The translations under genes were made by a program, and so were the position numbers. The notes beneath the pieces are model-generated. The model was not told the DNA's origin. It did no database searches and saw only the letters and a program-made list of their open reading frames with translations. From Leptolyngbya subtilissima AS-A7 (GTDB lineage Bacteria; Cyanobacteriota; Cyanobacteriia; Phormidesmidales; Phormidesmidaceae), in assembly GCF_039962255.1 (NCBI RefSeq), contig NZ_JAMPKY010000001.1, positions 434,001-498,000 on the forward strand: a DNA stretch of 64,000 bases, read 5' to 3'. Shown one piece after another: positions 1 to 64,000 of the stretch (its first letter is position 1; every line of letters begins with the position of its first letter).

Positions 1-327
1 TTTGTTCGCAAGCCGTTTGAGCCGACGGTAATTGTCGACAAGCTGGAGCAGCACCTGGGGGTGCAGTTTGTCTATGCCGAGCCCCTGGCCCCCGCCGCTG
101 AGACGGCTCTCTGTCCAGCGGGTAGCCTAGCTATGATGCCCCAAGACTGGTGCGATCGCCTTTACCACGCCGCTACCCAGGCCGACCAAAAAGCTCTGTT
201 TCACCTGCTCGAGGCCCTGCCGGGTGAGCAGGAGTTCCACCGTCAAGTTTTGCAAGGCTGGGTAGCCAACTTCCAATTTGACAAGCTGATGTCCCTCTGC
301 CGGCGCGAAGATGAGCGAACGCCCTAA
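1..327 (+). CDS. C-terminal end of a hybrid sensor kinase or receiver-domain protein (5' partial)
   Basis: The reading frame is already open at base 1 and ends with TGA-type overlap into the next gene, so only the last 108 residues are in the window. The first residues, FVRKPFEP, are the conserved Lys-Pro-Phe loop that closes a response-regulator receiver domain. A roughly 60-residue acidic/leucine-rich tail follows, containing a DWCDRLYHAATQADQ helix and a FQFDKLMSLC helix. Such tails are typical at the ends of cyanobacterial hybrid histidine kinases, which is why a hybrid kinase is favoured over a free receiver. The last 17 bases overlap the start of the following c-di-GMP gene, which implies translational coupling and a shared signalling pathway. 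The upstream domains cannot be seen. Confidence 0.8.
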   Translation, partial: FVRKPFEPTVIVDKLEQHLGVQFVYAEPLAPAAETALCPAGSLAMMPQDWCDRLYHAATQADQKALFHLLEALPGEQEFHRQVLQGWVANFQFDKLMSLCRREDERTP

Positions 328-2515
328 CCCCAAGCCCACCATTTTGATCGTCGATGACGTTCCTGACAATCTGCATTTGCTGATTCGGGAACTGGGGGAG
401 CAGGCCTACGAAACGCGGGGCGTCTTAACAGGGGCTATGGCCCTTACGGTGGCTCGCTCAACCCCCATCGACTTGATTTTTCTCGACATTATGCTGCCCG
501 ATACTGACGGCTACAGCGTCTGTGAAACCCTCAAGGCTGACCCTGCCACCCGTGATATTCCGGTTATTTTTATTAGCGCCCTCGACGAAGCCCTCGACAA
601 GGTCAAAGCCTTTGCGGTGGGCGGCGTAGACTATATTTCTAAGCCCTTCAGAACCGCAGAAGTGATAGCCCGGGTTAACACTCAACTCAGTCTCCGCCAG
701 GCCCAGCGTCAGCTGCAGCAGTTTAACCAGGCGCTAGAGCAACAGGTGCAGCAGCGCACCTATGAGCTGGGGGAGGTCAACCAATCGCTGCTAGCCGAAA
801 TTCAGGTGCGGCAGCAGGCGGAGCAAGATTTGCGCAGCAGCGAAATTCGCTATCGCCTGATCGCCGACAACATGAGCGATTTGGTCTGTCTGCACAACAC
901 CGAAGGGGAGTTTTTATACGTCAGCCCGTCAGTTCAATCCCTGCTGGGCTACGCCGCCACCGACCTGCTCGGCAAGCGCCTCCAGGATTTTTGCCACCCG
1001 GCCGATAGTGACTGCATTCAGCTCCAGTTTCAACCCTTGCCGGAGCAAGGCGAATCGAGCACCAGCTGCTATCGGTTTCGGTGTCAGTCGGGCCACCACA
1101 TCTGGCTCGAAACCCTGGCTAAGCCAGTGCTCGATGACGCAGGGGCAATCACCGGCATTGTCACCAGCTCGCGGGATGTGAGCCGCCGGGTTGAAGTCGA
1201 ACATCGGCTGCGCCACGATGCCTTGCATGACGCCCTTACCCAACTGCCCAACCGCGACTGGTTGGCCAAACGCCTGGAGCTAGAGCTGATGCAGTGCAGC
1301 TGGTATGGCGGCCATCGCTTTGGCCTGCTGATGGTTGACCTCGATCGCTTTAAGGCGGTGAACGATAGCCTGGGTCACCTGCTCGGCGACAAACTGCTGG
1401 TGGCCGTGGCCAACTTGCTCAAGGGCTGCGTTCGCGATATTGATATGGTGTCGCGCTGGGGCGGCGACGAGTTTGTGATTTTCCTAGAGAGAATTACTGC
1501 CGCCAACGAAGTCATTCAGGTCGCCAATCGCATCCAGGCCACGCTCGAAAACCCGATCGCCCTCGACGGCAAAATTATTTTTACCTCCGTCAGCATTGGC
1601 ATCTTAATTGGCGATGGCTCCTACGCCAACAGCAACGACATTTTTAGGGATGTGGATATTGCCCTCTACCGGGCCAAGGAGATGGGGCGCAACCGCTACG
1701 AAATTTTTAGCCTAGAAATGTACCAGCAGGCGATCGCCCGACTCAACCTCGAAAACGAACTGCGTCTAGCCATTCAGCAGCAGCACTTTGTGGTGCACTA
1801 CCAGCCAATTGTGTCGCTCAAAACGCGATCGCTGCTGGGGTTCGAGGCCTTGGCCCGGTGGCAGCACCCCACCCAAGGGCTGATTATGCCCGGCGAGTTC
1901 ATCGATCTAGCCGAAGATACTGGGCTGATTAAGCCCCTCGGCGGGCAAATTTTGCGTCAGGTGTGCGAAACCCTGAGCCAGTGGAGCGCTTCCTATTCCC
2001 TAGGCAATGGTTTTCAAGTCAGCGTCAATGTGTCGGGCCAGCAGTTTCGCGACCCGGCCTTTATCCACACCGTCGACCGGATTTTGGTCGACACCGGGGT
2101 GGCGGGTCGCTGGCTTAAGTTTGAAATCACCGAGCGCATTTTGCTAGAGCAATCAGAGAGCATTGCCAGCACCCTAGCGGCGATTCGCAGTCGCGGCATT
2201 GAGCTCAGCATTGACGACTTTGGCACCGGCTACTCGTCCCTGCGCTACCTCAGTCAGTTTTCGGTGCAAACCCTCAAGATCGATCGCTCCTTTGTCAACC
2301 AAATGCAGCCCACTCGCCAGGGCATTGTGCAGGCCATTGTCGATTTGGCCCACAACCTGGAGATGACCTGTATTGCCGAAGGGGTCGAAACCGAGCTGCA
2401 GCTTACCCAACTGCTCAGCCTGGGGTGTGAGGCGGCCCAGGGGTATTTTTTCGCTCGCCCCCTGCCCGTAGAAGCGGCGACTCAGATGCTTGAGGGCGAT
2501 CGCCGGTTGCCCTAG
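311..2515 (+). CDS. REC-PAS-GGDEF-EAL response regulator (c-di-GMP synthesis and/or hydrolysis)
   Basis: 734 residues. Order: receiver domain (about 9-125) with the acidic pair DD near residue 16, phospho-acceptor in FLDIMLPDTDG and KPF; a Gln-rich coiled coil (about 130-180); a PAS domain (about 180-300); GGDEF (about 310-470); EAL (about 485-730). The GGDEF motif is intact (RWGGDEF), and the inhibitory I-site RDID sits exactly five residues before it. The EAL domain keeps FEALARW, the NVSGQQF Asn, EITE, the IDDFGTGYSS loop and AEGVE, so both activities look possible. In the family, GGDEF makes c-di-GMP from GTP and EAL hydrolyses it to pGpG. The start overlaps the end of the upstream kinase gene, so phosphorylation by that kinase is likely but inferred. 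Net activity cannot be told from sequence. Confidence 0.95.
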   Translation: MSERPNPKPTILIVDDVPDNLHLLIRELGEQAYETRGVLTGAMALTVARSTPIDLIFLDIMLPDTDGYSVCETLKADPATRDIPVIFISALDEALDKVKAFAVGGVDYISKPFRTAEVIARVNTQLSLRQAQRQLQQFNQALEQQVQQRTYELGEVNQSLLAEIQVRQQAEQDLRSSEIRYRLIADNMSDLVCLHNTEGEFLYVSPSVQSLLGYAATDLLGKRLQDFCHPADSDCIQLQFQPLPEQGESSTSCYRFRCQSGHHIWLETLAKPVLDDAGAITGIVTSSRDVSRRVEVEHRLRHDALHDALTQLPNRDWLAKRLELELMQCSWYGGHRFGLLMVDLDRFKAVNDSLGHLLGDKLLVAVANLLKGCVRDIDMVSRWGGDEFVIFLERITAANEVIQVANRIQATLENPIALDGKIIFTSVSIGILIGDGSYANSNDIFRDVDIALYRAKEMGRNRYEIFSLEMYQQAIARLNLENELRLAIQQQHFVVHYQPIVSLKTRSLLGFEALARWQHPTQGLIMPGEFIDLAEDTGLIKPLGGQILRQVCETLSQWSASYSLGNGFQVSVNVSGQQFRDPAFIHTVDRILVDTGVAGRWLKFEITERILLEQSESIASTLAAIRSRGIELSIDDFGTGYSSLRYLSQFSVQTLKIDRSFVNQMQPTRQGIVQAIVDLAHNLEMTCIAEGVETELQLTQLLSLGCEAAQGYFFARPLPVEAATQMLEGDRRLP

Positions 2516-2518
2516 CCC

Positions 2519-3115
2519 CTAGCCGGGGCGTTTAGGCCAGCTGTTGGCGCGAAGGTTTTGGGCGGCCAGTTCTACGGTTTCAGCAATGCGGCGATCGCGG
2601 GTTTCAGCCCGTTTGGCGCTGGCAATCCATTCCAAAATGCCCCGCTTTGCCGAACGCGGAAAAGCCTCAAAATTTGCTCTGGCCAACCCATTCTCCGCCA
2701 AGGCCGTTGCCAGATCCGCCGGCACCTCTAGACGCTCGATCGGATCCAGCAACTCCCACGACCCATCTCGTTTCGCCGCCTCAATTTTTGCCAGCCCTGG
2801 CGGCATCATTAGCCCCGCCTCGCTCAGGGCAGCAATCCGCTTTTTGTTAAGCGCCGACCAGCCGGTACCCGGCTGGCGCGGGGTCATCCACAGCATGGTG
2901 CGCTCATCGTCGAGCTTGTTGCCTTTGCTGTCGATCCAGCCAAAGCACAGCGCTTCTTCCACCACCTCATCGTAGGAAACGTGGGGCTTACCCGACCGTT
3001 TCTTATAGGTGATCAGCCATAACCCTTCAGTCCGCGAGTGATTTGTCGCCAACCACTCGCGCCACTCAGCGCGGCTTTCAACTTGAATAGAATTGTCGGG
3101 CGCTTCAGTCGCCAT
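2519..3115 (-). CDS. YdeI/OmpD-associated family protein
   Basis: 198 residues. Family features: the N-terminal EWREWLATNHSRTEGLWL helix, the central LCFGWIDSKGNKLDDER core, and the C-terminal RSAKRGILEWIASAKRAETRDRRI helix that ends the YdeI-like fold. No signal peptide or membrane segment is visible, so the protein is probably cytoplasmic. Members have been linked to peptide or bacteriocin resistance in enterobacteria, but the biochemical role is not established and none is claimed here. The gene is convergent with the c-di-GMP gene (3 bases apart) and lies downstream of dnaA on the same strand, separated by a G-rich repeat. No clear ribosome binding site precedes the ATG. Confidence 0.85.
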   Translation of the reverse strand: MATEAPDNSIQVESRAEWREWLATNHSRTEGLWLITYKKRSGKPHVSYDEVVEEALCFGWIDSKGNKLDDERTMLWMTPRQPGTGWSALNKKRIAALSEAGLMMPPGLAKIEAAKRDGSWELLDPIERLEVPADLATALAENGLARANFEAFPRSAKRGILEWIASAKRAETRDRRIAETVELAAQNLRANSWPKRPG

Positions 3116-3192
3116 GGCAGTCAGGACAAGTCATCCTCAAGCCTCAGCATACTCAATTCACCCCATTGTGCTGCTTCAGCAACATCCCAACT

Positions 3193-3233
3193 CATCCACC
3201 CATCCACCCGCCTACCCGCCTACCCACCCACCC
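3193..3233. repeat. G/C-skewed short tandem repeat (CATCCACC / CCTACCCG units)
   Basis: About 41 bases built from degenerate 7-8 base units, read on the plus strand as CATCCACC, CATCCACCCG, CCTACCCG twice and CCCACCC. It fills the gap between the end of dnaA and the upstream side of the YdeI-like gene. On the minus strand it gives five or more GGG runs at short intervals, which could form a G-quadruplex. Related GGATGGGT clusters occur near 43300 and 61756. Confidence 0.7.
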
Positions 3234-3234
3234 T

Positions 3235-4656
3235 TCACCGTCCCCGCTCGGACATACTCAGGCGATCGCCCAACTGCCGAATGGTCTGGGCCAGGTCTAA
3301 ATCGCGCTTCAGCAGCTTCTCGATTTTGGTATAGCTGTAAAGCACCGTGGTGTGGTCTTTGCCGCCAAAGGCATCGCCAATTTTGGGCAGGCTGAGGTCG
3401 GTGTGGCGGCGCATTAGATACATGCCCACCTGACGGGCCTGGCTGATTTCCCGCCGTCGTGAGGATCCCTTTAAATCTTCCACCGAGACGCCAAACTTTT
3501 CCGCCACCACCGCCAGAACCGAACTGGGCGAGGCCTCAACTTTATCTGCCGGAGGGTTCAGCACCGCCGTCAGGTGTTCGACGGTCATGGGCAGACCTGA
3601 AATCGAGGTGTAGGCGAGGGCGCGAATCAATGCCCCCTCCAGCTCGCGAACATTTGAGGTGTAGCTGGCGGCAATATACTCGAGGGCCTCTCGAGGCAGC
3701 TCCACCTGCTCGTACTCCGCCTTTTTTTGCAGAATAGCGATTCGGGTCTCGTAGTCGGGGGTCTGAATGTCGGCAATCAGGCCCATGGAAAACCGCGAGA
3801 TCAGCCGGTCTTGCAGCCGCATAATCTGGTTGGGGGGCCGGTCTGAGGCCAGCACAATCTGTTTGCCCGCCTCGTGGAGCGTGTTGAAGGTGTGGAAGAA
3901 CTCCTCCTGGGTGTACTCTTTGCCCTCAATAAACTGAATGTCATCTACCAGCAAAATATCCACATCCCGGTAGTGGGAGCGAAAGTGCTGCATGCTGTCG
4001 CGGCGAATGGCGGTGATCAGGTCGTTGGTAAACTGCTCTGTGCTGACGTAGGCCACTCGCGCCTGGGGGGCAACTTCCTGCCGGTAGTGGCCAATAGACT
4101 GCATCAGATGGGTTTTGCCTAAGCCCACTCCGCCGCACAAAAACAGCGGGTTAAACTCACGCCCTGGTGACTCGGCCACCGCCAGAGCCGCCGCATGGGC
4201 CATGCGGTTGTTGGCTCCCACCACAAAGCGCGAAAACACCGCCTTGTGGTTGAGGTCGTTGTAATTTTCCCGAGTCGGGGCGGGCGACTCCGCCGGCATT
4301 GCCCGGGTGGGCAATACTGGGGTCGAGCGAGCAGGTAGGGTCGGGGCCGAGGTTGGCCAGTTGACCTCAGCCATGGGCCGCAGCGCCGCCGAGGTATCAT
4401 CCCCGTCGGGTACTACCGTCACCTGAAGCTCAATGGCCTTGCCCAAAATATTGTTGACGACTTGAGTAATGGTGCCTGCATAGTGCTTCTGCACCCAGTT
4501 GCGGGAAAAAGGGTTGGGGGTCGATATCACCAGGGCGCGATCGCTCAGGGTTTGCGCCTGAGCAGGCTTAATCCAGGTTTCAAAGGTGGGTCGGCTCAGC
4601 TCCACCTGAAGCTGATTCAAAACCTCTTCCCACAACCGATCCAGGGCCTGGTCCAC
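3235..4656 (-). CDS. dnaA: Chromosomal replication initiator DnaA
   Basis: 473 residues, the usual length. Domain I spans about 1-85 ([21 protein letters not shown]). A Pro/Thr-rich linker covers about 100-140. The AAA+ domain III carries Walker [13 protein letters not shown] and Walker [11 protein letters not shown], plus the sensor region ISRFSMGL. Domain IV ends with the DnaA-box recognition helix region [15 protein letters not shown]. DnaA-ATP binds origin boxes and melts oriC. Downstream is a G-rich repeat and the YdeI-like gene. Upstream, the 408-base gap to the divergent def gene has no recognisable DnaA-box cluster, so dnaA is probably not next to the origin here, as is common in cyanobacteria. 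Confidence 0.98.
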
Positions 4657-5064
4657 GGTTTACCTCGTAAATAACCGCTGCCCGAAGGCAGACATCGCGC
4701 ATGATTAGCTGATCGGGCTACCACTCCCTAGCCCGCTAGCATTCTGATGCCAGAACTGGGGCTTTCCAGGGCCGTGGAACCGTTTGTCCCGAACCTTAGC
4801 TGTAGACCGGGGCAGCCCAGTCCAACAGCTATTGGAAGATCTATAGGGTACTAGATATACAGATAAAAAATGTCCCTAATTCTACATATAGCGTTTTGGC
4901 AAAATTTGGATCCGGTAGTGCTCCAATTAAGCGAGGCACTAGAGGCGTCCCGCTGGTCTATTGAACCATAGGACTCTAGCCTCTGGGAAAGATATATACA
5001 ATGGCTACAATATTGCTCACCTAACCCCGCCCCTGGCTCATCCTTTGACACCTAAGGCCTATCT
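4657..5064. other. Intergenic region between divergent dnaA and def
   Basis: 408 bases holding the promoters of dnaA (minus) and def (plus). The centre around 4850-4900 is AT-rich (TAGATATACAGATAAAAAA). No TTATCCACA- or TTTTCCACA-like DnaA boxes, no convincing ORF and no RNA gene were seen. Individual promoters could not be assigned with confidence. Confidence 0.5.
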
Positions 5065-5628
5065 ATGACCACCCCAGAGTCTTCGTCGCCATCGCCATCC
5101 TCGCCTTCGCTACTAACCTTGGGCCATCCGGTGCTGCGCCAGGTCGCTCAACCCGTGACCGCGGTAGAAGATGGATCGGTACAACAGCTGATTGACCAGC
5201 TGTTGACCACAGTGCGCACCGCCAACGGTGTCGGCATTGCCGCCCCTCAGATAGGCCACTCGCTACGGATACTGGTGATTGCCTCGCGCCCCAACCTGCG
5301 CTACCCTCACGCCCCTCTAATGGAGCCGACGGTGCTGATCAACCCCCGTCTGGTATCGGCTAGCGATGAGCTAGAGCTGGGCTGGGAGGGCTGTCTCAGT
5401 GTGCCAGGAGTGCGGGGCCAGGTGCCGCGCCATCAAACCGTGGAGGTGGAATACTGCGATCGCCACGGACAAGCCCACCGTCAAATTTGGCAGGGCTTCG
5501 TCGCCCGTATTTTTCAGCACGAAGTCGACCATCTAGACGGCAAGGTGTTTCTCGACCGAGTGCAGTCTGAGGTTGACCTGCTGACTGAAGACGCTTACCA
5601 GGCTATGGAAATCGCCACTTTTGGCTAA
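5065..5628 (+). CDS. def: Peptide deformylase
   Basis: 187 residues. Removes the N-formyl group from nascent proteins with a metal (Fe2+ or Zn2+) centre. All three family motifs are present in order: motif 1 GVGIAAPQIG (about 57-66), motif 2 EGCLSVPG (about 112-119, metal-binding Cys) and motif 3 QHEVDHLDG (about 152-160, two metal-binding His and the catalytic Glu). The N terminus starts with a Ser/Pro-rich stretch of about 15 residues before LLTLGHPVLR. This start is the only ATG before the conserved domain. The gene is divergent from dnaA and stands about 210 bases before a conserved hypothetical gene. Confidence 0.97.
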   Translation: MTTPESSSPSPSSPSLLTLGHPVLRQVAQPVTAVEDGSVQQLIDQLLTTVRTANGVGIAAPQIGHSLRILVIASRPNLRYPHAPLMEPTVLINPRLVSASDELELGWEGCLSVPGVRGQVPRHQTVEVEYCDRHGQAHRQIWQGFVARIFQHEVDHLDGKVFLDRVQSEVDLLTEDAYQAMEIATFG

Positions 5629-5840
5629 GGGTTGTCCAAGCTTTGCCTGACCGTATCAGTTTCTTGGCGCTAGCCAATTAATTCTTGACGGGCTGTATTT
5701 CAGAATGCAACGACCCTAGCCCGATTTTGAAAAACATTCAGCAGAATCAGAGCCGTCCCAGGTCACTCAGTTACCCTGATACCTCTGGCCGGATAACTTC
5801 TGACCAGACTATCTGGCTGGCTAAGGCCAAAGGAAACAGC

Positions 5841-6221
5841 GTGAGTTCTCACCCGCAGCCCCGCATTGTCCGCCTCGACATGCTCGATACCGACTACGCC
5901 AAAATAGCGGCGGGAGAGCCCATTCCCGACGCCAAAAAGCAGCGGCTCTCCCAAGACAGCTACGACTTTACCCGCTTGGGGCAGCACATTGCCCGCTACC
6001 GCTACGGTGGGCTTGACGAACAGGGGCAAGACGACATTCTCTGCACCCTGGGCACTACCGCTGGGCTATTTACCCTGGCCGATGTCGAGGATATGAACGA
6101 TCGCCTCCGTCAGACCGGTCGCTTTTACCTCACCCCTGGCGAGCGTCAGCAGGTAATCAACTGGCTGGTGGACGAGTTGGGCATCGAGTTGACTGAAGAA
6201 CTGAACTCTCAGGGTGAGTAG
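5841..6221 (+). CDS. Conserved hypothetical protein upstream of chlP
   Basis: 126 residues from a GTG at 5841. The frame is open back to 5685, but the GTG is preceded by AGGA at 5831-5834, and the codons before it encode a low-complexity segment unlike a domain, so this start is preferred. The protein is soluble and acidic at its C terminus (WLVDELGIELTEELNSQ). Visible features are a DTDYAKIAAGEPIPDAKKQRLSQ segment split around residue 20 and a central ARYRYGGLDEQGQDDIL stretch. No catalytic motif was recognised. It resembles uncharacterised proteins restricted to cyanobacteria, from recollection only. It lies 196 bases before chlP on the same strand, so co-expression is possible. Confidence 0.65.
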   Translation: MSSHPQPRIVRLDMLDTDYAKIAAGEPIPDAKKQRLSQDSYDFTRLGQHIARYRYGGLDEQGQDDILCTLGTTAGLFTLADVEDMNDRLRQTGRFYLTPGERQQVINWLVDELGIELTEELNSQGE

Positions 6222-6417
6222 ATATAAAGCTCTATCTGTGAACATTTCATTCGCTATAGATTTATCTCTGGCTAACGAATAAAATCTGGCCCGTTCCCGG
6301 TATCTCAATGTAAACGAGTGTTTCAATCGAGTTACAACCCTTGAGAGTGGCCCAAAATGCCAAAAATCCCGTGATACGATGCCCTCGTAGCTTTTCGCAA
6401 TAGTGGAGTAAGCACCC

Positions 6418-7653
6418 TTGGTACTTCGGGTAGCAGTAGTAGGATCAGGTCCAGCAGGCTCCTCGGCTGCTGAGACACTAGTTAGAGCCGGTATTGAAAC
6501 GTACCTATTCGAGCGCAAGCTCGACAACGCCAAGCCCTGCGGCGGAGCGATTCCCCTGTGCATGGTCGAAGAATTTGATTTGCCGCCGGAGATCATCGAT
6601 CGCCGCGTGCGCAAGATGAAGATGATCTCGCCCTCCAATGTCGAGGTCAACATTGGCAGCACCCTCAAAGAGGACGAGTACATCGGCATGTGCCGCCGCG
6701 AAGTGATGGATGGCTTTTTGCGCGATCGCGCTGCCCAGCACGGCGCTAAGCTGATCAACGGTACCGTTCACACCCTCGAAATTCCCACCACCGAGACGGG
6801 GGCCTATACCCTCCACTACACCGAGCACCGTGAAGATGGTCTAGTGGGCGACAACAAGTCGCTCCAGGTCGATCTGGTAATTGGTGCCGATGGGGCTAAC
6901 TCCCGCGTCGCCAAGGCGATCAAGGCTGGGGATTACAACTATGCGATCGCCTTCCAGGAGCGCATTCGCCTGCCCGAAGACAAGATGGCTTACTACGAAG
7001 ACCTAGCCGAGATGTACGTGGGCAACGACGTTTCCCCCGACTTCTACGCCTGGGTATTCCCCAAGTATGACCACGTCGCCGTAGGCACTGGCACCATGCG
7101 GGTCAACCAGGCCAAGATCAAGGGTCTTCAGGCCGGTATTCGCGCCCGCGCCGCCAAGCGTCTAGAGGGCGGTGAAATCATCAAAGTTGAAGCGCACCCC
7201 ATTCCTGAGCACCCCAGACCCCGCCGCGTTGTCGGCCGTGTGGCTCTAGTCGGCGATGCCGCTGGCACCGTCACCAAGTCCTCCGGTGAGGGCATCTACT
7301 TCGCCGCTAAGTCGGCCCGCATGTGTGCCGAAACCATTGTGGAATTTTCCAACAATGGCCAGCGCATTCCCACCGAAGCCGACCTCAAGGTCTATCTAAA
7401 GCGCTGGGACAGACAGTACGGCATGACCTACAAAGTGCTGGATCTGCTGCAAACGGTGTTCTACCGTTCCGACGCCACCCGCGAGGCCTTTGTCGAAATG
7501 TGCTCTGACATCGATGTGCAGAAGCTCACCTTCGACAGCTACCTCTACAAGACCGTGGTGCCTGCCAACCCCCTGGTGCAGATGAAAATCACCGCCAAGA
7601 CCATGGGCAGCCTGATTCGTGGCCATGCGCTAGCTCCGACCCGGAGCTGGTAG
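6418..7653 (+). CDS. chlP: Geranylgeranyl reductase ChlP
   Basis: 411 residues. Reduces the geranylgeranyl side chain to phytyl for chlorophyll a, and geranylgeranyl diphosphate to phytyl diphosphate for tocopherol and phylloquinone. The N-terminal FAD-binding Rossmann motif VVGSGPAGSSAAE (about 7-19) and the family signature ERKLDNAKPCGGAIP are present, followed by GADGANSRVAK (second FAD motif) and GRVALVGDAAGTVTK (FAD-ribityl contact, about 275-290). The start is TTG at 6418, giving the typical MVLRVAVVG N terminus, with GGAG about 9 bases upstream. A perfect hairpin terminator follows at 7693. Confidence 0.97.
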   Translation: MVLRVAVVGSGPAGSSAAETLVRAGIETYLFERKLDNAKPCGGAIPLCMVEEFDLPPEIIDRRVRKMKMISPSNVEVNIGSTLKEDEYIGMCRREVMDGFLRDRAAQHGAKLINGTVHTLEIPTTETGAYTLHYTEHREDGLVGDNKSLQVDLVIGADGANSRVAKAIKAGDYNYAIAFQERIRLPEDKMAYYEDLAEMYVGNDVSPDFYAWVFPKYDHVAVGTGTMRVNQAKIKGLQAGIRARAAKRLEGGEIIKVEAHPIPEHPRPRRVVGRVALVGDAAGTVTKSSGEGIYFAAKSARMCAETIVEFSNNGQRIPTEADLKVYLKRWDRQYGMTYKVLDLLQTVFYRSDATREAFVEMCSDIDVQKLTFDSYLYKTVVPANPLVQMKITAKTMGSLIRGHALAPTRSW

Positions 7654-7692
7654 TAGGGCGATCGCTCAGTTTCTTTCTAACCCCCTAAGCTG

Positions 7693-7729
7693 ACTGGCTT
7701 TGACAGAGTATTGTCAAAGCCAGTTTTTT
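7693..7729 (+). terminator. Intrinsic terminator of chlP
   Basis: Perfect 13-base-pair stem ACTGGCTTTGACA (7693-7705) with TGTCAAAGCCAGT (7712-7724), a 6-base loop and a run of six T at 7724-7729. It starts 40 bases after the chlP stop codon. Confidence 0.93.
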
Positions 7730-7910
7730 ATACTTGGTGAACCCAGAGTTCCTATTGATAACCTGACCCAATGCTCAACTCTTTGGCTCTAGCCTTAAGC
7801 TTTGCTTCCACCGCTTTGTTGGCACGAAGCCCAGACGTTGCTTCGGCACCCTCTTGATGGACAAAATCCTGGGCAGCCTACTTTAGTAGAGAATTTCTAG
7901 AACCCCTACA

Positions 7911-7950
7911 AAAAAAGGCTTTTGGAAATCTAGATTTCCAAAAGCCTTTT
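7911..7950 (-). terminator. Intrinsic terminator of guaB3
   Basis: Self-complementary element centred on CTAG: AAAAGGCTTTTGGAAATC (7913-7930) pairs with GATTTCCAAAAGCCTTTT (7933-7950). Read on the minus strand, the stem is followed by a T-run (complement of 7911-7916), 30 bases after the guaB3 stop. The A/T-flanked stem could also act in the plus direction as a backup for chlP. Confidence 0.88.
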
Positions 7951-7980
7951 CTTAAGCAAGCGAGTCTCTGACAGTCTGGC

Positions 7981-9144
7981 TTATTTACCCATGCCGAGCT
8001 GCTGAGCTTTTTGGTAAACCTTACCCTCCGTCAGCAGCGAGGGAGCAATTACTACCTCTACCTGCTGCATCTCCTTCAGGTCTTTAGCCCCCAGAGTGCC
8101 CATGCTGGTTTGCAGCGCCCCTAAGAAGTTGTGGGTGCCGTCGTCTAGCCCAGCCGGACCGCGCAGAATTTGCTCCAGACTGCCGGTGGTACCCACTTTA
8201 ATGCGGGTGCCTCGGGGCAGCACCGGGCTAGGGGTAGCCATGCCCCAGTGAAAGCCGCGACCTGGGGCTTCGGCGGCGCGGGCAAAGGGCGAGCCGATCA
8301 TGACCCCGTCGGCTCCGCAGGCGATGCACTTGCAAATGTCACCGCCAGTGACCAAGCCGCCATCGGCGACGATCGCCACATAGCGTCCAGTTTCGGCGAA
8401 GAAGTCGTCGCGGGCAGCGGCGCAGTCGGCCACAGCGGTCGCCTGGGGAATGCCAATGCCCAGCACTCCGCGAGAGGTGCAGGCGGCACCGGGGCCAATG
8501 CCCACCATGACGGCAGCAGCCCCAGCTTTCATTAGATTGAGGGCGACTTCGTAGGTGACGCAGTTGCCCAAAATTACCGGCATGGGCATCTCAGCGCAGA
8601 AAGCGGCTAGATCGAGCGGGCTAATGTCTGCCGGAGACAGGTGGGCAGTCGAGACCACTGTGGCCTGCACAAATACTAGGTCGGCTCCGGCTTCGGTCAC
8701 TGTCTTGCCAAACCGAGCTGCCCCAGCGGGGGTGAGGCTCACTGCCGCCACCCCGCCCCCAGCCTTAATGGCTTGAATGCGCTTGGTGATCAGTTCGGGC
8801 TTAATCGGTTCAGCATAGAGGGCCTGCATCAGGCCGACAAATTCCTCTTTACCCACCGAGGCAATTTTGTCGAGGATGGGGTTGGGGTCGTCGTAGCGGG
8901 TTTGAATGCCCTCTAGGTTGAGCACGCCTAGGGCCCCCAGTTCCGAAAGCCGAATCGCCATGCCCACATCTACTACGCCATCCATAGCGCTGGCGATGAT
9001 GGGAATCTCACGCTCAATGCCGCCAATTTGCCAACGGGTGTCGGCCAGGCTTGGGTCTAGGGTGCGAGGCCCAGGCACCAGGGCAATTTCGTCAATGCCG
9101 TACGCTCTGCGGACTACTTTGCCGCGACCAAGTTGTATATTCAC
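7981..9144 (-). CDS. guaB3: GuaB3 family IMP dehydrogenase-related protein
   Basis: 387 residues, a single TIM-barrel without the inserted CBS pair of classical GuaB. The N terminus ([20 protein letters not shown]) is typical of the GuaB3 group of cyanobacteria and actinobacteria. The catalytic loop [17 protein letters not shown] (about 210-226) contains the nucleophilic Cys that forms the thioimidate with IMP. The phosphate-binding segment [26 protein letters not shown] follows (shown here in parts around residue 255-280). The likely reaction is IMP to XMP with NAD+. Older annotations treated GuaB3 as an orphan, so the activity is an inference from the retained Cys loop. The gene is divergent from the KtrA gene and has its own terminator. 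Confidence 0.93.
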
Positions 9145-9313
9145 GTCCTTACTTTACCCTCTGGGCCAAAACCATTAGGCTAGCCTAGCAAAAAAGAATT
9201 CTCGCCGTATAGCCATTGGGCTGAAACCCCGTTGTCAACAGGGATACCGATGGTGGGTGATAATATTGGTCAGGCTCAAGCTAGAGCAGTATTTTTAACG
9301 GGGAAAAACGGTT

Positions 9314-10018
9314 GTGAATCTGTCGTCGCTGACGTTTTTGCGCAAAATGCGATCGCCCAATCGCCAGTTTGCCGTGATTGGTTTAGGGCGGTTTGGTCGA
9401 GCGGTTTGCGCCACCCTCAACAACCTGGGTTATGAAGTGCTGGCTGTCGATACCAACGAGATCCATGTTAGCCAGGCAATGACCGACCAAATTGCCGCCC
9501 ATGCCCTCCAGCTCGATAGCACCCAGCCTTCGGCGCTCCGTGAAGCGGGCATCACGGACTTTGATACGGTGATTGTGGCGATCGGCAACTATGTCGAAGA
9601 AAGTATCATCACCACCCTCAACTTAAAAGAAGCGGGGGTTAAGAATGTGGTGGCCAAGGCGTCGTCAGAGATCCACGGCAAGCTGCTCGATCGCGTCGGT
9701 GCCGACCACGTGGTGTTTCCAGAGCACGAGATGGGCTGTGACCTGGCGCGATCGCTGACCTCCCCCGGCATTCTCGATCGCTTCGAGATTGACCCCAACC
9801 ACTGCATTGCCGAGATCATTGTGCCCCAAGCCTTTGACCAAAAAACCATCGTCGACCTTGATCTGCGCAACCGCTATGAACTCACCCTGCTGGCCGTTAG
9901 CCAAGACAACGAGCCCGAGCAGTTTGAGATTAACCCCAGCCCCGTCACCCGGCTCAAAGCAGGGGGGCTGATGGTGGTGATCGGCAGCAATAAAGGCTTA
10001 GATCGTCTACCGGTATAG
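9314..10018 (+). CDS. KtrA/TrkA-type K+ uptake regulatory subunit (RCK domain protein)
   Basis: 234 residues from GTG at 9314. The RCK_N (TrkA-N) Rossmann fold opens with FAVIGLGRFGRAVC (about 19-32), a GxGxxG nucleotide-binding motif that binds NAD(H) or ATP/ADP, followed by the acidic ribose contact in VLAVDTNE. An RCK_C (TrkA-C) domain occupies about 150-230. Such octameric rings gate the KtrB/TrkH-type membrane channel. No membrane subunit gene is in the window, so this gene is detached from its partner or serves a distant one. It is followed after only 3 bases by anmK, suggesting co-transcription. Confidence 0.92.
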   Translation: MNLSSLTFLRKMRSPNRQFAVIGLGRFGRAVCATLNNLGYEVLAVDTNEIHVSQAMTDQIAAHALQLDSTQPSALREAGITDFDTVIVAIGNYVEESIITTLNLKEAGVKNVVAKASSEIHGKLLDRVGADHVVFPEHEMGCDLARSLTSPGILDRFEIDPNHCIAEIIVPQAFDQKTIVDLDLRNRYELTLLAVSQDNEPEQFEINPSPVTRLKAGGLMVVIGSNKGLDRLPV

Positions 10019-10021
10019 CCC

Positions 10022-11194
10022 ATGCGCGTGATTGGACTAATTAGCGGCACCTCTGTTGACGGCATTGATGCCGCCCTGGTTGATTTGGAGGGGCAGGGCT
10101 ACGACCTGACAGTGTCGTTAGTCGAGGGGCTAGCCTATCCTTACCCCGACGAGCTGCGTCGGCAGATTTTGGCGCTGTGTGCGGGGGAGGCGATCGCCCT
10201 CGACCAACTGGCCGCCCTCGACGATGCTGTGGCCGAGACTTTCGCAGCAGCAGCCCAGGCGCTAATCGCCCAGGCTGGCCCCGCCGAACTGATTGCCTCC
10301 CATGGGCAGACGGTATTTCACCGGCCAGTGGGTAGACCGGCACTGCCTGACCAGGGACCAACGCGGCTGGCCTACTCGCTGCAGCTGGGGCGCGGGGTGG
10401 CGATCGCCCAGCAGACCGGCTTACCCACCGTCAGCAACTTTCGTCAAGCTGATATTGAAGCGGGGGGTGAAGGGGCACCGCTGGCGCCGATCGTCGATCT
10501 CTGCTTACTCAGCCACCCCATCGAGCGGCGCTGCGTGCAGAATTTAGGCGGCATTGGCAATGTTGCCTACCTCCCCACCTGGAACCGTCAGGACAGTGCG
10601 CCCAAGGTGCTGGGCTGGGATACAGGGCCGGCCAATTCCCTCATTGACATAGCAGTGCATACCTTGTCGGCGGGGGCGCTTACCTACGACGTTGACGGCG
10701 CTTGGGCTGCCCAGGGCACTCCCTGTCTGCCCCTGATCAGTCAGTGGTTGGCGCACCCCTACTTCACTCAGCCGCCGCCAAAATCCACCGGGCGCGAGCT
10801 GTTTGGTTGGGAATTCTTTGAGCAGTGCCGTCAAGATGCTCAGAGGGAGGGGTTAGCGCCGCAGGATTTGGTGGCGACCCTGACCGAGTTCACAGCGGCC
10901 TCAGTGGCCCAGGAGTACCGCACCTTTTTGCCCGCCCTACCCGATCGCCTGCTAGTGTGCGGCGGCGGCAGCCAAAACCCAGTGCTGATGGCGCGTCTCC
11001 AGGCGCGGCTGCCCGAGATAGTGGTGCAGACCACCGATGCAGTGGGAGTGTCAGCCAGCTATAAGGAAGCGATCGCCTTCGCGGTGCTTGGCTATTGGTA
11101 TCGCCAAGGTTTCCCCGGCAACTTGCCCACAGTGACTGGAGCCATCTGCCCCGTTGTGCTTGGGCATAGTAATGATATTGCCCTGCCCCGCTAG
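10022..11194 (+). CDS. anmK: Anhydro-N-acetylmuramic acid kinase AnmK
   Basis: 390 residues. Opens and phosphorylates 1,6-anhydro-MurNAc to MurNAc-6-phosphate in cell-wall recycling. The ATP-binding ASKHA fold shows the phosphate-1 motif GLISGTSVDGIDAALVD (5-21), ASHGQTVFHRP (about 90-100), NLGGIGNVAYLP (about 175-186) and GWDTGPANSLID (about 200-211, including the catalytic Asp), plus LLVCGGGSQNP near residue 310. Length and motif order match the family. It begins 3 bases after the KtrA-type gene. Confidence 0.96.
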   Translation: MRVIGLISGTSVDGIDAALVDLEGQGYDLTVSLVEGLAYPYPDELRRQILALCAGEAIALDQLAALDDAVAETFAAAAQALIAQAGPAELIASHGQTVFHRPVGRPALPDQGPTRLAYSLQLGRGVAIAQQTGLPTVSNFRQADIEAGGEGAPLAPIVDLCLLSHPIERRCVQNLGGIGNVAYLPTWNRQDSAPKVLGWDTGPANSLIDIAVHTLSAGALTYDVDGAWAAQGTPCLPLISQWLAHPYFTQPPPKSTGRELFGWEFFEQCRQDAQREGLAPQDLVATLTEFTAASVAQEYRTFLPALPDRLLVCGGGSQNPVLMARLQARLPEIVVQTTDAVGVSASYKEAIAFAVLGYWYRQGFPGNLPTVTGAICPVVLGHSNDIALPR

Positions 11195-11341
11195 ATTAAA
11201 GGGTTGACGAGGCCCATACCCCAGTCTGAGCAATAGGGCGTATGCTTGAGAGGCACGGGACAGAGGATAGCGGGCTATGCCGGACATCAGCAGCGACACA
11301 ACCGATGTCCCAGGCCATGTCAAAGGCTGAGGGAGCATTGT

Positions 11342-11803
11342 GTGGACCATAGCTTTTTAATTGAGCCTGGCCGGTGGACGCTCCAGGGCAACTGGATGGA
11401 GCGCGATCGCCTGCCTACGCCAGTGAAGGGAAAAATCCTAGTCGCCTGGAGTCGTGACGACTGGTTCACGATGGTGATGAAGCTGGCTTTGCCCGATACC
11501 CAGCCCAACGAGATGGCGCTTCAGTACCGGGGTCGGTTGACCAGCGGCGATTGCCAGTACACGTTTGTGCTGCAGCACAGCCTGCTAGGTCGGGTAGAAG
11601 GAGAGGGTTGGGTGGCACCTGACTCGATCATTCAGCGCTATTGGGCTTTGGGCGATCGCCAGCGCCGCACGGGCTTTGAGACCCTATATCGCCTCGACCA
11701 CGATCGCTACCACCTCTCTAGCGGCATTATGACCGGCCACTACTTGACCAGCGCCATGGAAGCAACCCTTCATCTGCAGGGGACCTCAGCGCCAGGGATG
11801 TAA
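11342..11803 (+). CDS. Conserved hypothetical protein
   Basis: 153 residues from a GTG at 11342. GGGAG at 11331-11335 lies 6 bases before it. The upstream in-frame extension to 11246 encodes an Arg/His-rich stretch that looks non-coding. The protein begins MDHSFLIEPGRWTLQGNW and is rich in aromatic and charged residues with predicted beta strands (YQYTF-like, GRVEGEGWV). It has no signal peptide, membrane segment or catalytic motif that I recognise. The pattern of short strands with a RLDHDRYHLSSGIMTGHY segment could be a beta-barrel or lipocalin-like fold, but this is a guess. It follows anmK by about 150 bases. Confidence 0.7.
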   Translation: MDHSFLIEPGRWTLQGNWMERDRLPTPVKGKILVAWSRDDWFTMVMKLALPDTQPNEMALQYRGRLTSGDCQYTFVLQHSLLGRVEGEGWVAPDSIIQRYWALGDRQRRTGFETLYRLDHDRYHLSSGIMTGHYLTSAMEATLHLQGTSAPGM

Positions 11804-12178
11804 ACGACCTCTCTATAAGTGCTTTCAGGAGAATGTACTACAGTAAAAACAACACCTTTTAGACGCGGCTGGGCATATTAACTCTATGGCCCTGAGCGGT
11901 GGGCTGGGTCCAGCCCGAGGTATTGCGGGGTGCACAACCGGGGTGAATGTTAGTCAACAGGGCATCAGCGGGCACCATCATTCCCTGGGCTAACCCTGTG
12001 GATCATGGAACTGGCTAGTTTCAGTTCGTTGGCTCGCTTGCCGATGCATATCTAACTTAGTTGAGGGAAGCGGTCAAATCCTGGGCCTCACATCCGTCGC
12101 CGCCCCTAGTTTATATTCTGCTTCGCTGCACACCCTTGCCTTGCCTGCCCCTCCCTGCCTTTTGGCTAATACCGTTCT
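11804..12178 (+). other. Intergenic leader before the Ser/Thr kinase gene
   Basis: 375 bases. Contains a short perfect hairpin GGGCTGG-GT-CCAGCCC around 11907-11922, not followed by T residues, and no ORF with support. The last 100 bases are pyrimidine-rich up to the kinase ATG and show no clear ribosome binding site. A regulatory leader is possible but not demonstrated. Confidence 0.4.
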
Positions 12179-13720
12179 ATGGCTGACTCAAACCTGGGCT
12201 GTAAACTGGCCAATCGCTACGAATTACTAGAACCTATTGGCCAGGGTTCGATGGGTCGGGTGTATCTAGCCGAAGACCTGCTGCTGGGCAGCGTAAAAGT
12301 GGCCATTAAGCTGCTTTCCCAAACCCTACCTGGCGAAAAAATGCGCGATCGCTTTATGCAGGAGGCCATGACCTGTGCTCAGCTGGGCCAAAAAAGCATT
12401 CACGTCGTGCGTGTTACCGACTACGGCGTCAGCGACGAAGGGGTACCTTTCTACGTGATGGAATATTTGCAGGGGCAAAGTCTTAGCCATCTGCTCAATC
12501 TTCAGCCCCTGCCCATGCCTCGATTTTTGGGCCTGATTCGGCAAATTTGTCTCGGTCTTCAGGCTGCCCACGAAGGCATTATTCTCAAGACCCAGCCTCA
12601 GCCGGTGCCCATTATTCACCGCGACATCAAGCCCAGCAACATCATGATTGTGCAAGACCCTACCCTAGGGGAGCTGGCGAAGATATTAGACTTTGGCATT
12701 GCCAAACTCATGCAGGTCGATAGCGATCAGACCAATTGCTTTATGGGGACTCTGGCCTACGCTTCCCCTGAGCAAATGGAAGGCCGCGAGCTTGACGGTC
12801 GCTCCGACATCTACAGCCTCGGAGTAATGATGTTTCAAATGCTGACCGGCCATTTACCCCTGCGGGCCAGCAGTCATACCTTTGGGGGCTGGTATAAGGT
12901 GCACCAGACCCAGTCGCCCAAGCTCATGAGTGAGGTGGCCAGTGGCATTAAAATTCCTAAGCTGCTCGAAGACCTGGTCATGGGCTGTATGGCTAAGCTC
13001 GCCGATGAGCGCCCCCAGAGCACCCAGGAAATTTTGAAAATTCTAGAGCCGCTTCAGTCTCGCTACGTCAACGGCTTTCGCATTAGCCAGCGAATTAGCA
13101 CTACCCTCAGCCGAGTGCCGGTCACTCGCCAGCCAACAGCTACCGAGTCGCTCCAGGACGACCAGGTCTGTAAGTTAACTGTGTGGCCTACCGCCAAGCC
13201 CGTAGCCGAGATTGTCTTTCCCCACTCGCTGTCCACCAGCCAAGGGCCTTTGGCCACCCTGTGGGCGATGATGCCCGAAGCCGAAATCAACCGGCGGCTA
13301 GTCAGCACCCGCTACAACACCTTTATTTGCACCATGGCTCCTCACCCCATGATGCTCTGGCTGACGGTGCTCTACAGCAGTTCCCATGGCGCGCGCTGGC
13401 TGCCCTGCTACCTTGACCTCAAAACGGCTTTGGGCCAAGACATGGCTGGGCTGCTAGGTAAAACCGGTAGCTATAAGCTGCTGCTTTTTGCATTAGAGAA
13501 CCCGCGCCCTTGTGCCCATGTGCTGAGCTGTAATGTCTCCGACCCTCAGCGCAGTCTGCTCCAAGAGTGGGCACTGACTGCTCGCAGCCGTCCTTCCACC
13601 GGGGCGATCGCCACCAGCCGAGACCTGTTGCGCAACGAACTACAAACTAAGCTAAAACCCAAGGTGCTGCAAAAGCTAGAGTCGATCTACGTCGATACAG
13701 GCTCTAGCCTCTCTGACTAG
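12179..13720 (+). CDS. Hanks-type serine/threonine protein kinase with C-terminal extension
   Basis: 513 residues. The kinase domain (about 13-290) is complete: glycine loop IGQGSMGRVYLAED, VAIK lysine near residue 43, HRDIKPSN near 147, DFGIAKLM near 171, activation-segment GTLAYASPEQMEG near 190-202 and DIYSLGVMMFQMLTG. It should therefore be active on Ser/Thr residues. No membrane helix is visible, so it is a cytosolic kinase. The remaining ~220 residues contain no domain I can name. They have a mixed alpha/beta look with a LPCYLDLKTALGQDM segment and a QKLESIYVDTG end. The gene is flanked by long gaps and appears monocistronic. Confidence 0.95.
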   Translation: MADSNLGCKLANRYELLEPIGQGSMGRVYLAEDLLLGSVKVAIKLLSQTLPGEKMRDRFMQEAMTCAQLGQKSIHVVRVTDYGVSDEGVPFYVMEYLQGQSLSHLLNLQPLPMPRFLGLIRQICLGLQAAHEGIILKTQPQPVPIIHRDIKPSNIMIVQDPTLGELAKILDFGIAKLMQVDSDQTNCFMGTLAYASPEQMEGRELDGRSDIYSLGVMMFQMLTGHLPLRASSHTFGGWYKVHQTQSPKLMSEVASGIKIPKLLEDLVMGCMAKLADERPQSTQEILKILEPLQSRYVNGFRISQRISTTLSRVPVTRQPTATESLQDDQVCKLTVWPTAKPVAEIVFPHSLSTSQGPLATLWAMMPEAEINRRLVSTRYNTFICTMAPHPMMLWLTVLYSSSHGARWLPCYLDLKTALGQDMAGLLGKTGSYKLLLFALENPRPCAHVLSCNVSDPQRSLLQEWALTARSRPSTGAIATSRDLLRNELQTKLKPKVLQKLESIYVDTGSSLSD

Positions 13721-13857
13721 AGCACCAGATATAGCCATTGTCAGATCGGTGAGGACATCCTGCAGGCCTTTGGAGCTATAGCTATACGTCAGTGCGCCAT
13801 CCAAGTTTTTGCTGGTGGTAATAACTTGTGTCCAAGTGCAGTGGCAACGCTATATAT

Positions 13858-14730
13858 TTAAGCCGGGAAAAACAGCACTGGATGCCAGCTGCTACGCAAA
13901 ATTTCGCGGGTAAGGCTGGGGGCTGACCACTTGAGAACGCCGCCCAGGTTGCTAGAGCAGGCGGCGATCGCTCCTATATCGTGCGTTTCTGCTGTTTTCA
14001 AAATTTCTGTCAAGGGGTTGCCCTCGACGACGGTGGTGTTGACGACTAAATTGAGGGCAGCTAACTCTGACTGAAGCTGGTCGAGTTCCTGTTCAGCCTG
14101 CTTCAGGGGATTATTGCCCCTCAACTCCCGGCGCACGCTTTCATCGACAACCCATAGCAGCCGCACCCGCTCTAGCACCGAGTTAGGATTGTTTTTCACC
14201 TGCTGATGAATTTTTTTGAGCAAACTTTTGCCTCCCTGGGTGCCGTTATAGGGAACTAGCAGGTAACGGAACAGGTGAGCACAGCGCAGTTTTAGCTCAG
14301 CGGTAGTGTAGGTCGACACGAGCTGTGGCCGCAAAATAACGATGGGAATCGTTGTCTTTTCGGCCAGATTAGCGGTAGTGCTGCCAAAGAGTTTCTCTTC
14401 CAGCAGGGTGCGGGTTGGGCTGCCCAAAAAAATCACGTCGCTCTGGTGCTTTTTAGCCAGGCGCAAAATGCTCTCGCTGGCGCGTCCCATCTGTACCTCA
14501 ACGGTTACATCGATGTCGCTGGGTACATCGCGCAGCAGGGTCTGCAAGCGCTGGCGAGGTTTTTCTAGCAGCTCTGGGCTGTCCCGCGGAATTTCCCGCT
14601 CCCCGTCTACCGAAACGTTGTGAAAAAACACCAGAGACTTAAACCCTCCAGCGACGAGGCTCGGCACAAACTGGGCAAGACGGTAGATACCATCGTTGAA
14701 GTCGGTACAAATGAGCGCGCGCTGAAACAT
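13858..14730 (-). CDS. Tandem universal stress protein (two UspA domains)
   Basis: 290 residues starting at MFQRALICTDF. An in-frame ATG 23 codons upstream (14799) exists, but GGGGGA sits just before 14730 and the family fold starts here. The first Usp domain (1-~140) ends with the ATP-binding GS-type motif LGSPTRTLLEEKLFGSTTANL (split near residue 115). The second domain (~150-290) ends IAACSSNLGGVLKWSAPS. Usp proteins act in general stress responses, and ATP-binding members may sense energy state. The gene is convergent with the Ser/Thr kinase gene. Confidence 0.88.
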   Translation of the reverse strand: MFQRALICTDFNDGIYRLAQFVPSLVAGGFKSLVFFHNVSVDGEREIPRDSPELLEKPRQRLQTLLRDVPSDIDVTVEVQMGRASESILRLAKKHQSDVIFLGSPTRTLLEEKLFGSTTANLAEKTTIPIVILRPQLVSTYTTAELKLRCAHLFRYLLVPYNGTQGGKSLLKKIHQQVKNNPNSVLERVRLLWVVDESVRRELRGNNPLKQAEQELDQLQSELAALNLVVNTTVVEGNPLTEILKTAETHDIGAIAACSSNLGGVLKWSAPSLTREILRSSWHPVLFFPA

Positions 14731-15331
14731 AGGTCCCCCGTTCAGGTGCAACAAAGCGTACAAAATCTGCGATCGCTCAATCTGGCAATCGTGCGGCATG
14801 TCCCTACAGACTATTGGCAGCCGTTAGGGAAGCCCTTCTCTTTACCATAGCGTTAGATAGGGCCGTTTTAACCCCTTAAAGGTCGCAACTCCCCTCTGCT
14901 CGGAGGTTCTGTAGGTCAAGCTAAACTGCTTAGATATCGACGGTAGCGATGTCGACGTACCAAAAATCAGAAATTGGGTAGAACTGAGATCTAAACAAGG
15001 TTAGTTTGACCGACTTCCTATGCTCTCGCTGCACAGGGGCATTGGGTCATAAAGATAGCTACTTTAGCTGTGGGCCAAGGGGCAGAGACGCATTGCAAGC
15101 GGTTGATTTGAACCCTTAACACAACTATGGCTGTAAAAAGCGACTACAAAAAACGAGTGGGTTGAAGCAGGTGGACTTTGACTAACGGAACTAACGTGAG
15201 CTTCGATTCTACAGTTGATGAAAACGTTTTCTAGCATCGAAGGTGACGCCCCGGCATCCCCGGCCTGATTCAAGAGAATCGTGCAAGAGAGGGAGGTCGC
15301 CGTCTTCATGCTGTTTAGGCAACGCGAGAAC
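14731..15331. other. Long intergenic region between usp and nblA
   Basis: About 600 bases without a supported gene. An ORF of 96 codons on the minus strand (15064-15354) has no recognisable protein character and overlaps nblA, so it is not called. The usp promoter must lie at the left end. No T-tailed hairpin for nblA was found. A small RNA or long nblA 3' UTR cannot be excluded. Confidence 0.4.
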
Positions 15332-15526
15332 CTAGACTTGGGGAGTTGGCCCAATTCCCCATTCGTGCTTAAGAAAGTGCTTGTACATCGTTTCTCGCAT
15401 CATCATCTGCTCATACATCTTGACTAGGAACTGCTGAGCCTGCTCCCGGCTCATTTTGTCAACTTGGGTCTCAAAGGACCTCAAACTAAACTGCTGCTCC
15501 AAAGAGAGTTGCATCGGTTCGTTCAT
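15332..15526 (-). CDS. nblA: Phycobilisome degradation protein NblA
   Basis: 64 residues from ATG at 15526, preceded by AGGAG with 7-base spacing. A longer frame to 15583 lacks this signal. The protein shows the NblA core: LSLEQQFSLRSFETQV, then MSREQAQQFLV, then MYEQMMMRETMYKHFLKHEWG, forming the two-helix bundle. NblA binds phycobiliproteins and presents them to the Clp protease during nitrogen or sulfur starvation. The C-terminal GIGPTPQV tail is a few residues longer than in many homologues. A strong -10 element lies far upstream, giving a predicted leader of about 180 bases. Confidence 0.93.
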   Translation of the reverse strand: MNEPMQLSLEQQFSLRSFETQVDKMSREQAQQFLVKMYEQMMMRETMYKHFLKHEWGIGPTPQV

Positions 15527-15716
15527 GGATTTACTCCTGTGAGAGAGAGAGAACAACACCCCAGTAATGGCTATAACGACCAAGCTGAGCCTGAGTTATG
15601 CCTAGCTGCACGGGTTAGCCTCCCTAAGGAAAAACCAATCCCAGCACATCTGGTTTCGCTACCGGAATAAGTTGTAGCCACAGTACCGGCCTAGGCCAAT
15701 ACGTAATGGTTTACAA

Positions 15717-15761
15717 ATTATAACGATCATTTGACAAAGATCCACTTACTGGTGTTGTAAG
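15717..15761 (-). promoter_or_regulatory. Candidate nblA promoter with an activator-type inverted repeat
   Basis: On the minus strand a perfect TATAAT lies at 15722-15717. Upstream of it is the inverted repeat CTTAC-N7-GTAAG (15761-15745), whose centre would sit near -43 relative to a start around 15710. This is the position used by class II activators. The half-site resembles both TTAC-containing RpaB/NblR-type sites and a distorted NtcA site, so the binding protein is unknown. The location and spacing are seen; the function is inferred. Confidence 0.5.
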
Positions 15762-16010
15762 CGAATATAACAAGCCATTCCCAAACCGTCATCTGTCGGC
15801 AGAGAATTTACAACTTTTAGCAATGTCTGCTAAGTAAAAATGCTCAGAGCAAACTTCTTGATGTATTCGGTTACTCGGGCCCAGACAGCACTGGTACAGG
15901 GGTGCGTTACCCGCATTATTGCGTGGTCACAGCATCTCCAGCCGCCTCGAATGAAGGTTGTAGGAGCTATCTTCAATGCGATTGCATCGCTCAAAAGACT
16001 GACTTGGTGC

Positions 16011-16038
16011 AAATAAAATACCTGCCTCTCAGCAGGTA
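16011..16038 (-). terminator. Intrinsic terminator of the PP2C gene
   Basis: Stem TACCTGC (16019-16025) with GCAGGTA (16032-16038). Read on the minus strand it is followed by TTTTATTT. It lies 14 bases after the phosphatase stop and would end the UbiB-PP2C transcript. Confidence 0.75.
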
Positions 16039-16052
16039 GGTAGTCGCCCAAA

Positions 16053-16805
16053 CTAGCTGTCTGTGCCAGAAGGTGCTGATAGATTTACGACTACCACCGT
16101 GATGTTGTCGCGGCCCCCCCTCTGCTTAGCAGAGTTAACAAGGGCTGTGGCCGCCGCCTCACAGGCGCGAATCGACTTTAGGTGAGAGGCAATGAGATGA
16201 TCCGATAGTTCTTCGGTGAGACCATCGCTGCACAGCAGTAGGCGATCGCCACTATGCACCTCAATGGGTTGAATATCAATTTCGGCAAGGTCATCGCGTC
16301 CTAAGCACTGCGACAGCACGTGGCGCCACGGATGGCTGCGCGATTGAGCCGAGCTGACCTCGCCGGCTCGAATAGCTTTGGCAATCCAGGTGTGATCTTC
16401 GGTGAGCTGCTCTAGGTGGTGGCCCCGCAGACGGTAGAGGCGAGAGTCGCCGACATGGGCACACCAGGGCTGCGGATCGCTGTCGCGAAAGGTGACTAAC
16501 ACCACGGTAGTCCCCATGTCTGCCCGTTCGGGGTGACGCCTCTGGTCGTCGAGAATGGCATTGTTGGCCTGGCGCAGGGCTTGCTCTAGAAGCTGAGCCG
16601 TGGCTATTTCCCCATGCCAGTGCTGATGCAAAAAGGTCTTGATGGCGGCGGTGGCCAAACGGCTAGCTTCCTGCCCCCCAGCATGGCCACCCATGCCGTC
16701 TGCCACAATGAAAAATCGTCCCTCAGGGTCGATGTAGTAATCATCCTGGTTGCTGGTGCGCAGCAGACCTGGATCAGATAACCCTGAAAAAACACAATCC
16801 ACCAT
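16053..16805 (-). CDS. PP2C-type serine/threonine phosphatase
   Basis: 250 residues. Dephosphorylates phospho-Ser/Thr with two Mn2+/Mg2+ ions. PPM motifs in order: SDPGLLRTSNQDDYY (metal Asp), FIVADGMGGHAGGQEAS (metal Asp-Gly), MGTTVVLVTF, CAHVGDSRLYRLR, LCSDGLTEELSD (metal Asp) and GGRDNITVVVV. The length fits a stand-alone bacterial Stp/PrpC-type enzyme without membrane anchor. It is 20 bases downstream of the UbiB kinase gene and near a pseudokinase gene on the same strand. It may reverse Ser/Thr phosphorylation by kinases such as the one at 12179; that pairing is inferred. Confidence 0.95.
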   Translation of the reverse strand: MVDCVFSGLSDPGLLRTSNQDDYYIDPEGRFFIVADGMGGHAGGQEASRLATAAIKTFLHQHWHGEIATAQLLEQALRQANNAILDDQRRHPERADMGTTVVLVTFRDSDPQPWCAHVGDSRLYRLRGHHLEQLTEDHTWIAKAIRAGEVSSAQSRSHPWRHVLSQCLGRDDLAEIDIQPIEVHSGDRLLLCSDGLTEELSDHLIASHLKSIRACEAAATALVNSAKQRGGRDNITVVVVNLSAPSGTDS

Positions 16806-16825
16806 AGCAAACTTGAGCTAAACCA

Positions 16826-18709
16826 TTAAGGCAGTCGATCGGCCCGGTTGACCTGAAGCACCGCTCGCAAAAACGCGATTCCTGTACCCGCCGCCAGTAC
16901 TCCAGGTACTAGGGCCAGCCAAACGAATTCAGATAGTACCAGTACCGTTGCCGAAAGGGTAAACGCCCCCACCAAAATGGCATAATTGTTGGCCATCGTG
17001 ACCCCACTAATGCGGCGCAGGGCGCGATCGGTCTCAATCGAGCGCACTCGTACCCGAATGTCACCGCGCTCTAGTTTGTCGAGGGTGTCTTCGATGCGCC
17101 GGGGTAGGCCCAGGGCAGAGGTGCTGACTTGGGCAGCCTGGCGGCTGAGTTCACCCAGCAGACTGTTAGCTCCATCGGTCGGATTGCCATTGGACATAAG
17201 CTGTGCAGCAAACGGCCTAGCCGCTTCCATAAAGTTAAACTCGGGGTCGAGCCCTTTGCCTACCCCTTCCAAGGTAGAGAACGCCCGCATCACAAAGGTA
17301 AACGTGGCCGGAAAGCGAAAGGGCTGATCGTAGGCGACGGCGTAAAGGTCGTCGCTGATGGCATTGATGGACTGCTCCTCAAAGGGGCGGTCCATAAAGT
17401 TATCCAAAATATACTGGATCGAGCGACGCACCGGGCTCATATCATCGATCTGTGCCAGTGCCCCCAACTCCACTAGGGAGTCCATTACCTGCCCAGCATC
17501 ACGCCGGGCTACTCCCATGAACGTACTCATCAGCCGCTGGCGAGTCATCGGCTGTACCTGGCCCATCATGCCGAAATCGTAGAAGATTAACGATCCATCA
17601 AGGCTAACGGCAACGTTGCCCGGATGGGGATCAGCGTGGAAAAAGCCGTTGTTCAACAACTGGTGTAGGTAAGCTTGAGCCCCCAACCGAGCCAGGCGCT
17701 TACGGTCTAACCCAGCGGCTTCAAGGGCATCATAGTGGCTAATTTTAATGCCGGGCATGTATTCCAGGGTGACCACTCGAGAGGAGGTCAACCGCCAGAA
17801 GACGCGAGGCACATTGACCCAGTCTTCGCCGCGGAAGTTGCGACGAAAGGTGTCAGCGTTGCGGCCTTCGTTGAGGTAATCGATCTCTTCCCATAAAATG
17901 CGGCAGCACTCTTCATAGATGCCTAACCAGTCGCGGCCTTTACCCCAGCTGGGATGGCTCTGAAAGTAGCGAGCGATGCCCTTGAGAATCGATAGGTCGA
18001 TGGTGAAAAGCGATCGCAGCCCCGGGCGCTGCACCTTCACCACCACCTCATCACCGCTGTGCGTCTGAGCCCGATGCACCTGCCCTAGGCTAGCCGCCGC
18101 CAATGGAATCGGATCAAAGGTGCGGTAAAGGGTGTGGATGGGCTTACCCAAGTCAGCCTCAATAATGTCGCGGGCCTGCTCATAGCTGAAGGCCGGCACC
18201 CGATCTTGAAGCTTTGACAGTTCCTCCACAAATTCAATGGGGAAAATATCAGCACGGGTTGAAAAGAGCTGCCCTACCTTAATAAAGGTAGGACCCAAAT
18301 CGAGTAGAGTTTCGCGGATCCATACGGCCAGCTCCCGTCGTCGGGCGGTCTGGGCTTCAGCCGTGATGGTGCCACCGTAGCTCCAGGCTTTGCCATAGAG
18401 CCATCGGGCCCACAGCAGCCGCAGTACAAAACCCCAAATATCGACAAAGCGACGTTGGCGGGAGTATCGGCCCTGGTTCCAGCGGTAAGAGTCTTGACGG
18501 AAAGGTGGCGCCTTTTCACCGGCAGCAGATGCCAGGCTCGCCGTGCTGGCTAGGCCCAATGGAATGGGAGCAGCTCCGTCTAGGGGGTCTTCGAAATGTG
18601 AATTATTTGGGCTGCCATTCATGCCTTCAACATAGCTTAAGTCGCCCTCGCCGTTGTCGAGAGGGGAAGGCAGCTTGGCCGATGCGGAGGAATCAGAAAC
18701 AGCAGACAC
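16826..18709 (-). CDS. ABC1/UbiB-family atypical kinase
   Basis: 627 residues. UbiB fold markers: KVGQ motif in FIKVGQLFSTRADIFP (about 142-157), Ala-rich nucleotide loop AAASLGQVHRA (about 204-214), lysine in VVVKVQRPG, catalytic HADPHPGN (about 352-359) and DFGMMG (about 370). Two hydrophobic segments near the C terminus (about 570-610) are a membrane anchor as in plastid ABC1K proteins. The first ~70 residues are a disordered Ser/Asn-rich extension. In cyanobacteria and plastids such proteins affect prenylquinone, tocopherol and thylakoid lipid metabolism; the substrate here is unknown. The gene sits between a small coiled-coil protein gene and PP2C on the same strand. Confidence 0.94.
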   Translation of the reverse strand: MSAVSDSSASAKLPSPLDNGEGDLSYVEGMNGSPNNSHFEDPLDGAAPIPLGLASTASLASAAGEKAPPFRQDSYRWNQGRYSRQRRFVDIWGFVLRLLWARWLYGKAWSYGGTITAEAQTARRRELAVWIRETLLDLGPTFIKVGQLFSTRADIFPIEFVEELSKLQDRVPAFSYEQARDIIEADLGKPIHTLYRTFDPIPLAAASLGQVHRAQTHSGDEVVVKVQRPGLRSLFTIDLSILKGIARYFQSHPSWGKGRDWLGIYEECCRILWEEIDYLNEGRNADTFRRNFRGEDWVNVPRVFWRLTSSRVVTLEYMPGIKISHYDALEAAGLDRKRLARLGAQAYLHQLLNNGFFHADPHPGNVAVSLDGSLIFYDFGMMGQVQPMTRQRLMSTFMGVARRDAGQVMDSLVELGALAQIDDMSPVRRSIQYILDNFMDRPFEEQSINAISDDLYAVAYDQPFRFPATFTFVMRAFSTLEGVGKGLDPEFNFMEAARPFAAQLMSNGNPTDGANSLLGELSRQAAQVSTSALGLPRRIEDTLDKLERGDIRVRVRSIETDRALRRISGVTMANNYAILVGAFTLSATVLVLSEFVWLALVPGVLAAGTGIAFLRAVLQVNRADRLP

Positions 18710-18819
18710 TCAAGTTCCTAAGACAGAAGGGATGGCAGCAACTTACAAACCGATATAGTTCCGGGCAGCAGCCCCGGCAGGCTTAGACCTGGCATGAGGC
18801 CAAGCCGGTTTTTTGACTT

Positions 18820-19149
18820 TTAGATCTGGGAAGTAGCCCGATACTGCTGTAAGGCAACGCGCACCTGGGCAATTTCGGCTCGCAGGTTATCAATAGTGGC
18901 CTGTAGATCGGTGACTGAGCCCGTTGAAGCCGATGCTGTGTTCCCCATGGAGGGTTCTCCAGCTTCTGCCTCTACCTGCTGAGCCCGAGCCATTACTTCT
19001 TCCGTAAATTGGCGAAAGTATTCCCGCTGCTCGGCGTCAAACTTACCCACTAGGCTCAACCCATCGGTCAACAACCGCTCGGCGCGCTCATTAACCGCAT
19101 CGGCTAGGGCGCGGCCAACATAAAACGCATGCAGCACGGGGCTACTCAT
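18820..19149 (-). CDS. Small conserved cyanobacterial protein with C-terminal coiled coil
   Basis: 109 residues. The N-terminal half begins SSPVLHAFYVGRALADAVNER, with a helical AEQREYFRQFTEEVMARAQQVE segment. A Ser/Thr linker is followed by a coiled coil (about 80-105, LQATIDNLRAEIAQVRVALQ). It resembles an uncharacterised family shared by cyanobacteria and plastids (I recall a DUF6825-type N terminus; not verified). No membrane helix or enzyme motif is seen. It lies 110 bases upstream of the UbiB kinase gene in the same orientation and could be co-expressed. Confidence 0.8.
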   Translation of the reverse strand: MSSPVLHAFYVGRALADAVNERAERLLTDGLSLVGKFDAEQREYFRQFTEEVMARAQQVEAEAGEPSMGNTASASTGSVTDLQATIDNLRAEIAQVRVALQQYRATSQI

Positions 19150-19273
19150 GGCAAACCTCAGGAAGAACGGATGATGTAGCGAAACTCGCCTAACTGTAGA
19201 GAATTATAACGTCCTTATTCCTCTAGCACCGGGCGGATATTGGGTTAAGTTTTGGTTTACTCAGCAAAACCGT

Positions 19274-20797
19274 CTAGCTAGATGACGGCATTGGGGCCGG
19301 TGGGGCTAGGGGTGCTGGGGCTAGGGGCGCTGGAGCTGCTTCTTCCGTCGGAACGGGCTCCACGAGGACTGGTGCGGGTAGCGGCTGCGGTGCTGGAGCG
19401 GGCTCCACAGGCAGTGGCGCGGGGTCGCTGGGGAATATGGGTTCAAACTCGGGCACGGGTTCGGGCTGGGTGGGCACCGGAGTTTCCCAGTCTTCTACGG
19501 GTTCAGGGATAGGCTCAGGGACAATTTCAGGTTGGGGCACCGCTGGGGGTGGGGCAGCAGGTTCTTGAGGGTTGGGGCTAAAGTCGGGTACTGGCGCCGA
19601 ACCCGGGGGTGGCGTGTTGCTGTAGTCGGGGCGATCGCGCCGGGCTGGGGCATCGGCCCAGGGCTGCAAGAGGTCGTCGCCATTCCAGCCAGGGAGCGGA
19701 GGAAACGACTGATTGGGATTGAGCCGCTCTTGACTAGCAGAGCTGGCCGGCTGGAGCCGAGCATAGAAGCCAAACCCCAGGCCGCTGATTGTAGCCATCA
19801 GCCCAGTCACGACTAGAGCCAGCATTGGCAGCGAACGATTCTGGCGTTGGGTTGAGCCAACTAGGGTGTTGACCTGCGCAGGATAGTCAACTTTTGTTTG
19901 GGGTTGGGCTCCGGGGTCAGATTGGCCAAATACTACCCTGGTCGGGGGGCCGGTAAAGCGTTGAGGTGCTGCACTAGGTACTGCACTGGGTGCTGGTGTC
20001 GCGGGTAGCTGCTCAGGGGGTGGCAAAAGGGCTTTCCACTCCGCCAAAGTAACGGTGGGTGTTGGTTCTTGCAGAGTTGGTGTAGCCCCGGTTAAAGGCC
20101 TGGGGCTGCCCAGGGCTAAGGCCGTATTAACAACGGTGGGTAGCTCGGGGTGTCGACGACGAACTTCCACTGTTAGGGGAGCGTTGGTAGCCTCCGCCCG
20201 CTGACCAGTTAGCAAAAAATACAGCAGGTGAGTAAGTCCGCGCACCAGGGCTGGCTCTTCTGGGGAGACATTTTTGTCGATAGGTTGTGGGATGACGGGG
20301 GTGGATGGCGGCAGGTCAAATCCTGTGAACGTGATGGTCTGCTCCTGGGGCTCGTACCACACTTGATCAGGGGTCAATCGCAACCCGGCCCAGCCTAGGG
20401 GGTGGAGAGTCTCGAAGGCTTCTGCAAGGCGCTGAACAATAGCCATGCTGGAGCGAGGTGCCAGGGAGTTGGTTTCAGTCACCAGGCGATCGAGGGGGGT
20501 GCCGGGGGGGCTGACTAGGGTTTGATAGCAGACGCCCTCTTCTTCAAAACCGCTTAAGCGGGCTGGAAATGCTGCCTGCTTGAGGCTGTTGACTTGGTCG
20601 AGGTACCGATAAAACACCTGGCGCTGTGAGACATCGGGCAGGGTTGCTGGACTGCGACTGCCCAATATGCGCAGCTGAATCCACTGCCCCTTAGACACAT
20701 CCATCGCTAGATAGACGGGGCCAACGGCATCTTCGGCCACCCACGCATCAATTACGTAGGTGCCGTTTTGAAGGGCGGTGCCCACGGCTAGGGTCAT
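19274..20797 (-). CDS. Membrane-anchored pseudokinase-like protein with Pro-rich tail
   Basis: 507 residues. The first ~215 residues follow the layout of a cyanobacterial Ser/Thr kinase lobe (GTALQNGTYVIDAWVAEDAVGPVYLAMD, then ILGSRSP, then an AIVQRLAEAFETLHPLGWAGLRLTPDQVWYEP region). The catalytic residues are missing: VAIK is replaced by IQLRIL, HRD-N by LRLTPDQV, and DFG by GFDLPP. A single transmembrane helix (about 325-345, SLPMLALVVTGLMATISGLG) leads into a ~150-residue tail very rich in Pro/Glu/Ala, probably periplasmic. It is likely a scaffold or sensor rather than an enzyme. The gene lies 83 bases downstream of the CCA-polymerase gene on the same strand. The tail is of low complexity, so homology there is meaningless. 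Confidence 0.85.
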   Translation of the reverse strand: MTLAVGTALQNGTYVIDAWVAEDAVGPVYLAMDVSKGQWIQLRILGSRSPATLPDVSQRQVFYRYLDQVNSLKQAAFPARLSGFEEEGVCYQTLVSPPGTPLDRLVTETNSLAPRSSMAIVQRLAEAFETLHPLGWAGLRLTPDQVWYEPQEQTITFTGFDLPPSTPVIPQPIDKNVSPEEPALVRGLTHLLYFLLTGQRAEATNAPLTVEVRRRHPELPTVVNTALALGSPRPLTGATPTLQEPTPTVTLAEWKALLPPPEQLPATPAPSAVPSAAPQRFTGPPTRVVFGQSDPGAQPQTKVDYPAQVNTLVGSTQRQNRSLPMLALVVTGLMATISGLGFGFYARLQPASSASQERLNPNQSFPPLPGWNGDDLLQPWADAPARRDRPDYSNTPPPGSAPVPDFSPNPQEPAAPPPAVPQPEIVPEPIPEPVEDWETPVPTQPEPVPEFEPIFPSDPAPLPVEPAPAPQPLPAPVLVEPVPTEEAAPAPLAPAPLAPPAPMPSSS

Positions 20798-20880
20798 AAA
20801 AGCAGATGGGGTCGATGATCTTTGCCACTCTACCCCGTTCTTTACCTAGTGGGGGAGATGTGCCAGTATCTTCTTCCTCC

Positions 20881-23655
20881 TTAGGGTTGAGGATAGTGCT
20901 GCCTCAAGTAGGCGATCGCGTCGGCCTGGGTTGCGATCGCGCCATCGAGCTGCGCGGCAAACAGGGTCTCCAACATCGGCCTAAAACTGGGGCCGGGGCG
21001 ATAGCCCAGGGTTTTGAGTTGATCACCGTCGATCAGGGGCGACGTAGGAGCCCACTGCATGAGGTAACGCCACAGGGTTGGGCCCAACTGTCGCGGATGG
21101 CGAGCACTGATCAGCAGGTGAGCGGGAATATCAGCTTGACTGAAGGCGGCATATAGCTTGCTGGGTGCGGGCTCAGTTGCCACGAGGGCCTGCCACTGGT
21201 GTTCCCATTGATCGAGGTTAGCCAGGCGCTCAATGGCGCGATCGGGCAGTTGTAAATGGGTGGCCAGGGGCGATCGCGCCTCAGCCGGTACGGCGGCGAG
21301 CAGCCCCTGGAGCCGCAGTAGCCAGGGCGGCCCTAACTCAGGCCAGCTAAAGTGCTTTGCCCAGCGGCTGAGGCGTTGCAGCTGCTGCCATAGGGCTGGA
21401 TTCATAGTCAGCTCACTGTGGAGACAGTGCAGTGCTCCAAGCTGGTCTAGCAAAGTTAGCGCTGACTGCCAGTAAGGTGCCTCCAGGATGTATTTCAGCT
21501 CGTTTTTGAGCCGCACCTGCAAGGCCGGGGCCCGCCGCATCTGATGTTGCATTTGGCTGTAAACCCCACTGGCAATGGCGTGGTGAATGTAGCCTTCAGT
21601 CTGGGCGTCAAGGCTAAACCCCAGCCGCACCGCAAACCGCACCGCTCGGTAGATGCGCGTCGGGTCCTCAATAAAGCTGTTGGCATGCAGGACTCGAATG
21701 GTGCCCTGGCGCAGGTCAATGAGTCCACCAAAGTAGTCAAGCAGCTGCCCCGTCCCAGGATTAGTGAGCCGCAAGGCTAGAGCATTAATCGTAAAATCGC
21801 GACGGTAAAGGTCTTGCTGAATAGAACTAGCTTCGACTTCAGGGTTGGCGGCGGGGTAAGGGTAAAACTCCGTGCGGGCAGTGGCGATGTCAATCATCAG
21901 CCCGGCCAAGGGATGGTCCAACTCTTTGCGCCAGACCAGCGACGCCGTTTGAAATCGCCCATGTACCTGCAAATCGACCTCTGGAAATCGTTCTTTGATC
22001 ACGGTCGCCAGGTCGACCCCAGCCCCTACTTGGGCATTGCTGAAGAATCCATCCACCACTAGATCGAGGTCCGGTAGGGCCGCTGAAATGGAGTCGGTAC
22101 AGATCAGCAGATCGCGCACCGCGCCGCCCACCAGGTAGAGGTGCCAACCCCGCTCCTCGGCCGCTGCGGTGATTTGCTGCAAGATGCTTTGCAATACGGG
22201 CGACAAACTAGCCCCTAGGGCCTGCTGTAGGGCAATGGCAGTATGTGGGCCTGGGAGAGCGGGTTGGGCTAGAGGAGAGGGCTGCCCCTGGTGCAGGTGA
22301 CGCAGCAGATCGGTGCGGGTGACGATGCCCAACAGCGCTCCTTGATGCAGCACCGGTAGGCGGCCGATGTCGTAGGTCACCATCAGATGCTCGATATCGG
22401 TGAGGGGGGTGTCGGGGGTAATGGTTTTGAGGTTGGTGGCCATGTAGCCCTTGACTGGAGCATGGCTAAAACCGTGGTGAAATGCCAGATCCAGATCGCG
22501 GCGGGAGATGACCCCGACTAGGCGATCGCCCTCATCGACCACCGACAGACCCGAGTGACCATAGCGCAGCAAAATCCGCTGAGCCTCGTGAATTGTAGTG
22601 TCGGGGCGAATAGTGCGCACCGGCGACGACATCAGATCGCGGGCGGTGGGCTGGCGGGGAAGGTGCGATCGCACCACCGCCATCACCTTCTGCACCGTTC
22701 CTAAAGGATCCTCCGTCGTGAGGCTGGCCGAGGCCGCTGCAGGATGTCCGCCGCCGCCTTGGGCTGTCAGCACCTTGCCCCAGTCGAGGCGATCGCTAAC
22801 CCGGCCTCGGGCACGGCCAATTAACGTGAGTTTTTGCAGCCCCAGCGATGGACGGGACAGATCCTGGTTTGGCAAACTGGCGGATTCCGCTTCTTCTTTG
22901 GCGGCGTAATAGGCCCCAAATAGCAGCGCGTCGGCGTCGGCTAGAGCTATCAGTTGCTCTGCCAACCCCGATAGACCTGGCACGTATCCATCAACCTGTA
23001 GTAACACCCAGGCCAACGTGTGGCCTCCTACGGTCTCCACCTGGAGAGCGGCCATAGCCTCTGTCAACAACTCCTGCAGAGCGGGGCTCAGGCCCGGTTC
23101 TACAAAGTCGGCAATGACCGACAGACTGGCTCCATGGGCCATCAGCCAAGCCAGGGCAGAAGCATCCCGCTCCGTCGCTCCGTCGTACAGCAGCGAACCT
23201 GTATCGACGTGAATCCCCAGGGCCATGACCGTGGCTTCCGCGACGCTCGGCTCAATTTTTTCGTTTTGCAGGAACTCCACCACTAGGGTGGTGGCTGCTC
23301 CCACAGCCTCGAGCGTCGTCTTCTGAGCCTGCACCGTTTCGGCACTGCTGGGATGGTGATCGTAGATCTCGATGGGCACCTGGTTATGTTCGGCCTGGGT
23401 GATCCACTCGGCCGCTGGGCCAAAGCGATCGCGCTGCTGAGCATCGACCAAGGTGAGTCGTTCAATCTGGCTAGGATCCACCGATCGCCGCTCAATCAGC
23501 GGGTACTCGTCCCGGTGGAGGGCCAAGAAACGCTGCACCGTTGGATGGCAGCCCCCAGTCAGCACAATGCGGCACCCTGGCCGCAAGCGCGCTAGCCCCA
23601 CGGCAGCCCCTAGGGTGTCAAAATCGGCGGTGGTGTGGCAAAGGACTAGGTCCAT
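20881..23655 (-). CDS. DHH-CBS-CBS-poly(A) polymerase/tRNA nucleotidyltransferase fusion
   Basis: About 924 residues from ATG at 23655 (MDLVLCHTTADFDTLGAAVG). An in-frame ATG at 23748 adds 31 low-complexity residues and is the alternative start. Domains: DHH phosphoesterase (CHTTADFDTLGAA, VDAQQRDRF, IYDHHPSS; 1-~190), DHHA1 with GGGGHPAAAS (~310), two CBS domains (~330-450), then a class II nucleotidyltransferase (LVGGAVRDLL and DLDLVVDG, the catalytic Asp pair, ~520-560), followed by RRDFTINALA and IRVLHANSFIEDPTRIYRAVRFA split across the neck. Known in cyanobacteria and Aquifex as an enzyme adding part or all of CCA to tRNA. The DHH half may act as an exonuclease or nucleotide phosphodiesterase. 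Confidence 0.93.
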   Translation of the reverse strand: MDLVLCHTTADFDTLGAAVGLARLRPGCRIVLTGGCHPTVQRFLALHRDEYPLIERRSVDPSQIERLTLVDAQQRDRFGPAAEWITQAEHNQVPIEIYDHHPSSAETVQAQKTTLEAVGAATTLVVEFLQNEKIEPSVAEATVMALGIHVDTGSLLYDGATERDASALAWLMAHGASLSVIADFVEPGLSPALQELLTEAMAALQVETVGGHTLAWVLLQVDGYVPGLSGLAEQLIALADADALLFGAYYAAKEEAESASLPNQDLSRPSLGLQKLTLIGRARGRVSDRLDWGKVLTAQGGGGHPAAASASLTTEDPLGTVQKVMAVVRSHLPRQPTARDLMSSPVRTIRPDTTIHEAQRILLRYGHSGLSVVDEGDRLVGVISRRDLDLAFHHGFSHAPVKGYMATNLKTITPDTPLTDIEHLMVTYDIGRLPVLHQGALLGIVTRTDLLRHLHQGQPSPLAQPALPGPHTAIALQQALGASLSPVLQSILQQITAAAEERGWHLYLVGGAVRDLLICTDSISAALPDLDLVVDGFFSNAQVGAGVDLATVIKERFPEVDLQVHGRFQTASLVWRKELDHPLAGLMIDIATARTEFYPYPAANPEVEASSIQQDLYRRDFTINALALRLTNPGTGQLLDYFGGLIDLRQGTIRVLHANSFIEDPTRIYRAVRFAVRLGFSLDAQTEGYIHHAIASGVYSQMQHQMRRAPALQVRLKNELKYILEAPYWQSALTLLDQLGALHCLHSELTMNPALWQQLQRLSRWAKHFSWPELGPPWLLRLQGLLAAVPAEARSPLATHLQLPDRAIERLANLDQWEHQWQALVATEPAPSKLYAAFSQADIPAHLLISARHPRQLGPTLWRYLMQWAPTSPLIDGDQLKTLGYRPGPSFRPMLETLFAAQLDGAIATQADAIAYLRQHYPQP

Positions 23656-23806
23656 AAGTTTCGGGCCTTTTTGAGGGCCACACTTTCCGGCGGGGCCTCT
23701 TTCTGATAGCGTACTGGTTAGGGTAGTGTGGCTGTTAGCCTGGGCCATTCATCAGGTTGTTCACCGCCGTCTCCGCTGCTGTGTTTGAGAGAGCAAATAT
23801 AAACCC

Positions 23807-23995
23807 ATGGTAATTCTGTTTCAACTCGCGCTGTTTGCCCTGGTCCTGATGTCATTTGTGCTGGTGGTGTATGTGCCCGTAGCCTACGCCTCTCCCCAAG
23901 ATTGGGATCAGTCCAAACGACTCATCCTGTTTGGCTCTGTGATTTGGGGCGCTCTGGTGGTCGTCGTTGGCGGCCTCAACTACTTTGTGGTGTAA
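23807..23995 (+). CDS. psbZ: Photosystem II protein PsbZ (Ycf9)
   Basis: 62 residues, the standard length. Two transmembrane helices (about 2-26 and 38-60) are separated by the conserved lumen- or stroma-exposed loop [10 protein letters not shown]; the C terminus is GGLNYFVV. PsbZ sits at the periphery of photosystem II next to CP43 and affects photoprotection and supercomplex stability. The ATG is preceded by an AT-rich stretch without a clear ribosome binding site. ribH follows 12 bases later, so the two genes are probably transcribed together. Confidence 0.97.
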
Positions 23996-24007
23996 ATAAG
24001 AATATTT

Positions 24008-24583
24008 ATGGCGGTTTTTGAAGGCACGTTAGTCTCCACAGGGTCTCCCCGGTTTGCCATTGTGCTAGGCCGATTCAACGATTTAGTTACGGGTAAGCTG
24101 CTGGAGGGTTGCCAAGATTGCTTGAAGCGCCATGGTATAGACGTTAACCCCGAAGGCACCCAGGTCGACTACGCTTGGGTGCCCGGCAGTTTTGAAATTC
24201 CGCTGGTGGCTCGGCAGCTGGCCCTTAGCGGCCGCTACAATGCGATCATTTGCTTGGGAGCCGTTATCCGTGGCTCGACGCCCCACTTCGACTATGTGGC
24301 GGCGGAGGTTGCCAAGGGTGTGGCGGCAGCGGGTTTCCAAACCGGTGTGCCAATCATCTTTGGCGTACTCACCACCGATACGCTACAGCAGGCCCTGGAG
24401 CGGGCGGGTATTAAGGCCAACCACGGTTGGGACTATGCCATGAGCGCTCTGGAAATGGCCAGTCTAATGGGAGTGATTCATTCGGCTATGGGCAGTGGTA
24501 TGGGTAATGGCTCAGCCCGCTTGGCGCCTGGGATGCCGGTGGCAGCTCAAGCCGTCGTGGTTCCCGACGCGGATTCCATTTAA
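24008..24583 (+). CDS. ribH: 6,7-dimethyl-8-ribityllumazine synthase
   Basis: 191 residues. Condenses 5-amino-6-ribitylaminouracil with 3,4-dihydroxybutanone 4-phosphate in riboflavin synthesis and forms icosahedral or pentameric shells. Motifs: [14 protein letters not shown] (substrate Phe/Asn), [28 protein letters not shown] with the catalytic His in the conserved order, and [17 protein letters not shown]. The C-terminal ~30 residues (after HSAMGSG) are a Gly/Ala/Val-rich extension longer than in most homologues. Its position just after psbZ is a cyanobacterial type of arrangement. Confidence 0.97.
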
Positions 24584-24656
24584 GACCAAAGACTGCCTAA
24601 GAAAATCCAAAAAAATGTTGACATAGTCACACTTTTTTGAGATTCTAGATAAAGTC

Positions 24657-24695
24657 AAAACCAGCGAAACGAAGTTGCTTCCGACACTGGTTTTT
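24657..24695 (+). terminator. Possible terminator between ribH and tRNA-Gly
   Basis: AAAACCAG (24657-24664) can pair with CTGGTTTT (24687-24694), followed by T residues, enclosing a 22-base loop that may fold on GAAG/CTTC. The loop is long, so strength is uncertain. A TTGACA at 24618-24623 just upstream could be the -35 of the tRNA promoter; a good -10 at 16-18 bases is not obvious. Confidence 0.4.
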
Positions 24696-24698
24696 AAT

Positions 24699-24770
24699 GC
24701 GGGTATAGCTCAGTGGTAGAGCGTCACCTTGCCAAGGTGAATGTCGCGCGTTCGAATCGCGTTACCCGCT
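24699..24770 (+). tRNA. tRNA-Gly(GCC)
   Basis: 72 bases. Acceptor stem GCGGGTA (24699-24705) pairs with TACCCGC (24763-24769), discriminator T at 24770. D arm AGCTCAGTGGTAGAGC. Anticodon arm TCACCTTGCCAAGGTGA with anticodon GCC, which reads GGC/GGU. T arm has GTTCGAAT. No CCA is encoded, so the 3' end depends on a CCA-adding enzyme such as the fusion protein encoded at 20881-23655. Confidence 0.96.
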
Positions 24771-25069
24771 TACTAAGTTGTTGTGCAGTTTCCTAAGTAT
24801 CTAGACCTTGCTAGTTTTTAGAACTAACTGCTCACGGCTACTAGGCAAATGCTTCGTAGGTTCAAGTTAGCCTTGAAGTACATACCCTCGATTTGGCAGG
24901 GATACCTTACAAGGCTGTTGCTAGATCAATTCAAAAGCTCGGGGAATTCCCTCAGCGCCTTTAGGGACAATTCAGCAGGATTGGGCACAAAAGCTAGGGG
25001 TCTTGTGACCCGGCTCTGGTACTGGTGCTTAATTGGCTGATTGCGACAAGCCTAACGACTGAGATCCAG

Positions 25070-25130
25070 GGTTCAAGGTGTACGGTCTAAGGTAGGCCGT
25101 ACACCTTGAACCTTAAACCGTATACCCTTG
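25070..25130. repeat. Large inverted repeat in the gap between tRNA-Gly and the cyclase gene
   Basis: Perfect 16-base arms GGTTCAAGGTGTACGG (25070-25085) and CCGTACACCTTGAACC (25097-25112) with an 11-base loop. A further copy, imperfect and inverted (CCTTAAACCGTATACCCTTG, 25111-25130), could pair alternatively with the left arm. There is no T-run, so it is not a standard terminator. The rest of the 24771-25202 gap (432 bases) holds no supported gene; a 63-codon ORF at 24849-25040 has no recognisable character. Confidence 0.8.
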
Positions 25131-25202
25131 CCCCCCACCGTTTATATTCGGCTTGGCAGACTACTAGTGGAATTCAGACCGCGAAGTAAGCCGTTTGAAA
25201 CT

Positions 25203-26960
25203 CTAGGGAGTTGTAGGCTGAGTGCTTTCCCTACGAAGGGCGCAGAACAGTGCTTCAGGCCGGTGACCACGCAGCCAGTAGGTTTCCATTTCGCCACGCC
25301 CTTTAATAGCGATGCAGCCGCGACGTTCGAACCGGTATCTGTCCTTGAGGCGCTCATAGGTCGCAGCCGTAACCTGGATCTGACCAGGTTCGCTAGAGGC
25401 CTCCATACGGCTGGCCACATTGACGGCATCGCCCCAGAGATCGTAAATAAATTTTTTCGTGCCAATTACTCCGGCTACCACTACCCCGGTGTTGATGCCG
25501 ATGCGGATCTCCAGCGGTTCCCCCGACTCGGCCTGGAAGGAAGCGGTGACCTGCTGCATCGCCAGGGCCATTTCGGCGATCGCCTCCGCATGATCGTCTC
25601 GCGGCATAGGTAGCCCGGCCGCCACCATGTAAGCATCGCCAATGGTTTTGATTTTCTCTAGATCTAGCTGTTCAGCTAGGCTGTCGAAAGCCGAGAAGAT
25701 TTGGTTGAGCAGGTCTACCAGCTTAATGGGTGACAGATGGTGCGACAGGCTCGTGAACCCCACAATATCGGCAAATAGAATTGTCACCTCGTCAAAATGC
25801 TGAGGGATAGATGCCTTGGTCTGCATCAGCTCGCCCGCGATCGGCGCTGGAAGAATATTGAGCAAGAGCTGCTCAGCCTTTTGCTGCTCCTGGGCTAGTT
25901 TTGTATTGCTGATTTGCAGCTCACCCAGCATGTCGTTGATCTGTTGGCCCAGGGAACTCAGCTCATCGTTTCCCTGCACTGACACTCGTTGGGTGAGATC
26001 GTTAGAGCGTCCGATGTGCTGCACCTGCTGGCTAAGCCCCAGCAGCCGCCGCAAAATTACTCGATCGAGCAGTAGCAGCATGCCGCTGGTAAACACAAGA
26101 CAAGACCCGAGCAGCGACCAGCCAAGATAGTGGCGACTAATCAGCCCTTGCCGGTAGATATCGCGGGGCAGCTTGACCTCCAGCAGTGCCTGGGGAGCGC
26201 CGTAGATGTCAGGCCAGAGAGTATAGCCCGTTAAGGTCTCAGCATTTTGAGGCCGTACTAGGGTAGCTGAGTCGGTGCGATCGCCAAGGGTCGTGAGGAT
26301 AGGGCGCAGTGACTCCGATAATTCGTCTTGACCTAGGGAATAGAGCTGTAGATCTAGCCGCGTGCGCTGCGCTAGGGATTCAACGACGCTAGCACTCAGG
26401 GTTCGCCCCATGAGCAACGCCCCTCTAGAGGGACCTGTGGAATCGCTGCGCAGAATAGGCTCCACCACTACGAGCATAAGCTGTCCATCCACCATCACTA
26501 ACCCTTGGTGGTTGGAGGCCAGGTGCTCAAACTCCATCAGCGGGCTGGTAGGAGTGAGCTGCTGGGCCAGATCGGGAGGTAGGGGTAGAAAGATTCTGTT
26601 GTCTAAGTCGTAGCCTGTGCCATAAACGATCTCGCCCTCAGGGTTGACGAAGGCTATAGCGTTGAGCTGTAGCCTTTCTAAGGCGTACTTGCTGAGATTT
26701 GACTCGAGATAGTTAGCGTTGCCGTCTTGGATAAAAGTATAGGTGTCGTTCCAAGCGGCCCAGTCTTCGGTAAGGCTTTGGAGTTGGGCTAGGTCACCCG
26801 CTAGCACCCCATCAACCCGTTGCAGGTTGCGCTGGGCATCCTGCTGCTCAAGGCGACTGTAGCTGCGCTGCAAGATCATGGAAAAACTGCCGTAGAGAAT
26901 TGCCATCAGCCCCAGCAGAGGCAGCGTGGTCAGCAGTAGAGTTTTGTGGCGCAGTTTCAT
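25203..26960 (-). CDS. Membrane adenylate cyclase (CHASE4-like sensor, HAMP, class III cyclase)
   Basis: 585 residues from MKLRHKTLLL. An ATG 19 codons upstream (27017) would put polar residues before the first membrane helix, so it is less likely. The first TM helix (about 8-28) is followed by a CHASE4-like periplasmic domain with the WAAWNDTYTF motif (about 30-270), a second TM helix (about 280-300), HAMP (about 300-355) and the catalytic domain (about 385-575). Metal Asp residues occur in LFADIVGF and IGDAYMV. The base-specifying residues are Lys in EKIKTIGDAYM and Asp in LWGDAVNVASRME, which is the ATP-selective pair. It therefore makes cAMP in response to an unknown external signal. Confidence 0.93.
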   Translation of the reverse strand: MKLRHKTLLLTTLPLLGLMAILYGSFSMILQRSYSRLEQQDAQRNLQRVDGVLAGDLAQLQSLTEDWAAWNDTYTFIQDGNANYLESNLSKYALERLQLNAIAFVNPEGEIVYGTGYDLDNRIFLPLPPDLAQQLTPTSPLMEFEHLASNHQGLVMVDGQLMLVVVEPILRSDSTGPSRGALLMGRTLSASVVESLAQRTRLDLQLYSLGQDELSESLRPILTTLGDRTDSATLVRPQNAETLTGYTLWPDIYGAPQALLEVKLPRDIYRQGLISRHYLGWSLLGSCLVFTSGMLLLLDRVILRRLLGLSQQVQHIGRSNDLTQRVSVQGNDELSSLGQQINDMLGELQISNTKLAQEQQKAEQLLLNILPAPIAGELMQTKASIPQHFDEVTILFADIVGFTSLSHHLSPIKLVDLLNQIFSAFDSLAEQLDLEKIKTIGDAYMVAAGLPMPRDDHAEAIAEMALAMQQVTASFQAESGEPLEIRIGINTGVVVAGVIGTKKFIYDLWGDAVNVASRMEASSEPGQIQVTAATYERLKDRYRFERRGCIAIKGRGEMETYWLRGHRPEALFCALRRESTQPTTP

Positions 26961-27219
26961 AAGGTTAGGGGCACTGTGGGGGGTGACACCCCTCAAAAGT
27001 ACCTGTAGAGTACCCAAGACATACCACTCCAGCGATGTCCCTCACCATTGCTTTGAATTAAAGCGTCGTTTTTCAGCGCTTTTGTAAGGAGTCGTCGGGA
27101 GGGGATTTATTAAACTTAAAAGATTGGCAGTGTTACTCCGTGCTACCAATGACAGCTAAAACCTGCCCAAAATCACATCAGCCTTAGTGGTTGAGGAAGA
27201 CTACTGCAACGGTAAAACG

Positions 27220-28422
27220 CTACCCGTCGCGCTCGGTGCGTACCCAGGTTTTTTCAGGTTTGACCAGAAATTTGAAGTACAGAGGAATTTTGTTGAGCAC
27301 GTAGAGCGGCACCGTTAGCAGATCCTTAAGGGAGAGATCGCTGCGTCCGTAGCCTGCCCAGGCTAGGCTAACCCCGGTGCTGAGGGCAAGAACTGCCCCT
27401 AGGGCTATGTAGGCGGGCAGCCAGCTCAACCCAGCTAGGGCCGCCACTAGGCAGAGAGCTGCGATCGCCAAAGTCACCATGACTTGTAGCGAAATCGGCA
27501 GTACCGCCAGCTCTAGGGCCAGAGCGAGGAGGTCAACGCGCCCCTGGCGCAGGGCCTGACCCAGCAGCTTGGGCACGTACTCGCTCAACATCTGCAAATG
27601 ACCATGCTCCCAGCGGGTGCGTTGGGTCGTGGCGGCTTGATTGCCGCTGGGTAGACGGCTGGTCACCCAGGCGCTTTGGCAAAACTGAGGTCCATAGCCA
27701 GCCAGCGCCAAATCGAGGCCGAGCTTCATGTCTTCGACGATGTGACCACTGGCGACATTGACCGCGATGGCGGCGTCCCAAGGCATGGCGATACCGGTAC
27801 CGGTCAGCAGACACGGCTGCCCCAGCCGGTATAGCCCGAGGGGACGCACCCAGTTTTTGACCTTAAAGGCAAAGGCTGAAATGCCGTCTTTAAGCCCAGG
27901 GCTGGGGGGCTTTTCCATTAAATAGACAGCTTGAACCGGGCGCTGGCTGTGCTGGGCCTGGATTGCTAGAGCGGCTAAGCTGTGGGGCTGTAGGTCGCAA
28001 TCGGCATCGACAAAAACAACAATGTCGGGTGGATTAGCCACGAGATGGCTGAGGCCAAAGTCGAGGGCATAACCCTTGCCGCGCTGGTTAACGTTGTGGC
28101 GCTCGATCACGGTGGCCCCCGCTTGACGGGCGGCCTCAGCGGTAGCATCGGTGCAGTTGTCGGCAATAACCAGCAGGCGATCGCTAGGACGCAGCTGGGG
28201 AAGAATAGTAGCTAAGGTGGTGGCAATGCCTTCAGCCTCGTTGTGGGCGGGCACCAGCACCGCTAGGGAAAGGTCGGCAGGCAGGGTAGAGGGGGTGGCA
28301 GACGACTGGGCTTTGCCCAAGGCCATCAGGCACTCGAGGGCAAAAAAGGCTGAGGTGGTCAGCAGCAGCAGCGGCAAAACCGCGAGCATGACCGTGATCA
28401 GGTCGCCTAGACTTACATTCAT
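27220..28422 (-). CDS. Membrane family 2 glycosyltransferase (processive type)
   Basis: 400 residues. One N-terminal TM helix (about 10-32), then a GT-A catalytic domain: LVPAHNEAEGI, IADNCTDAT, FVDADCDLQP (DxD metal site), IVEDMKLGLDLA (catalytic Asp) and QRTRWEHGH, a QxxRW motif of processive beta-glycosyltransferases. Three or four TM helices follow (about 295-375). The architecture matches hyaluronan/cellulose-synthase-like enzymes that extend a polysaccharide while exporting it. The sugar substrate is not predictable. It stands alone, with the HAD phosphatase gene upstream on the same strand. Confidence 0.9.
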   Translation of the reverse strand: MNVSLGDLITVMLAVLPLLLLTTSAFFALECLMALGKAQSSATPSTLPADLSLAVLVPAHNEAEGIATTLATILPQLRPSDRLLVIADNCTDATAEAARQAGATVIERHNVNQRGKGYALDFGLSHLVANPPDIVVFVDADCDLQPHSLAALAIQAQHSQRPVQAVYLMEKPPSPGLKDGISAFAFKVKNWVRPLGLYRLGQPCLLTGTGIAMPWDAAIAVNVASGHIVEDMKLGLDLALAGYGPQFCQSAWVTSRLPSGNQAATTQRTRWEHGHLQMLSEYVPKLLGQALRQGRVDLLALALELAVLPISLQVMVTLAIAALCLVAALAGLSWLPAYIALGAVLALSTGVSLAWAGYGRSDLSLKDLLTVPLYVLNKIPLYFKFLVKPEKTWVRTERDG

Positions 28423-28607
28423 AACTACCCAACGTGTTTGACTTAATCGGTGCTGCTAGATTGCCCAGATCGCCAGGTCGTCCTGCGTCGGGGCCAACGC
28501 CCGCAGTAGGTACCTTAGCGAACCCTGTCCAATTCCACTAACTTCGCCCCATCAGATTTACAAGAGCTTCAAAAACCTGTGGTGTCAGCGCCAGGGCTGG
28601 CCTATAG

Positions 28608-29429
28608 CTAGGCCACTACCGCTGCTACAGCGGCTTCTACGGCGATCGCCCACCCCTCAGGCGCTGGCGCTGGGGCGACCTGCCAACCGCGATTAGCTAG
28701 CTGAGGATGGGGACCGTGGGCGCTGGGCAGTACAACCGGATAATCGACGTTCTCTAACATGTCGAGGTCGTTGGGGCTGTTGCCTAGCCCAATAGTAGTG
28801 ATGGGCAAGGCCTTGGAACTGCTGGCTTGGTAGAGCTTCACCAACTGGTGTACGGCCCGGCCTTTGCCTGCATCGCTGCCAATCAGATGGGAGAAGCGAT
28901 CGCCAATCACAACTCGAAACCCCATAGCTTCTACCGCCTCACGCAGCTGGTCAGCGGGCACATTTTTAGGAGTCATAAAGGGTTCCGTAAACTCCCTGGC
29001 CTTGGCTTGCTTGGCCTCTTCGGGGGATAGCCCGGTGAGCTGCACCACCTGGTCTACAGTCCAATCGCCGAAGCCTTTGAGGGGGCGACCGAGATCCTGG
29101 GCGATCGCCTTCAAACCAGCGCGAGCGGTGACGTAGTTGCAGCCCAGTTGCAGTATCCGGTAGCCATCAACATCGTCGCCTGGCGGTAGGGCAAAGTCTG
29201 TGTAGTCGGTGGGAATGTAGATGGCGCTGCCGTTTTCCACCACGAATGGATCGCGCAGGCCGACATCCTGCCGCAGTTGGGCGACCTCTTGACGGGTTTT
29301 GCTCGTGACCGGTACCACCGGAATGCCTTGGTCAGCAAGCTTGGCTAGGGTGGGCAAGGCCGCCTGGTAAGCGTAGGTTTCGCCATTGAGCAGGGTGCCG
29401 TCGAGGTCAGTGAAGATAATGCAGGCCAT
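28608..29429 (-). CDS. HAD-IIB phosphatase, mannosyl/glucosyl-3-phosphoglycerate phosphatase family
   Basis: 273 residues. HAD motifs: nucleophile and acid Asp in FTDLDGTLL (5-13), VTSKTR (motif II, about 42-47), a conserved Lys in the cap region, and GLGNSPNDLDML (motif IV, about 215-226). The C2B cap and the FVVENGSAIYIP segment are typical of MpgP/YedP proteins, which dephosphorylate mannosyl-3-phosphoglycerate or glucosyl-3-phosphoglycerate to compatible solutes. No matching synthase gene lies in the window, so the substrate is an inference. The GT2 gene is 185 bases downstream on the same strand. Confidence 0.85.
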   Translation of the reverse strand: MACIIFTDLDGTLLNGETYAYQAALPTLAKLADQGIPVVPVTSKTRQEVAQLRQDVGLRDPFVVENGSAIYIPTDYTDFALPPGDDVDGYRILQLGCNYVTARAGLKAIAQDLGRPLKGFGDWTVDQVVQLTGLSPEEAKQAKAREFTEPFMTPKNVPADQLREAVEAMGFRVVIGDRFSHLIGSDAGKGRAVHQLVKLYQASSSKALPITTIGLGNSPNDLDMLENVDYPVVLPSAHGPHPQLANRGWQVAPAPAPEGWAIAVEAAVAAVVA

Positions 29430-29815
29430 AGAAACAACGAGGGGGCGCTATAGATAAGGACAGAGGACCTATCCAAAGCCTACTGCAAGGGTCACCCTTA
29501 ATTCTGACGTTTCAGATTCGGAGTAGAGGGCGCTGTGGTTTGCGATGGGCTTTGGCTTAGAGCGGCTGAAATTCCCGACTGGCAGAGAGCACGGGGCTAC
29601 TGAGTAAATGGATAGATTTGAATCTGCTAGGGTCGTGGTGCGCTAGCGGTGTTGCCAAACGGCTGAGCTGCGAATAGGCAGCGAACGCGAGCTGACGTTA
29701 AAGCAAGAGTGAGACAATTGGAATGCTGCTTTTCCTTGGGTTCGTTCTAGGGCTAATCTGTTAGGGCTTTAGTTGACGGCTAAGGTTCTGCTGTTCGTTC
29801 CTCTAAGAGTGTTGT
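29430..29815. other. Intergenic region between divergent HAD and YbjN-like genes
   Basis: 386 bases for the divergent promoters. A TTGACG occurs shortly before the YbjN-like gene (around 29771), but no matching -10 was convincing. No ORF, RNA gene or repeat was seen. Confidence 0.4.
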
Positions 29816-30262
29816 ATGGAGTTTAAAACCCCTGGCCAGGAGGCGGTTTACCATCGAATTTTGCCCTGGATGCATGAGCTGTTTGGCGAAGCGCTGGTGG
29901 TATTTGAGGATGAACCCCTCTTCATTGTGAATTTGGGGTCGGCGGTGGCCTCGACTCGCGTGGTGCCCTGGCACGACTATGAAACGCTGATTACTACGCG
30001 AGCCTATGTAGTAACTGCGATTGACCTCACCCCTGAGTTGAGCTACTACCTGCTGCGGGAAAACAACGGCATCTACTTTGGCCGCTTTGCCTACGATGCT
30101 GAGGATGACATTGTGTTTGAGCACAGTCTGGTGGGTGAAACCTGCGATCGCCTCGATCTAAATCACTCCGTTGCCACCGTGATTCGCATTGCCGATAGCT
30201 ACGACGACGAAATCGTCGCTCGCTGGGGAGGGCAGCGGGCCCTCGATCGCTGGGCTTCTTGA
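29816..30262 (+). CDS. YbjN/type III secretion chaperone-like fold protein
   Basis: 148 residues. The compact alpha/beta pattern (WMHELFGEALVVFEDEPLFIVNLGSAVASTRVVPW, shown here only as a landmark around residues 18-50, then YYLLRENNGIYFGRFAYDAEDD and FEHSLVGETCDRLDL) fits the YbjN superfamily, which has a chaperone-like fold. No catalytic residues, signal peptide or membrane helix. Function in cyanobacteria is unknown. It is about 100 bases upstream of the amidase gene on the same strand. Confidence 0.75.
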   Translation: MEFKTPGQEAVYHRILPWMHELFGEALVVFEDEPLFIVNLGSAVASTRVVPWHDYETLITTRAYVVTAIDLTPELSYYLLRENNGIYFGRFAYDAEDDIVFEHSLVGETCDRLDLNHSVATVIRIADSYDDEIVARWGGQRALDRWAS

Positions 30263-30359
30263 CGATTTCACGTTGGTTCAGGGGTTTCATCGCAGGATGA
30301 GGGTTCATTGGGCCCATTTCGCGCTACAAAATAGTCTGACAATGCACCCGGAGGTTGCC

Positions 30360-31163
30360 GTGGCTCGTCGCTGGATTTGGATAGGGTTAGGGGGGGTGCT
30401 AGTGGCGCTGTTGAGCTTAGGGTTTGGTTCAGCCCGCGCGGCAGGCCCCCTAGAACCTATGCTCACTGTGAGAGGTTTGCCACCTATGCAAACCACGGCG
30501 GCGGCAACGCTTCAGCCGCTCAAAGCCGCTCAGCCGGAGCCAACTGATTTTGCGGCCCCAGAGCTGGCTCAGGCGGCTCCGCCCCGCCAGGTGACGGCCC
30601 TGGCCGACCCTACTAACTACGGCGATCGCTTTCTCACCGACATCAATGGCCAAGTCGTGCACAACGACTTCATTGCCGTGCTGCACGAAACCGTGGGCTC
30701 GGCTCAAAGTGCCCTTAACCTATTCCGGACGCGGCACCCGCGCGACCAAGACCAGGTCAGCTACCATGCCCTAATTGGCCGCGATGGCACGGTCTACTAC
30801 ATCGTGCCGCCTGAAAAACGGGCTTTTGGAGCCGGCAACTCCGTGTTCAATGGCCCTAATGGCCCAGAGGCGGTGCGCACCAATGCGGCGTTTCCCCCCT
30901 CGGTGAACAATTTTGCCTACCATGTGTCTTTGGAGACGCCCGGCGATGGCTTCAACAACCGCCGGAGCCACAGCGGCTATACCCAAGCTCAATATGATTC
31001 CCTAGCCTGGCTGCTGGCTCAGACCACCATTCCCGACAGCCGGATTACCACCCACCAAGCGGTCGATCGCTCCGGCAACCGCATGGATCCGCGCAGCTTT
31101 AACTCTTCTAGCTTTTTTAGCCAGCTGCGCCGCTACCCCACCCGTAGCAGCCTGACAGGCTAG
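30360..31163 (+). CDS. Secreted N-acetylmuramoyl-L-alanine amidase (PGRP/Amidase_2 fold)
   Basis: 267 residues from GTG at 30360, preceded by GGAGG with 5-base spacing. The frame is open back to 30189, but that start would overlap the YbjN-like gene. Residues 1-28 form a signal peptide (basic ARR, then WIWIGLGGVLVALLSLGFG, then ARAAG). The Amidase_2 domain (about 95-250) has the zinc ligands: VLHETVGS, FAYHVSLET and ITTHQAVD, plus the catalytic Tyr in VSYHALIGRDGTVYYIV. It cleaves the MurNAc-L-Ala bond of peptidoglycan in the periplasm. It could feed cell-wall recycling together with anmK, though the genes are far apart. Its last 4 bases overlap the convergent lipoprotein gene. Confidence 0.88.
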   Translation: MARRWIWIGLGGVLVALLSLGFGSARAAGPLEPMLTVRGLPPMQTTAAATLQPLKAAQPEPTDFAAPELAQAAPPRQVTALADPTNYGDRFLTDINGQVVHNDFIAVLHETVGSAQSALNLFRTRHPRDQDQVSYHALIGRDGTVYYIVPPEKRAFGAGNSVFNGPNGPEAVRTNAAFPPSVNNFAYHVSLETPGDGFNNRRSHSGYTQAQYDSLAWLLAQTTIPDSRITTHQAVDRSGNRMDPRSFNSSSFFSQLRRYPTRSSLTG

Positions 31164-31861
31164 GGGGCGACGTCGAACGACACGACCATTTCGTACACCG
31201 ACGGCTCGAGCACCGTTAAGTTCGGGTCACTGCTAGCAAATATCTCGTCACCCATCGTGGCCTCGTAGGCTTCGAGATGTGCTGCTATAGCTGCGTCTGA
31301 GGGGGCTAGGCGCAGCCATAGGATGTCGTCGTACTGGGCTAGGGTAGTGTCTTCCAGCACAATTGTGCCGCCGTAGTCCCAGGCAAAGCCGTAGAGGTCG
31401 AAGTCGCCCAGCACTGCTTGAACCTCAGCGTAGGGCGCACCCACCCCTAACCCCTCTGGGGTTTGCCAGGCTTGGCCAAAGTCTTTGATGAGCCGGGGCC
31501 GACTTTGAGCGTCGTCAGCCCACACCACGGCAAACTGTTGGTCAGTACCAGGATTGACCACTGTGCCCACCTCTGTGCTGCCTTCCCCTAGGGAGATGGG
31601 GCGATCGCTCAGGGCAGCCTCACCATAGAAACTAGCTAAATCGGCGCGGCTCGTTTGGGCCGTAACCGGCCCCACTCGCTCGCCCGGAATCACCAGCTTG
31701 TCAAAATCCTCGCCGGGCGCATCGGGCGCTGCGGTAGCCGGTGTTTCAGCGGCAGTGCTGGGCTCCGACGGCTGTGCCTCGGGCAGCGCCTCCTGAAGTT
31801 GGCAGGCGCTTAAGGGCACTAACGCCAGACTAAAAACTACTGTCATCCACAATTGCGCCAT
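31160..31861 (-). CDS. Putative lipoprotein of unknown function
   Basis: 233 residues. A signal peptide (MAQLWMTVVFSLALVPLSAC) ends in lipobox LSAC with the lipidated Cys at residue 20. A Pro/Ala/Glu-rich linker (about 21-52) follows and then a globular domain with IPGERVGPVTAQTSRADLASFYG. This type of domain, with a start-up IPGxxVGPI element, is seen in many bacterial lipoproteins of unknown function. No catalytic motif is evident. It overlaps the 3' end of the amidase gene by 4 bases in convergent orientation. Confidence 0.8.
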   Translation of the reverse strand: MAQLWMTVVFSLALVPLSACQLQEALPEAQPSEPSTAAETPATAAPDAPGEDFDKLVIPGERVGPVTAQTSRADLASFYGEAALSDRPISLGEGSTEVGTVVNPGTDQQFAVVWADDAQSRPRLIKDFGQAWQTPEGLGVGAPYAEVQAVLGDFDLYGFAWDYGGTIVLEDTTLAQYDDILWLRLAPSDAAIAAHLEAYEATMGDEIFASSDPNLTVLEPSVYEMVVSFDVAP

Positions 31862-31956
31862 GGTGATTCACCGAGTCGAGCGGCTTGGGCCCAAGTCAGG
31901 TAGCCGGGCTATTGCTTTGATCGAGACTAGGCGCGGTTGTTCTGAACGGTTGATGG

Positions 31957-32643
31957 CTAGGGCACCAGGTGGTGGCTAATGGCAAACCGCAGCAGCTCAG
32001 AACGGTTGCTGGTCTCGGTTTTGCGCAGCAGACTGCTGACATACTTTTCGACGGTGCGGGGGCTTAAAAATAAGCGATCGCCTATTTGAGCATTCGATAG
32101 CCCGTCCGATAGCAGCGTCAGCACATCCTGTTCCCGAGCAGTAAATTCAGCCACCATGTCGATTGGGTCAGGGGTCCAAGGCTCAACCGCTTCGCTGACT
32201 TCGCTCGACTGAAGGGCACGCTGCTGAGCAGTACTAAGAGCCACCTGCTGAATCCATGCCGACTGAATCAGCTGCGATCGCTCCAGCAAATTGCGCACGA
32301 TCGCTCCGATTTCTTTCAGCTCAAAAGGTTTGGGCAAGTAGAGGTCACAGCCAAGCTGGTAGCCTCGAATTCGGTCTTGGGTCTGATTGTGGGCGGTGAG
32401 GAAAATCACTGGCAGCAGCCGAAAAGCCGGATACTGCCGCACCTTTTGCACCAACGTAAATCCATCGAGACCGGGCATGCCGATGTCGGTAATGATGAGC
32501 TGGGGTTGGTGGCTAAACACCTGGCTCAGCGCCATCTCGCCGTGGCTGGCCATCAGTACAGAATAGCCTTCAAGCTCTAAATAATCGCACAACGCAAGGC
32601 GAGTGCCCTCGTCGTCTTCGGCAATTAAAATGGTGAGCGGCAT
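31957..32643 (-). CDS. NarL/LuxR-family response regulator
   Basis: 228 residues. Receiver domain (1-~120): acidic pocket AEDDEG, phospho-Asp in IITDIGMPGLDG, Thr in FLTAHN, Lys in LPKPFE. A ~40-residue linker follows, then a LuxR-type helix-turn-helix (about 165-228): FTAREQDVLTLLSDGLSNAQI, split before GDRLFLSPRTVEKYVSSLL. It should be a DNA-binding transcription factor phosphorylated by an unlinked kinase; no kinase gene adjoins it. It is 212 bases downstream of an OmpR-type regulator gene on the same strand. Confidence 0.93.
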   Translation of the reverse strand: MPLTILIAEDDEGTRLALCDYLELEGYSVLMASHGEMALSQVFSHQPQLIITDIGMPGLDGFTLVQKVRQYPAFRLLPVIFLTAHNQTQDRIRGYQLGCDLYLPKPFELKEIGAIVRNLLERSQLIQSAWIQQVALSTAQQRALQSSEVSEAVEPWTPDPIDMVAEFTAREQDVLTLLSDGLSNAQIGDRLFLSPRTVEKYVSSLLRKTETSNRSELLRFAISHHLVP

Positions 32644-32855
32644 AGCGTTCTACCAGGGTTAGAGCGGCTGACAGGTCAAACATCACAGCCTACGGCCACG
32701 CTCTCAGCCTTGGCACGCAGCCGACTTTCGCTCCTGCCCCTTAAGCCTAAACGACAATTTAAGGACTCGGTTTATTTGTTGCTGAAGTTAAAGTCTTGTG
32801 AAGTAGGCACTCCGCAGGGATTAACATAGCCCCTGGCAACGGGTTTTGACAGCCC

Positions 32856-33617
32856 TTAGCCCAGACGATAACCAAAGCCACGCACGGTTTTCAGGTACTG
32901 CGGGTGGCTAGGGTCAACCTCCAGCTTTTCACGAATCCAACGAATGTGCACGTCTACGGTTTTGTTGTCGCCCATAAAATCGTGCCCCCAAACCTGGTCG
33001 ATAATCTGATCCCGCGACCATACTCGCCGGGGTTGGCTCATAAACAGTTCCAGAATTCGAAATTCTTTGGGGGAAAGGTTAACTTCTTCGCCCTTCAAAA
33101 AGACACGGCACTCCTGGGGATGGAGCATGATGTCTTCAAATCGGAGCACGTTATCTTTCTCAACACTAGCTTTGCCACGCTGTCGGCGCAGCAGTGCCCG
33201 GCACCGGGCAACCAGTTCCCGCATGCCGAAGGGCTTGCTTAAGTAGTCGTCGGCACCAATTTCGAGCCCCACCACGCGATCGGTTTCGGTACCCTTAGCA
33301 CTGAGCACTAAAATGGGCACGTCGATGCCCTGGTGGCGCAGCAGACGGCAGAGGTCAAGTCCATTCATGCCGGGCAGCATGAGGTCGAGTACCACCAGGT
33401 TGACTTCGGGTCGGTCGGTGCGGCTCGACACCGATGTGCCGCCCAGCATATCGAGAGCAGTCAAACCATCTTCGGCAACGAGAACATCAAATCCTTCCTC
33501 GGCCAACCCAAAGGCCAATGTTTCTCGAATCAATTCTTCATCTTCGACGATGAGTACCCGCCCTAAGCCAACCCGTAGGTTTGGCTGAGCCTGTGGCGCG
33601 AGGTCTACAGAATCCAT
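32856..33617 (-). CDS. OmpR/PhoB-family winged-helix response regulator
   Basis: 253 residues. An unusual ~18-residue N-terminal extension precedes the receiver (VLIVEDEELIRETL, phospho-Asp in VVLDLMLPGMNG, LSAKG, LSKPFG). The winged-helix domain (about 160-253) has LSPKEFRILELFM, the recognition helix KTVDVHIRWIREKLEVD and the terminal wing LKTVRGFGYRLG. It resembles cyanobacterial phosphate- or stress-type regulators (SphR- or NblR-like), but I cannot decide between them from sequence, so no symbol is given. No adjacent sensor kinase. Confidence 0.9.
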   Translation of the reverse strand: MDSVDLAPQAQPNLRVGLGRVLIVEDEELIRETLAFGLAEEGFDVLVAEDGLTALDMLGGTSVSSRTDRPEVNLVVLDLMLPGMNGLDLCRLLRHQGIDVPILVLSAKGTETDRVVGLEIGADDYLSKPFGMRELVARCRALLRRQRGKASVEKDNVLRFEDIMLHPQECRVFLKGEEVNLSPKEFRILELFMSQPRRVWSRDQIIDQVWGHDFMGDNKTVDVHIRWIREKLEVDPSHPQYLKTVRGFGYRLG

Positions 33618-33730
33618 AAGAAATGGTTAAAAACTGCTCACTGAGATCATATCAGCCCGCAGAGAGATGAGCGGTCTAGCAAAAGCTAAGACTTTGTAAA
33701 CTCCAGCTTGGAGTGGGTAGAAAAAGCTCC

Positions 33731-35065
33731 TTAGGCTCTGCTAACCAGATCTTCTACAGCATCAGCGCGGGTAGGAAGGGCGGCAGTTAAAACAGTGCAA
33801 CCCGTTGAGTTGATTTGCACGTCATCTTCAATGCGGATACCGCGTACCCCGTCAAAGGCCTTGAGACGGTCCCAGTTAATGGCATCGTCGTACTGGCCCG
33901 ACTGCCGCGCCAGAGCGAGAATACCGGGTACTTGGTAAAAGCCGGGTTCGATGGTGACTACCATGTTGGCCGCTAAGGACCGGTCTAGGCGAAGAAATTT
34001 GAGCCCAAAGCGATCGCTGCGAGAGCGACCTGGCTCATAGCCCGCCATATCCCCTAAATCTTCCATATCGTGCACATCTAGCCCCAGCAGATGCCCCACC
34101 CCATGGGGAAAAAATAGGGCGTGCACATCCCGCTCGACCAAAGCATCAGGGTTTCCCCTCAGAATCCCCAGATCGACTAACCCCGCCGCCAGGGTGCGGC
34201 AGGCTAGCAGGTGTAGATCTCGGTACTCAATCCCAGGGCGAGCGGCGGCAATGCAGGCATCGTGGGCGACCAGCACCAGGTTGTATATATCCCGCTGGGG
34301 GGCGGTGAATTGGCCAGATACAGGCCAGGTGCGAGTAATGTCCGAAGCCCAGCCACTAGGGGCCTCGGCCCCTACGTCGGCTAGCAGCAGATCGCCCGGA
34401 GCCAGGGCATGGTGGTACTGCTCATTGTGGAGCACTTCGCCGTGGACGGTGACAATGCTGTTGTAGGCGCAGGTCATGCCCTGGCCTATAATCACCTGCT
34501 CCATGGCGGCCCGCACCTGGGCCTCAGTGGTTGCCCCCGGAGTGGCAACCATACCGGCTTTGTGGGCGGCGACGGAGACCGCCGCCGCCTGTTTGATTTG
34601 GTCAAGGGCGTAGTCATCGTGGTGCAATCGCAGGGCCACCAGGGCTTCGACCAAAGCTCTGCGACGTTCTGCGGCGGTGGTTTGGGCGGAAAGGGTCGCC
34701 GCTTCGCCTAAATAGGCGTCTAGGTCTTGATAAGGATAGGCGGCGTCGGCTCCGATATCAGCGGCGATCGCGTCTCGACTAGGGCTTGGCCCGTGCCACA
34801 GAGCCGCTTCGGTGGAGGTCTCATCCATAAACAGCGTCAGCCTTCCCCCTTCAAGATGAAGGGCAGCATTGGCCAGGGGCAGGCCCGCAAAGTACAAAAA
34901 ATGGCTGTTGGCCCGAAAGGGATAGGTGTTGGCCGGAAAGTTGCGCGACACTGCCTGCCCCGACCACAGCACCACTGGCCCTGGATGAAGCTCAGCTAGG
35001 CGATCGCGGCGCTGCCGTAGCGCCGCAGCCAGCGATAAAGAGGTGGTCTGAGGGGGCATAGACAA
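33731..35065 (-). CDS. M24B family Xaa-Pro aminopeptidase
   Basis: 444 residues. N-terminal creatinase-like domain (about 1-170) and pita-bread catalytic domain (about 175-435). The five metal ligands are in place: Asp in LLADVGAE and Asp in SDITRTWPVSG, His in FFPHGVGHLLGLDVHD, Glu in TIEPGFYQVPG, Glu in IRIEDDVQI. It removes N-terminal residues before proline using two Mn2+ ions, in the cytoplasm. No signal peptide is present. The gene stands alone between the OmpR-type regulator and a long promoter region for the divergent 35301 gene. Confidence 0.95.
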   Translation of the reverse strand: MSMPPQTTSLSLAAALRQRRDRLAELHPGPVVLWSGQAVSRNFPANTYPFRANSHFLYFAGLPLANAALHLEGGRLTLFMDETSTEAALWHGPSPSRDAIAADIGADAAYPYQDLDAYLGEAATLSAQTTAAERRRALVEALVALRLHHDDYALDQIKQAAAVSVAAHKAGMVATPGATTEAQVRAAMEQVIIGQGMTCAYNSIVTVHGEVLHNEQYHHALAPGDLLLADVGAEAPSGWASDITRTWPVSGQFTAPQRDIYNLVLVAHDACIAAARPGIEYRDLHLLACRTLAAGLVDLGILRGNPDALVERDVHALFFPHGVGHLLGLDVHDMEDLGDMAGYEPGRSRSDRFGLKFLRLDRSLAANMVVTIEPGFYQVPGILALARQSGQYDDAINWDRLKAFDGVRGIRIEDDVQINSTGCTVLTAALPTRADAVEDLVSRA

Positions 35066-35243
35066 CCAAAGCCGACGACCTCTTTAGTCTGCCACAGCAC
35101 ACCAGTCCTAAAGATGTAACAAACTTGACAGGCTAGATCTAGCTTTAAACCTCGATTGCCAGTCGTTAACCCCAAAGAAGAGAAACATCCCTTAAAATGA
35201 AACCAATAAAATTAATTTTTTGTGAATTCTCCATTCAAAGCTC

Positions 35244-35274
35244 AGTTCAAATGAACTACTGTTGAATCTATAAC
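35244..35274 (+). promoter_or_regulatory. Candidate promoter with palindromic operator
   Basis: Perfect palindrome AGTTCA-AA-TGAACT (35244-35257) overlaps a TTCAAA -35-like element (35246-35251). A TATAAC -10 lies 17 bases further on (35269-35274), 26 bases before the 35301 ATG. The overlap is typical of a repressor site. The binding protein is unknown. Confidence 0.5.
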
Positions 35275-35300
35275 GGCTAGCCTATCTCAGGTGCAGCGCT

Positions 35301-35618
35301 ATGGCTTCCTTAACGATTTGTCTAGGATCACGGGTTCGCCTTAAGGGTCAAGACGACCACGTACCCGATTTTGTAGTAGTGCGGTGTGAGCGCGATCGCT
35401 GCTGGGTGCGCCAGCAAGACTGGGCTCCTGGTACCGAAATCAAAGTCAGTTTCAAGCAGATTCTAGTGCCTCCAGAGGCAGGCTCAACTCTGACAGTAGA
35501 TCTGGCTCAGCAGGTCAAAGCATCAGGATTGTTGGCCGGCCACGGTGACCACCGCGCGGGAGAGAACGTGGTTTATATGGACGCCTACCGCCGTCGCCCT
35601 GCCCCTCAGAAGCGGTAG
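35301..35618 (+). CDS. Small conserved hypothetical protein
   Basis: 105 residues. Rich in beta-type residues: LTICLGSRVRLKGQDDHVPD, then FVVVRCERDRCWVRQQDWAPG, then EIKVSFKQILVPP, resembling a small SH3-like barrel. The C terminus (about 80-105) is basic and disordered (YRRRPAPQKR). No catalytic motif or membrane helix. I recognise similar proteins only in cyanobacteria, from memory. It has its own promoter with a palindrome, and the cobalamin riboswitch begins about 65 bases downstream. Confidence 0.7.
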   Translation: MASLTICLGSRVRLKGQDDHVPDFVVVRCERDRCWVRQQDWAPGTEIKVSFKQILVPPEAGSTLTVDLAQQVKASGLLAGHGDHRAGENVVYMDAYRRRPAPQKR

Positions 35619-35682
35619 CGTTGATGGATGATAGTTTTGAGCTCTAAGTTGCAACGATTTGTTGCAGATGCTTCGTCCCTAA

Positions 35683-35868
35683 GGTGTTAGGATGCAGCTC
35701 TGTCGGTTTTAGCGGGGGTCAGCCGCTGAAGGAAACGGGGAAAGCGCAGCGAAAATCTGCCACTGTCCCGCAGCTGTGAGGCGATTTTAGAGTTCGGATT
35801 TTGGATTGACACTTCTCCAACGTCTAGACCTTAAAATTCTCCAAGTCAGAATGCCCGCCGATGGATGC
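35683..35868 (+). ncRNA. Cobalamin (B12) riboswitch
   Basis: The core shows the diagnostic elements in order: GAAGGAAACGGGGAAAG (35728-35744), the B12 box GCCACTGTCCCGCAGCTGTGA (35759-35779, one base over in length and given here as GCCACTGTCCCG plus CAGCTGTGA), a variable arm, and CAAGTCAGAATGCCCGCC (35842-35859), the 3' partner strand. In the family, adenosylcobalamin binding represses the downstream gene. The downstream genes here are an unknown protein and a DUF1636 protein. The ends of the element are approximate. Confidence 0.9.
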
Positions 35869-35881
35869 CCACTGTTATTTC

Positions 35882-35917
35882 CATCTGCGAGGTACAGATG
35901 ACTATAAATAGTTTTTG
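35882..35917 (+). terminator. Possible expression-platform hairpin of the riboswitch
   Basis: CATCTG (35882-35887) and CAGATG (35895-35900) form a 6-pair stem, followed by ACTAT-AA-ATAGT and a T-run (35912-35916). It lies directly after the riboswitch core and before the first GTG, so it may terminate transcription when ligand is bound. The stem is short; the role is inferred. Confidence 0.45.
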
Positions 35918-35986
35918 GTTTGCTCTAGGGCGCTGTAGCCCTGGGCGATATTTTTTGCTGCTGCACCAGGCCCCAAGCGATCGCCG

Positions 35987-36454
35987 GTGGTGGCTGTGCG
36001 CATAGATGACAGCGTGTGGCAGGGCTGTAGCGATTGGCAGCCGCTGTTTATTCGCGAATATTGGCTGCCCATAGGTCACCTCGCCTGGCAGGGGTTTTTG
36101 CAGCAGGGCCGAGGCATGATGCTGTGCGAGGTTCACGCTAGCACCGCCACGGTGGACTGGAGACGCACAGCGGTGCCCTACACTGCCCGTTTTGTGGCCG
36201 CAGGTGTCGTAGCTGCCTGCTGTCACGACCTCGGTCTGCCAGCTGATCAATTGCCTGCTCTAGCCGAGGCCATAGCGACCTACGACCCCGCCCAGGATGC
36301 GATCTTGCTCTTGATTGGAGACTCGCGCCCCTATGTGAGCTGCCTAAAGGCGTGGGCGGTGCCACCGCCGGAGTGCTCTCGCCAGATGGGCGATTCGCGA
36401 AGCGATCTGTCCTGGAATCGCCAGGCCGAGTTTACCGTCACTCCCAAATCTTAA
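35987..36454 (+). CDS. Unknown protein, first gene of the riboswitch operon
   Basis: 155 residues from GTG at 35987; two further in-frame GTG codons (35990, 35996) are equally possible, and no clear ribosome binding site marks any of them. The sequence (VAVRIDDSVWQGCSDWQP, then EVHASTATVDWRRTAVPYTARFV, then ALAEAIATYDPAQDAILLLIGDS) is alpha/beta and soluble, with several Cys residues (positions about 14, 47, 77, 78). I do not recognise a family. Placement between a cobalamin riboswitch and a DUF1636 gene suggests a role in cobalamin or cobalt metabolism, or in a B12-independent alternative pathway. This rests on context only. Confidence 0.6.
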   Translation: MVAVRIDDSVWQGCSDWQPLFIREYWLPIGHLAWQGFLQQGRGMMLCEVHASTATVDWRRTAVPYTARFVAAGVVAACCHDLGLPADQLPALAEAIATYDPAQDAILLLIGDSRPYVSCLKAWAVPPPECSRQMGDSRSDLSWNRQAEFTVTPKS

Positions 36455-36527
36455 TTTCTCGGTTTTGTCGGTCTCCCAAGCTTCGAGGCTGGCTGGCAAA
36501 TCCTATTCACCTATCTGTTTGAACCCA

Positions 36528-36956
36528 ATGACCCAACCAACTTTATTTGTCTGCGCCCTGTGTAAATTCCCCGCCGCTGAGTCTGGCGTGGGCGATACCC
36601 CTGGAGGGCAGCACCTGATCGACCAGCTAACGAACTGCCTAGCCGCCGAAACCGGTTCGGGCGAAATCACCCTTCAGCCGGTGCGCTGCATGGCTGCTTG
36701 CGATCGCGCCTGCAACGCTGCCCTCAGCGCCCCCGGCAAGCTGACCTTTATCTTCAATGACCTTTTGCCCAGCCAGTCAGCCTCCGACTTGGCAGAGTTT
36801 TGTCGCCAGTACGCCGCTGCCGCTAACGGCAAGGTGCCCTACGGGCTGCGATCGCCCGCCATCAAGCAGGCCACAGCCTATGTGCTGCCGCCGCTATTAG
36901 CCGAGGGAGTAGAGGCTGCAATTCCGGAACGGAGCGCTTCGCGAGTTACCCATTAA
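36528..36956 (+). CDS. DUF1636 family metal-binding protein
   Basis: 142 residues starting at MTQPTLFVCALCKF; the frame is open further upstream to 36465, but the family start is here. Conserved Cys: CALC (9-12) and CMAACDRACNAAL (about 50-62), a pattern like a thioredoxin-fold ferredoxin or a metal chaperone. DUF1636 genes often occur beside cobalamin-riboswitch or cobW-type genes in cyanobacteria (from family knowledge). It is 73 bases behind the unknown gene and presumably under the riboswitch. Biochemical function has not been defined to my knowledge. Confidence 0.85.
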   Translation: MTQPTLFVCALCKFPAAESGVGDTPGGQHLIDQLTNCLAAETGSGEITLQPVRCMAACDRACNAALSAPGKLTFIFNDLLPSQSASDLAEFCRQYAAAANGKVPYGLRSPAIKQATAYVLPPLLAEGVEAAIPERSASRVTH

Positions 36957-37468
36957 CTCATCCACTCTCCACCGACAATCTCAAACTCCAGCCCAAAATC
37001 CTGGGCCAAACTACAGGTTTGGTGGTCAGTAATGTTGGTGTCGCTCAGCTCTAAGTTGTAGAAGCTGATGGCGGCATCGGTAAAGTAAGGCCCTGCGTGC
37101 CAAGTGCCTACCTCTAGCTTGATAAAGCAGTTGCCGGGAATGTGAAAGGCGCGGATTTTACTCGGGTCGGGCTGCTCAGCCTTCCCCGGTGGAGCGACTG
37201 CCATAAACCAATCTTTGCCCTCCAGTGCTCCTAGGCACTGGGTACAACGTTGGTGCCGAGTAATAGTGCGAAACCGGGTGCCCTTGGCCTCTAGGGTCAT
37301 GATGTAAAAGTGGGGAATGCCGCGATCGAGCTTGAGCTGGGCATCGCTAGGGCCGAAGGTAGCGCCGTCGGCACTGGGGAAGATCACCTGACCAAAGGGT
37401 GCAAAGCTCTCTGGGGTGATGGGCTGTGCCGTCAATTGCTGAAGGGTGAGGGGGGGAGAGTCATCCAT
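36953..37468 (-). CDS. Ureidoglycolate lyase family protein (AllA-like)
   Basis: 171 residues. Cupin-type AllA fold: PITPESFAPFGQVI near residue 16, RHQRCTQCLGALEGKDWFMAVAP with the conserved His/Gln of the active site region (shown around 71-92), and FIKLEVGTWHAGPYF with the second conserved His. AllA converts ureidoglycolate to glyoxylate and urea. No other allantoin-pathway gene is near, and many AllA-like proteins of cyanobacteria are untested, so the substrate is uncertain. It overlaps the DUF1636 stop by 4 bases on the opposite strand. Confidence 0.85.
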   Translation of the reverse strand: MDDSPPLTLQQLTAQPITPESFAPFGQVIFPSADGATFGPSDAQLKLDRGIPHFYIMTLEAKGTRFRTITRHQRCTQCLGALEGKDWFMAVAPPGKAEQPDPSKIRAFHIPGNCFIKLEVGTWHAGPYFTDAAISFYNLELSDTNITDHQTCSLAQDFGLEFEIVGGEWMS

Positions 37469-37582
37469 TGGTACCGAGTTTTTGCAACTGTGGCGATCGC
37501 TAGCTCATGCTTACCTACGGTGGTTGCTCGATGTCTTGTAGGAGGAGACCATCATAAGATCCACTGGCTCAAGGCTATTGCC

Positions 37583-38269
37583 ATGATAGCTTCTCAGCTT
37601 AGCTTTCCCCAGGCTTCAGCGTATCGGGTACCGCCATTGGAAAGTGGCGACCGCTCATCCGCCCTGAGTTTGAGCGCGCCATGCCGCCGCTGCCGTTACC
37701 AAAGCCGAGCTGGTCGAAGGAGTCGTCTATGTGGCCTCGCCCCTGCGGTTTCAACAGCACGCCGAGCTTCACAGCCGATTAGATACTCGGCTGGGTACCT
37801 ATGTGGCCTTTACCTCCGGCACTCGCTCAGGCATTGAACCCACAGTGCGCATTGATCTAGATAACGAGCCTCAGCCCGATATTGTATTTGTGATGGATAA
37901 ATTGACGGGCGGACAGGCTCGACTCAGTAAAGATGGCTACTTAGAAGGTTCGCCGAAACTGGTGATTGAGATTACCGTCAGCAGTGCGGCCATTGACCAG
38001 GGCGATAAAAAGCAGGCCTATTGGCGCAACGGGGTGGCAGAGTACCTGGTTTGGCAGGTGTTTGAAAACAAAATTGACCGATATGCGCTCAACGATGGTG
38101 ATTATCAGCCGTTGCCAGTGGATGATGATGGGGTGATTCGCAGCCGTCAGTTTCCGAGGCTTTGGTTAGCGGCGAACGCCATCCTACAGGGAGATATGGC
38201 TCAGGTGTTAACGGTATTCAGTCGCCAGAGCACCAGGCATTTGTGGTTTCACTGGAGCGATCGCCGTAA
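37583..38269 (+). pseudogene. Uma2-family nuclease-like gene, broken by three frameshifts
   Basis: Three reading frames must be joined to restore an Uma2 (DUF820) protein. Frame 1 from ATG 37583 gives MIASQLSFPQ to ESGDR. Frame 2 gives LIRPEFERAMP. From about 37690 frame 3 gives VTKAELVEGVVYVASPLRF onward through QPDIVFVMD, GSPKLVIEIT and KKQAYWRNGVAEYLVW (the PD-(D/E)XK-type core), until about 38215. There another shift is needed to reach QSPEHQAFVVSLER and TAA at 38269. Lesions lie near 37654, 37685 and 38215. The longest open piece starts at GTG 37731 and would run on into the next gene. Uma2 proteins are multicopy in cyanobacteria; this copy is probably dead. Confidence 0.85.
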
Positions 38270-38321
38270 TCAAGCGCAACACTGCCGCCGCGTCGTCGTA
38301 ACCGAGGAAGGAGGACATGTT

Positions 38322-38564
38322 ATGACCTGTGACCATGCTAGAGCGTTAGCCTTAGCTAAAGCAGGGCAGTGGGATGCTGCTCACAACCTCGTGCAGCCCT
38401 ACTACGATCGCAACTCCTGCCTGATTCACGCCTACCTACATCGGGTCGAGGGAGACAACGGCAACGCCCGTTACTGGTATCGGCAGGCTGGGGAAACCAT
38501 GCCCGCCAATACGCTGGAGGAAGAATTGGAGCGGTTAACTGATGCGATTGTGGGTCAGGCGTAA
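38322..38564 (+). CDS. Small TPR-like hypothetical protein
   Basis: 80 residues from ATG at 38322, preceded by GGAAGGAGG (38306-38314) at 7-base spacing, the strongest ribosome binding site in this region. It is in frame with the last part of the Uma2 pseudogene but has its own start signals and an unrelated sequence: MTCDHARALALAKAGQWDAA, then YYDRNSCLIHAYLHRVEGDNG and ARYWYRQAGE. This is a short helical repeat protein resembling one tetratricopeptide unit, probably cytoplasmic. Similar small proteins are widespread in bacteria; role unknown. Confidence 0.75.
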   Translation: MTCDHARALALAKAGQWDAAHNLVQPYYDRNSCLIHAYLHRVEGDNGNARYWYRQAGETMPANTLEEELERLTDAIVGQA

Positions 38565-38703
38565 ATGGATTCACCGGCCCGGCGTTGGGCAGCCCATTAC
38601 GACGTCTCCTGCAAATAATTCAGGAAAGACTGGACCCAGAGTAGCTGTATGTTTTTGCAATCCCCAGAACTAACTAACTAGTTGGAAGAAGCTCTGGAAC
38701 CCA

Positions 38704-39915
38704 TCATGATTCAGGAGGTGGCAACGGCGTACAGCGGCCATGGCGTAGAGCCAGCAACCGATACATCACCATAGCTGTCATGGTGGCAGAAATACCCCAC
38801 ATCGTGGCGATCGCAACAGAGCTCGTCAAAATCAACCCGGTGGTTGTATGGCCGATAGCTCGGGTAACAGAACCCAAAATAAACCAGCCCAGCCCCCAAC
38901 TAACCGCACCGCTAATGACTTGAATTAAAACCCACCAGGCCATACCAGGAATCTGGGTATAAAAGACTAGCCCCTGAATACCACCGATTATCAGGCCCCC
39001 AACAGCTCCACTCATGATTAAACTGCTGTGAAAGGCAACATAAGGCCGCACCATTCTGCTCAGGACCACCCCTAACATCGTGGCCAGAGTCCATCGCACT
39101 GTTCCCGAAGCCCCCAAACGCAGCATTGAACCCTGCAAGAGACCGACTACAGCTCCTAGAACATAGGGAATGATTAGGTTTTGCTCAGCAGGGACGCTGA
39201 TTACGGCTAATCCGCAGCCTAAAACCGTCAAGCCAACCCAGAGGAAGCAGAACTTCCAGGCCCTATGAGGGGGATAATTGGCGGCCAAGAATAGGGGACG
39301 GTTAAAGGCAGAAAAATTCATAGGAATGTCGTTGACGTAACGTTGGACCAGGGACGATACCATCGGTGGCGACTCCACCTGCCTGCCCTGCCAATAGCAT
39401 ACCCTTGCCTCCTGAGCCCATAGCGTAATGCGAAACCCCAAAACCCACGGGCAAGAGTAGTAGCGCTCCACATACCAGCGAATTTCTTCCAGTTCCACCG
39501 GCCCCGGGGGCGAGGTAAAGTGGTCGCAGCGGCTGGTAATACGGCGGCTATGGTCACGGTTGCAATCGGTAGAAATGTAGGTGAGTTCGGCGGTGATGGT
39601 GGCGCGGCGAATGCCATCCTGCTCGGTAATAATGGGATCGCTGAGCGTCAGCAGCAATTCCTCCACGGGTTCAACCGCAACGGGTCCGCCAGTGACCAAA
39701 TCCGCAGGCAGCTCTAACCTCAGGGCCGCCGAGATTTGCGGCATGGCCTCGGTGAGGCCGTTGGAGCTGTCTTTAACGAAAATGTGGATCGGTTCGCTGG
39801 GGAAGAAGGGCTTGAGGATGCCCCGTTGTACCCCCGGCAGCACCACAGGAATCACCTTATAGCCATCGGTGCGGGTCTGAGCCACCTCCGAGGCCAGGCG
39901 AATTTTCTTTTGCAC
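38704..39915 (-). CDS. Residual ORF of a broken TIR-domain membrane protein
   Basis: 403 residues open from GTG 39915. The first ~60 residues (KKIRLASEVAQTRTDGYKVI, PVVLPGVQRGIL, MPQISAALRLELP) are the second half of a TIR domain. A ~120-residue region follows (ITAELTYISTD, WYVERYYSCPWVLGFRITLW), then six predicted TM helices (about 220-385) with Gly-rich segments. The N-terminal half of the TIR domain is encoded just upstream but is separated by a TGA and other lesions (see the 39916-40127 entry), so this frame is probably not a functional gene. If translated from the GTG, it would lack the TIR catalytic Glu. Confidence 0.7.
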   Translation of the reverse strand: MQKKIRLASEVAQTRTDGYKVIPVVLPGVQRGILKPFFPSEPIHIFVKDSSNGLTEAMPQISAALRLELPADLVTGGPVAVEPVEELLLTLSDPIITEQDGIRRATITAELTYISTDCNRDHSRRITSRCDHFTSPPGPVELEEIRWYVERYYSCPWVLGFRITLWAQEARVCYWQGRQVESPPMVSSLVQRYVNDIPMNFSAFNRPLFLAANYPPHRAWKFCFLWVGLTVLGCGLAVISVPAEQNLIIPYVLGAVVGLLQGSMLRLGASGTVRWTLATMLGVVLSRMVRPYVAFHSSLIMSGAVGGLIIGGIQGLVFYTQIPGMAWWVLIQVISGAVSWGLGWFILGSVTRAIGHTTTGLILTSSVAIATMWGISATMTAMVMYRLLALRHGRCTPLPPPES

Positions 39916-40166
<251 letters not shown>

Positions 40167-40352
40167 CTACCTTTTGCACCATCAAGATAGCCGCCCTTTT
40201 TCCAGAAAGCCCAGGTTTTGCTACCCTAACCAGCGGCTGATTCAAACTACGTTGGCTACTTCTTACAACACCTAAAAGAAAATTCTCACCCTCTAACCCT
40301 TGTTGGTAAGCTGGAGGTTTGTTCTTCGATCGCAGAGTTGGGGCAGTAAGGC

Positions 40353-41501
40353 ATGGATAACAAGTTGATGCTGATGATTCCGGGGCCGACCCCGGTACCC
40401 GAGCAGGTGCTGTTGGCCATGGCCAAGCATCCCATGGGCCACCGTAGCGGAGAGTTTAGCGCCCTGATGGGCGAGGTGACTGAAAACCTCAAGTGGCTGC
40501 ACCAGACCAAAAACGACGTGCTGGTGCTCTGCTCCAGCGGCACCGGGGCCATGGAAGCCGGCATTATCAACTTCCTCAGCGCGGGCGATAAGGTTCTGGT
40601 GGGCAACAACGGCAAGTTTGGCGAACGCTGGGGCGAAGTAGCCCGCGCCTACGGCCTCGATACCCACGAAATTACCGCTGAGTGGGGCAAACCCCTCAAC
40701 CCCGACGACTTCAAAGCAGCCCTAGAGACCGACACCGCTAAAGATATTAAAGCGGTAATTATTACCCACAGCGAAACCTCTACCGGGGTGCTCAACGATG
40801 TGGAAACTATAAACAGCCATGTCAAAGCCCACGGCGCGCTAATCATGCTGGATGCGGTGACTAGCCTAGGAGCTATCTCGGTACCGGTGGACGAGTGGGG
40901 TCTAGATGTGGTGGCTTCAGGTTCCCAAAAGGGCTACATGATTCCTCCCGGGCTGGCCTTCGTCAGCGTCAGCGCCAAGGCTTGGGAAGCCTACGAAACG
41001 GCTACATTGCCCAAGTTCTACCTCGACCTCAAGCCCTACAGCAAAGGGGCGGCTAAGAATACGACTCCGTTTACCCCCCCGGTCAACCTGTTCTTTGCCC
41101 TGCACGCGGCTTTGCAAATGATGCAGAAAGAGGGACTAGAGGCGATCTTTGCTCGCCACGATCGCCAGAAGCGAGCCACCCGCGCCGCCATGGCTGCCCT
41201 CAACCTGCCGCTGTTTGGGGCCGACGACTGCGCTAGCCCAGCCATCACTGCCGTCATGCCCCAGGGGGTAGACGCGGAGCAAATTCGCTCGGTGATGAAG
41301 AAGCAGTTTGACATTGTCTTAGCTGGGGGCCAAGACCACCTGAAGGGCAAGATCTTTCGGATTGGGCACCTGGGCTTTGTGAGCGATCGCGACATTCTCA
41401 CCGCCGTCGCATCTTTAGAAGCCACCCTGACCAAGCTGGGCTACGACCAGTTCACCCCTGGGGCTGGGGTCAACGCCGCTGGCCAAATTCTGCTGGCCTA
41501 G
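40353..41501 (+). CDS. Class V aminotransferase (alanine/serine-glyoxylate aminotransferase type)
   Basis: 382 residues. PLP-dependent fold type I. The N terminus LMIPGPTPVPEQV and GHRSGEFSALM are typical. The PLP-phosphate loop SSGTGAMEAGI is near residue 70, the PLP-ring Asp is in LMLDAVTSLGA, and the Schiff-base Lys is in ASGSQKGYMIPPG (about 195). The C-terminal substrate Arg is in FRIGHLGFVSD. Members transfer the amino group of alanine or serine to glyoxylate and support photorespiration. Some cyanobacterial homologues were once labelled as a soluble hydrogenase small subunit, which is a historical misnomer. It stands alone and follows the TIR pseudogene. Confidence 0.93.
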   Translation: MDNKLMLMIPGPTPVPEQVLLAMAKHPMGHRSGEFSALMGEVTENLKWLHQTKNDVLVLCSSGTGAMEAGIINFLSAGDKVLVGNNGKFGERWGEVARAYGLDTHEITAEWGKPLNPDDFKAALETDTAKDIKAVIITHSETSTGVLNDVETINSHVKAHGALIMLDAVTSLGAISVPVDEWGLDVVASGSQKGYMIPPGLAFVSVSAKAWEAYETATLPKFYLDLKPYSKGAAKNTTPFTPPVNLFFALHAALQMMQKEGLEAIFARHDRQKRATRAAMAALNLPLFGADDCASPAITAVMPQGVDAEQIRSVMKKQFDIVLAGGQDHLKGKIFRIGHLGFVSDRDILTAVASLEATLTKLGYDQFTPGAGVNAAGQILLA

Positions 41502-41522
41502 ACTCACCCCTAAAGGCCCTGG

Positions 41523-41634
41523 CTAAATCGCTTAACGCGGGTCACCATCCGCTGAAAGCTTCCGGGGCCGCACTCTTTCTCAAACTCCAGTACGATCCAG
41601 TCTTAGCGCTTGCCAATGCACTTGGCGCTTTCTG
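41523..41634 (-). pseudogene. Remnant of a second helicase-gene 3' end
   Basis: This 112-base segment is a diverged copy of the last ~36 codons of the helicase gene at 41725-43299. On the minus strand it translates as SAKCIGKR-stop-DWIVLEFEKECGPGSF, then QRMVTRVKRFS, against SAKRIGKRQDWIVQEFEKEC in the intact gene. A CAA-to-TAA change makes the stop. Only the 3' end remains, so it is the relic of a tandem paralogue or a partial duplication. The MITE-like element lies between the two copies. Confidence 0.85.
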
Positions 41635-41716
41635 GTAGGGTGCATTCGTGCGAAGCACAATGCACCTAGAGAATCTACGCCAAGAGGTGGTGCATTGCTG
41701 CGCGAATGCACCCTAC
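41635..41716. mobile_element. Small palindromic MITE-like element
   Basis: 82 bases. The left end begins GTAGGGTGCATTCG (from 41635) and runs to AATGCACC (41659-41666). The right end is its imperfect reverse complement, GGTGCATT (41689-41696) to CGAATGCACCCTAC (41703-41716), differing by a 4-base indel and a few substitutions. A 22-base non-palindromic centre separates the arms. No ORF. The GTAGGGTGCATT... palindrome type is one I associate with short repeats scattered in cyanobacterial genomes. A target-site duplication was not identified. Confidence 0.8.
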
Positions 41717-41724
41717 GTTCGTCG

Positions 41725-43299
41725 TTAAATAACTTGGCGTAGATTCGCCATTCGTTGAAAGCTGCCGGGGCCGCACTCTTTTTCAAACTCTTGCACAATC
41801 CAGTCCTGGCGTTTGCCGATGCGCTTGGCGCTTTTTTGCAGGTATTCAAAATACTCCAGCATCTGTGTAGGGGTGGGCCGAGGGCCGAGGATCGAGCCCA
41901 AGCACCAAGCATCTTTCGGCCTGCGACCGCAGTGCTCCCAGAACGATCGCTCCGCCCAGGTTGGCGCATTGCCACGCATATAGGCGCGACGGCGGTGGCT
42001 GTGAAACAGCTCTACCAGGGTAGGAATGTCGTTGATCTGGTGGGCCTGGTCGGCGGAGTAAATTTCCACCATGTCCTCCAGGTTGAGCGGGCGCTCATTA
42101 ATCCACTGGTGGCCGCAGTCGGGGCACTTGGCGATGAACGACAGCACAATGCGCCCGCACTGGGGGCAGGGCTTTGTCGGTGGTGGATTGCCCCCCTCGC
42201 TGTCCTTTTGGGTCTGTACCGGCAGGTTGTAGTCCTTGATGTCTTCGGGAAAACCCAGGCGCTCCAGATTGCCCGCCTGATCGAGAATGATGCCGTACTG
42301 CTTGCCCGTCTGGGGCGAGATTCGCATCACTCGGCCAATCTGTTGTAGGTGTAGGGCGCTCGACTGGGTGGGCCGCAGCATCAGCCCCACCTCTACGCTG
42401 GGTTCGTCAAAGCCGATGCTGATCACATTGCAGGAGGTGAGCACCAGGATCTTTTCTTCCCGCAGGTCGCTGTACATGCGTTTGCGGTCTTTGATCGGGG
42501 TGCTCCCTTCTACCGTGTCAGCAGTAATGCCCGCCGCGCGAAAGGCATCGGCCACGTGGCGGGCGTGCTCGAGATCCACACAAAAGGCGATCGTGCGCTT
42601 GCCGGGGCAGAGGCGCTGCCACTCGCGGACAATTTTTTCGATCAGCTCGGGGCGATCACAGGCATTCTTCAGCCCGACCTCATCGTAGTCGCCCCGCACG
42701 GTCTTGACTTCCTTCAGGTTGACGACCCCGTCGGGGGGCATGCTGTAGTACTTCATTGGGGCTAAAAAGCCCCGCTGTTGCAGGTCACTGGGCACGGGCG
42801 AGGCCACCAGGGTATCCATAACGTCGCCCAGCTGCTCCTTGCCCAGGCGCTTGGGGGTTGCGGTCATCACCAGGTGCACGGCATTGGGGAAGGTTTTGAG
42901 CACTTTTTTGCCCACCTGGCTAAACAGGGTAATGTGGCCCTCGTCGTAGAACACTACATCGGGCACCCACTGCTTCCACCACTGTCGCTTTGACATGGTT
43001 TGAATGCTGGCGATCTGAATTGGGGCGTCGCGGTTCTCTTCCCAACCCGCTTTTATAAAGCCGCAGTGCAGGCCAAAAGATTCCATCTTTTCGTAAGTTT
43101 GGCCCACCAGCACATCCAGATGTACTAAGAACATTAGCCGCTTCCCTGCTCGCTCGGCATGGGCGCAGATTTGTCCGCTAATCACGGTTTTGCCCGCTCC
43201 AGTGCCGGCAATAATCGCTACCCGCTTGTGCCCCTCGTTGAGCTTGCGGTAGAGGTCATTGATGAGGTCAACCTGATAGGGGCGCAGTTGGGGAGGCAT
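41725..43299 (-). CDS. SF2 DEAD/DEAH-type helicase with zinc ribbon
   Basis: 524 residues. RecA-like domain 1: Q-type PYQVDLINDLY, Walker A AGTGAGKTVISG (about 31-42), DEAH-like VFYDEGH (about 117), TATPKR. Domain 2: TIAFCVDLEHARHVADAF, LTSCNVISIGFDEPSVEVGL and QQIGRVMR (motif VI arginine). A four-Cys zinc ribbon CPQCG and CPDCG follows (about 380-400), then a C-terminal helical region with TPTQMLEYFEYLQKSAKR. The architecture is like RadD/YejH-type helicases of bacteria or phage helicases, with roles in DNA repair or in mobile elements; the exact role is unknown. Upstream is a G-rich repeat; downstream is a decayed copy of its own 3' end. Confidence 0.92.
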   Translation of the reverse strand: MPPQLRPYQVDLINDLYRKLNEGHKRVAIIAGTGAGKTVISGQICAHAERAGKRLMFLVHLDVLVGQTYEKMESFGLHCGFIKAGWEENRDAPIQIASIQTMSKRQWWKQWVPDVVFYDEGHITLFSQVGKKVLKTFPNAVHLVMTATPKRLGKEQLGDVMDTLVASPVPSDLQQRGFLAPMKYYSMPPDGVVNLKEVKTVRGDYDEVGLKNACDRPELIEKIVREWQRLCPGKRTIAFCVDLEHARHVADAFRAAGITADTVEGSTPIKDRKRMYSDLREEKILVLTSCNVISIGFDEPSVEVGLMLRPTQSSALHLQQIGRVMRISPQTGKQYGIILDQAGNLERLGFPEDIKDYNLPVQTQKDSEGGNPPPTKPCPQCGRIVLSFIAKCPDCGHQWINERPLNLEDMVEIYSADQAHQINDIPTLVELFHSHRRRAYMRGNAPTWAERSFWEHCGRRPKDAWCLGSILGPRPTPTQMLEYFEYLQKSAKRIGKRQDWIVQEFEKECGPGSFQRMANLRQVI

Positions 43300-43346
43300 G
43301 GGGAGTGGATGGGTGGGCGGGTAACTGGGTGGATGGGCGAATGATT
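43300..43346. repeat. GGATGGGT-type short repeat upstream of the helicase gene
   Basis: Contains GTGGATGGGTGGGCGGG and GGTGGATGGGCG in close succession directly before the helicase ATG. It shares the GTGGATGGG unit with the clusters at 3193-3233 (opposite orientation) and 61756-61790. It is C-rich in the helicase sense strand. Confidence 0.65.
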
Positions 43347-43514
43347 GGCTTTTTGGTTTCGAGCGTTCACAAGATATCCGGTAACTGTCACCTACCTGTC
43401 ACCCAACACCCCCTCAATAATAAACGGGTACTACCTTCTGCTCTCGCGATCAAGAGCGCCAGTGGCAACGGCGCTATCATGCAGGTAGCTAAATCCAGGG
43501 ATGGGCGCTTGAGC

Positions 43515-44477
43515 ATGGAAACTCGCAAGTTGGGCAACACCGATATTGAAATCACTCCGCTGATTTTTGGTACTTGGCAGGCGGGTAAGAGCGGCTGGGT
43601 CGGCATAGAAGACCAGGATGTGATTGACGCGATGCAGGCAGCGCTGGATGCGGGGATAACCACCTTCGACACGGCGGAGGTCTACGGCAACGGCTATTCT
43701 GAGGAGCTGGTGGGCAAGGCGCTGTCGGATCGGCGCGACCAGGTTGTGCTAGCTACCAAGGTCTTCGCCAACCACCTCAAGGCTGACCAGGTGCTCGAGG
43801 CCTGCGAGAAGTCTCTCCAGCGTATGCAAACCGACGTTATTGACCTCTACCAAATCCACTGGCCGTCGGGGGCATTTAAGAGCGAGGTGGTGCCCATTGG
43901 TGAAACTATGGAAGCGCTGAATCAGCTGAAGGAACAGGGCAAAATTCGCGCGATCGGGGTGTCGAACTTTTCCAAGGCACAGATCGAAGAGGCCGCGCAG
44001 TACGGCCGCATTGATAGCCTTCAGCCGCCCTACTCGCTCTTTTGGCGTGGGGTGGAAACCGAGCTGTTGCCCTACTGCGTGGAGCATAACCTGACGATCC
44101 TCTCCTACTCATCCCTGGCTCAGGGGTTGCTCACCGGCAAGTTTGGCCCCGACCACCAGTTTCCAAAGGAAGACATTCGCAGCAAAAACAAGCTGTTTCA
44201 GCCGCCAATTTACGACAAAGCCCAGGCTGCCTTAGAGAATCTGCGTCCTATCGCCGATCGCTATAACACCACCTTGGGGAATTTGGCCCTAGCCTGGCTG
44301 ATTGCTCAGCCTCAGACCACAGCGATCGTCGGAGCGCGCAACACGGAGCAGGCCGTGGAAAATGCCAAGGCAGCGGCGATTGCGCTCTCTGCGGACGATT
44401 TGGCGGCGATCGATGCCATTAGTCGCACCGTGACTGACGACCTACCCACTGACCCAGTGATGTGGGCCTTTGGGTAA
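43515..44477 (+). CDS. Aldo/keto reductase
   Basis: 320 residues from METRKLGNTDIEITPLIFG. Upstream in-frame codons to 43305 run through the G-rich repeat and are not convincing; an ATG at 43479 is a second option. The AKR catalytic tetrad is present: Asp and Tyr in FDTAEVYGNGYSEE, Lys in VVLATKVF, His in YQIHWPSG. The NADPH loop is near AIVGARNTEQ. Members reduce aldehydes and ketones with NADPH; the substrate is not predictable. It stands alone. Confidence 0.93.
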   Translation: METRKLGNTDIEITPLIFGTWQAGKSGWVGIEDQDVIDAMQAALDAGITTFDTAEVYGNGYSEELVGKALSDRRDQVVLATKVFANHLKADQVLEACEKSLQRMQTDVIDLYQIHWPSGAFKSEVVPIGETMEALNQLKEQGKIRAIGVSNFSKAQIEEAAQYGRIDSLQPPYSLFWRGVETELLPYCVEHNLTILSYSSLAQGLLTGKFGPDHQFPKEDIRSKNKLFQPPIYDKAQAALENLRPIADRYNTTLGNLALAWLIAQPQTTAIVGARNTEQAVENAKAAAIALSADDLAAIDAISRTVTDDLPTDPVMWAFG

Positions 44478-44804
44478 AGGACTGCCTTTACCTTGGCCCT
44501 CCATGTGCCCATTTCCTTCGACGAGGATCGCCAACCCTCCGCGCAGGAACGTTCGAGCGGCTTGCTCAGCTTCGACTTTGCGGTGCAGGCGTTGCAGCGG
44601 TGGGGGGGCACCGCGATCGCTGAGCTTGACAGTGGTGGTAATGGTGGACAATTTAAAGGGCGTAGGCTTTGCGCTCTCTAGAGGAAACAGAAATCCACAG
44701 TAGTTTCGCTGCGAGGTTGTCCGCAGAAAGCGCCTAGACGATCGCCCAAGAGATTGTATTAAAGTAGTCGGTGACGAGTCCCAGCCCTTCTCTCCGCCTC
44801 CCCC
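44478..44804 (+). other. Intergenic region before the YkvA-like gene
   Basis: 327 bases. Short overlapping ORFs of 60-75 codons exist (for example 44493-44681), but they show no protein-like conservation cues and are not called. One HIP1-type GCGATCGC is present near 44621. No hairpin or riboswitch was recognised. Confidence 0.4.
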
Positions 44805-45092
44805 ATGAAAATTCCGTTCTTTAGTCGTCTCTACAGCGGCCTACTGAAGCATCCCCGCTACCGCTGGGTCGTCATGGGTGCGTCGCTCATCTACCTGCTG
44901 AGCCCTATCGACATTTCCCCCGACTTTATTCCCGTAGCGGGCTGGATTGATGATGGCGTAGTGGCCACCTTGCTAGCCACTGGCATTACCCAAGTCCTAC
45001 TCGATCGCCGCCAGACCCTAAAAGCTCAGAAAACCCTGGCCGACAATGCTACCAGAGTGACATCTCTGCCTACCGACCCCAAGAACTCCTAA
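44805..45092 (+). CDS. YkvA/DUF1232 small membrane protein
   Basis: 95 residues. The DUF1232 signature LLSPIDISPDFIPVAGWIDD (about 31-50) lies between two hydrophobic segments (about 20-36 and 48-66), and the C terminus is basic and polar. The family is widespread and uncharacterised; it is a probable two-helix membrane protein. Its stop codon overlaps the ATG of the metal ABC permease (TAATG), so the two are translationally coupled. Confidence 0.85.
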   Translation: MKIPFFSRLYSGLLKHPRYRWVVMGASLIYLLSPIDISPDFIPVAGWIDDGVVATLLATGITQVLLDRRQTLKAQKTLADNATRVTSLPTDPKNS

Positions 45093-45934
45093 TGAACTGG
45101 CTGCTTGACCCGCTCAACTACGACTTTATGCGTCAGGCGCTGCTGGCCAGTCTGCTAGTAGGTATCTTGTGCCCGGTGGTCGGCACCTATCTGATTGTGC
45201 AGCGCATGGCCATGCTCGGGGATGTGGTAGCCCATGGGGTGCTGCCGGGTCTAGCGATCGCCAGCTTTTTCAACCTCCCCATCCTGCTGGGGGCGTTTAC
45301 CATGGGTCTGTTTAGCACCGCCGTCATTACCTGGATTCGCAGCCAGTCCCGCATTAAAGTCGATACGGCAATGGCCATTACCTTTTCCACCTTTTTCTCC
45401 CTGGGCATCACCCTGCTGACGGTGTTTCGCAGCCGTGTTTCCCTAGAACAGCTGTTGTTTGGCGATATCCTGAGCATCAGCCCTAGTGATGTCTGGCAAA
45501 TTGCTGCGATCGCTGGACTAGTGCTGGTAGGCGTAGCCCTGTTTTACAAAGAACTGCTGTTCTTCACCTTCGACCCACTTGGCGCTGAAGCCCTAGGACT
45601 ACCCGTCAACGCCGTCAACCTCGGTCTGATGACCGGTATAACCCTAGCCATCATCGCTGGCATGAAAACCGTAGGTGTAATTTTGGTTGTGGCCCTCATG
45701 GTTGGCCCTGCCGCCACCGCCTATCTGCTGGTCAAAGAACTCCACTGGATGATGATCCTAGGCGCAGTTCTAGGAGTACTCTTTGGGATCGTGGGCATGT
45801 ACAGCAGCTACTATTTAGACATTCCAGCGGGGCCTGCGATCGGTCTGACGGTATTTGCTGGGTTCTTGCTAGCTCTGCTGTTTAGCCCCCGTCAAGGCAT
45901 TTTCACCCGGCGTTTCCAAAAAGAGTGTAGCTAA
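45092..45934 (+). CDS. Metal ABC transporter permease (ZnuB/MntB type)
   Basis: 280 residues with eight or nine predicted TM helices. Family landmarks: the N-terminal LVGILCPVVGTYLIVQRMAM, GDVVAHGVLPGLAI near residue 45 and FGDILSISPSDVWQI; the loop GAEALGLPVNAVNL is the ABC-interaction EAA-like segment. It would import Mn2+ or Zn2+ with a separate ATPase and a periplasmic binding protein. Neither partner gene is in the window. Coupling to a YkvA-like gene is the only visible link. Confidence 0.92.
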   Translation: MNWLLDPLNYDFMRQALLASLLVGILCPVVGTYLIVQRMAMLGDVVAHGVLPGLAIASFFNLPILLGAFTMGLFSTAVITWIRSQSRIKVDTAMAITFSTFFSLGITLLTVFRSRVSLEQLLFGDILSISPSDVWQIAAIAGLVLVGVALFYKELLFFTFDPLGAEALGLPVNAVNLGLMTGITLAIIAGMKTVGVILVVALMVGPAATAYLLVKELHWMMILGAVLGVLFGIVGMYSSYYLDIPAGPAIGLTVFAGFLLALLFSPRQGIFTRRFQKECS

Positions 45935-46292
45935 TAGGCATCCTCTTCTGGTTCACAGTCAGCTACAATTACCATCTACCTTATGTTTTTTCGTTTAGCT
46001 AAAGGCCTAAACTCTTATAGCTGAATTTGGCGTCAAGCCCAGTCAACTGAAACCCATAAGTAGGAAATATTTTGTTGATGCCAGAGTGCCCTACGATTAA
46101 ATTGGTCAGCCAAAACCTTTGCCAAAGTCTGATTAATATCTATGCTTTAAAGATACAGCTCCACCAACGAATGGTTCGACCAAAACGAGGAATGAGAGTG
46201 ATTCAGTTTTTTGGTTTGTAATAAAAACCTCATCTTCTTAATAAGGTTCTTGTTATCTCATCTGAGTTCTTTGAAGTATTTATTTTTGACTG
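45935..46292 (+). other. AT-rich region before the glycan cluster
   Basis: 358 bases where base composition drops from GC-rich to AT-rich (from about 46000). Several A/T runs occur. No ORF or RNA gene is supported. It probably carries the promoter of the ABC exporter genes. Confidence 0.45.
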
Positions 46293-47111
46293 ATGCAGCA
46301 GTTTAGCTCTACGCCCAATGAATTAGTAGCAAGCTTTTGGCGTCACCGTGAACTCATCGGCTCCCTTATTCAACGCGATATCGTAGGTCGATATCGTGGA
46401 TCCGCATTGGGCATAATTTGGTCTTTTATCCACCCAATGTTTATGCTGGCCGTTTACACCTTTGTATTTAGCGTTGTTTTTCAGGCTAGATGGGGAAATG
46501 GTAGCGATTCTAAAGCTGAGTTTGCACTAGTTCTTTTTGCTGGTCTGATTGTTTTTAACCTGTTTGCTGAATGTGTAAATCGAGCATCTGGATTAATTAC
46601 GTCAAATGTTAACTATGTAAAGCGGGTTGTCTTTCCGTTGGAGATACTTCCCTGGGTAACTTTAGGCTCAGCTCTTTTCCATGGCCTAATGAGCATCATT
46701 GTATGGTTAGTGTTCTATATAGTGCTGTTCGGTTTGCCCAAGATTAGTATAATTTTGCTACCGGCAATAATTTTACCTCTCATTTTCTTGACTATGGGGC
46801 TTACTTGGTTTTTTGCAGCTCTGGGGGTCTATCTCCGTGATATCTCGCAGGTAACTACGATTATGACCACAGTGCTCATGTTTCTGTCCCCGATTTTCTA
46901 CCCTGCCTCAGCTTTGCCGCAGAATTTTCAGCCCATACTCCTTCTAAACCCACTTACCCCTGCCCTTGAGCAATTTAGAGGAGTATTAATGTGGGGTGAA
47001 GTACCTAGGTTTCATGCTTGGGTATTGTACTTATCACTAACAGCTACTGTAGGTTGGTTAGGCTTTGCTTGGTTCCAAAAAGTACGTAGAGGATTTTCTG
47101 ATGTCCTCTGA
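46293..47111 (+). CDS. ABC-2 type polysaccharide exporter permease (Wzm-like)
   Basis: 272 residues with six predicted TM helices. Wzm/KpsM-type features: the N-terminal amphipathic ELIGSLIQRDIVGRYRGSAL, then GIIWSFIHPMFMLAVYTFVF, and the C-terminal LNPLTPALEQFRGVLMWGE loop. It forms the membrane channel that exports an undecaprenyl-linked polysaccharide, with the ATPase encoded next (11-base overlap). The gene is AT-rich and lacks HIP1 sites. Confidence 0.93.
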   Translation: MQQFSSTPNELVASFWRHRELIGSLIQRDIVGRYRGSALGIIWSFIHPMFMLAVYTFVFSVVFQARWGNGSDSKAEFALVLFAGLIVFNLFAECVNRASGLITSNVNYVKRVVFPLEILPWVTLGSALFHGLMSIIVWLVFYIVLFGLPKISIILLPAIILPLIFLTMGLTWFFAALGVYLRDISQVTTIMTTVLMFLSPIFYPASALPQNFQPILLLNPLTPALEQFRGVLMWGEVPRFHAWVLYLSLTATVGWLGFAWFQKVRRGFSDVL

Positions 47112-48489
47112 CTTGGCGATTAGTGTCAACAGTCTCAGCAAATGCTATCAGATCTATGAGAAGCCTCAAGATCGTTTACTCCAAATGCTTAGTAGAAGCA
47201 AAAAACAGTACTTCAAAGAGTTTTGGGCGCTAAAAGACATATCATTTGAAATCGAAAAGGGTGAAACATTTGGCATAGTTGGTCGCAATGGTAGCGGTAA
47301 GAGTACTCTCCTTCAGATACTTGCTGGGACTCTAGCTCAGACAAGTGGAGCTGTAACTGTAAATGGTCGAATTGCGGCTTTGTTAGAATTAGGTAGCGGT
47401 TTCAATCCCGATTTTACGGGTCGGGAAAATGTTTTTTTGAACGGCAGCATATTAGGCTTAACAAAGCAAGATATTGCCAGTCGTTACGATGAAATTGTGG
47501 AATTTGCTGATATAGGCGAATTCATCGATCAGCCGGTCAAGACATACTCCAGCGGTATGTTTGTGCGCCTTGCATTTGCTGTGCAAGCTCATATTGACGC
47601 GAGCATTGTTATTATCGATGAGGCTTTAGCAGTAGGAGATGTCTTTTTTAGGCAAAAGTGCTATTCCCGCCTCGAGCAGCTAAGAAATTCTGGCGCAGCT
47701 GTGCTTATAGTCTCCCATTCTCTGCCTGATATCGAACAATATTGCACGCGAGCTATTTTACTCGATCATGGCAATCAAGAGTTTATAGGCTCATCTAGCG
47801 AAGCTGTTAAAAAGTATTACTTACTAAATCAATCGACTCGCCAATATTGGTCGGAGAAGCACAGCGTTGAGCTTTCTGAAAACCATCATCAGCCGTTCGA
47901 CCTTCAGGAATTCTCTGTGCCGCCTAGAGAATTATTCCTTGATTTGTCAGGCAAAAATCAAGTTAACCAAGGAGGTGCTATTTGTACAGGAATCATCTTG
48001 TGCGACAACAAAAATCAACCCTGTTATAGTTTTCGGCAGGGTGACGAAGCCATTTTTTACTACGAGTTTGAGCTGCTAACTGCTGTAGAAATTCCTATTT
48101 GTGGGGTTGTCTTAAAAAATGATCGCGGGATTATTGTTCATGGCAAAAATAGTTGGCAAGTTAACCACGATCTGCCAAAAGCTATAGTTACTGGTAGTAG
48201 AATTTTGAGTCAGCATAAAATAACTCTAAATTTACAGCCTGGCGAATATACCTTTGAAATTGCCTTAGCTTCGTTAGAAAACTTTTGGTGGCAAAAACGT
48301 GAACACGTTTCCCATGAAGAAATCTCTTCCCAATTTCATAGGCTCTGTTGCCTTCCTGATGCCGGTTCTTTTACAATTGGGTTCGCTTCCAAGGATGGAG
48401 TGAGTGTTCTAACACATCATGGAATTGCTGACTTGCCAGGCGACATAAGGAGTACTTGTATCTTACAGTCCTCCGAGAAAGAAAATTGA
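47101..48489 (+). CDS. Polysaccharide exporter ATPase (Wzt-like) with C-terminal substrate domain
   Basis: 462 residues from ATG 47101, preceded by GAGG; upstream codons belong to the permease overlap. ABC domain: Walker A GIVGRNGSGKSTLL (about 60-73), the Wzt-type FNPDFTGRENVF, signature YSSGMFVRLAFA (about 152-163), Walker B IVIIDEALAVGD and the switch His in IVSHS. The C-terminal ~180 residues (about 280-455) match the beta-sandwich carbohydrate-binding domain (ICGVVLKNDRGIIVHGKNS, then LQPGEYTFEIALAS) that recognises the finished O-polysaccharide terminus. That suggests a capped glycan, in keeping with the two methyltransferase genes downstream. Confidence 0.92.
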   Translation: MSSDLAISVNSLSKCYQIYEKPQDRLLQMLSRSKKQYFKEFWALKDISFEIEKGETFGIVGRNGSGKSTLLQILAGTLAQTSGAVTVNGRIAALLELGSGFNPDFTGRENVFLNGSILGLTKQDIASRYDEIVEFADIGEFIDQPVKTYSSGMFVRLAFAVQAHIDASIVIIDEALAVGDVFFRQKCYSRLEQLRNSGAAVLIVSHSLPDIEQYCTRAILLDHGNQEFIGSSSEAVKKYYLLNQSTRQYWSEKHSVELSENHHQPFDLQEFSVPPRELFLDLSGKNQVNQGGAICTGIILCDNKNQPCYSFRQGDEAIFYYEFELLTAVEIPICGVVLKNDRGIIVHGKNSWQVNHDLPKAIVTGSRILSQHKITLNLQPGEYTFEIALASLENFWWQKREHVSHEEISSQFHRLCCLPDAGSFTIGFASKDGVSVLTHHGIADLPGDIRSTCILQSSEKEN

Positions 48490-48553
48490 TATTTGAATCC
48501 TAAATAGTTCGAAATTAATCAATTTGCTGGTTTAACCTTTAAGGAGAAGTTAT

Positions 48554-49387
48554 ATGAGAACTCTGATTTTGCAGAAGCAGGAGGTGCTTCAAGGCTATGA
48601 TGCAGTTTCTCAGCTCTATCCTTACGTTCCTCCTTTGAGCCATTGGCGTGCCTGGGAATATGCTGCATATCAAAAGTATGAGCTAACGGGCCATGTTCTG
48701 GATCTGGGTTGTGGAGATGGAAAGTATTTTGAGCTGCTCTGGCCACGAGCTGATCAAGTTACTGGAGTAGACATTAGCCCAGTTGCAGTTGAATTAGCTA
48801 AGAGAAGTGGTGTTTACCAAAACATTCACCTTACTTACGCCCACCAAATACCAGAACCTAATGCTATCTTTGATCATGTTTTTGCTAATTGCTCTTTAGA
48901 GCATATGGATTGCATTGATGAGGTTTTAGCAGAAGTCAATCGCTGTCTTAAGCCAGGGGGTACTTTGCTGTGCAGTGTGGTAACTGATCGTTATGAGCAA
49001 TGGGCTTTACTTCCTAATCTTGTTTCGATGGCTGGTTTTAGCAACGCATCACAAGTTCTTAGGCAAGATTTTTCTACTTATCATCATCTGTCCAACCCAT
49101 TTCATCCAGATAAATGGCAGCAGCACTTTATCAACGCAGGGCTCATACCCGAGGAACATATCCCAATTCTGCCAAAGCACAACAGCGGCTTTTTTCTTTT
49201 GATGGACGGTATCTGGCATGTTAAGAGTAAAGATGTAGGAGAAATAGGAGACTCTATTTTTCCATTTTTATCATCTAATCCTAATTTTCCGGCTGCTTTT
49301 AGGAGTTTTTTAGAAGGCTTGTTAGAGATGGAACTGGATTGGCAGGATTGTAGTGGCGCTGTCTTTATGGCAAGAAAAGAAAGGTAA
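48554..49387 (+). CDS. Class I SAM-dependent methyltransferase
   Basis: 277 residues; ribosome site AAGGAG just before the ATG. SAM motifs: VLDLGCGDGKYFELL (motif I, about 50-64), VTGVDISPVAVELA (motif II, about 70-83), and HVFANCSLEHMDCIDEVLAE followed by LKPGGTLLCSV (motif III). The N-terminal part (ALHWRAWEYA-like) and the C-terminal region are specific to this group. The cluster context suggests methylation of a sugar or a lipid-linked intermediate. No membrane helix. AT-rich. Confidence 0.88.
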   Translation: MRTLILQKQEVLQGYDAVSQLYPYVPPLSHWRAWEYAAYQKYELTGHVLDLGCGDGKYFELLWPRADQVTGVDISPVAVELAKRSGVYQNIHLTYAHQIPEPNAIFDHVFANCSLEHMDCIDEVLAEVNRCLKPGGTLLCSVVTDRYEQWALLPNLVSMAGFSNASQVLRQDFSTYHHLSNPFHPDKWQQHFINAGLIPEEHIPILPKHNSGFFLLMDGIWHVKSKDVGEIGDSIFPFLSSNPNFPAAFRSFLEGLLEMELDWQDCSGAVFMARKER

Positions 49388-49392
49388 AAGAT

Positions 49393-50430
49393 ATGCGTAG
49401 TTGCTGGTGCGGGAGTGCTGAATTTTCAGCGTTTAGCCCCGATTATAGTGAATGCAAAATTTGTAAAACACTTGTTCTTCAAAATTCATTGCCTGATAAT
49501 TATCTCATCGTCAAAAATGATGAAACAGATTTTTATGGTAAACAATATTGGCTTGGTCATCAAAACAGAGACTTTGGTTATCCTGATGTCTATGAGCGAG
49601 CAAGGAATGATTTGACCGAGCGCAATCTTCATTGGTTCAAGGCGCTGATGAAGTATTGTTTGCCACCTGCAGATATTTTAGAACTAGGTTGTGGTCACGG
49701 TAGTTTTGTGGCACTTCTGCAGCAGGCCGGTTACAAAGCTTCAGGAGCCGAGATGAGCCCATGGGTTGTGTCTTTTGGCCGTGATACCTTTCAGATTCCT
49801 ATGTATTTAGGGCCGGTTGAAGGTCTTGATATTCCTTCAAACAGTTTAGATGTGATAGCCCTAATGGATGTGCTAGAACATCTACCTGATCCAGTGGCAA
49901 CCCTTTGCCATTGCGTTGACTTACTGAAACCGGGAGGGTTTCTGATAATTCAAACTCCAGAGTTTCAAGAGGGGATGAGTTATCCGCTTTTAGAAGAATC
50001 TAAAAGTCCGTTTTTGGAGCAGCTAAAGGTCGATGAACACTTGTATTTATTTAATCAAAAATCTGTAACTAAATGCCTTGAACAAGTTGGCCTAAAATAT
50101 GTTTGTTTTGAGCCTGCTATCTTTGCTGCTTATGACATGTTTTTGATTGCTTCTAAAGAACCTTTGGTTACTCATAGTTCTGATGCGATAGAGAATGCCC
50201 TCTTGGCTCATCCATATAGTCGGTTGACGTTGGCACTGCTTGACTTAAGAGAGCGAGAGCTGGCTTTGGTTGAAGCATTGAAAGAATCGGAGAAAGATCG
50301 GGCTGAACGACTAGACCAAGTTACTATTTTGACGCAAAAATTAAAAGAATCTGAGATCGATCGCGAAGCGCGGCTAGATCAAATTGATGCTTTAACTAGA
50401 TGGCTTAAGGAGGAGCGTGGTGAGATCTAG
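49393..50430 (+). CDS. SAM methyltransferase with zinc-finger-like N terminus and coiled-coil tail
   Basis: 345 residues. Cys residues at about 4, 6, 21 and 24 (MRSCWCGSAEF, SECKICKTLVL) could bind zinc. SAM motifs: ILELGCGHGSFVALLQ (about 97-112), SGAEMSPWVVSFG, IALMDVLEHLPDP and LLKPGGFLIIQT. The C terminus has a double repeat of about 21 residues, LKESEKDRAERLDQVTILTQ and then LKESEIDREARLDQIDALTR, forming a predicted coiled coil (about 296-340). Zinc-finger plus methyltransferase proteins are known in O-antigen loci. The tail may recruit the other enzymes, as in polymer chain-length control; this is an inference. Confidence 0.85.
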   Translation: MRSCWCGSAEFSAFSPDYSECKICKTLVLQNSLPDNYLIVKNDETDFYGKQYWLGHQNRDFGYPDVYERARNDLTERNLHWFKALMKYCLPPADILELGCGHGSFVALLQQAGYKASGAEMSPWVVSFGRDTFQIPMYLGPVEGLDIPSNSLDVIALMDVLEHLPDPVATLCHCVDLLKPGGFLIIQTPEFQEGMSYPLLEESKSPFLEQLKVDEHLYLFNQKSVTKCLEQVGLKYVCFEPAIFAAYDMFLIASKEPLVTHSSDAIENALLAHPYSRLTLALLDLRERELALVEALKESEKDRAERLDQVTILTQKLKESEIDREARLDQIDALTRWLKEERGEI

Positions 50431-50597
50431 CTTCAGTAACTTTAAAGCTTTTTTCAAGGAGGATAGATTGTTTCCTGAGCCATCGAAGTGTACCTAATTT
50501 TGTATAAGCAAGCATTTCAGATGTAAACTTGTGTGCCTCATTAAAGTAAGGTTGTATAAAACGAATACCGTTAATTGTAGTAATAGAATTTCTATAT

Positions 50598-52004
50598 ATG
50601 GTGAAACCTTCTGTTATCAAAGTTGCTGTCGATTTAACACCTCTTCGTCCAGGTGGTGAAAATGGTGGAGCTAAGACTTTGATCTTAACTCTTTTAAAGG
50701 AATTCTCTTTAGTTCAGTCGAACGATTTTGAGTATCTCTTAATTGCTGAATCTTGGAATTATCAAGAGCTACTAGAATTTCAGTCAAGTAATATCACCTG
50801 TCTTCTAAAGTCAGACATCTTTTTTGCACTCACAGTAGAGTCTAATCAATCAAAAGAGGATTGCAAAAGCAATTTAGGCTTTCTCAAATTATCATCGCTC
50901 AAGTCCAAGCCAAAAAAAATATTAAAGATATTACTGAATAAATTTGTTATCGGTGGAAGATACGTTTTGAAAAAACTTCCATTTCGGTTTTCAAGACTTG
51001 CTCTTCCTCTTAAAAAATACCTAAACGAGTTTCGAAATGGTCTGCTTATACAAGAGGCGGTTGCTTCGGTCTTCAAGCCAAAAATCCTGCAAGAAAATTA
51101 CAACATTGATTTGCTGTTTTGTCCTTTCTCTGCCCCAACATTTGCGGAGCCTGAACTGCCTCTTGTTGCAATTGCTTATGATTTGCAGCACTTGGATTTA
51201 CCATTTTTTTTTAGCGATGATGAAAGATCTCATCGGACTCGGTTTCTCAAAGATCTTTTGCACAAGGCCAGTCAGATTGTTTGTATTTCTGAGTTTACGC
51301 GCCAGTCTTTCTTAACCCATCTGAATGGGGATGCTGAGAGGTTGACATCGGTTCCTATCTGTATCCATGAACGCCTGACCAAAATTTCAAATGGCTTGGC
51401 TGAAACTATTCTTAATCAGTTAGGTTTAGGAGAACGACAATATCTTTTTTTCCCTGCTAATTTCTGGCCTCACAAGAATCATCGTATGCTTCTAACTGCA
51501 TACTCCATATATAAAAAAAAGTTTCCAGAGTCAGTCGTAAACTTAGTATTTACTGGAGCATTAGAGGAGCCACAGAGAGAAATTAAAGAATTAGTGTTTA
51601 AGCTAGGTTGTGAAAAACATATCCATTTTTTAGGCTTTTTAAGCCAAGTAGAATTAATTGCCGTGTGGCAAGGCTGCAAAGGTTTGATATTTCCCTCACT
51701 TTATGAGGGATTTGGTATTCCACTTCTAGAGGCTATGTGGTTTGATAAACCAGTTGCCTGCAGTTCGATCGGAAGCTTACCTGAAGTTGGTGGAGATGCA
51801 GCCGTCTATTTTGATCCGCGTAAACCAGAAAGTATTGCTGATGCGATCGCCGCTGTTGCTCACAATGATGCGTTGACTACTCAACTGAGAGGCCACGCTC
51901 AGAAGCGACTGAAAATGTTTAGCCAACGCTCCATGACTGAACAATATTTAGATGTGTTTAAAGCTGCTGTGACACATTTATCACCGCCTCGGAGATTGGT
52001 ATGA
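50598..52004 (+). CDS. Family 4 glycosyltransferase
   Basis: 468 residues, longer than usual because of an insertion of about 80 residues (about 75-165, Lys- and Leu-rich, LKSKPKKILKILLNKFVIGG). The C-terminal GT-B domain has YLFFPANFWPHKNHRMLLTA and the donor-site EGFGIPLLEAMWFDKPVACS followed by GSLPEVGGDAAVYFDP (the E-x7-E motif). A retaining transferase is likely. The next gene starts 4 bases before this stop. AT-rich, with a single GCGATCGC near 51844. Confidence 0.87.
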   Translation: MVKPSVIKVAVDLTPLRPGGENGGAKTLILTLLKEFSLVQSNDFEYLLIAESWNYQELLEFQSSNITCLLKSDIFFALTVESNQSKEDCKSNLGFLKLSSLKSKPKKILKILLNKFVIGGRYVLKKLPFRFSRLALPLKKYLNEFRNGLLIQEAVASVFKPKILQENYNIDLLFCPFSAPTFAEPELPLVAIAYDLQHLDLPFFFSDDERSHRTRFLKDLLHKASQIVCISEFTRQSFLTHLNGDAERLTSVPICIHERLTKISNGLAETILNQLGLGERQYLFFPANFWPHKNHRMLLTAYSIYKKKFPESVVNLVFTGALEEPQREIKELVFKLGCEKHIHFLGFLSQVELIAVWQGCKGLIFPSLYEGFGIPLLEAMWFDKPVACSSIGSLPEVGGDAAVYFDPRKPESIADAIAAVAHNDALTTQLRGHAQKRLKMFSQRSMTEQYLDVFKAAVTHLSPPRRLV

Positions 52005-52918
52005 CTCTTACCTTTAGTGTAATTACCCCATCTTATAATCAGGGACAGTTTATTGAGCGGACGATTCAGAGCATTCTGTCTCAAACTTCTGTTGAATTTG
52101 ATTATATGGTTTGTGATGGGGGTAGTAACGATGGGACGGTAGAAATCTTAGATAAATACCGGACTTATTTAAGCTGGGTTAGCGAAGCCGACAGTGGGCA
52201 AGCAGATGCCGTAAACAAAGGTATTCGCTCTACTAAAGGAGATGTTATTGCTTGGATTAATTCTGATGATATTTACTATCCTGAGGCTTTCAAGAAAGTA
52301 AGAAATATATTTTTAAATTATCCTGAAGTTAACGTAGTCTATGGCAATGCCAATCACATAGATAGAGAAGATAATTATATAGAGCCATATCCTACCGAGC
52401 CTTGGAACTATATTCGTTTAAGAGAAATATGTTTTCTATGTCAGCCTGCTGTCTTCTTTCGACGCCGAATGGTAGATAACTATGGCGACCTAGATATCAG
52501 TCTTAAATTTTGTATGGATTATGAGCTCTGGCTTCGGTATGGTAAGCAAAATGATTTCTTTTATATTCCAGATTTATTAGCTGGTTCACGACTTTATCAG
52601 GATACTAAAACTTTAGGTCAAAGGGTTGCTGTTCACTATGAAATCAATGAGATGCTAAAAGCTAAGTTTCTTAAGTCTCCTGAACGGTGGGTTTTAGCTT
52701 ATGCTTCGGTCTCGGCAGAAGAACGAGAGAAATCTCAAGGGCGTGATCCACGCAATTTATGGGTCCAAGTACAGCGCGTTAATGCATTTTTCTTTGAGGC
52801 TTTTTATGGCTATCGTCGGTGGCGAAGTTTTGCAGTTTCACCTTCGACAGTTTGGCAAATATTGCGTTGGACAGTAGCTGCTTATTACCGTTTTTTGCGA
52901 AGTAGAGTTACTTTATAG
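52001..52918 (+). CDS. Family 2 glycosyltransferase
   Basis: 305 residues. GT-A fold: FSVITPSYNQGQFIERTIQS (about 4-23), VCDGGSNDGTVEIL, SGQADAVNKGI and INSDDIYYP (the metal-binding acidic motif). The C-terminal half is Arg/Trp-rich and could contact the membrane. It overlaps the preceding GT4 stop (ATGA), so translation is coupled. It adds one sugar to a lipid-linked chain in the inner membrane; the sugar is unknown. Confidence 0.9.
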   Translation: MTLTFSVITPSYNQGQFIERTIQSILSQTSVEFDYMVCDGGSNDGTVEILDKYRTYLSWVSEADSGQADAVNKGIRSTKGDVIAWINSDDIYYPEAFKKVRNIFLNYPEVNVVYGNANHIDREDNYIEPYPTEPWNYIRLREICFLCQPAVFFRRRMVDNYGDLDISLKFCMDYELWLRYGKQNDFFYIPDLLAGSRLYQDTKTLGQRVAVHYEINEMLKAKFLKSPERWVLAYASVSAEEREKSQGRDPRNLWVQVQRVNAFFFEAFYGYRRWRSFAVSPSTVWQILRWTVAAYYRFLRSRVTL

Positions 52919-52929
52919 TTAGGCTTGTT

Positions 52930-54108
52930 ATGAGAATAGGGTTTGATATCAGCCAAACTGGCAGTACAAGAACTGGCTGTGGTTTTTATGCTGATGCTTT
53001 GATAAGAAAAATGGTGAGCCAACATCAAGAAGACACATTTTATCTTTATAAAACTTTTGGCACTACTTATTGGGATCCTGAATATCGGGAGAACATTTCG
53101 TCTTTAGACTTTAAGAATTGTGTTTATCCCTTGGATTTTAAGCGAAAAGAAGACTCTTTTCGCTTTTGGAGTAGTCCTCGGGGAATTGATGAAAGTCAAA
53201 TTGGTTTCCCTGAAATTATTCATTCTAATAATTTTTCGAGTCCGCGCTTGCCCCAAGCCCGGTTAGTTTATACTGTCTATGATTTGAGTTTTATTGACTT
53301 ACCTGACTGCACTACTGAAGAAAATCGTCACATTTGTTTTAATGGAATGCTGGAAGCATCGCTTTTAGCTGATATGGTAATCGCTATTTCTCATTACAGT
53401 AAGAAAAGATTTTTAGAAAACTTTCCACATTTTCCTGAGGAGCGTGTGGAAGTAACTCATTTGGGCAACCGCCTGCCGGTGCATGGTCCTGAAGAACCCG
53501 TGCCACAGCTTGCTACGGAAAAAAACTTTTTTCTTTCTGTGGGAACTTTAGAGCCTAGAAAAAACCTGCGCCGATTGCTTGCAGCTTACAAACGCTACGT
53601 TGGCCAGCAAAATTTGCCAAAACCACTGGTTTTGGCAGGGACAAATGGTTGGCTAGAAGATGATTTGAATACTTATATTGCTGATCTCAAATTACAGAAT
53701 CAGGTGTATGTTCTGGGTTACGTTAGTGACGCTGTTCTTCGATGGCTTTACCGGCATTGCTGGGCATTTGTTTATCCATCTCTTTACGAGGGCTTTGGCT
53801 TACCCGTATTAGAAGCTATGGGATTTGGCGCGGCGGTGATCACGTCAAATACGAGTAGTATGCCTGAAGTTGGTGGAAATGCTGTTTTCTATGTTGATCC
53901 ACTTAATGAAGAAAGTATTGTGGCGGCGCTAACGCAAGTTGATGGGCCTGTCTGCCGTAATTCATGCCGGGAAAAAAGCCTGCAGCAGGCTCAATTTTTC
54001 TCCTGGGATAGGACTTCCGCTGCGGTCCATGCTGCTTATGAGCGGGTATTGCAGATGCCACGTTACAGTCGCCCTGGCGCAAACACTGAGATAAATTGTT
54101 CTCAATAG
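52930..54108 (+). CDS. Family 4 glycosyltransferase
   Basis: 392 residues. GT-B: N-terminal RIGFDISQTGSTRTGCGFYA, middle FFLSVGTLEPRKNLRRLLAAYK, donor site [20 protein letters not shown] and TSSMPEVGGNAVFYVDP. Typical single-domain length. Sequence pattern is close to the GT4 proteins at 54279 and 56476 ([15 protein letters not shown]), suggesting related mannosyl- or rhamnosyl-type enzymes. It lies 11 bases after the GT2 gene. Confidence 0.9.
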   Translation: MRIGFDISQTGSTRTGCGFYADALIRKMVSQHQEDTFYLYKTFGTTYWDPEYRENISSLDFKNCVYPLDFKRKEDSFRFWSSPRGIDESQIGFPEIIHSNNFSSPRLPQARLVYTVYDLSFIDLPDCTTEENRHICFNGMLEASLLADMVIAISHYSKKRFLENFPHFPEERVEVTHLGNRLPVHGPEEPVPQLATEKNFFLSVGTLEPRKNLRRLLAAYKRYVGQQNLPKPLVLAGTNGWLEDDLNTYIADLKLQNQVYVLGYVSDAVLRWLYRHCWAFVYPSLYEGFGLPVLEAMGFGAAVITSNTSSMPEVGGNAVFYVDPLNEESIVAALTQVDGPVCRNSCREKSLQQAQFFSWDRTSAAVHAAYERVLQMPRYSRPGANTEINCSQ

Positions 54109-54278
54109 AATAAGTTGTCAAGTGTGCTTGATTTGCCTGCGTAGAGGTGTCTGAAAAAGACTGTCTAGGAAGAAAAATTTTAGAGGATATAGAATCTGAT
54201 AACGCAGAACTAGTTCGAGGAGGAAATAAAATATTTTGGTTTTTAATTAATTATGATGGTGTAGCTTTTGGCCTATAT

Positions 54279-55427
54279 ATGTTTAAGGTTGTTGTAGACG
54301 CTACCCCTGTTTTACCTAAGCCTAGTGGGGTGGGGCTATACGTACTAAATCTGCTGTGGGCTCTGCGATCGCTGCAATCAACTGAAAACTTTAGCCTCGG
54401 CGTTGCTTATCAACCCAGCTTGAAGAACTGGCTACGAGGGAATCTGGCTTTGCCTGAGGCGCTTGCAGTCTATAACAATGTGGCCGTCTTACCTCTGCCG
54501 GTGCGTTTGCTTAATCTGCTCGCCCAGGCACCTAGAAATCCGATTTTGGGACAGCTAGAGCATCGATTTGGTCAGCCCGACGTCTACCACGGCACCAACT
54601 ATGCGGTCTATCCCTGTCGGCACAGCCAGCGAGTGATGACGATTTACGATCTGTCATTCCTGCGCTATCCCGAATATGTGACTGCCGTGGTACGCACCTA
54701 CAGCCAGAGGGTGCGGCAGTGCTTGGATTGGACTGACCTAGTAGTGACAATCTCGGAAAGCTCGAAGCGCGACATTGTGGAGCTGTTGGGGGTGCCGCCG
54801 GAGCTGGTGTGGGTGACACCTTTAGCTAGCCGCTACGCCGATGATGCTCAGGCAAGTAGCGATGTTGTAGAAGCGGTTGATTTGGGCGATCGCCCCTACA
54901 TTCTTTTTGTCAGCACCCTAGAACCTCGCAAGAATGTGGTTCGTTTGATTCAAGTTTTTGATCGGCTGAAGACTCAGCACAAAATTGATCATCAACTGGT
55001 GCTGGTGGGGCAGAAAGGATGGCAGTTTGAGCCGATTTTTGAAGCGATCGCCGCCTCACCCTGGCGGCACCACATTCGTCATCTCGACTATCTCTCCGAT
55101 GCTGAGGTGGCCTACTGCTACCAAAATGCTGATGTGTTTGCCTACCCTTCGCTCTATGAGGGGTTTGGCCTGCCCGTGCTGGAGGCCATGACCCTGGGCT
55201 GCCCGGTGGTCACGGCCAATACGTCGTCTCTACCCGAGGTGGCCGGTGATGCGGCGCTGTTAATAGACCCTACCAGCGTAGAAGACTTGGCTGAGGCGCT
55301 GGAGCGGGTGGTTGGCGATCGCCCCTTACGCCAGACCATGATCGCCAAGGGCTACCAGCAGGCAGCTCAGTTTTCTTGGACTCGTACGGCTAAATCGACC
55401 CTGGCGGCCTATCGTTCACTACTATAG
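54279..55427 (+). CDS. Family 4 glycosyltransferase
   Basis: 382 residues from ATG 54279 (MFKVVVDATPVLPKPSGVGL). The frame is open upstream to 54147, but that part is AT-rich and not domain-like, so the inner start is chosen. Contains YILFVSTLEPRKNVVRLIQ, then [20 protein letters not shown] and [17 protein letters not shown]. Composition changes to host-like here: a GCGATCGC appears near 54366 and again near 54889 and 55045. This marks the right edge of the AT-rich block. Confidence 0.88.
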   Translation: MFKVVVDATPVLPKPSGVGLYVLNLLWALRSLQSTENFSLGVAYQPSLKNWLRGNLALPEALAVYNNVAVLPLPVRLLNLLAQAPRNPILGQLEHRFGQPDVYHGTNYAVYPCRHSQRVMTIYDLSFLRYPEYVTAVVRTYSQRVRQCLDWTDLVVTISESSKRDIVELLGVPPELVWVTPLASRYADDAQASSDVVEAVDLGDRPYILFVSTLEPRKNVVRLIQVFDRLKTQHKIDHQLVLVGQKGWQFEPIFEAIAASPWRHHIRHLDYLSDAEVAYCYQNADVFAYPSLYEGFGLPVLEAMTLGCPVVTANTSSLPEVAGDAALLIDPTSVEDLAEALERVVGDRPLRQTMIAKGYQQAAQFSWTRTAKSTLAAYRSLL

Positions 55428-55462
55428 GTAAGCTGAACTCTTTGACCTATAGAGTATTTTCA

Positions 55463-56425
55463 ATGGCCAAAAAAGCATTGATTACAGGCTTAACTGGCCA
55501 GGACGGCTCGTACCTGGCTGAGCTTTTGCTGTCACAGGGGTATGAGGTCTGCGGCATGGTCAGGCGTTCTAGTTCCAGCAGTTTTGAGCGCATCAGCCAT
55601 TTTTCGAATCAAATTGAAGTCATATCGGGCGATCTGCTCGACCAGTTCTCGCTGATTGACGCCATCGATCAGACGCAGCCCGATGAAATTTACAACTTGG
55701 CTTCTCAAAGCTATGTGCCCCTATCTTGGACTCAGCCCGCCCTAACCGCTGAGTACACGGCCCTGGGGGTATCTCGCCTGCTGGAAGCGATTCGGCGCTG
55801 CAAGCCCAGCACCCGCTTTTACCAGGCATCAAGCAGTGAGGTGTTTGGCGAGCCCGATGAGTCTCCTCAAACCGAGCGCACGGCCTTTAGGCCCCGCAAC
55901 CCCTACGGCGTGGCCAAGGCCTACGCCCACTGGATGACGGTGAACTACCGGCAAAAGTATGATCTGTATGCCTGCTGCGGCATTACATATACCCACGAGT
56001 CGCCGCGGCGGGGGGCCGAGTTTGTCTTTCGTAAAATTACCCGGGGGGCAGTGCAGATTAAACTCGGCCAGGCCAAGGAGCTGCGGCTGGGCAATCTAGA
56101 CGCCCGACGAGACTGGTGTCATGCCCAAGATGTGGTGACGGCGATGTGGCTGATGCTGCAGCAGGAGAGCCCTGACGACTACATCATTGCCAGCGGTGAG
56201 ACCCATTCGGTGCGCGAGCTAGTGGATTGTGCGTTTAGCTATCTGGGTCTGGACTACCAGCAGTACGTCAGCGTTGATCCGACGTTTTATCGCCCCGATG
56301 AGGAGGTGCAGCTGGTAGGGTCGATCGACAAGATTAAAACCAAGCTGAGTTGGCAGCCCCAGTATTCGTTTCAGCGCCTGGTCGAATCGATGGTTGATCA
56401 CGACCTGAAAACGTTGAATGGGTAG
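55463..56425 (+). CDS. gmd: GDP-mannose 4,6-dehydratase
   Basis: 320 residues from MAKKALITGLTGQDG; an ATG 7 codons upstream exists but adds a non-conserved MTYRVFS. NADP motif GLTGQDGSYLAELLL (6-20), VRRSSSSSFERI, the catalytic region SSSEVFGEP and the YxxxK motif in NPYGVAKAYAHWM, then RRDWCHAQDVVTAMWLMLQ. It makes GDP-4-keto-6-deoxymannose, the precursor of GDP-fucose, GDP-rhamnose or perosamine. No fucose synthase, RMD or PER gene is in the window, so the final sugar is open. It fits the neighbouring glycosyltransferases. Confidence 0.93.
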   Translation: MAKKALITGLTGQDGSYLAELLLSQGYEVCGMVRRSSSSSFERISHFSNQIEVISGDLLDQFSLIDAIDQTQPDEIYNLASQSYVPLSWTQPALTAEYTALGVSRLLEAIRRCKPSTRFYQASSSEVFGEPDESPQTERTAFRPRNPYGVAKAYAHWMTVNYRQKYDLYACCGITYTHESPRRGAEFVFRKITRGAVQIKLGQAKELRLGNLDARRDWCHAQDVVTAMWLMLQQESPDDYIIASGETHSVRELVDCAFSYLGLDYQQYVSVDPTFYRPDEEVQLVGSIDKIKTKLSWQPQYSFQRLVESMVDHDLKTLNG

Positions 56426-56475
56426 GCATCAGCTAACCGCTCGTAGGCACGGAACACATCTTAAACGACTCTGGC

Positions 56476-57549
56476 ATGACTGAGGCCTCACTGCTGATTA
56501 ACTTGGCGTTTGTCCCCACTAAGCCCACAGGGCTGGGGGTCTATGCGCTTAATCTAATTCAGCATTTGTCGCGGGAAGATAGTTGTTTGCTCAGCGATCG
56601 CCCCATCGCCGGGCATCGCCATCTCCCCTCACCCATGGGGGCGACTACTGATTCAGGCAAGCAGGGCCATGCTCGGCGGCTGTGGTGGACTCAGTTTCAG
56701 GTGCCGAAGCTGTATCGCCAGCTTGGGGCAAAACTGCTGTTTTCGCCCATTCCCGAAACACCGCTCTGGTCATCGTGCCGAACGGTGGTGACGGTGCACG
56801 ACCTAATTCCCCTGCACTTTCCCCAAAAGGGGTCGCCGCTGACGCTGTACTTTCGACACTATTTGCCCCAGGTCATTCGCCAGGCTGAGCACATTATTTG
56901 CGACTCGGAGTCAACCCTGCGCGATATCCACCATTTTTTTGGTCCACTACCCAAGGCAGCAACGGTCGTGCCTCTAGCCTACGATACTGAGCACTACCGC
57001 TGGCTAGATCTGCCACGTCAGCCCTATTTCCTCTACGTAGGCAGCCACTACACCTACAAGAACCTGGGCCGTCTGATAAAAGCCTTTGCCCAGACTGCAC
57101 TGCCCGACTTTAAGCTGTTGATCGCAGGAGCGCCGGACCCTCGCTATACGCCAGCGCTGCAAGCTCAGGTGGAGGAGATGGGGCTGGGCAATCGCGTTCA
57201 GTTTTTGGCCTACGTTCCCTACGACCAGCTGCCTCAATTAATCAACCAAGCGATCGCGCTGGTGTTTCCCAGCCTTTGGGAAGGTTTTGGCCTGCCCGTT
57301 TTAGAGGCGATGGCCTGCGGCACCCCTGTAATTACGTCTAACCTATCATCGCTGCCGGAGGTGGCTGGAGAGGCTGCGCTACTAGTTGATCCTTACAACG
57401 TGGGTGAGCTGACCGAGGCAATGATTTCTATTGCTAATAATCAAAGGCTTTGGGAAACCCTGCACTATGCTGGGCAAGCGCAAGCAAGGCAATTTGGCTG
57501 GAGAAAGACAGGCTACCAGACCAGTGACATACTTAGGCAATATTTATAA
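56476..57549 (+). CDS. Family 4 glycosyltransferase
   Basis: 357 residues. [60 protein letters not shown], then [20 protein letters not shown] and [18 protein letters not shown]. Close in pattern to the GT4 proteins at 52930 and 54279. Host-like composition with GCGATCGC present near 56595 and 57250. It closes the glycan cluster; the next gene is on the opposite strand. Confidence 0.9.
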
Positions 57550-57803
57550 AGGACTACGCCTCTGCAAGTTTGATCACCAAGCTTTGTTTAGCTAGATTTA
57601 GCCCGGTAGGGCAGACAGTTTTATTCCTGCGAATTTATCTAACAAAAATATAGGAAAAAAATTAAACTCAAATTTCTATTTGATTTTGAACAGGAAAGTA
57701 TGAATAGAGTAAAAGAGTGCTGAGTCACGATTGGCATTGATGGAGTCTAGTCACCTATAACTTGCCTAACATATTACTCAACAATAATTTTCCTCTATTA
57801 CTA

Positions 57804-58616
57804 CTAGCTCTGTAGCCGATGATCTTCCATAAGAGATAGCATTTTGCTAGACACTTCCTCCATATTCGTCTGCTGAAACTCACTGGCAGGCACTTTGCGA
57901 GCAATAACAATACTGGTTAACCCTTTCACGGACTCGTATGCAAGCGAGATACTATGCTTAAGTTGCATTAATGCACCTTCAGGCGTGCTAATGTCGCATA
58001 AAGGTAGTTGGTTAACGCGGGCATACTGCTCAACAACACCAAAGCCAGCCTTTAGCATTATTTGTTTCTGCAACAAGAACGGCATATCCTTCTCAGTTGT
58101 TCCGTATTTTTTCATCACAGCAATGCTATCTTCGGTTTGAGAATGTCCAGCTCCTGGTTCGGCAGTAATTAGAATACCATTCTCATTTAAGGCATCGTAG
58201 ATATTCTTGATAACCTTATAGGCGTCTTCGGCATGATGTAGAGCATCATAAATGACTGCAATGTCAAAGCCTGAAGGTAAGGAATCTACCTCGTAGTCGC
58301 AAACCTGGAAACGCAAGGAAGGCCCAGCACGTCGGTTTGCAAGTTCGATCATGTCAGGGCTGATATCGAGTCCTAAAACTTCGTATCCACGCTGGCAAAG
58401 GAGATCACTCGTCCAACCACTGCCAACACCTATATCGAGTAGACGTGCCGGAGGTTGCGGTAGAAAACGCATCATTTGACCAATATCAATTAAGTAGTTA
58501 CCGCATTGGGCATCAGAAAACGGTTTTTGTTCTAAATAGTTTGTGAATTCCTCAACAGCAATACCCTCAGCGGACGATACATTTTTGATGTAGTTAATTT
58601 CATTAGATTTTGACAT
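57804..58616 (-). CDS. Class I SAM-dependent methyltransferase
   Basis: 270 residues. SAM motif I LLDIGVGSGWTSDLLCQRGY (about 60-79), motif II VLGLDISPDMIELANRRA, then DIAVIYDALHHAEDAYKVI and LNENGILITAEPGAGHS. The helical N terminus (EEFTNYLEQKPFSDAQCGNY) is typical of sugar or small-molecule methyltransferases. The gene is AT-rich, like the left part of the glycan cluster, but lies on the other strand. It may be part of the same acquired material. Substrate unknown. Confidence 0.87.
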   Translation of the reverse strand: MSKSNEINYIKNVSSAEGIAVEEFTNYLEQKPFSDAQCGNYLIDIGQMMRFLPQPPARLLDIGVGSGWTSDLLCQRGYEVLGLDISPDMIELANRRAGPSLRFQVCDYEVDSLPSGFDIAVIYDALHHAEDAYKVIKNIYDALNENGILITAEPGAGHSQTEDSIAVMKKYGTTEKDMPFLLQKQIMLKAGFGVVEQYARVNQLPLCDISTPEGALMQLKHSISLAYESVKGLTSIVIARKVPASEFQQTNMEEVSSKMLSLMEDHRLQS

Positions 58617-59055
58617 GACAGATTATATGTAATGTACAACACTTGGGGTGGTCTTAAAAATTGAATTGAAGAAAGGCTAGCTATGGCATAAAAAAGCTTA
58701 TTTCTGAATACAGCACATGACGATAACCCTGAGTAAATCATAGCCGAACTATATGTATATCTCTCAAGGTGAGCAGGAGATTGCTTTGAGTCCATGATGG
58801 CAAGCTTAGGCAATCAAAACGACTGCTGAAGTCCATTAACCTCCGTTTAGTTCGTCGAGAATCTCAAATTCGCTGTACCGTTAAGATTTTTTATTTACAA
58901 AGAGCTTAGGAGTTTTCTGCACCATAAAGTTGTATGATATTAAGCTAGGTATATATGTAGCTTAAGGCACACAAGGTTTCTTGCAGTATGCACAACCCTA
59001 TAATACCCCTACCTAAATTCGTGTTGCTATTCAGCATATTGTTACAAACTTTCCC
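58617..59055 (-). other. AT-rich intergenic region between the methyltransferase and PsiE-like genes
   Basis: 439 bases. It would hold the methyltransferase promoter. Low-complexity A/T stretches (around 58880-58960) are seen. A 93-codon ORF (58532-58813) lacks protein-like features. No repeats or RNA genes recognised. Confidence 0.4.
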
Positions 59056-59505
59056 TTAACGATGACTCACGCGCACAATCCAATAGCTGATGGCCAAAGC
59101 AAAGACGGCGATCGCTAGCCCAATCAGCGTTGTACCCGGTACATCCTCCAAGTCAAGAATAATGAACTTCCGACCTACCGCCGTCAGGGCCGTGGCGATG
59201 ACCAGCTCAACCTGCACCACGTGCTTTTTAATGTAGGCGGTGATATTTTCTAAAATCTCCAGGGCGATCAGCACGGTTAAAAACAGGCCAAAAACATCGA
59301 TTACAGTTTCGTCCAAAAACTCGCCAGGGGCGGTGGTAAAAATGGCTCTAACCAGCACCCAGGCCAGATCAAACACGATCGCCAGAATAACGATCACCAT
59401 ACCCAGGGAGAGCGCCTTTGAGACGCTGCCCTCAAACTGGTGCAGGCGGCTTAAAAAGGTGTCGTTTTCGAGTTGCTTGATTAACCGTTTGGCCCAATTT
59501 GCCAT
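59056..59505 (-). CDS. PsiE-like (phosphate-starvation-inducible) membrane protein
   Basis: 149 residues with four predicted TM helices (about 30-52, 65-85, 95-113 and 122-143). The family loop DVFGLFLTVLIALEILENI and VELVIATALTAVGRKFIIL are recognisable. Function is unknown. It lies 13 bases downstream of narB on the same strand, so it may be co-transcribed with the nitrate assimilation genes, which would be an unusual neighbour. Confidence 0.88.
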   Translation of the reverse strand: MANWAKRLIKQLENDTFLSRLHQFEGSVSKALSLGMVIVILAIVFDLAWVLVRAIFTTAPGEFLDETVIDVFGLFLTVLIALEILENITAYIKKHVVQVELVIATALTAVGRKFIILDLEDVPGTTLIGLAIAVFALAISYWIVRVSHR

Positions 59506-59518
59506 CGATGCTGACTGC

Positions 59519-61753
59519 TCAAGAAGTGGGTGCTGCTGAGAGAATAGACGATTCTGTAGCCTCGGGTAAAGTTTCGGCGGCTACAGTCGCCGCCTCGGGT
59601 CGCTTCAGCGGCACGACCTGCACTGCGCAGGCCTTGAGCTCGGGCTGGCCTGATACTGGGCAGGCCACCGGGTGGGTGAGGGCGTTGCACTCGGCATCGG
59701 TAGCCCACAGGCTGCCCCAGTGCATAGGCACAAATAGGGTACCCCGGCGAATATTTTGGGTGACCAGCAGGGGTAGCCGGACGATGCCGCGGGGCGATCG
59801 CACCTCCACCCATTCACCCCCCTGCACCTGGAGCTGCTGGGCATCGCGGGGGTTGATCTCCAAAAACGGAGCCGGGTGCATTTTCTGAATCTTTTCGATC
59901 CGCCCGGTGCGGGTTTGCGTGTGCCAGTGACCGTAGAGCCGACCGGTAGTGAGCACAAAGGGAAACTGGTCGTCGGGCGGCTCGGCCAGGCCGTTGGAGT
60001 GGAAGGCGGCGAAGCGAGCCCGGCGATCGGCGGTGTTGAAAATACCTCGGGTGTAGAGGCGCTTGTCGTGACGGGTGGCGGCGGTGGTAGCGGTCTCAGG
60101 GTCGGGACAGGGCCACTGAATGGGGCCAAGCTCTCGCAGGCGATCGTGGCTGAGGCCGGTGATATCGCAGGGCTGCCCTCGGGTGATTTGGGTAAACTCG
60201 CGGTAGACCTCGGCGCTGGTGGCGAAGTCAAACTGGTAGGCAAAGCCCAGACGGCGGCCCACCTCGGCAAAAATTTCCCAATCGGGGCGGGCCTCGCCGG
60301 GGGGCGAGCGAAAGGCGGAGCAGAGGGTCACTACCCGTTCAGAGTTGGTCATGGTGCCGGTTTTTTCGCCCCACTGGGCAGCGGGCAGCAGTAAGTGAGC
60401 AAACTCGGCGGTTTCGGTGGGGTAGTAGGCGTCTTGGTAGACGGTGAAGGGAGACTGGCGCAGCGCGGCCTTGGTGCGGTTGAGGTCGGGCAGGCTGACT
60501 GCTGGGTTGGTGGCGGCAATCCACAGCAGGCCCACCTGCTGGTGCTCTAGGGCCAGCATCATTTCGCCCACGGCCAGGCCCGGTGTTGCCGAGATTTGCC
60601 CGGTGGGCAATCCCCAGAACTCTTCCACCTGGCGGCGGTGGTCAGCGTTTTTCACCAGACGATAGCCCGGCAAAATGTGGGATAGCCCGCCGGCTTCGCG
60701 CCCGCCCATGGCGTTGGGCTGCCCGGTGAGGGAAAATGGCCCCGCCCCCGGTCGGCCAATATTGCCGGTCATCAGGTGAAGGTTGATCAGCGACCTGACC
60801 TTTGCCGTTCCCTCCGACGACTGGTTGAGCCCCATCGACCACAGTGACAGCACCGCCTTGGCATCGGCCCAGGCACGGGCGGCGGTTTCTAAATCGGCGA
60901 CAGAAATGCCGCAGCGATCGGCCACAATGGTCGGCTCGTAGTGGCGCAGCACCTCGGTGTAGGCGGCAAAGCCCTGAGTGCAGCCGTCAATAAACTCGGG
61001 GTCGAGGCTGCCCCAGCGCAGCAGCAGGTGGCCAATGCCGTTAAGCAGAGTGATGTCGCTGCCGGGGCGAATTGCCAGGTGCAGGTCGGCGGCCTTAGCG
61101 GTGTCGGTGCGGCGAGGGTCGACTACGATCAGCTTGACGTGGCCGTGGCGCTTGTGGTGCTTGCGCAGGCGGTTAAAGGCAATGGGGTGGCACTCGGCGG
61201 CGTTGGTGCCGATCAAAAAAGCGCAGTCAGTAGCCTCCAGGTCGGCGTAGCAGCAGGGCGGGCCGTCGCTGCCAAAGCTCTGGATGTAGCCTGCCACCGC
61301 CGACGACATGCACAGCCGCGAGTTGGCGTCGAAGTTGTTGGTGCCCAGGCAGCCCTTCACCAGCTTTTGGGCAACGTAGTAGTCTTCGGTTTGAAATTGC
61401 CCCGACCCGTAGACGCAGATGCCGTCCGGTCCCATCTCCTGGCGCACGGTTTGAATGCGGTTGACGATCGCATCCAGTGCCATCTCCCACGATACACGCC
61501 GGAATGGCTCGTCGAGGGAGGCTCGCATCATGGGGTATTTGAGCCGATCGCGATCGAGGGATTCGGCCACGGTGGCTCCCTTGACGCACACCATGCCCTG
61601 GCTAGAGGGGTGAGCGCGATCGCCCCGAGTCTGCCACAGCGGATTGCCTGCTGCGTCACGGTTAGTGGGCTTGTTGGGCTGGGCCGGAGGTAAAACTTCC
61701 AGGCCGCAACCCACGCCGCAGTAGGGACACAAGGTTTTAGCCGGATCGGTCAT
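59519..61753 (-). CDS. narB: Ferredoxin-nitrate reductase NarB
   Basis: 744 residues from ATG 61753 ([17 protein letters not shown]). A longer frame to 61801 reads through the GGATGGGT repeat, giving an [16 protein letters not shown] stretch, and is rejected. The 4Fe-4S Cys are CPYCGVGC (9-16) and CVKG. Mo-bis-MGD domain: [13 protein letters not shown] with the Mo-ligand Cys, [20 protein letters not shown], and the C-terminal MopB domain with VHWGSLWA-type binding loop. It reduces nitrate to nitrite using ferredoxin. It lies downstream of nirA on the same strand, separated by 293 bases. Confidence 0.96.
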
Positions 61754-61755
61754 AG

Positions 61756-61790
61756 AGGGTGGATGGGTAAGGGGGTGGATGGGTAGGGGG
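61756..61790. repeat. GGATGGGT-type short repeat before narB
   Basis: Two units, GGGTGGATGGGT (61757-61768) and GGGTGGATGGGT (61774-61785), 17 bases apart, directly upstream of the narB ATG. They would form part of the narB leader, C-rich in the sense strand, and displace any ribosome binding site. Same unit as at 43300 and 3193. Confidence 0.7.
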
Positions 61791-62046
61791 TAGCAGTTCA
61801 CAGCAGGGAAGTTCTTGGTGGAGATCCCCCCTGCTCTACTTTCTAAGGGGGCTTCCGAGGGAATCTCCTACAGCAGAAAATTTGGGAAATCGGTTTGAAT
61901 CTAAGAACGCCTCACTCCAGGAACATGCAAAAACACAAGGTTGTGAAAACCTAATATTTGGCCTCGCCACCAGGTTATGGACTGTGCTACGTTTGCCTCA
62001 AATGCAAACTGTGTGTCCTGGGGCCGTTGGCCAGCAGGACATTTTT
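61791..62046 (-). other. nirA-narB intergenic region with hairpins
   Basis: Immediately after nirA a hairpin forms from GTCCTG (62015-62020), GGCC, GGCC and CAGGAC (62035-62040). It is followed by a T-run on the plus strand (62042-62048), so it is oriented to stop plus-strand transcription rather than nirA mRNA. A second small hairpin, GTTTGC/GCAAAC, lies at 61991-62009. No ORF is supported. It may adjust the ratio of nirA to narB message. Confidence 0.55.
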
Positions 62047-63642
62047 TTAATCCACTGTCACCATCACGCCATTGAGGTTGGCAGCGGTGCTCCTGGGCTG
62101 GGCACCGAAGTTTTTGATCAGCAGCGATCGCAGCACCCCATGCAGCTCATCGCAGGGAATGCCCTGCTGCACCTTTTCGCCCAGGTGAGCCTCCTTGCCC
62201 ACCTTGCCGCCCATGAAAATGTCCACCCCTTCCACGGTTTTGCCGTCCTTGCGCACCTTGGTGCCCATCAGGCCAATATCGGCCACTTGGGGCTGACCGC
62301 AGGAGTTGGGGCAGCCCGTCCAGTGAATGCGCACCGGCTGCGATAGGGTGAGTTCTGCGTCTAGGGCCTCGGCTAGGGCCACGGCGCGCTGTTTGGTTTC
62401 CACCAGGGCAAAGTTGCAGAACTGTGACCCGGTGCAGGAGACCAGCGATCGCATTAGCGCCGAGGGGGCGATCGAGAATTTCCCCAGCAGCGGCTCTTGC
62501 CGCAGCACCGCCAGCCGCGAGTCGGGCACGTTGGGAATAATTACGTTCTGCTCCACCGTCAGGCGCAGTTCGCCGCTGCCGTAGACCTCCGCCAGGCGGG
62601 CCAGGTCAAGCAGATCGCTGGCCTGCAATCGCCCCACCGGAATGTGCAGCCCCACGTAGTTGAGCCCCACCTGCTTTTGGGGATAAATGCCAATGTGGTC
62701 GCGCTTGTCCCAGTCCATTTCATCCTTGGGCGCAGCTGACAGCAGCGGCTGCCCGTAGGCAGTTTCCACCGCGGCCCGAAATTGCTCCATGCCCCATTCG
62801 TCAATCAGCCACATCAGGCGGGCCTTTTGCCGGTTCACCCGCGGGCCATGGTCGCGGTACACCTCAAGAATGGCGCGACACAGCTCCACGACACTGTCGT
62901 CGTCGGAGGGTACCCAGGCGTTGAGCGGAATGGCGGCCTCACAGCGGCGGGCAGAGAAAAAGCCCCCTACCACGACGTTAAAGCCCAGCACACCCTCTCG
63001 GTAGGCGGGCACAAAGGCAATATCGTTAATCTCCGCATGGATGGAGTTGTCGCGCCCGCCCTCAATGGCGATATTGAATTTGCGGGGCAGGTTGCTAAAG
63101 GCCGCGTTGCCTTCGCCATTGGCGGTGATCATGTCTTGAACTTTGCGCACCAGCCCTTGGGTGTCTATCAGCTCGTCGGCGTCAAGGCCCGCCACGGGCG
63201 ACCCGGTGATGTTGCGTACGTTGTCCATGCCCGATTGGATAGAGGTCAGCCCCGCCGCGTGCATGCGCCGAAAAATATCGGGAATGTCTTCGAGCAAAAT
63301 ACCGCGCAGCTGAAGGTTTTGTCGGGTGGTGATGTCGGCGCTGCCATCTTCGCCGTAGCGTTGGATAATTTCCGCTAGGGTGCGGGCCTTATAGCCGTTG
63401 AGCAACCCGTTGGGCAGCCGCAGCCGCAGCATAAACTTGCCAGGCGTCACCGGGCGAAAGAAAATGCCCAGCCATTTGAGCCGATGGGTGAGGTCGGTGT
63501 CGTCCACGGCTTCCCACCCCAGCTGAGCAAACTGCTCCAGCTCGTGCTTGACTAGCAGACCGTCTTTGTCGGCCTTAAACTGTTCAAACTTATTGAGTTT
63601 GGCGGTGGCCGCTGTGCTGGCCGTGTTTATAGAAGTGGTCAC
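62047..63642 (-). CDS. nirA: Ferredoxin-nitrite reductase NirA
   Basis: 531 residues. Reduces nitrite to ammonium with six electrons from ferredoxin. Two nitrite/sulfite reductase repeats: GKFMLRLRLPNG and ADITTRQNLQLRGI in the first half, RLTVEQNVIIPNVPD in the second. The 4Fe-4S/siroheme Cys are in CTGSQFC and TGCPNSCGQ, as required. No C-terminal ferredoxin extension is present. It is first in the minus-strand order nirA, narB, psiE-like. An NtcA-type promoter lies 130-170 bases upstream. Transporter genes usually found between nirA and narB are absent. Confidence 0.97.
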   Translation of the reverse strand: MTTSINTASTAATAKLNKFEQFKADKDGLLVKHELEQFAQLGWEAVDDTDLTHRLKWLGIFFRPVTPGKFMLRLRLPNGLLNGYKARTLAEIIQRYGEDGSADITTRQNLQLRGILLEDIPDIFRRMHAAGLTSIQSGMDNVRNITGSPVAGLDADELIDTQGLVRKVQDMITANGEGNAAFSNLPRKFNIAIEGGRDNSIHAEINDIAFVPAYREGVLGFNVVVGGFFSARRCEAAIPLNAWVPSDDDSVVELCRAILEVYRDHGPRVNRQKARLMWLIDEWGMEQFRAAVETAYGQPLLSAAPKDEMDWDKRDHIGIYPQKQVGLNYVGLHIPVGRLQASDLLDLARLAEVYGSGELRLTVEQNVIIPNVPDSRLAVLRQEPLLGKFSIAPSALMRSLVSCTGSQFCNFALVETKQRAVALAEALDAELTLSQPVRIHWTGCPNSCGQPQVADIGLMGTKVRKDGKTVEGVDIFMGGKVGKEAHLGEKVQQGIPCDELHGVLRSLLIKNFGAQPRSTAANLNGVMVTVD

Positions 63643-63771
63643 TGGTACACCGTTGTAGCAAGACGTTTACCGACGCATCCCCTAACTGGTGAAAGTCTCC
63701 CAGTCTCCCCCAGACGCTACTGCCTCAATCGCTACAGAACGATCGAGATCAGCCTAGGGTTAGGTGTGGCT

Positions 63772-63813
63772 AGCCTAGAACCGCTCTAGAGAGGCTTTTG
63801 TATAGACTCATAC
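63772..63813 (-). promoter_or_regulatory. NtcA-activated nirA promoter
   Basis: On the minus strand the box GTATGAGTCTATAC (63813-63800) fits GTA-N8-TAC exactly. It is followed after 22 bases by TAGGCT (63777-63772), which fits the TAN3T -10 element. This is the canonical NtcA class II arrangement, so nirA should be induced when ammonium is absent and 2-oxoglutarate is high. The predicted start near 63765 gives a leader of about 120 bases. Confidence 0.88.
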
Positions 63814-63967
63814 GTTTTTTGAAGCACCATGCAGGCTCCGCAAGAGGCGGCTGCGCGAACTGCATAGTCAAACCTCGGGAAACCCAGGTTTAGGTCCTAT
63901 GGTGTAGAAGGCCGGTTCCCGCCGATGCCAGTTCCAGAGCCAACCCAGAGCCAACTAGGAGCGCCCT

Positions 63968-64000
63968 GTGTCCTCTTTTGATCAGTTTGCGGTTTCATCA
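63968..64000 (+). CDS. Start of a gene running off the window (3' partial)
   Basis: GTG at 63968 is preceded by AGGAG (63957-63961) with 6-base spacing. The frame reads MSSFDQFAVSS to the window end. It is divergent from nirA. Only 11 codons are visible, so no product can be named. Confidence 0.45.
   Translation, partial: MSSFDQFAVSS

Follow-up and report, generated by a model that had tools for sequence, protein, structure and literature searches.

Our finding that a cobalamin riboswitch, a 35-codon leader ORF (uORF), a gene of a widespread cyanobacterial family (ORF1) and a DUF1636 gene follow one another on the forward strand of the window (that is, of the whole 64,000-nucleotide stretch of DNA analysed) suggests that we may be dealing with a translational OFF switch which acts through a coupled uORF. 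ORF1 and the DUF1636 protein would then serve the low-B12 or low-cobalt state, and the operon would stem from an ancestor that lost metE; taken as a whole, we consider this reading rather probable. The riboswitch and the operon are real and conserved, and we regard the riboswitch and its context as solid. Judged by the geometry of the leader, control of translation through the coupled leader ORF is likely.

The aptamer (35687–35876, forward strand, as are all parts of the operon) matches RF00174 with 50.1 bits and E 1.6e-9 in an Rfam cmscan, covers positions 1–189 of the model and exceeds the gathering score of 31.5; a search of the whole genome (5.66 Mb, 18 contigs) returns the same aptamer at E 3.4e-11, and it is present in relatives as well. 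Its B12 box starts at 35844. This Infernal check bears out the cobalamin riboswitch proposed in an earlier note on this DNA, and both motifs quoted there are seen in the sequence by eye. The aptamer is followed by a P13-type hairpin (CATCTG-CGAGGTA-CAGATG, 35882–35900), the uORF (35898–36005, with its stop TAG at 36003–36005), a terminator-like or leader hairpin within the uORF (35924–35945, from a pattern scan), ORF1 (35996–36454, ∼152 residues) and, 73 bases past ORF1 on the same strand, the DUF1636 gene (36528–36956, 142 residues), and a convergent gene (36953–37468, PF04115) closes the operon. Riboswitch, ORF1 and DUF1636 are kept together in the displayed loci of the window clade, which forms one group (support 89) in a quick tree. 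Directly upstream of the riboswitch lies an ORF of 105 residues (35301–35618) that has no Pfam match and occupies the same place in the displayed window-clade loci. The genome holds a second cobalamin aptamer above the cut-off (C4:310247–310418, locus L095), which precedes a HupE-type permease, and an ATG within its P13 hairpin is a possible HupE start; a third, partial candidate on C5 (24.8 bits, sub-threshold) was treated as chance. For ORF1 itself, the start at GTG 35996 is the best placed, its alignment column reading (A/G)TG in 16 of 16 loci; GTG codons at 35987 and 35990 are alternatives, and we replace the former as the start by 35996.

In cobalamin riboswitches, a kissing contact between the loops L5 and L13 hides the ribosome-binding site (RBS). 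In the P13 hairpin of the window the RBS GAGGT (35889–35893) occupies the loop and an ATG (35898–35900) the 3' arm, and no clear Watson-Crick match between L5 and L13 was recognized in the window by eye. Across 16 loci (the window and 15 close relatives) the RBS stands in the P13 loop every time, 100% of the P13 cells are paired, four of the six pairs are invariant and none has both sides changed; being nearly invariant, the hairpin gives no covariation signal. Nor does covariation prove the two leader hairpins, since between 23 and 120 of the 500 shuffles attain the observed values. Behind 66 of the 75 distinct B12-box matches in the fetched loci there is a GAGGT with an ATG or GTG a few bases further on, and elsewhere the P13 start codon directly opens long genes: HupE (L095, in the window genome), CbiM (L134, with GTG), DUF1636 (L145, L148) and a member of the ORF1 family (L153). 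Among 30 scanned DUF1636 loci (L029 being the same place as L145), 17 show a B12 box and 10 have DUF1636 opened by the P13 start codon. Since this codon opens known genes elsewhere, the P13 ATG of the window is very probably an initiation site under switch control. A hairpin with GAGGT in its loop and a start codon in its arm could also serve as a simple pattern by which to recognize the gene that really comes first behind a B12 switch in cyanobacteria.

The ATG at 35898 opens the RBS-preceded uORF between aptamer and ORF1, a feature absent from the earlier note. The uORF is open for 26–36 codons in all 16 loci, and over the same region the other two frames run into a stop after 0–7 codons. 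The start of ORF1 lies 2–5 bases past the uORF stop in 10 of the 16 loci and within a 10–17-base overlap with the uORF end in the other six, such that the uORF ends at the downstream start (−17 to +5 bases) throughout. Its pN/pS of 0.78 (16 loci), as compared with 0.72 and 0.90 in the other frames, led us to discard a conserved functional peptide as unsupported. ORF1 (0.26 for the five nearest loci, 0.34 for 13 loci) and DUF1636 (0.20 and 0.27, respectively) are both under purifying selection, the larger set comprising 13 of the 16 window-clade loci. An unconstrained leader peptide ahead of two constrained proteins is as expected if the act of translation, and not the peptide, matters.

Searched as a single sequence, ORF1 yields no match of its own in Pfam (up to E 1) or NCBIfam (up to E 10), and the earlier note had found no recognizable family for it. 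That statement can be revised: a first search within the order found relatives in 23 of 63 genomes, the window genome among them, and a profile built from 21 members has matches (E up to 0.001) in 114 of the 388 class genomes, the weakest of which may be other CcmS-like proteins. The profile matches rule out that ORF1 is an orphan of the genus. In one contig search, a protein of Leptolyngbya sp. FACHB-60 (84% identity) was the sole relative. At least four cysteines had been noted in ORF1, and there are indeed six; only C47 and C130 (numbering of the 155-residue form), though, recur in 90% or more of 61 family members (alignment A2, comprising the window and 60 of the 84 members that score above 60 bits). 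Tandem, unequal pairs of family genes are seen in a number of genomes (L098, L099, L101, L108, L114 and others), and several of the second copies cluster together in the quick tree. This tree is based on few columns, carries a long-branch warning and was used only for the scatter of metE-linked rows and the unity of the window clade.

The NCBIfam model of CcmS (NF049993) is matched weakly by 22 of the 61 members at E up to 0.1 (best 1.8e-4), while the window's ORF1 alone matches no CcmS model. CcmS is an assembly chaperone of the beta-carboxysome, the structures 8ZLH and 8ZLZ being described in the part of the report at hand (PMC11635287). A direct match to such a structure was not convincing (8zlz with E 1.2 for a narrower ORF1 profile, A1, and gone with A2), and the relation was adopted only after a test against a CcmS profile (A4) built from the above-cut-off CcmS proteins found in 9 of 38 genomes, which itself matches the PDB entries 8zlh/8zlz (All1292) and 9iv7/9iur (Slr1911). 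In hhalign, the ORF1 profile aligns with A4 over 102 columns (probability 95.2, E 2.7e-8) and A1 does so with probability 91.2 and E 9.8e-7, as compared with a probability of 0.2 for a DUF1636 profile as control. An AlphaFold model of ORF1 from two sequences reached a pLDDT of 37.9, so that the relation to CcmS is read from the profiles. This profile–profile match is significant, and by that measure the ORF1 family is a distant relative of CcmS. ORF1 is not CcmS itself: in the 38 genomes the best score at ORF1-family genes is 21.1 bits, short of the curated cut-off of 125 bits, the quick tree sets the family apart from CcmS with support 100 on a long branch, and the residues by which CcmS contacts CcmK1, given as Asp51, His57 and Tyr60 in the portion of the report at hand (PMC11635287), are not kept. 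In their place ORF1 has H50, R68 and A71 (155-residue form), as read by eye from an hhalign alignment that is uncertain beside a 13-column gap. The window genome contains no above-cut-off CcmS. ORF1 is best described as a presumed B12-regulon protein related to CcmS, for which we infer a role as chaperone or adaptor.

The company that the family keeps was surveyed in 79 fetched loci from 77 of the 114 genomes, hand-chosen with mostly stronger matches and counted with one ORF1 gene per locus. These exclude the window, L056, L057 and L052 (same places as L087, L088 and L089), L090–L094 (same places as L053, L051, L054, L055 and L050), L095, L096 and L154 (no ORF1) and the weak L155 and L156 (36.6 and 30.2 bits); G205 and G288 were left out of the riboswitch and metE searches of the ORF1-selected genomes. 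A B12 box lies at most 7 kb upstream on the same strand in 70 of the 79 loci, and a box or switch in 75. Five of the remaining nine have an Rfam match (L054, L089, L107, L120 and L139, those of L089 and L107 coming via genomes G351 and G450 among the matches listed), two (L106, L137) begin at contig ends inside metE, and the two distant loci L150 and L151 have neither B12 box nor Rfam match. Conversely, L053 (= L090) and L051 possess a B12 box and no above-threshold Rfam match. When neighbours on both strands of 70 stretches (L087–L156, each up to ∼15 kb) were clustered by BLAST and identified through Pfam or NCBIfam matches of representatives, a methyltransferase of two length types (26), DUF1636 (22), a fatty-acid desaturase (19), CobW (14, some on the other strand), a second desaturase (10), a cyclopropane-synthase-type protein (6), a UbiH-type hydroxylase (5) and HupE (4) emerged. 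The methyltransferase presumably resembles the MPBQ/MSBQ methyltransferase of quinone synthesis. At loci with ORF1 relatives among L097–L156 (for example L101, L104, L111 and L126) one or other desaturase, the methyltransferase, the UbiH-type hydroxylase or the cyclopropane-synthase-type protein often stands behind the B12 switch. These neighbours are perhaps engaged in the remodelling of lipids or quinones at low B12. With metE, CbiM, HupE or CobW alongside ORF1 relatives, a link to cobalt or B12 handling, or to a B12-free bypass, which the earlier note had derived from the riboswitch, is upheld, and both switch-controlled genes of the window do stand outside the classical B12 pathway.

A further tie is to metE, the gene of the B12-independent methionine synthase. 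In a fair share of the 70 stretches a metE of ∼750 residues immediately precedes ORF1, and since those genomes had been selected for ORF1, the unselected sample of 388 class genomes was examined as well (the samples for ORF1 and metE were taken as identical). A near-complete metE N-domain (E under 1e-85) is present in 36 of them. A strong ORF1 match accompanies it in 21 of the 36 (22 with the weak match of G167), as compared with 92 of the 352 others (Fisher p 1.5e-4); against the link count the 15 metE genomes that have no strong ORF1 match, 14 of which have none at all. Of the 21 genomes that combine near-complete metE with a strong ORF1 match, 20 have metE immediately followed by ORF1: in 19 the ORF1 match begins 2.2–2.6 kb past the start of the metE domain, and in the twentieth (G008) contig C89 carries the C-terminal part of metE and then ORF1. 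In G348, ORF1 is found at some distance downstream of one metE copy, on its strand, and an ORF1 fragment stands behind the other copy.

The window genome has no match to metE (PF08267) and does have one to MetH (C3:196488). Short fragments of metE persist between B12 box and ORF1 in two genomes of the window's genus (G318, residues 1–54; G328, residues 696–761) and in G298, G483, G434 and G442, and weaker fragments in L097, L098, L100, L104 and L119. By tblastn no such fragment was found in 30001–42000 of the window or elsewhere in the window clade; metE C-terminal letters that seemed visible by eye ahead of ORF1 in L054/L055 were likewise not found by tblastn and are uncounted. In L090 (6465–7154, = L053) a C-terminal metE fragment lies in frame with ORF1 within a single ORF of 230 codons. 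Rows linked to metE are spread over the quick tree, with 13 changes, a value equally low in 6 of 500 shuffles. As the window clade retains no detectable remnant, a past metE is there a matter of parsimony, argued from relatives. The window operon most likely descends from a cyanobacterial riboswitch–metE–ORF1 operon that lost metE.

The second gene had been assigned to DUF1636, and correctly so: it matches PF07845 with 100.2 bits (gathering cut-off 31.6). Its sequence contains C-x2-C and C-x3-C-x3-C, and Pfam gives a weak match to 2Fe-2S_thioredx (E 0.042). The family is described as related to thioredoxin-like [2Fe-2S] ferredoxins in the portion of the source at hand (PMC4520260). In Anabaena sp. 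PCC 7120 a cobalamin riboswitch precedes alr4027-btuB2-btuFCD, alr4027 RNA rises ∼100-fold under cobalt starvation, and the encoded product is described as a metal-binding protein in the available part of that paper (PMC10878165). Two published qPCR primers for alr4027 match the DUF1636 gene (PF07845) of locus L018 with one and two mismatches; the start-site primer shows five mismatches there and is absent in exact form from 53 genomes of one genus, and the upstream primer finds no match in L018. Judged by the qPCR primers, alr4027 very probably belongs to DUF1636. A DUF1636 gene behind a B12 switch is accordingly already known in kind and in effect published (PMC10878165).

How does the switch act? 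The earlier note had pointed to a terminator-like hairpin between aptamer and first gene, and one may accordingly think of a transcriptional switch in which the B12-bound state lets the hairpin at 35924–35945 terminate ahead of ORF1, the uORF being accidental. The hairpin exists, with a stem of eight pairs and then CGATATTTTTT; 91.1% of its cells are paired in the 16 loci, two pairs show one double change each, and transcript levels of alr4027 do track cobalt according to the accessible part of the Anabaena study (PMC10878165). However, the three terminator-like matches in 35250–37100 compare with 1.5 (sd 1.3) for shuffled sequence. The six consecutive T are displaced, starting six bases past the stem, and the run is broken in relatives such as L042, L043 and L049. 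Moreover, the RBS hairpin is far better conserved than the terminator-like one, and its start codon opens real genes elsewhere. Translation of the leader ORF fits the comparison better, and we consider termination an improbable mode of control here.

A more serious competitor is a translational switch in which ribosomes start ORF1 at a site proper to it, leaving the uORF as a by-product or as an uncoupled ribosome landing pad. Purine-rich stretches are seen by eye ahead of the ORF1 start in several relatives, so that ORF1 could initiate alone; the uORF peptide is unconstrained, hence translation of the uORF is only predicted; in metE-type leaders the uORF end does not coincide with metE; and in L018 a 31-codon uORF at the P13 ATG ends 169 bases before the DUF1636 gene, although the matching alr4027 is switched, as stated in the part of the report at hand (PMC10878165). 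All of this counts against coupling. On the other hand, in each of the 16 loci the ORF1 start is found at −17 to +5 bases from the uORF stop, whatever the length of the uORF (26 to 36 codons), and we therefore give an uncoupled uORF a real yet clearly minor chance. A further reading, in which ORF1 and DUF1636 have no current role and are the decaying remains of a metE operon, might be argued from the loss of metE in relatives and the fragments left behind; purifying selection on both genes (pN/pS as low as 0.26 and 0.20) and the persistence of riboswitch, ORF1 and DUF1636 side by side in the displayed window-clade loci make this very improbable.

Under the favoured translational OFF switch with a coupled uORF, L5 and L13 would kiss when B12 is bound, the RBS would be hidden, and uORF, ORF1 and DUF1636 would not be made. 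When B12 or cobalt is short, ribosomes would load on the uORF and, to judge from the geometry, reach ORF1 through termination and reinitiation, and the CcmS-related ORF1 and the DUF1636 protein, a relative of [2Fe-2S] ferredoxins, would jointly serve the low-B12 or low-cobalt state. It is tempting to speculate, with due reserve since we hold this the less probable outcome, that proteins derived from CcmS, often in tandem, became chaperones or adaptors of B12 starvation which first served MetE and other B12-free enzymes (desaturases, a quinone-type methyltransferase, an FAD hydroxylase) and, after the loss of metE, joined DUF1636 in survival at low cobalt, gated by the coupled uORF.

The analysis thereby brings forward an uncharacterised, widespread cyanobacterial family and links it both with B12 status and with the B12-independent methionine synthase; as a structural relative, CcmS offers a guide for experiments. 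It also provides a cyanobacterial case in which the possible action of a B12 switch through a coupled leader ORF can be put to the test. Cyanobacteria rank among the main producers of B12-type cofactors, and their response to shortage of B12 or cobalt matters for aquatic communities.

Among the papers listed from the open-licence PMC literature, as far as titles and the beginnings of abstracts go, no description of the ORF1 family, of its relation to CcmS or of uORF coupling at a B12 switch of cyanobacteria was found; several known systems invite comparison nonetheless. With CcmS, ORF1 shares a profile match over 102 columns that includes PP-x-C-x-x-Q, whereas it falls far under the NCBIfam cut-off, lacks the CcmK1-contact residues in the alignment and is placed behind a B12 switch. 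Riboswitch-controlled metE is matched in that ORF1 follows it directly in nearly all genomes having both, but the window genome has no metE match and has one to MetH. The desaturase gene ole1 stands under a B12 riboswitch, as stated in the available part of the source (PMC2211319), and desaturases likewise occur in operons with ORF1 relatives behind B12 switches, while the window operon has none. The alr4027 operon of Anabaena, as presented in the portion of the paper at hand, resembles the window in its cobalamin riboswitch ahead of a DUF1636 gene and differs in that btuB2 and btuFCD follow alr4027, whereas the window has ORF1 first and ends after DUF1636; that portion mentions no uORF (PMC10878165). 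The nearest parallel for the proposed mode of control is ppe2 of Mycobacterium tuberculosis, where, according to the part of the report at hand, a B12 switch gates a translated leader ORF and the downstream gene is reached mainly by termination and reinitiation (PMC11260477). The window shares the uORF behind a B12 switch; riboswitch variant and gene are different from those described there (PMC11260477), and coupling in the window is suggested by its geometry only.
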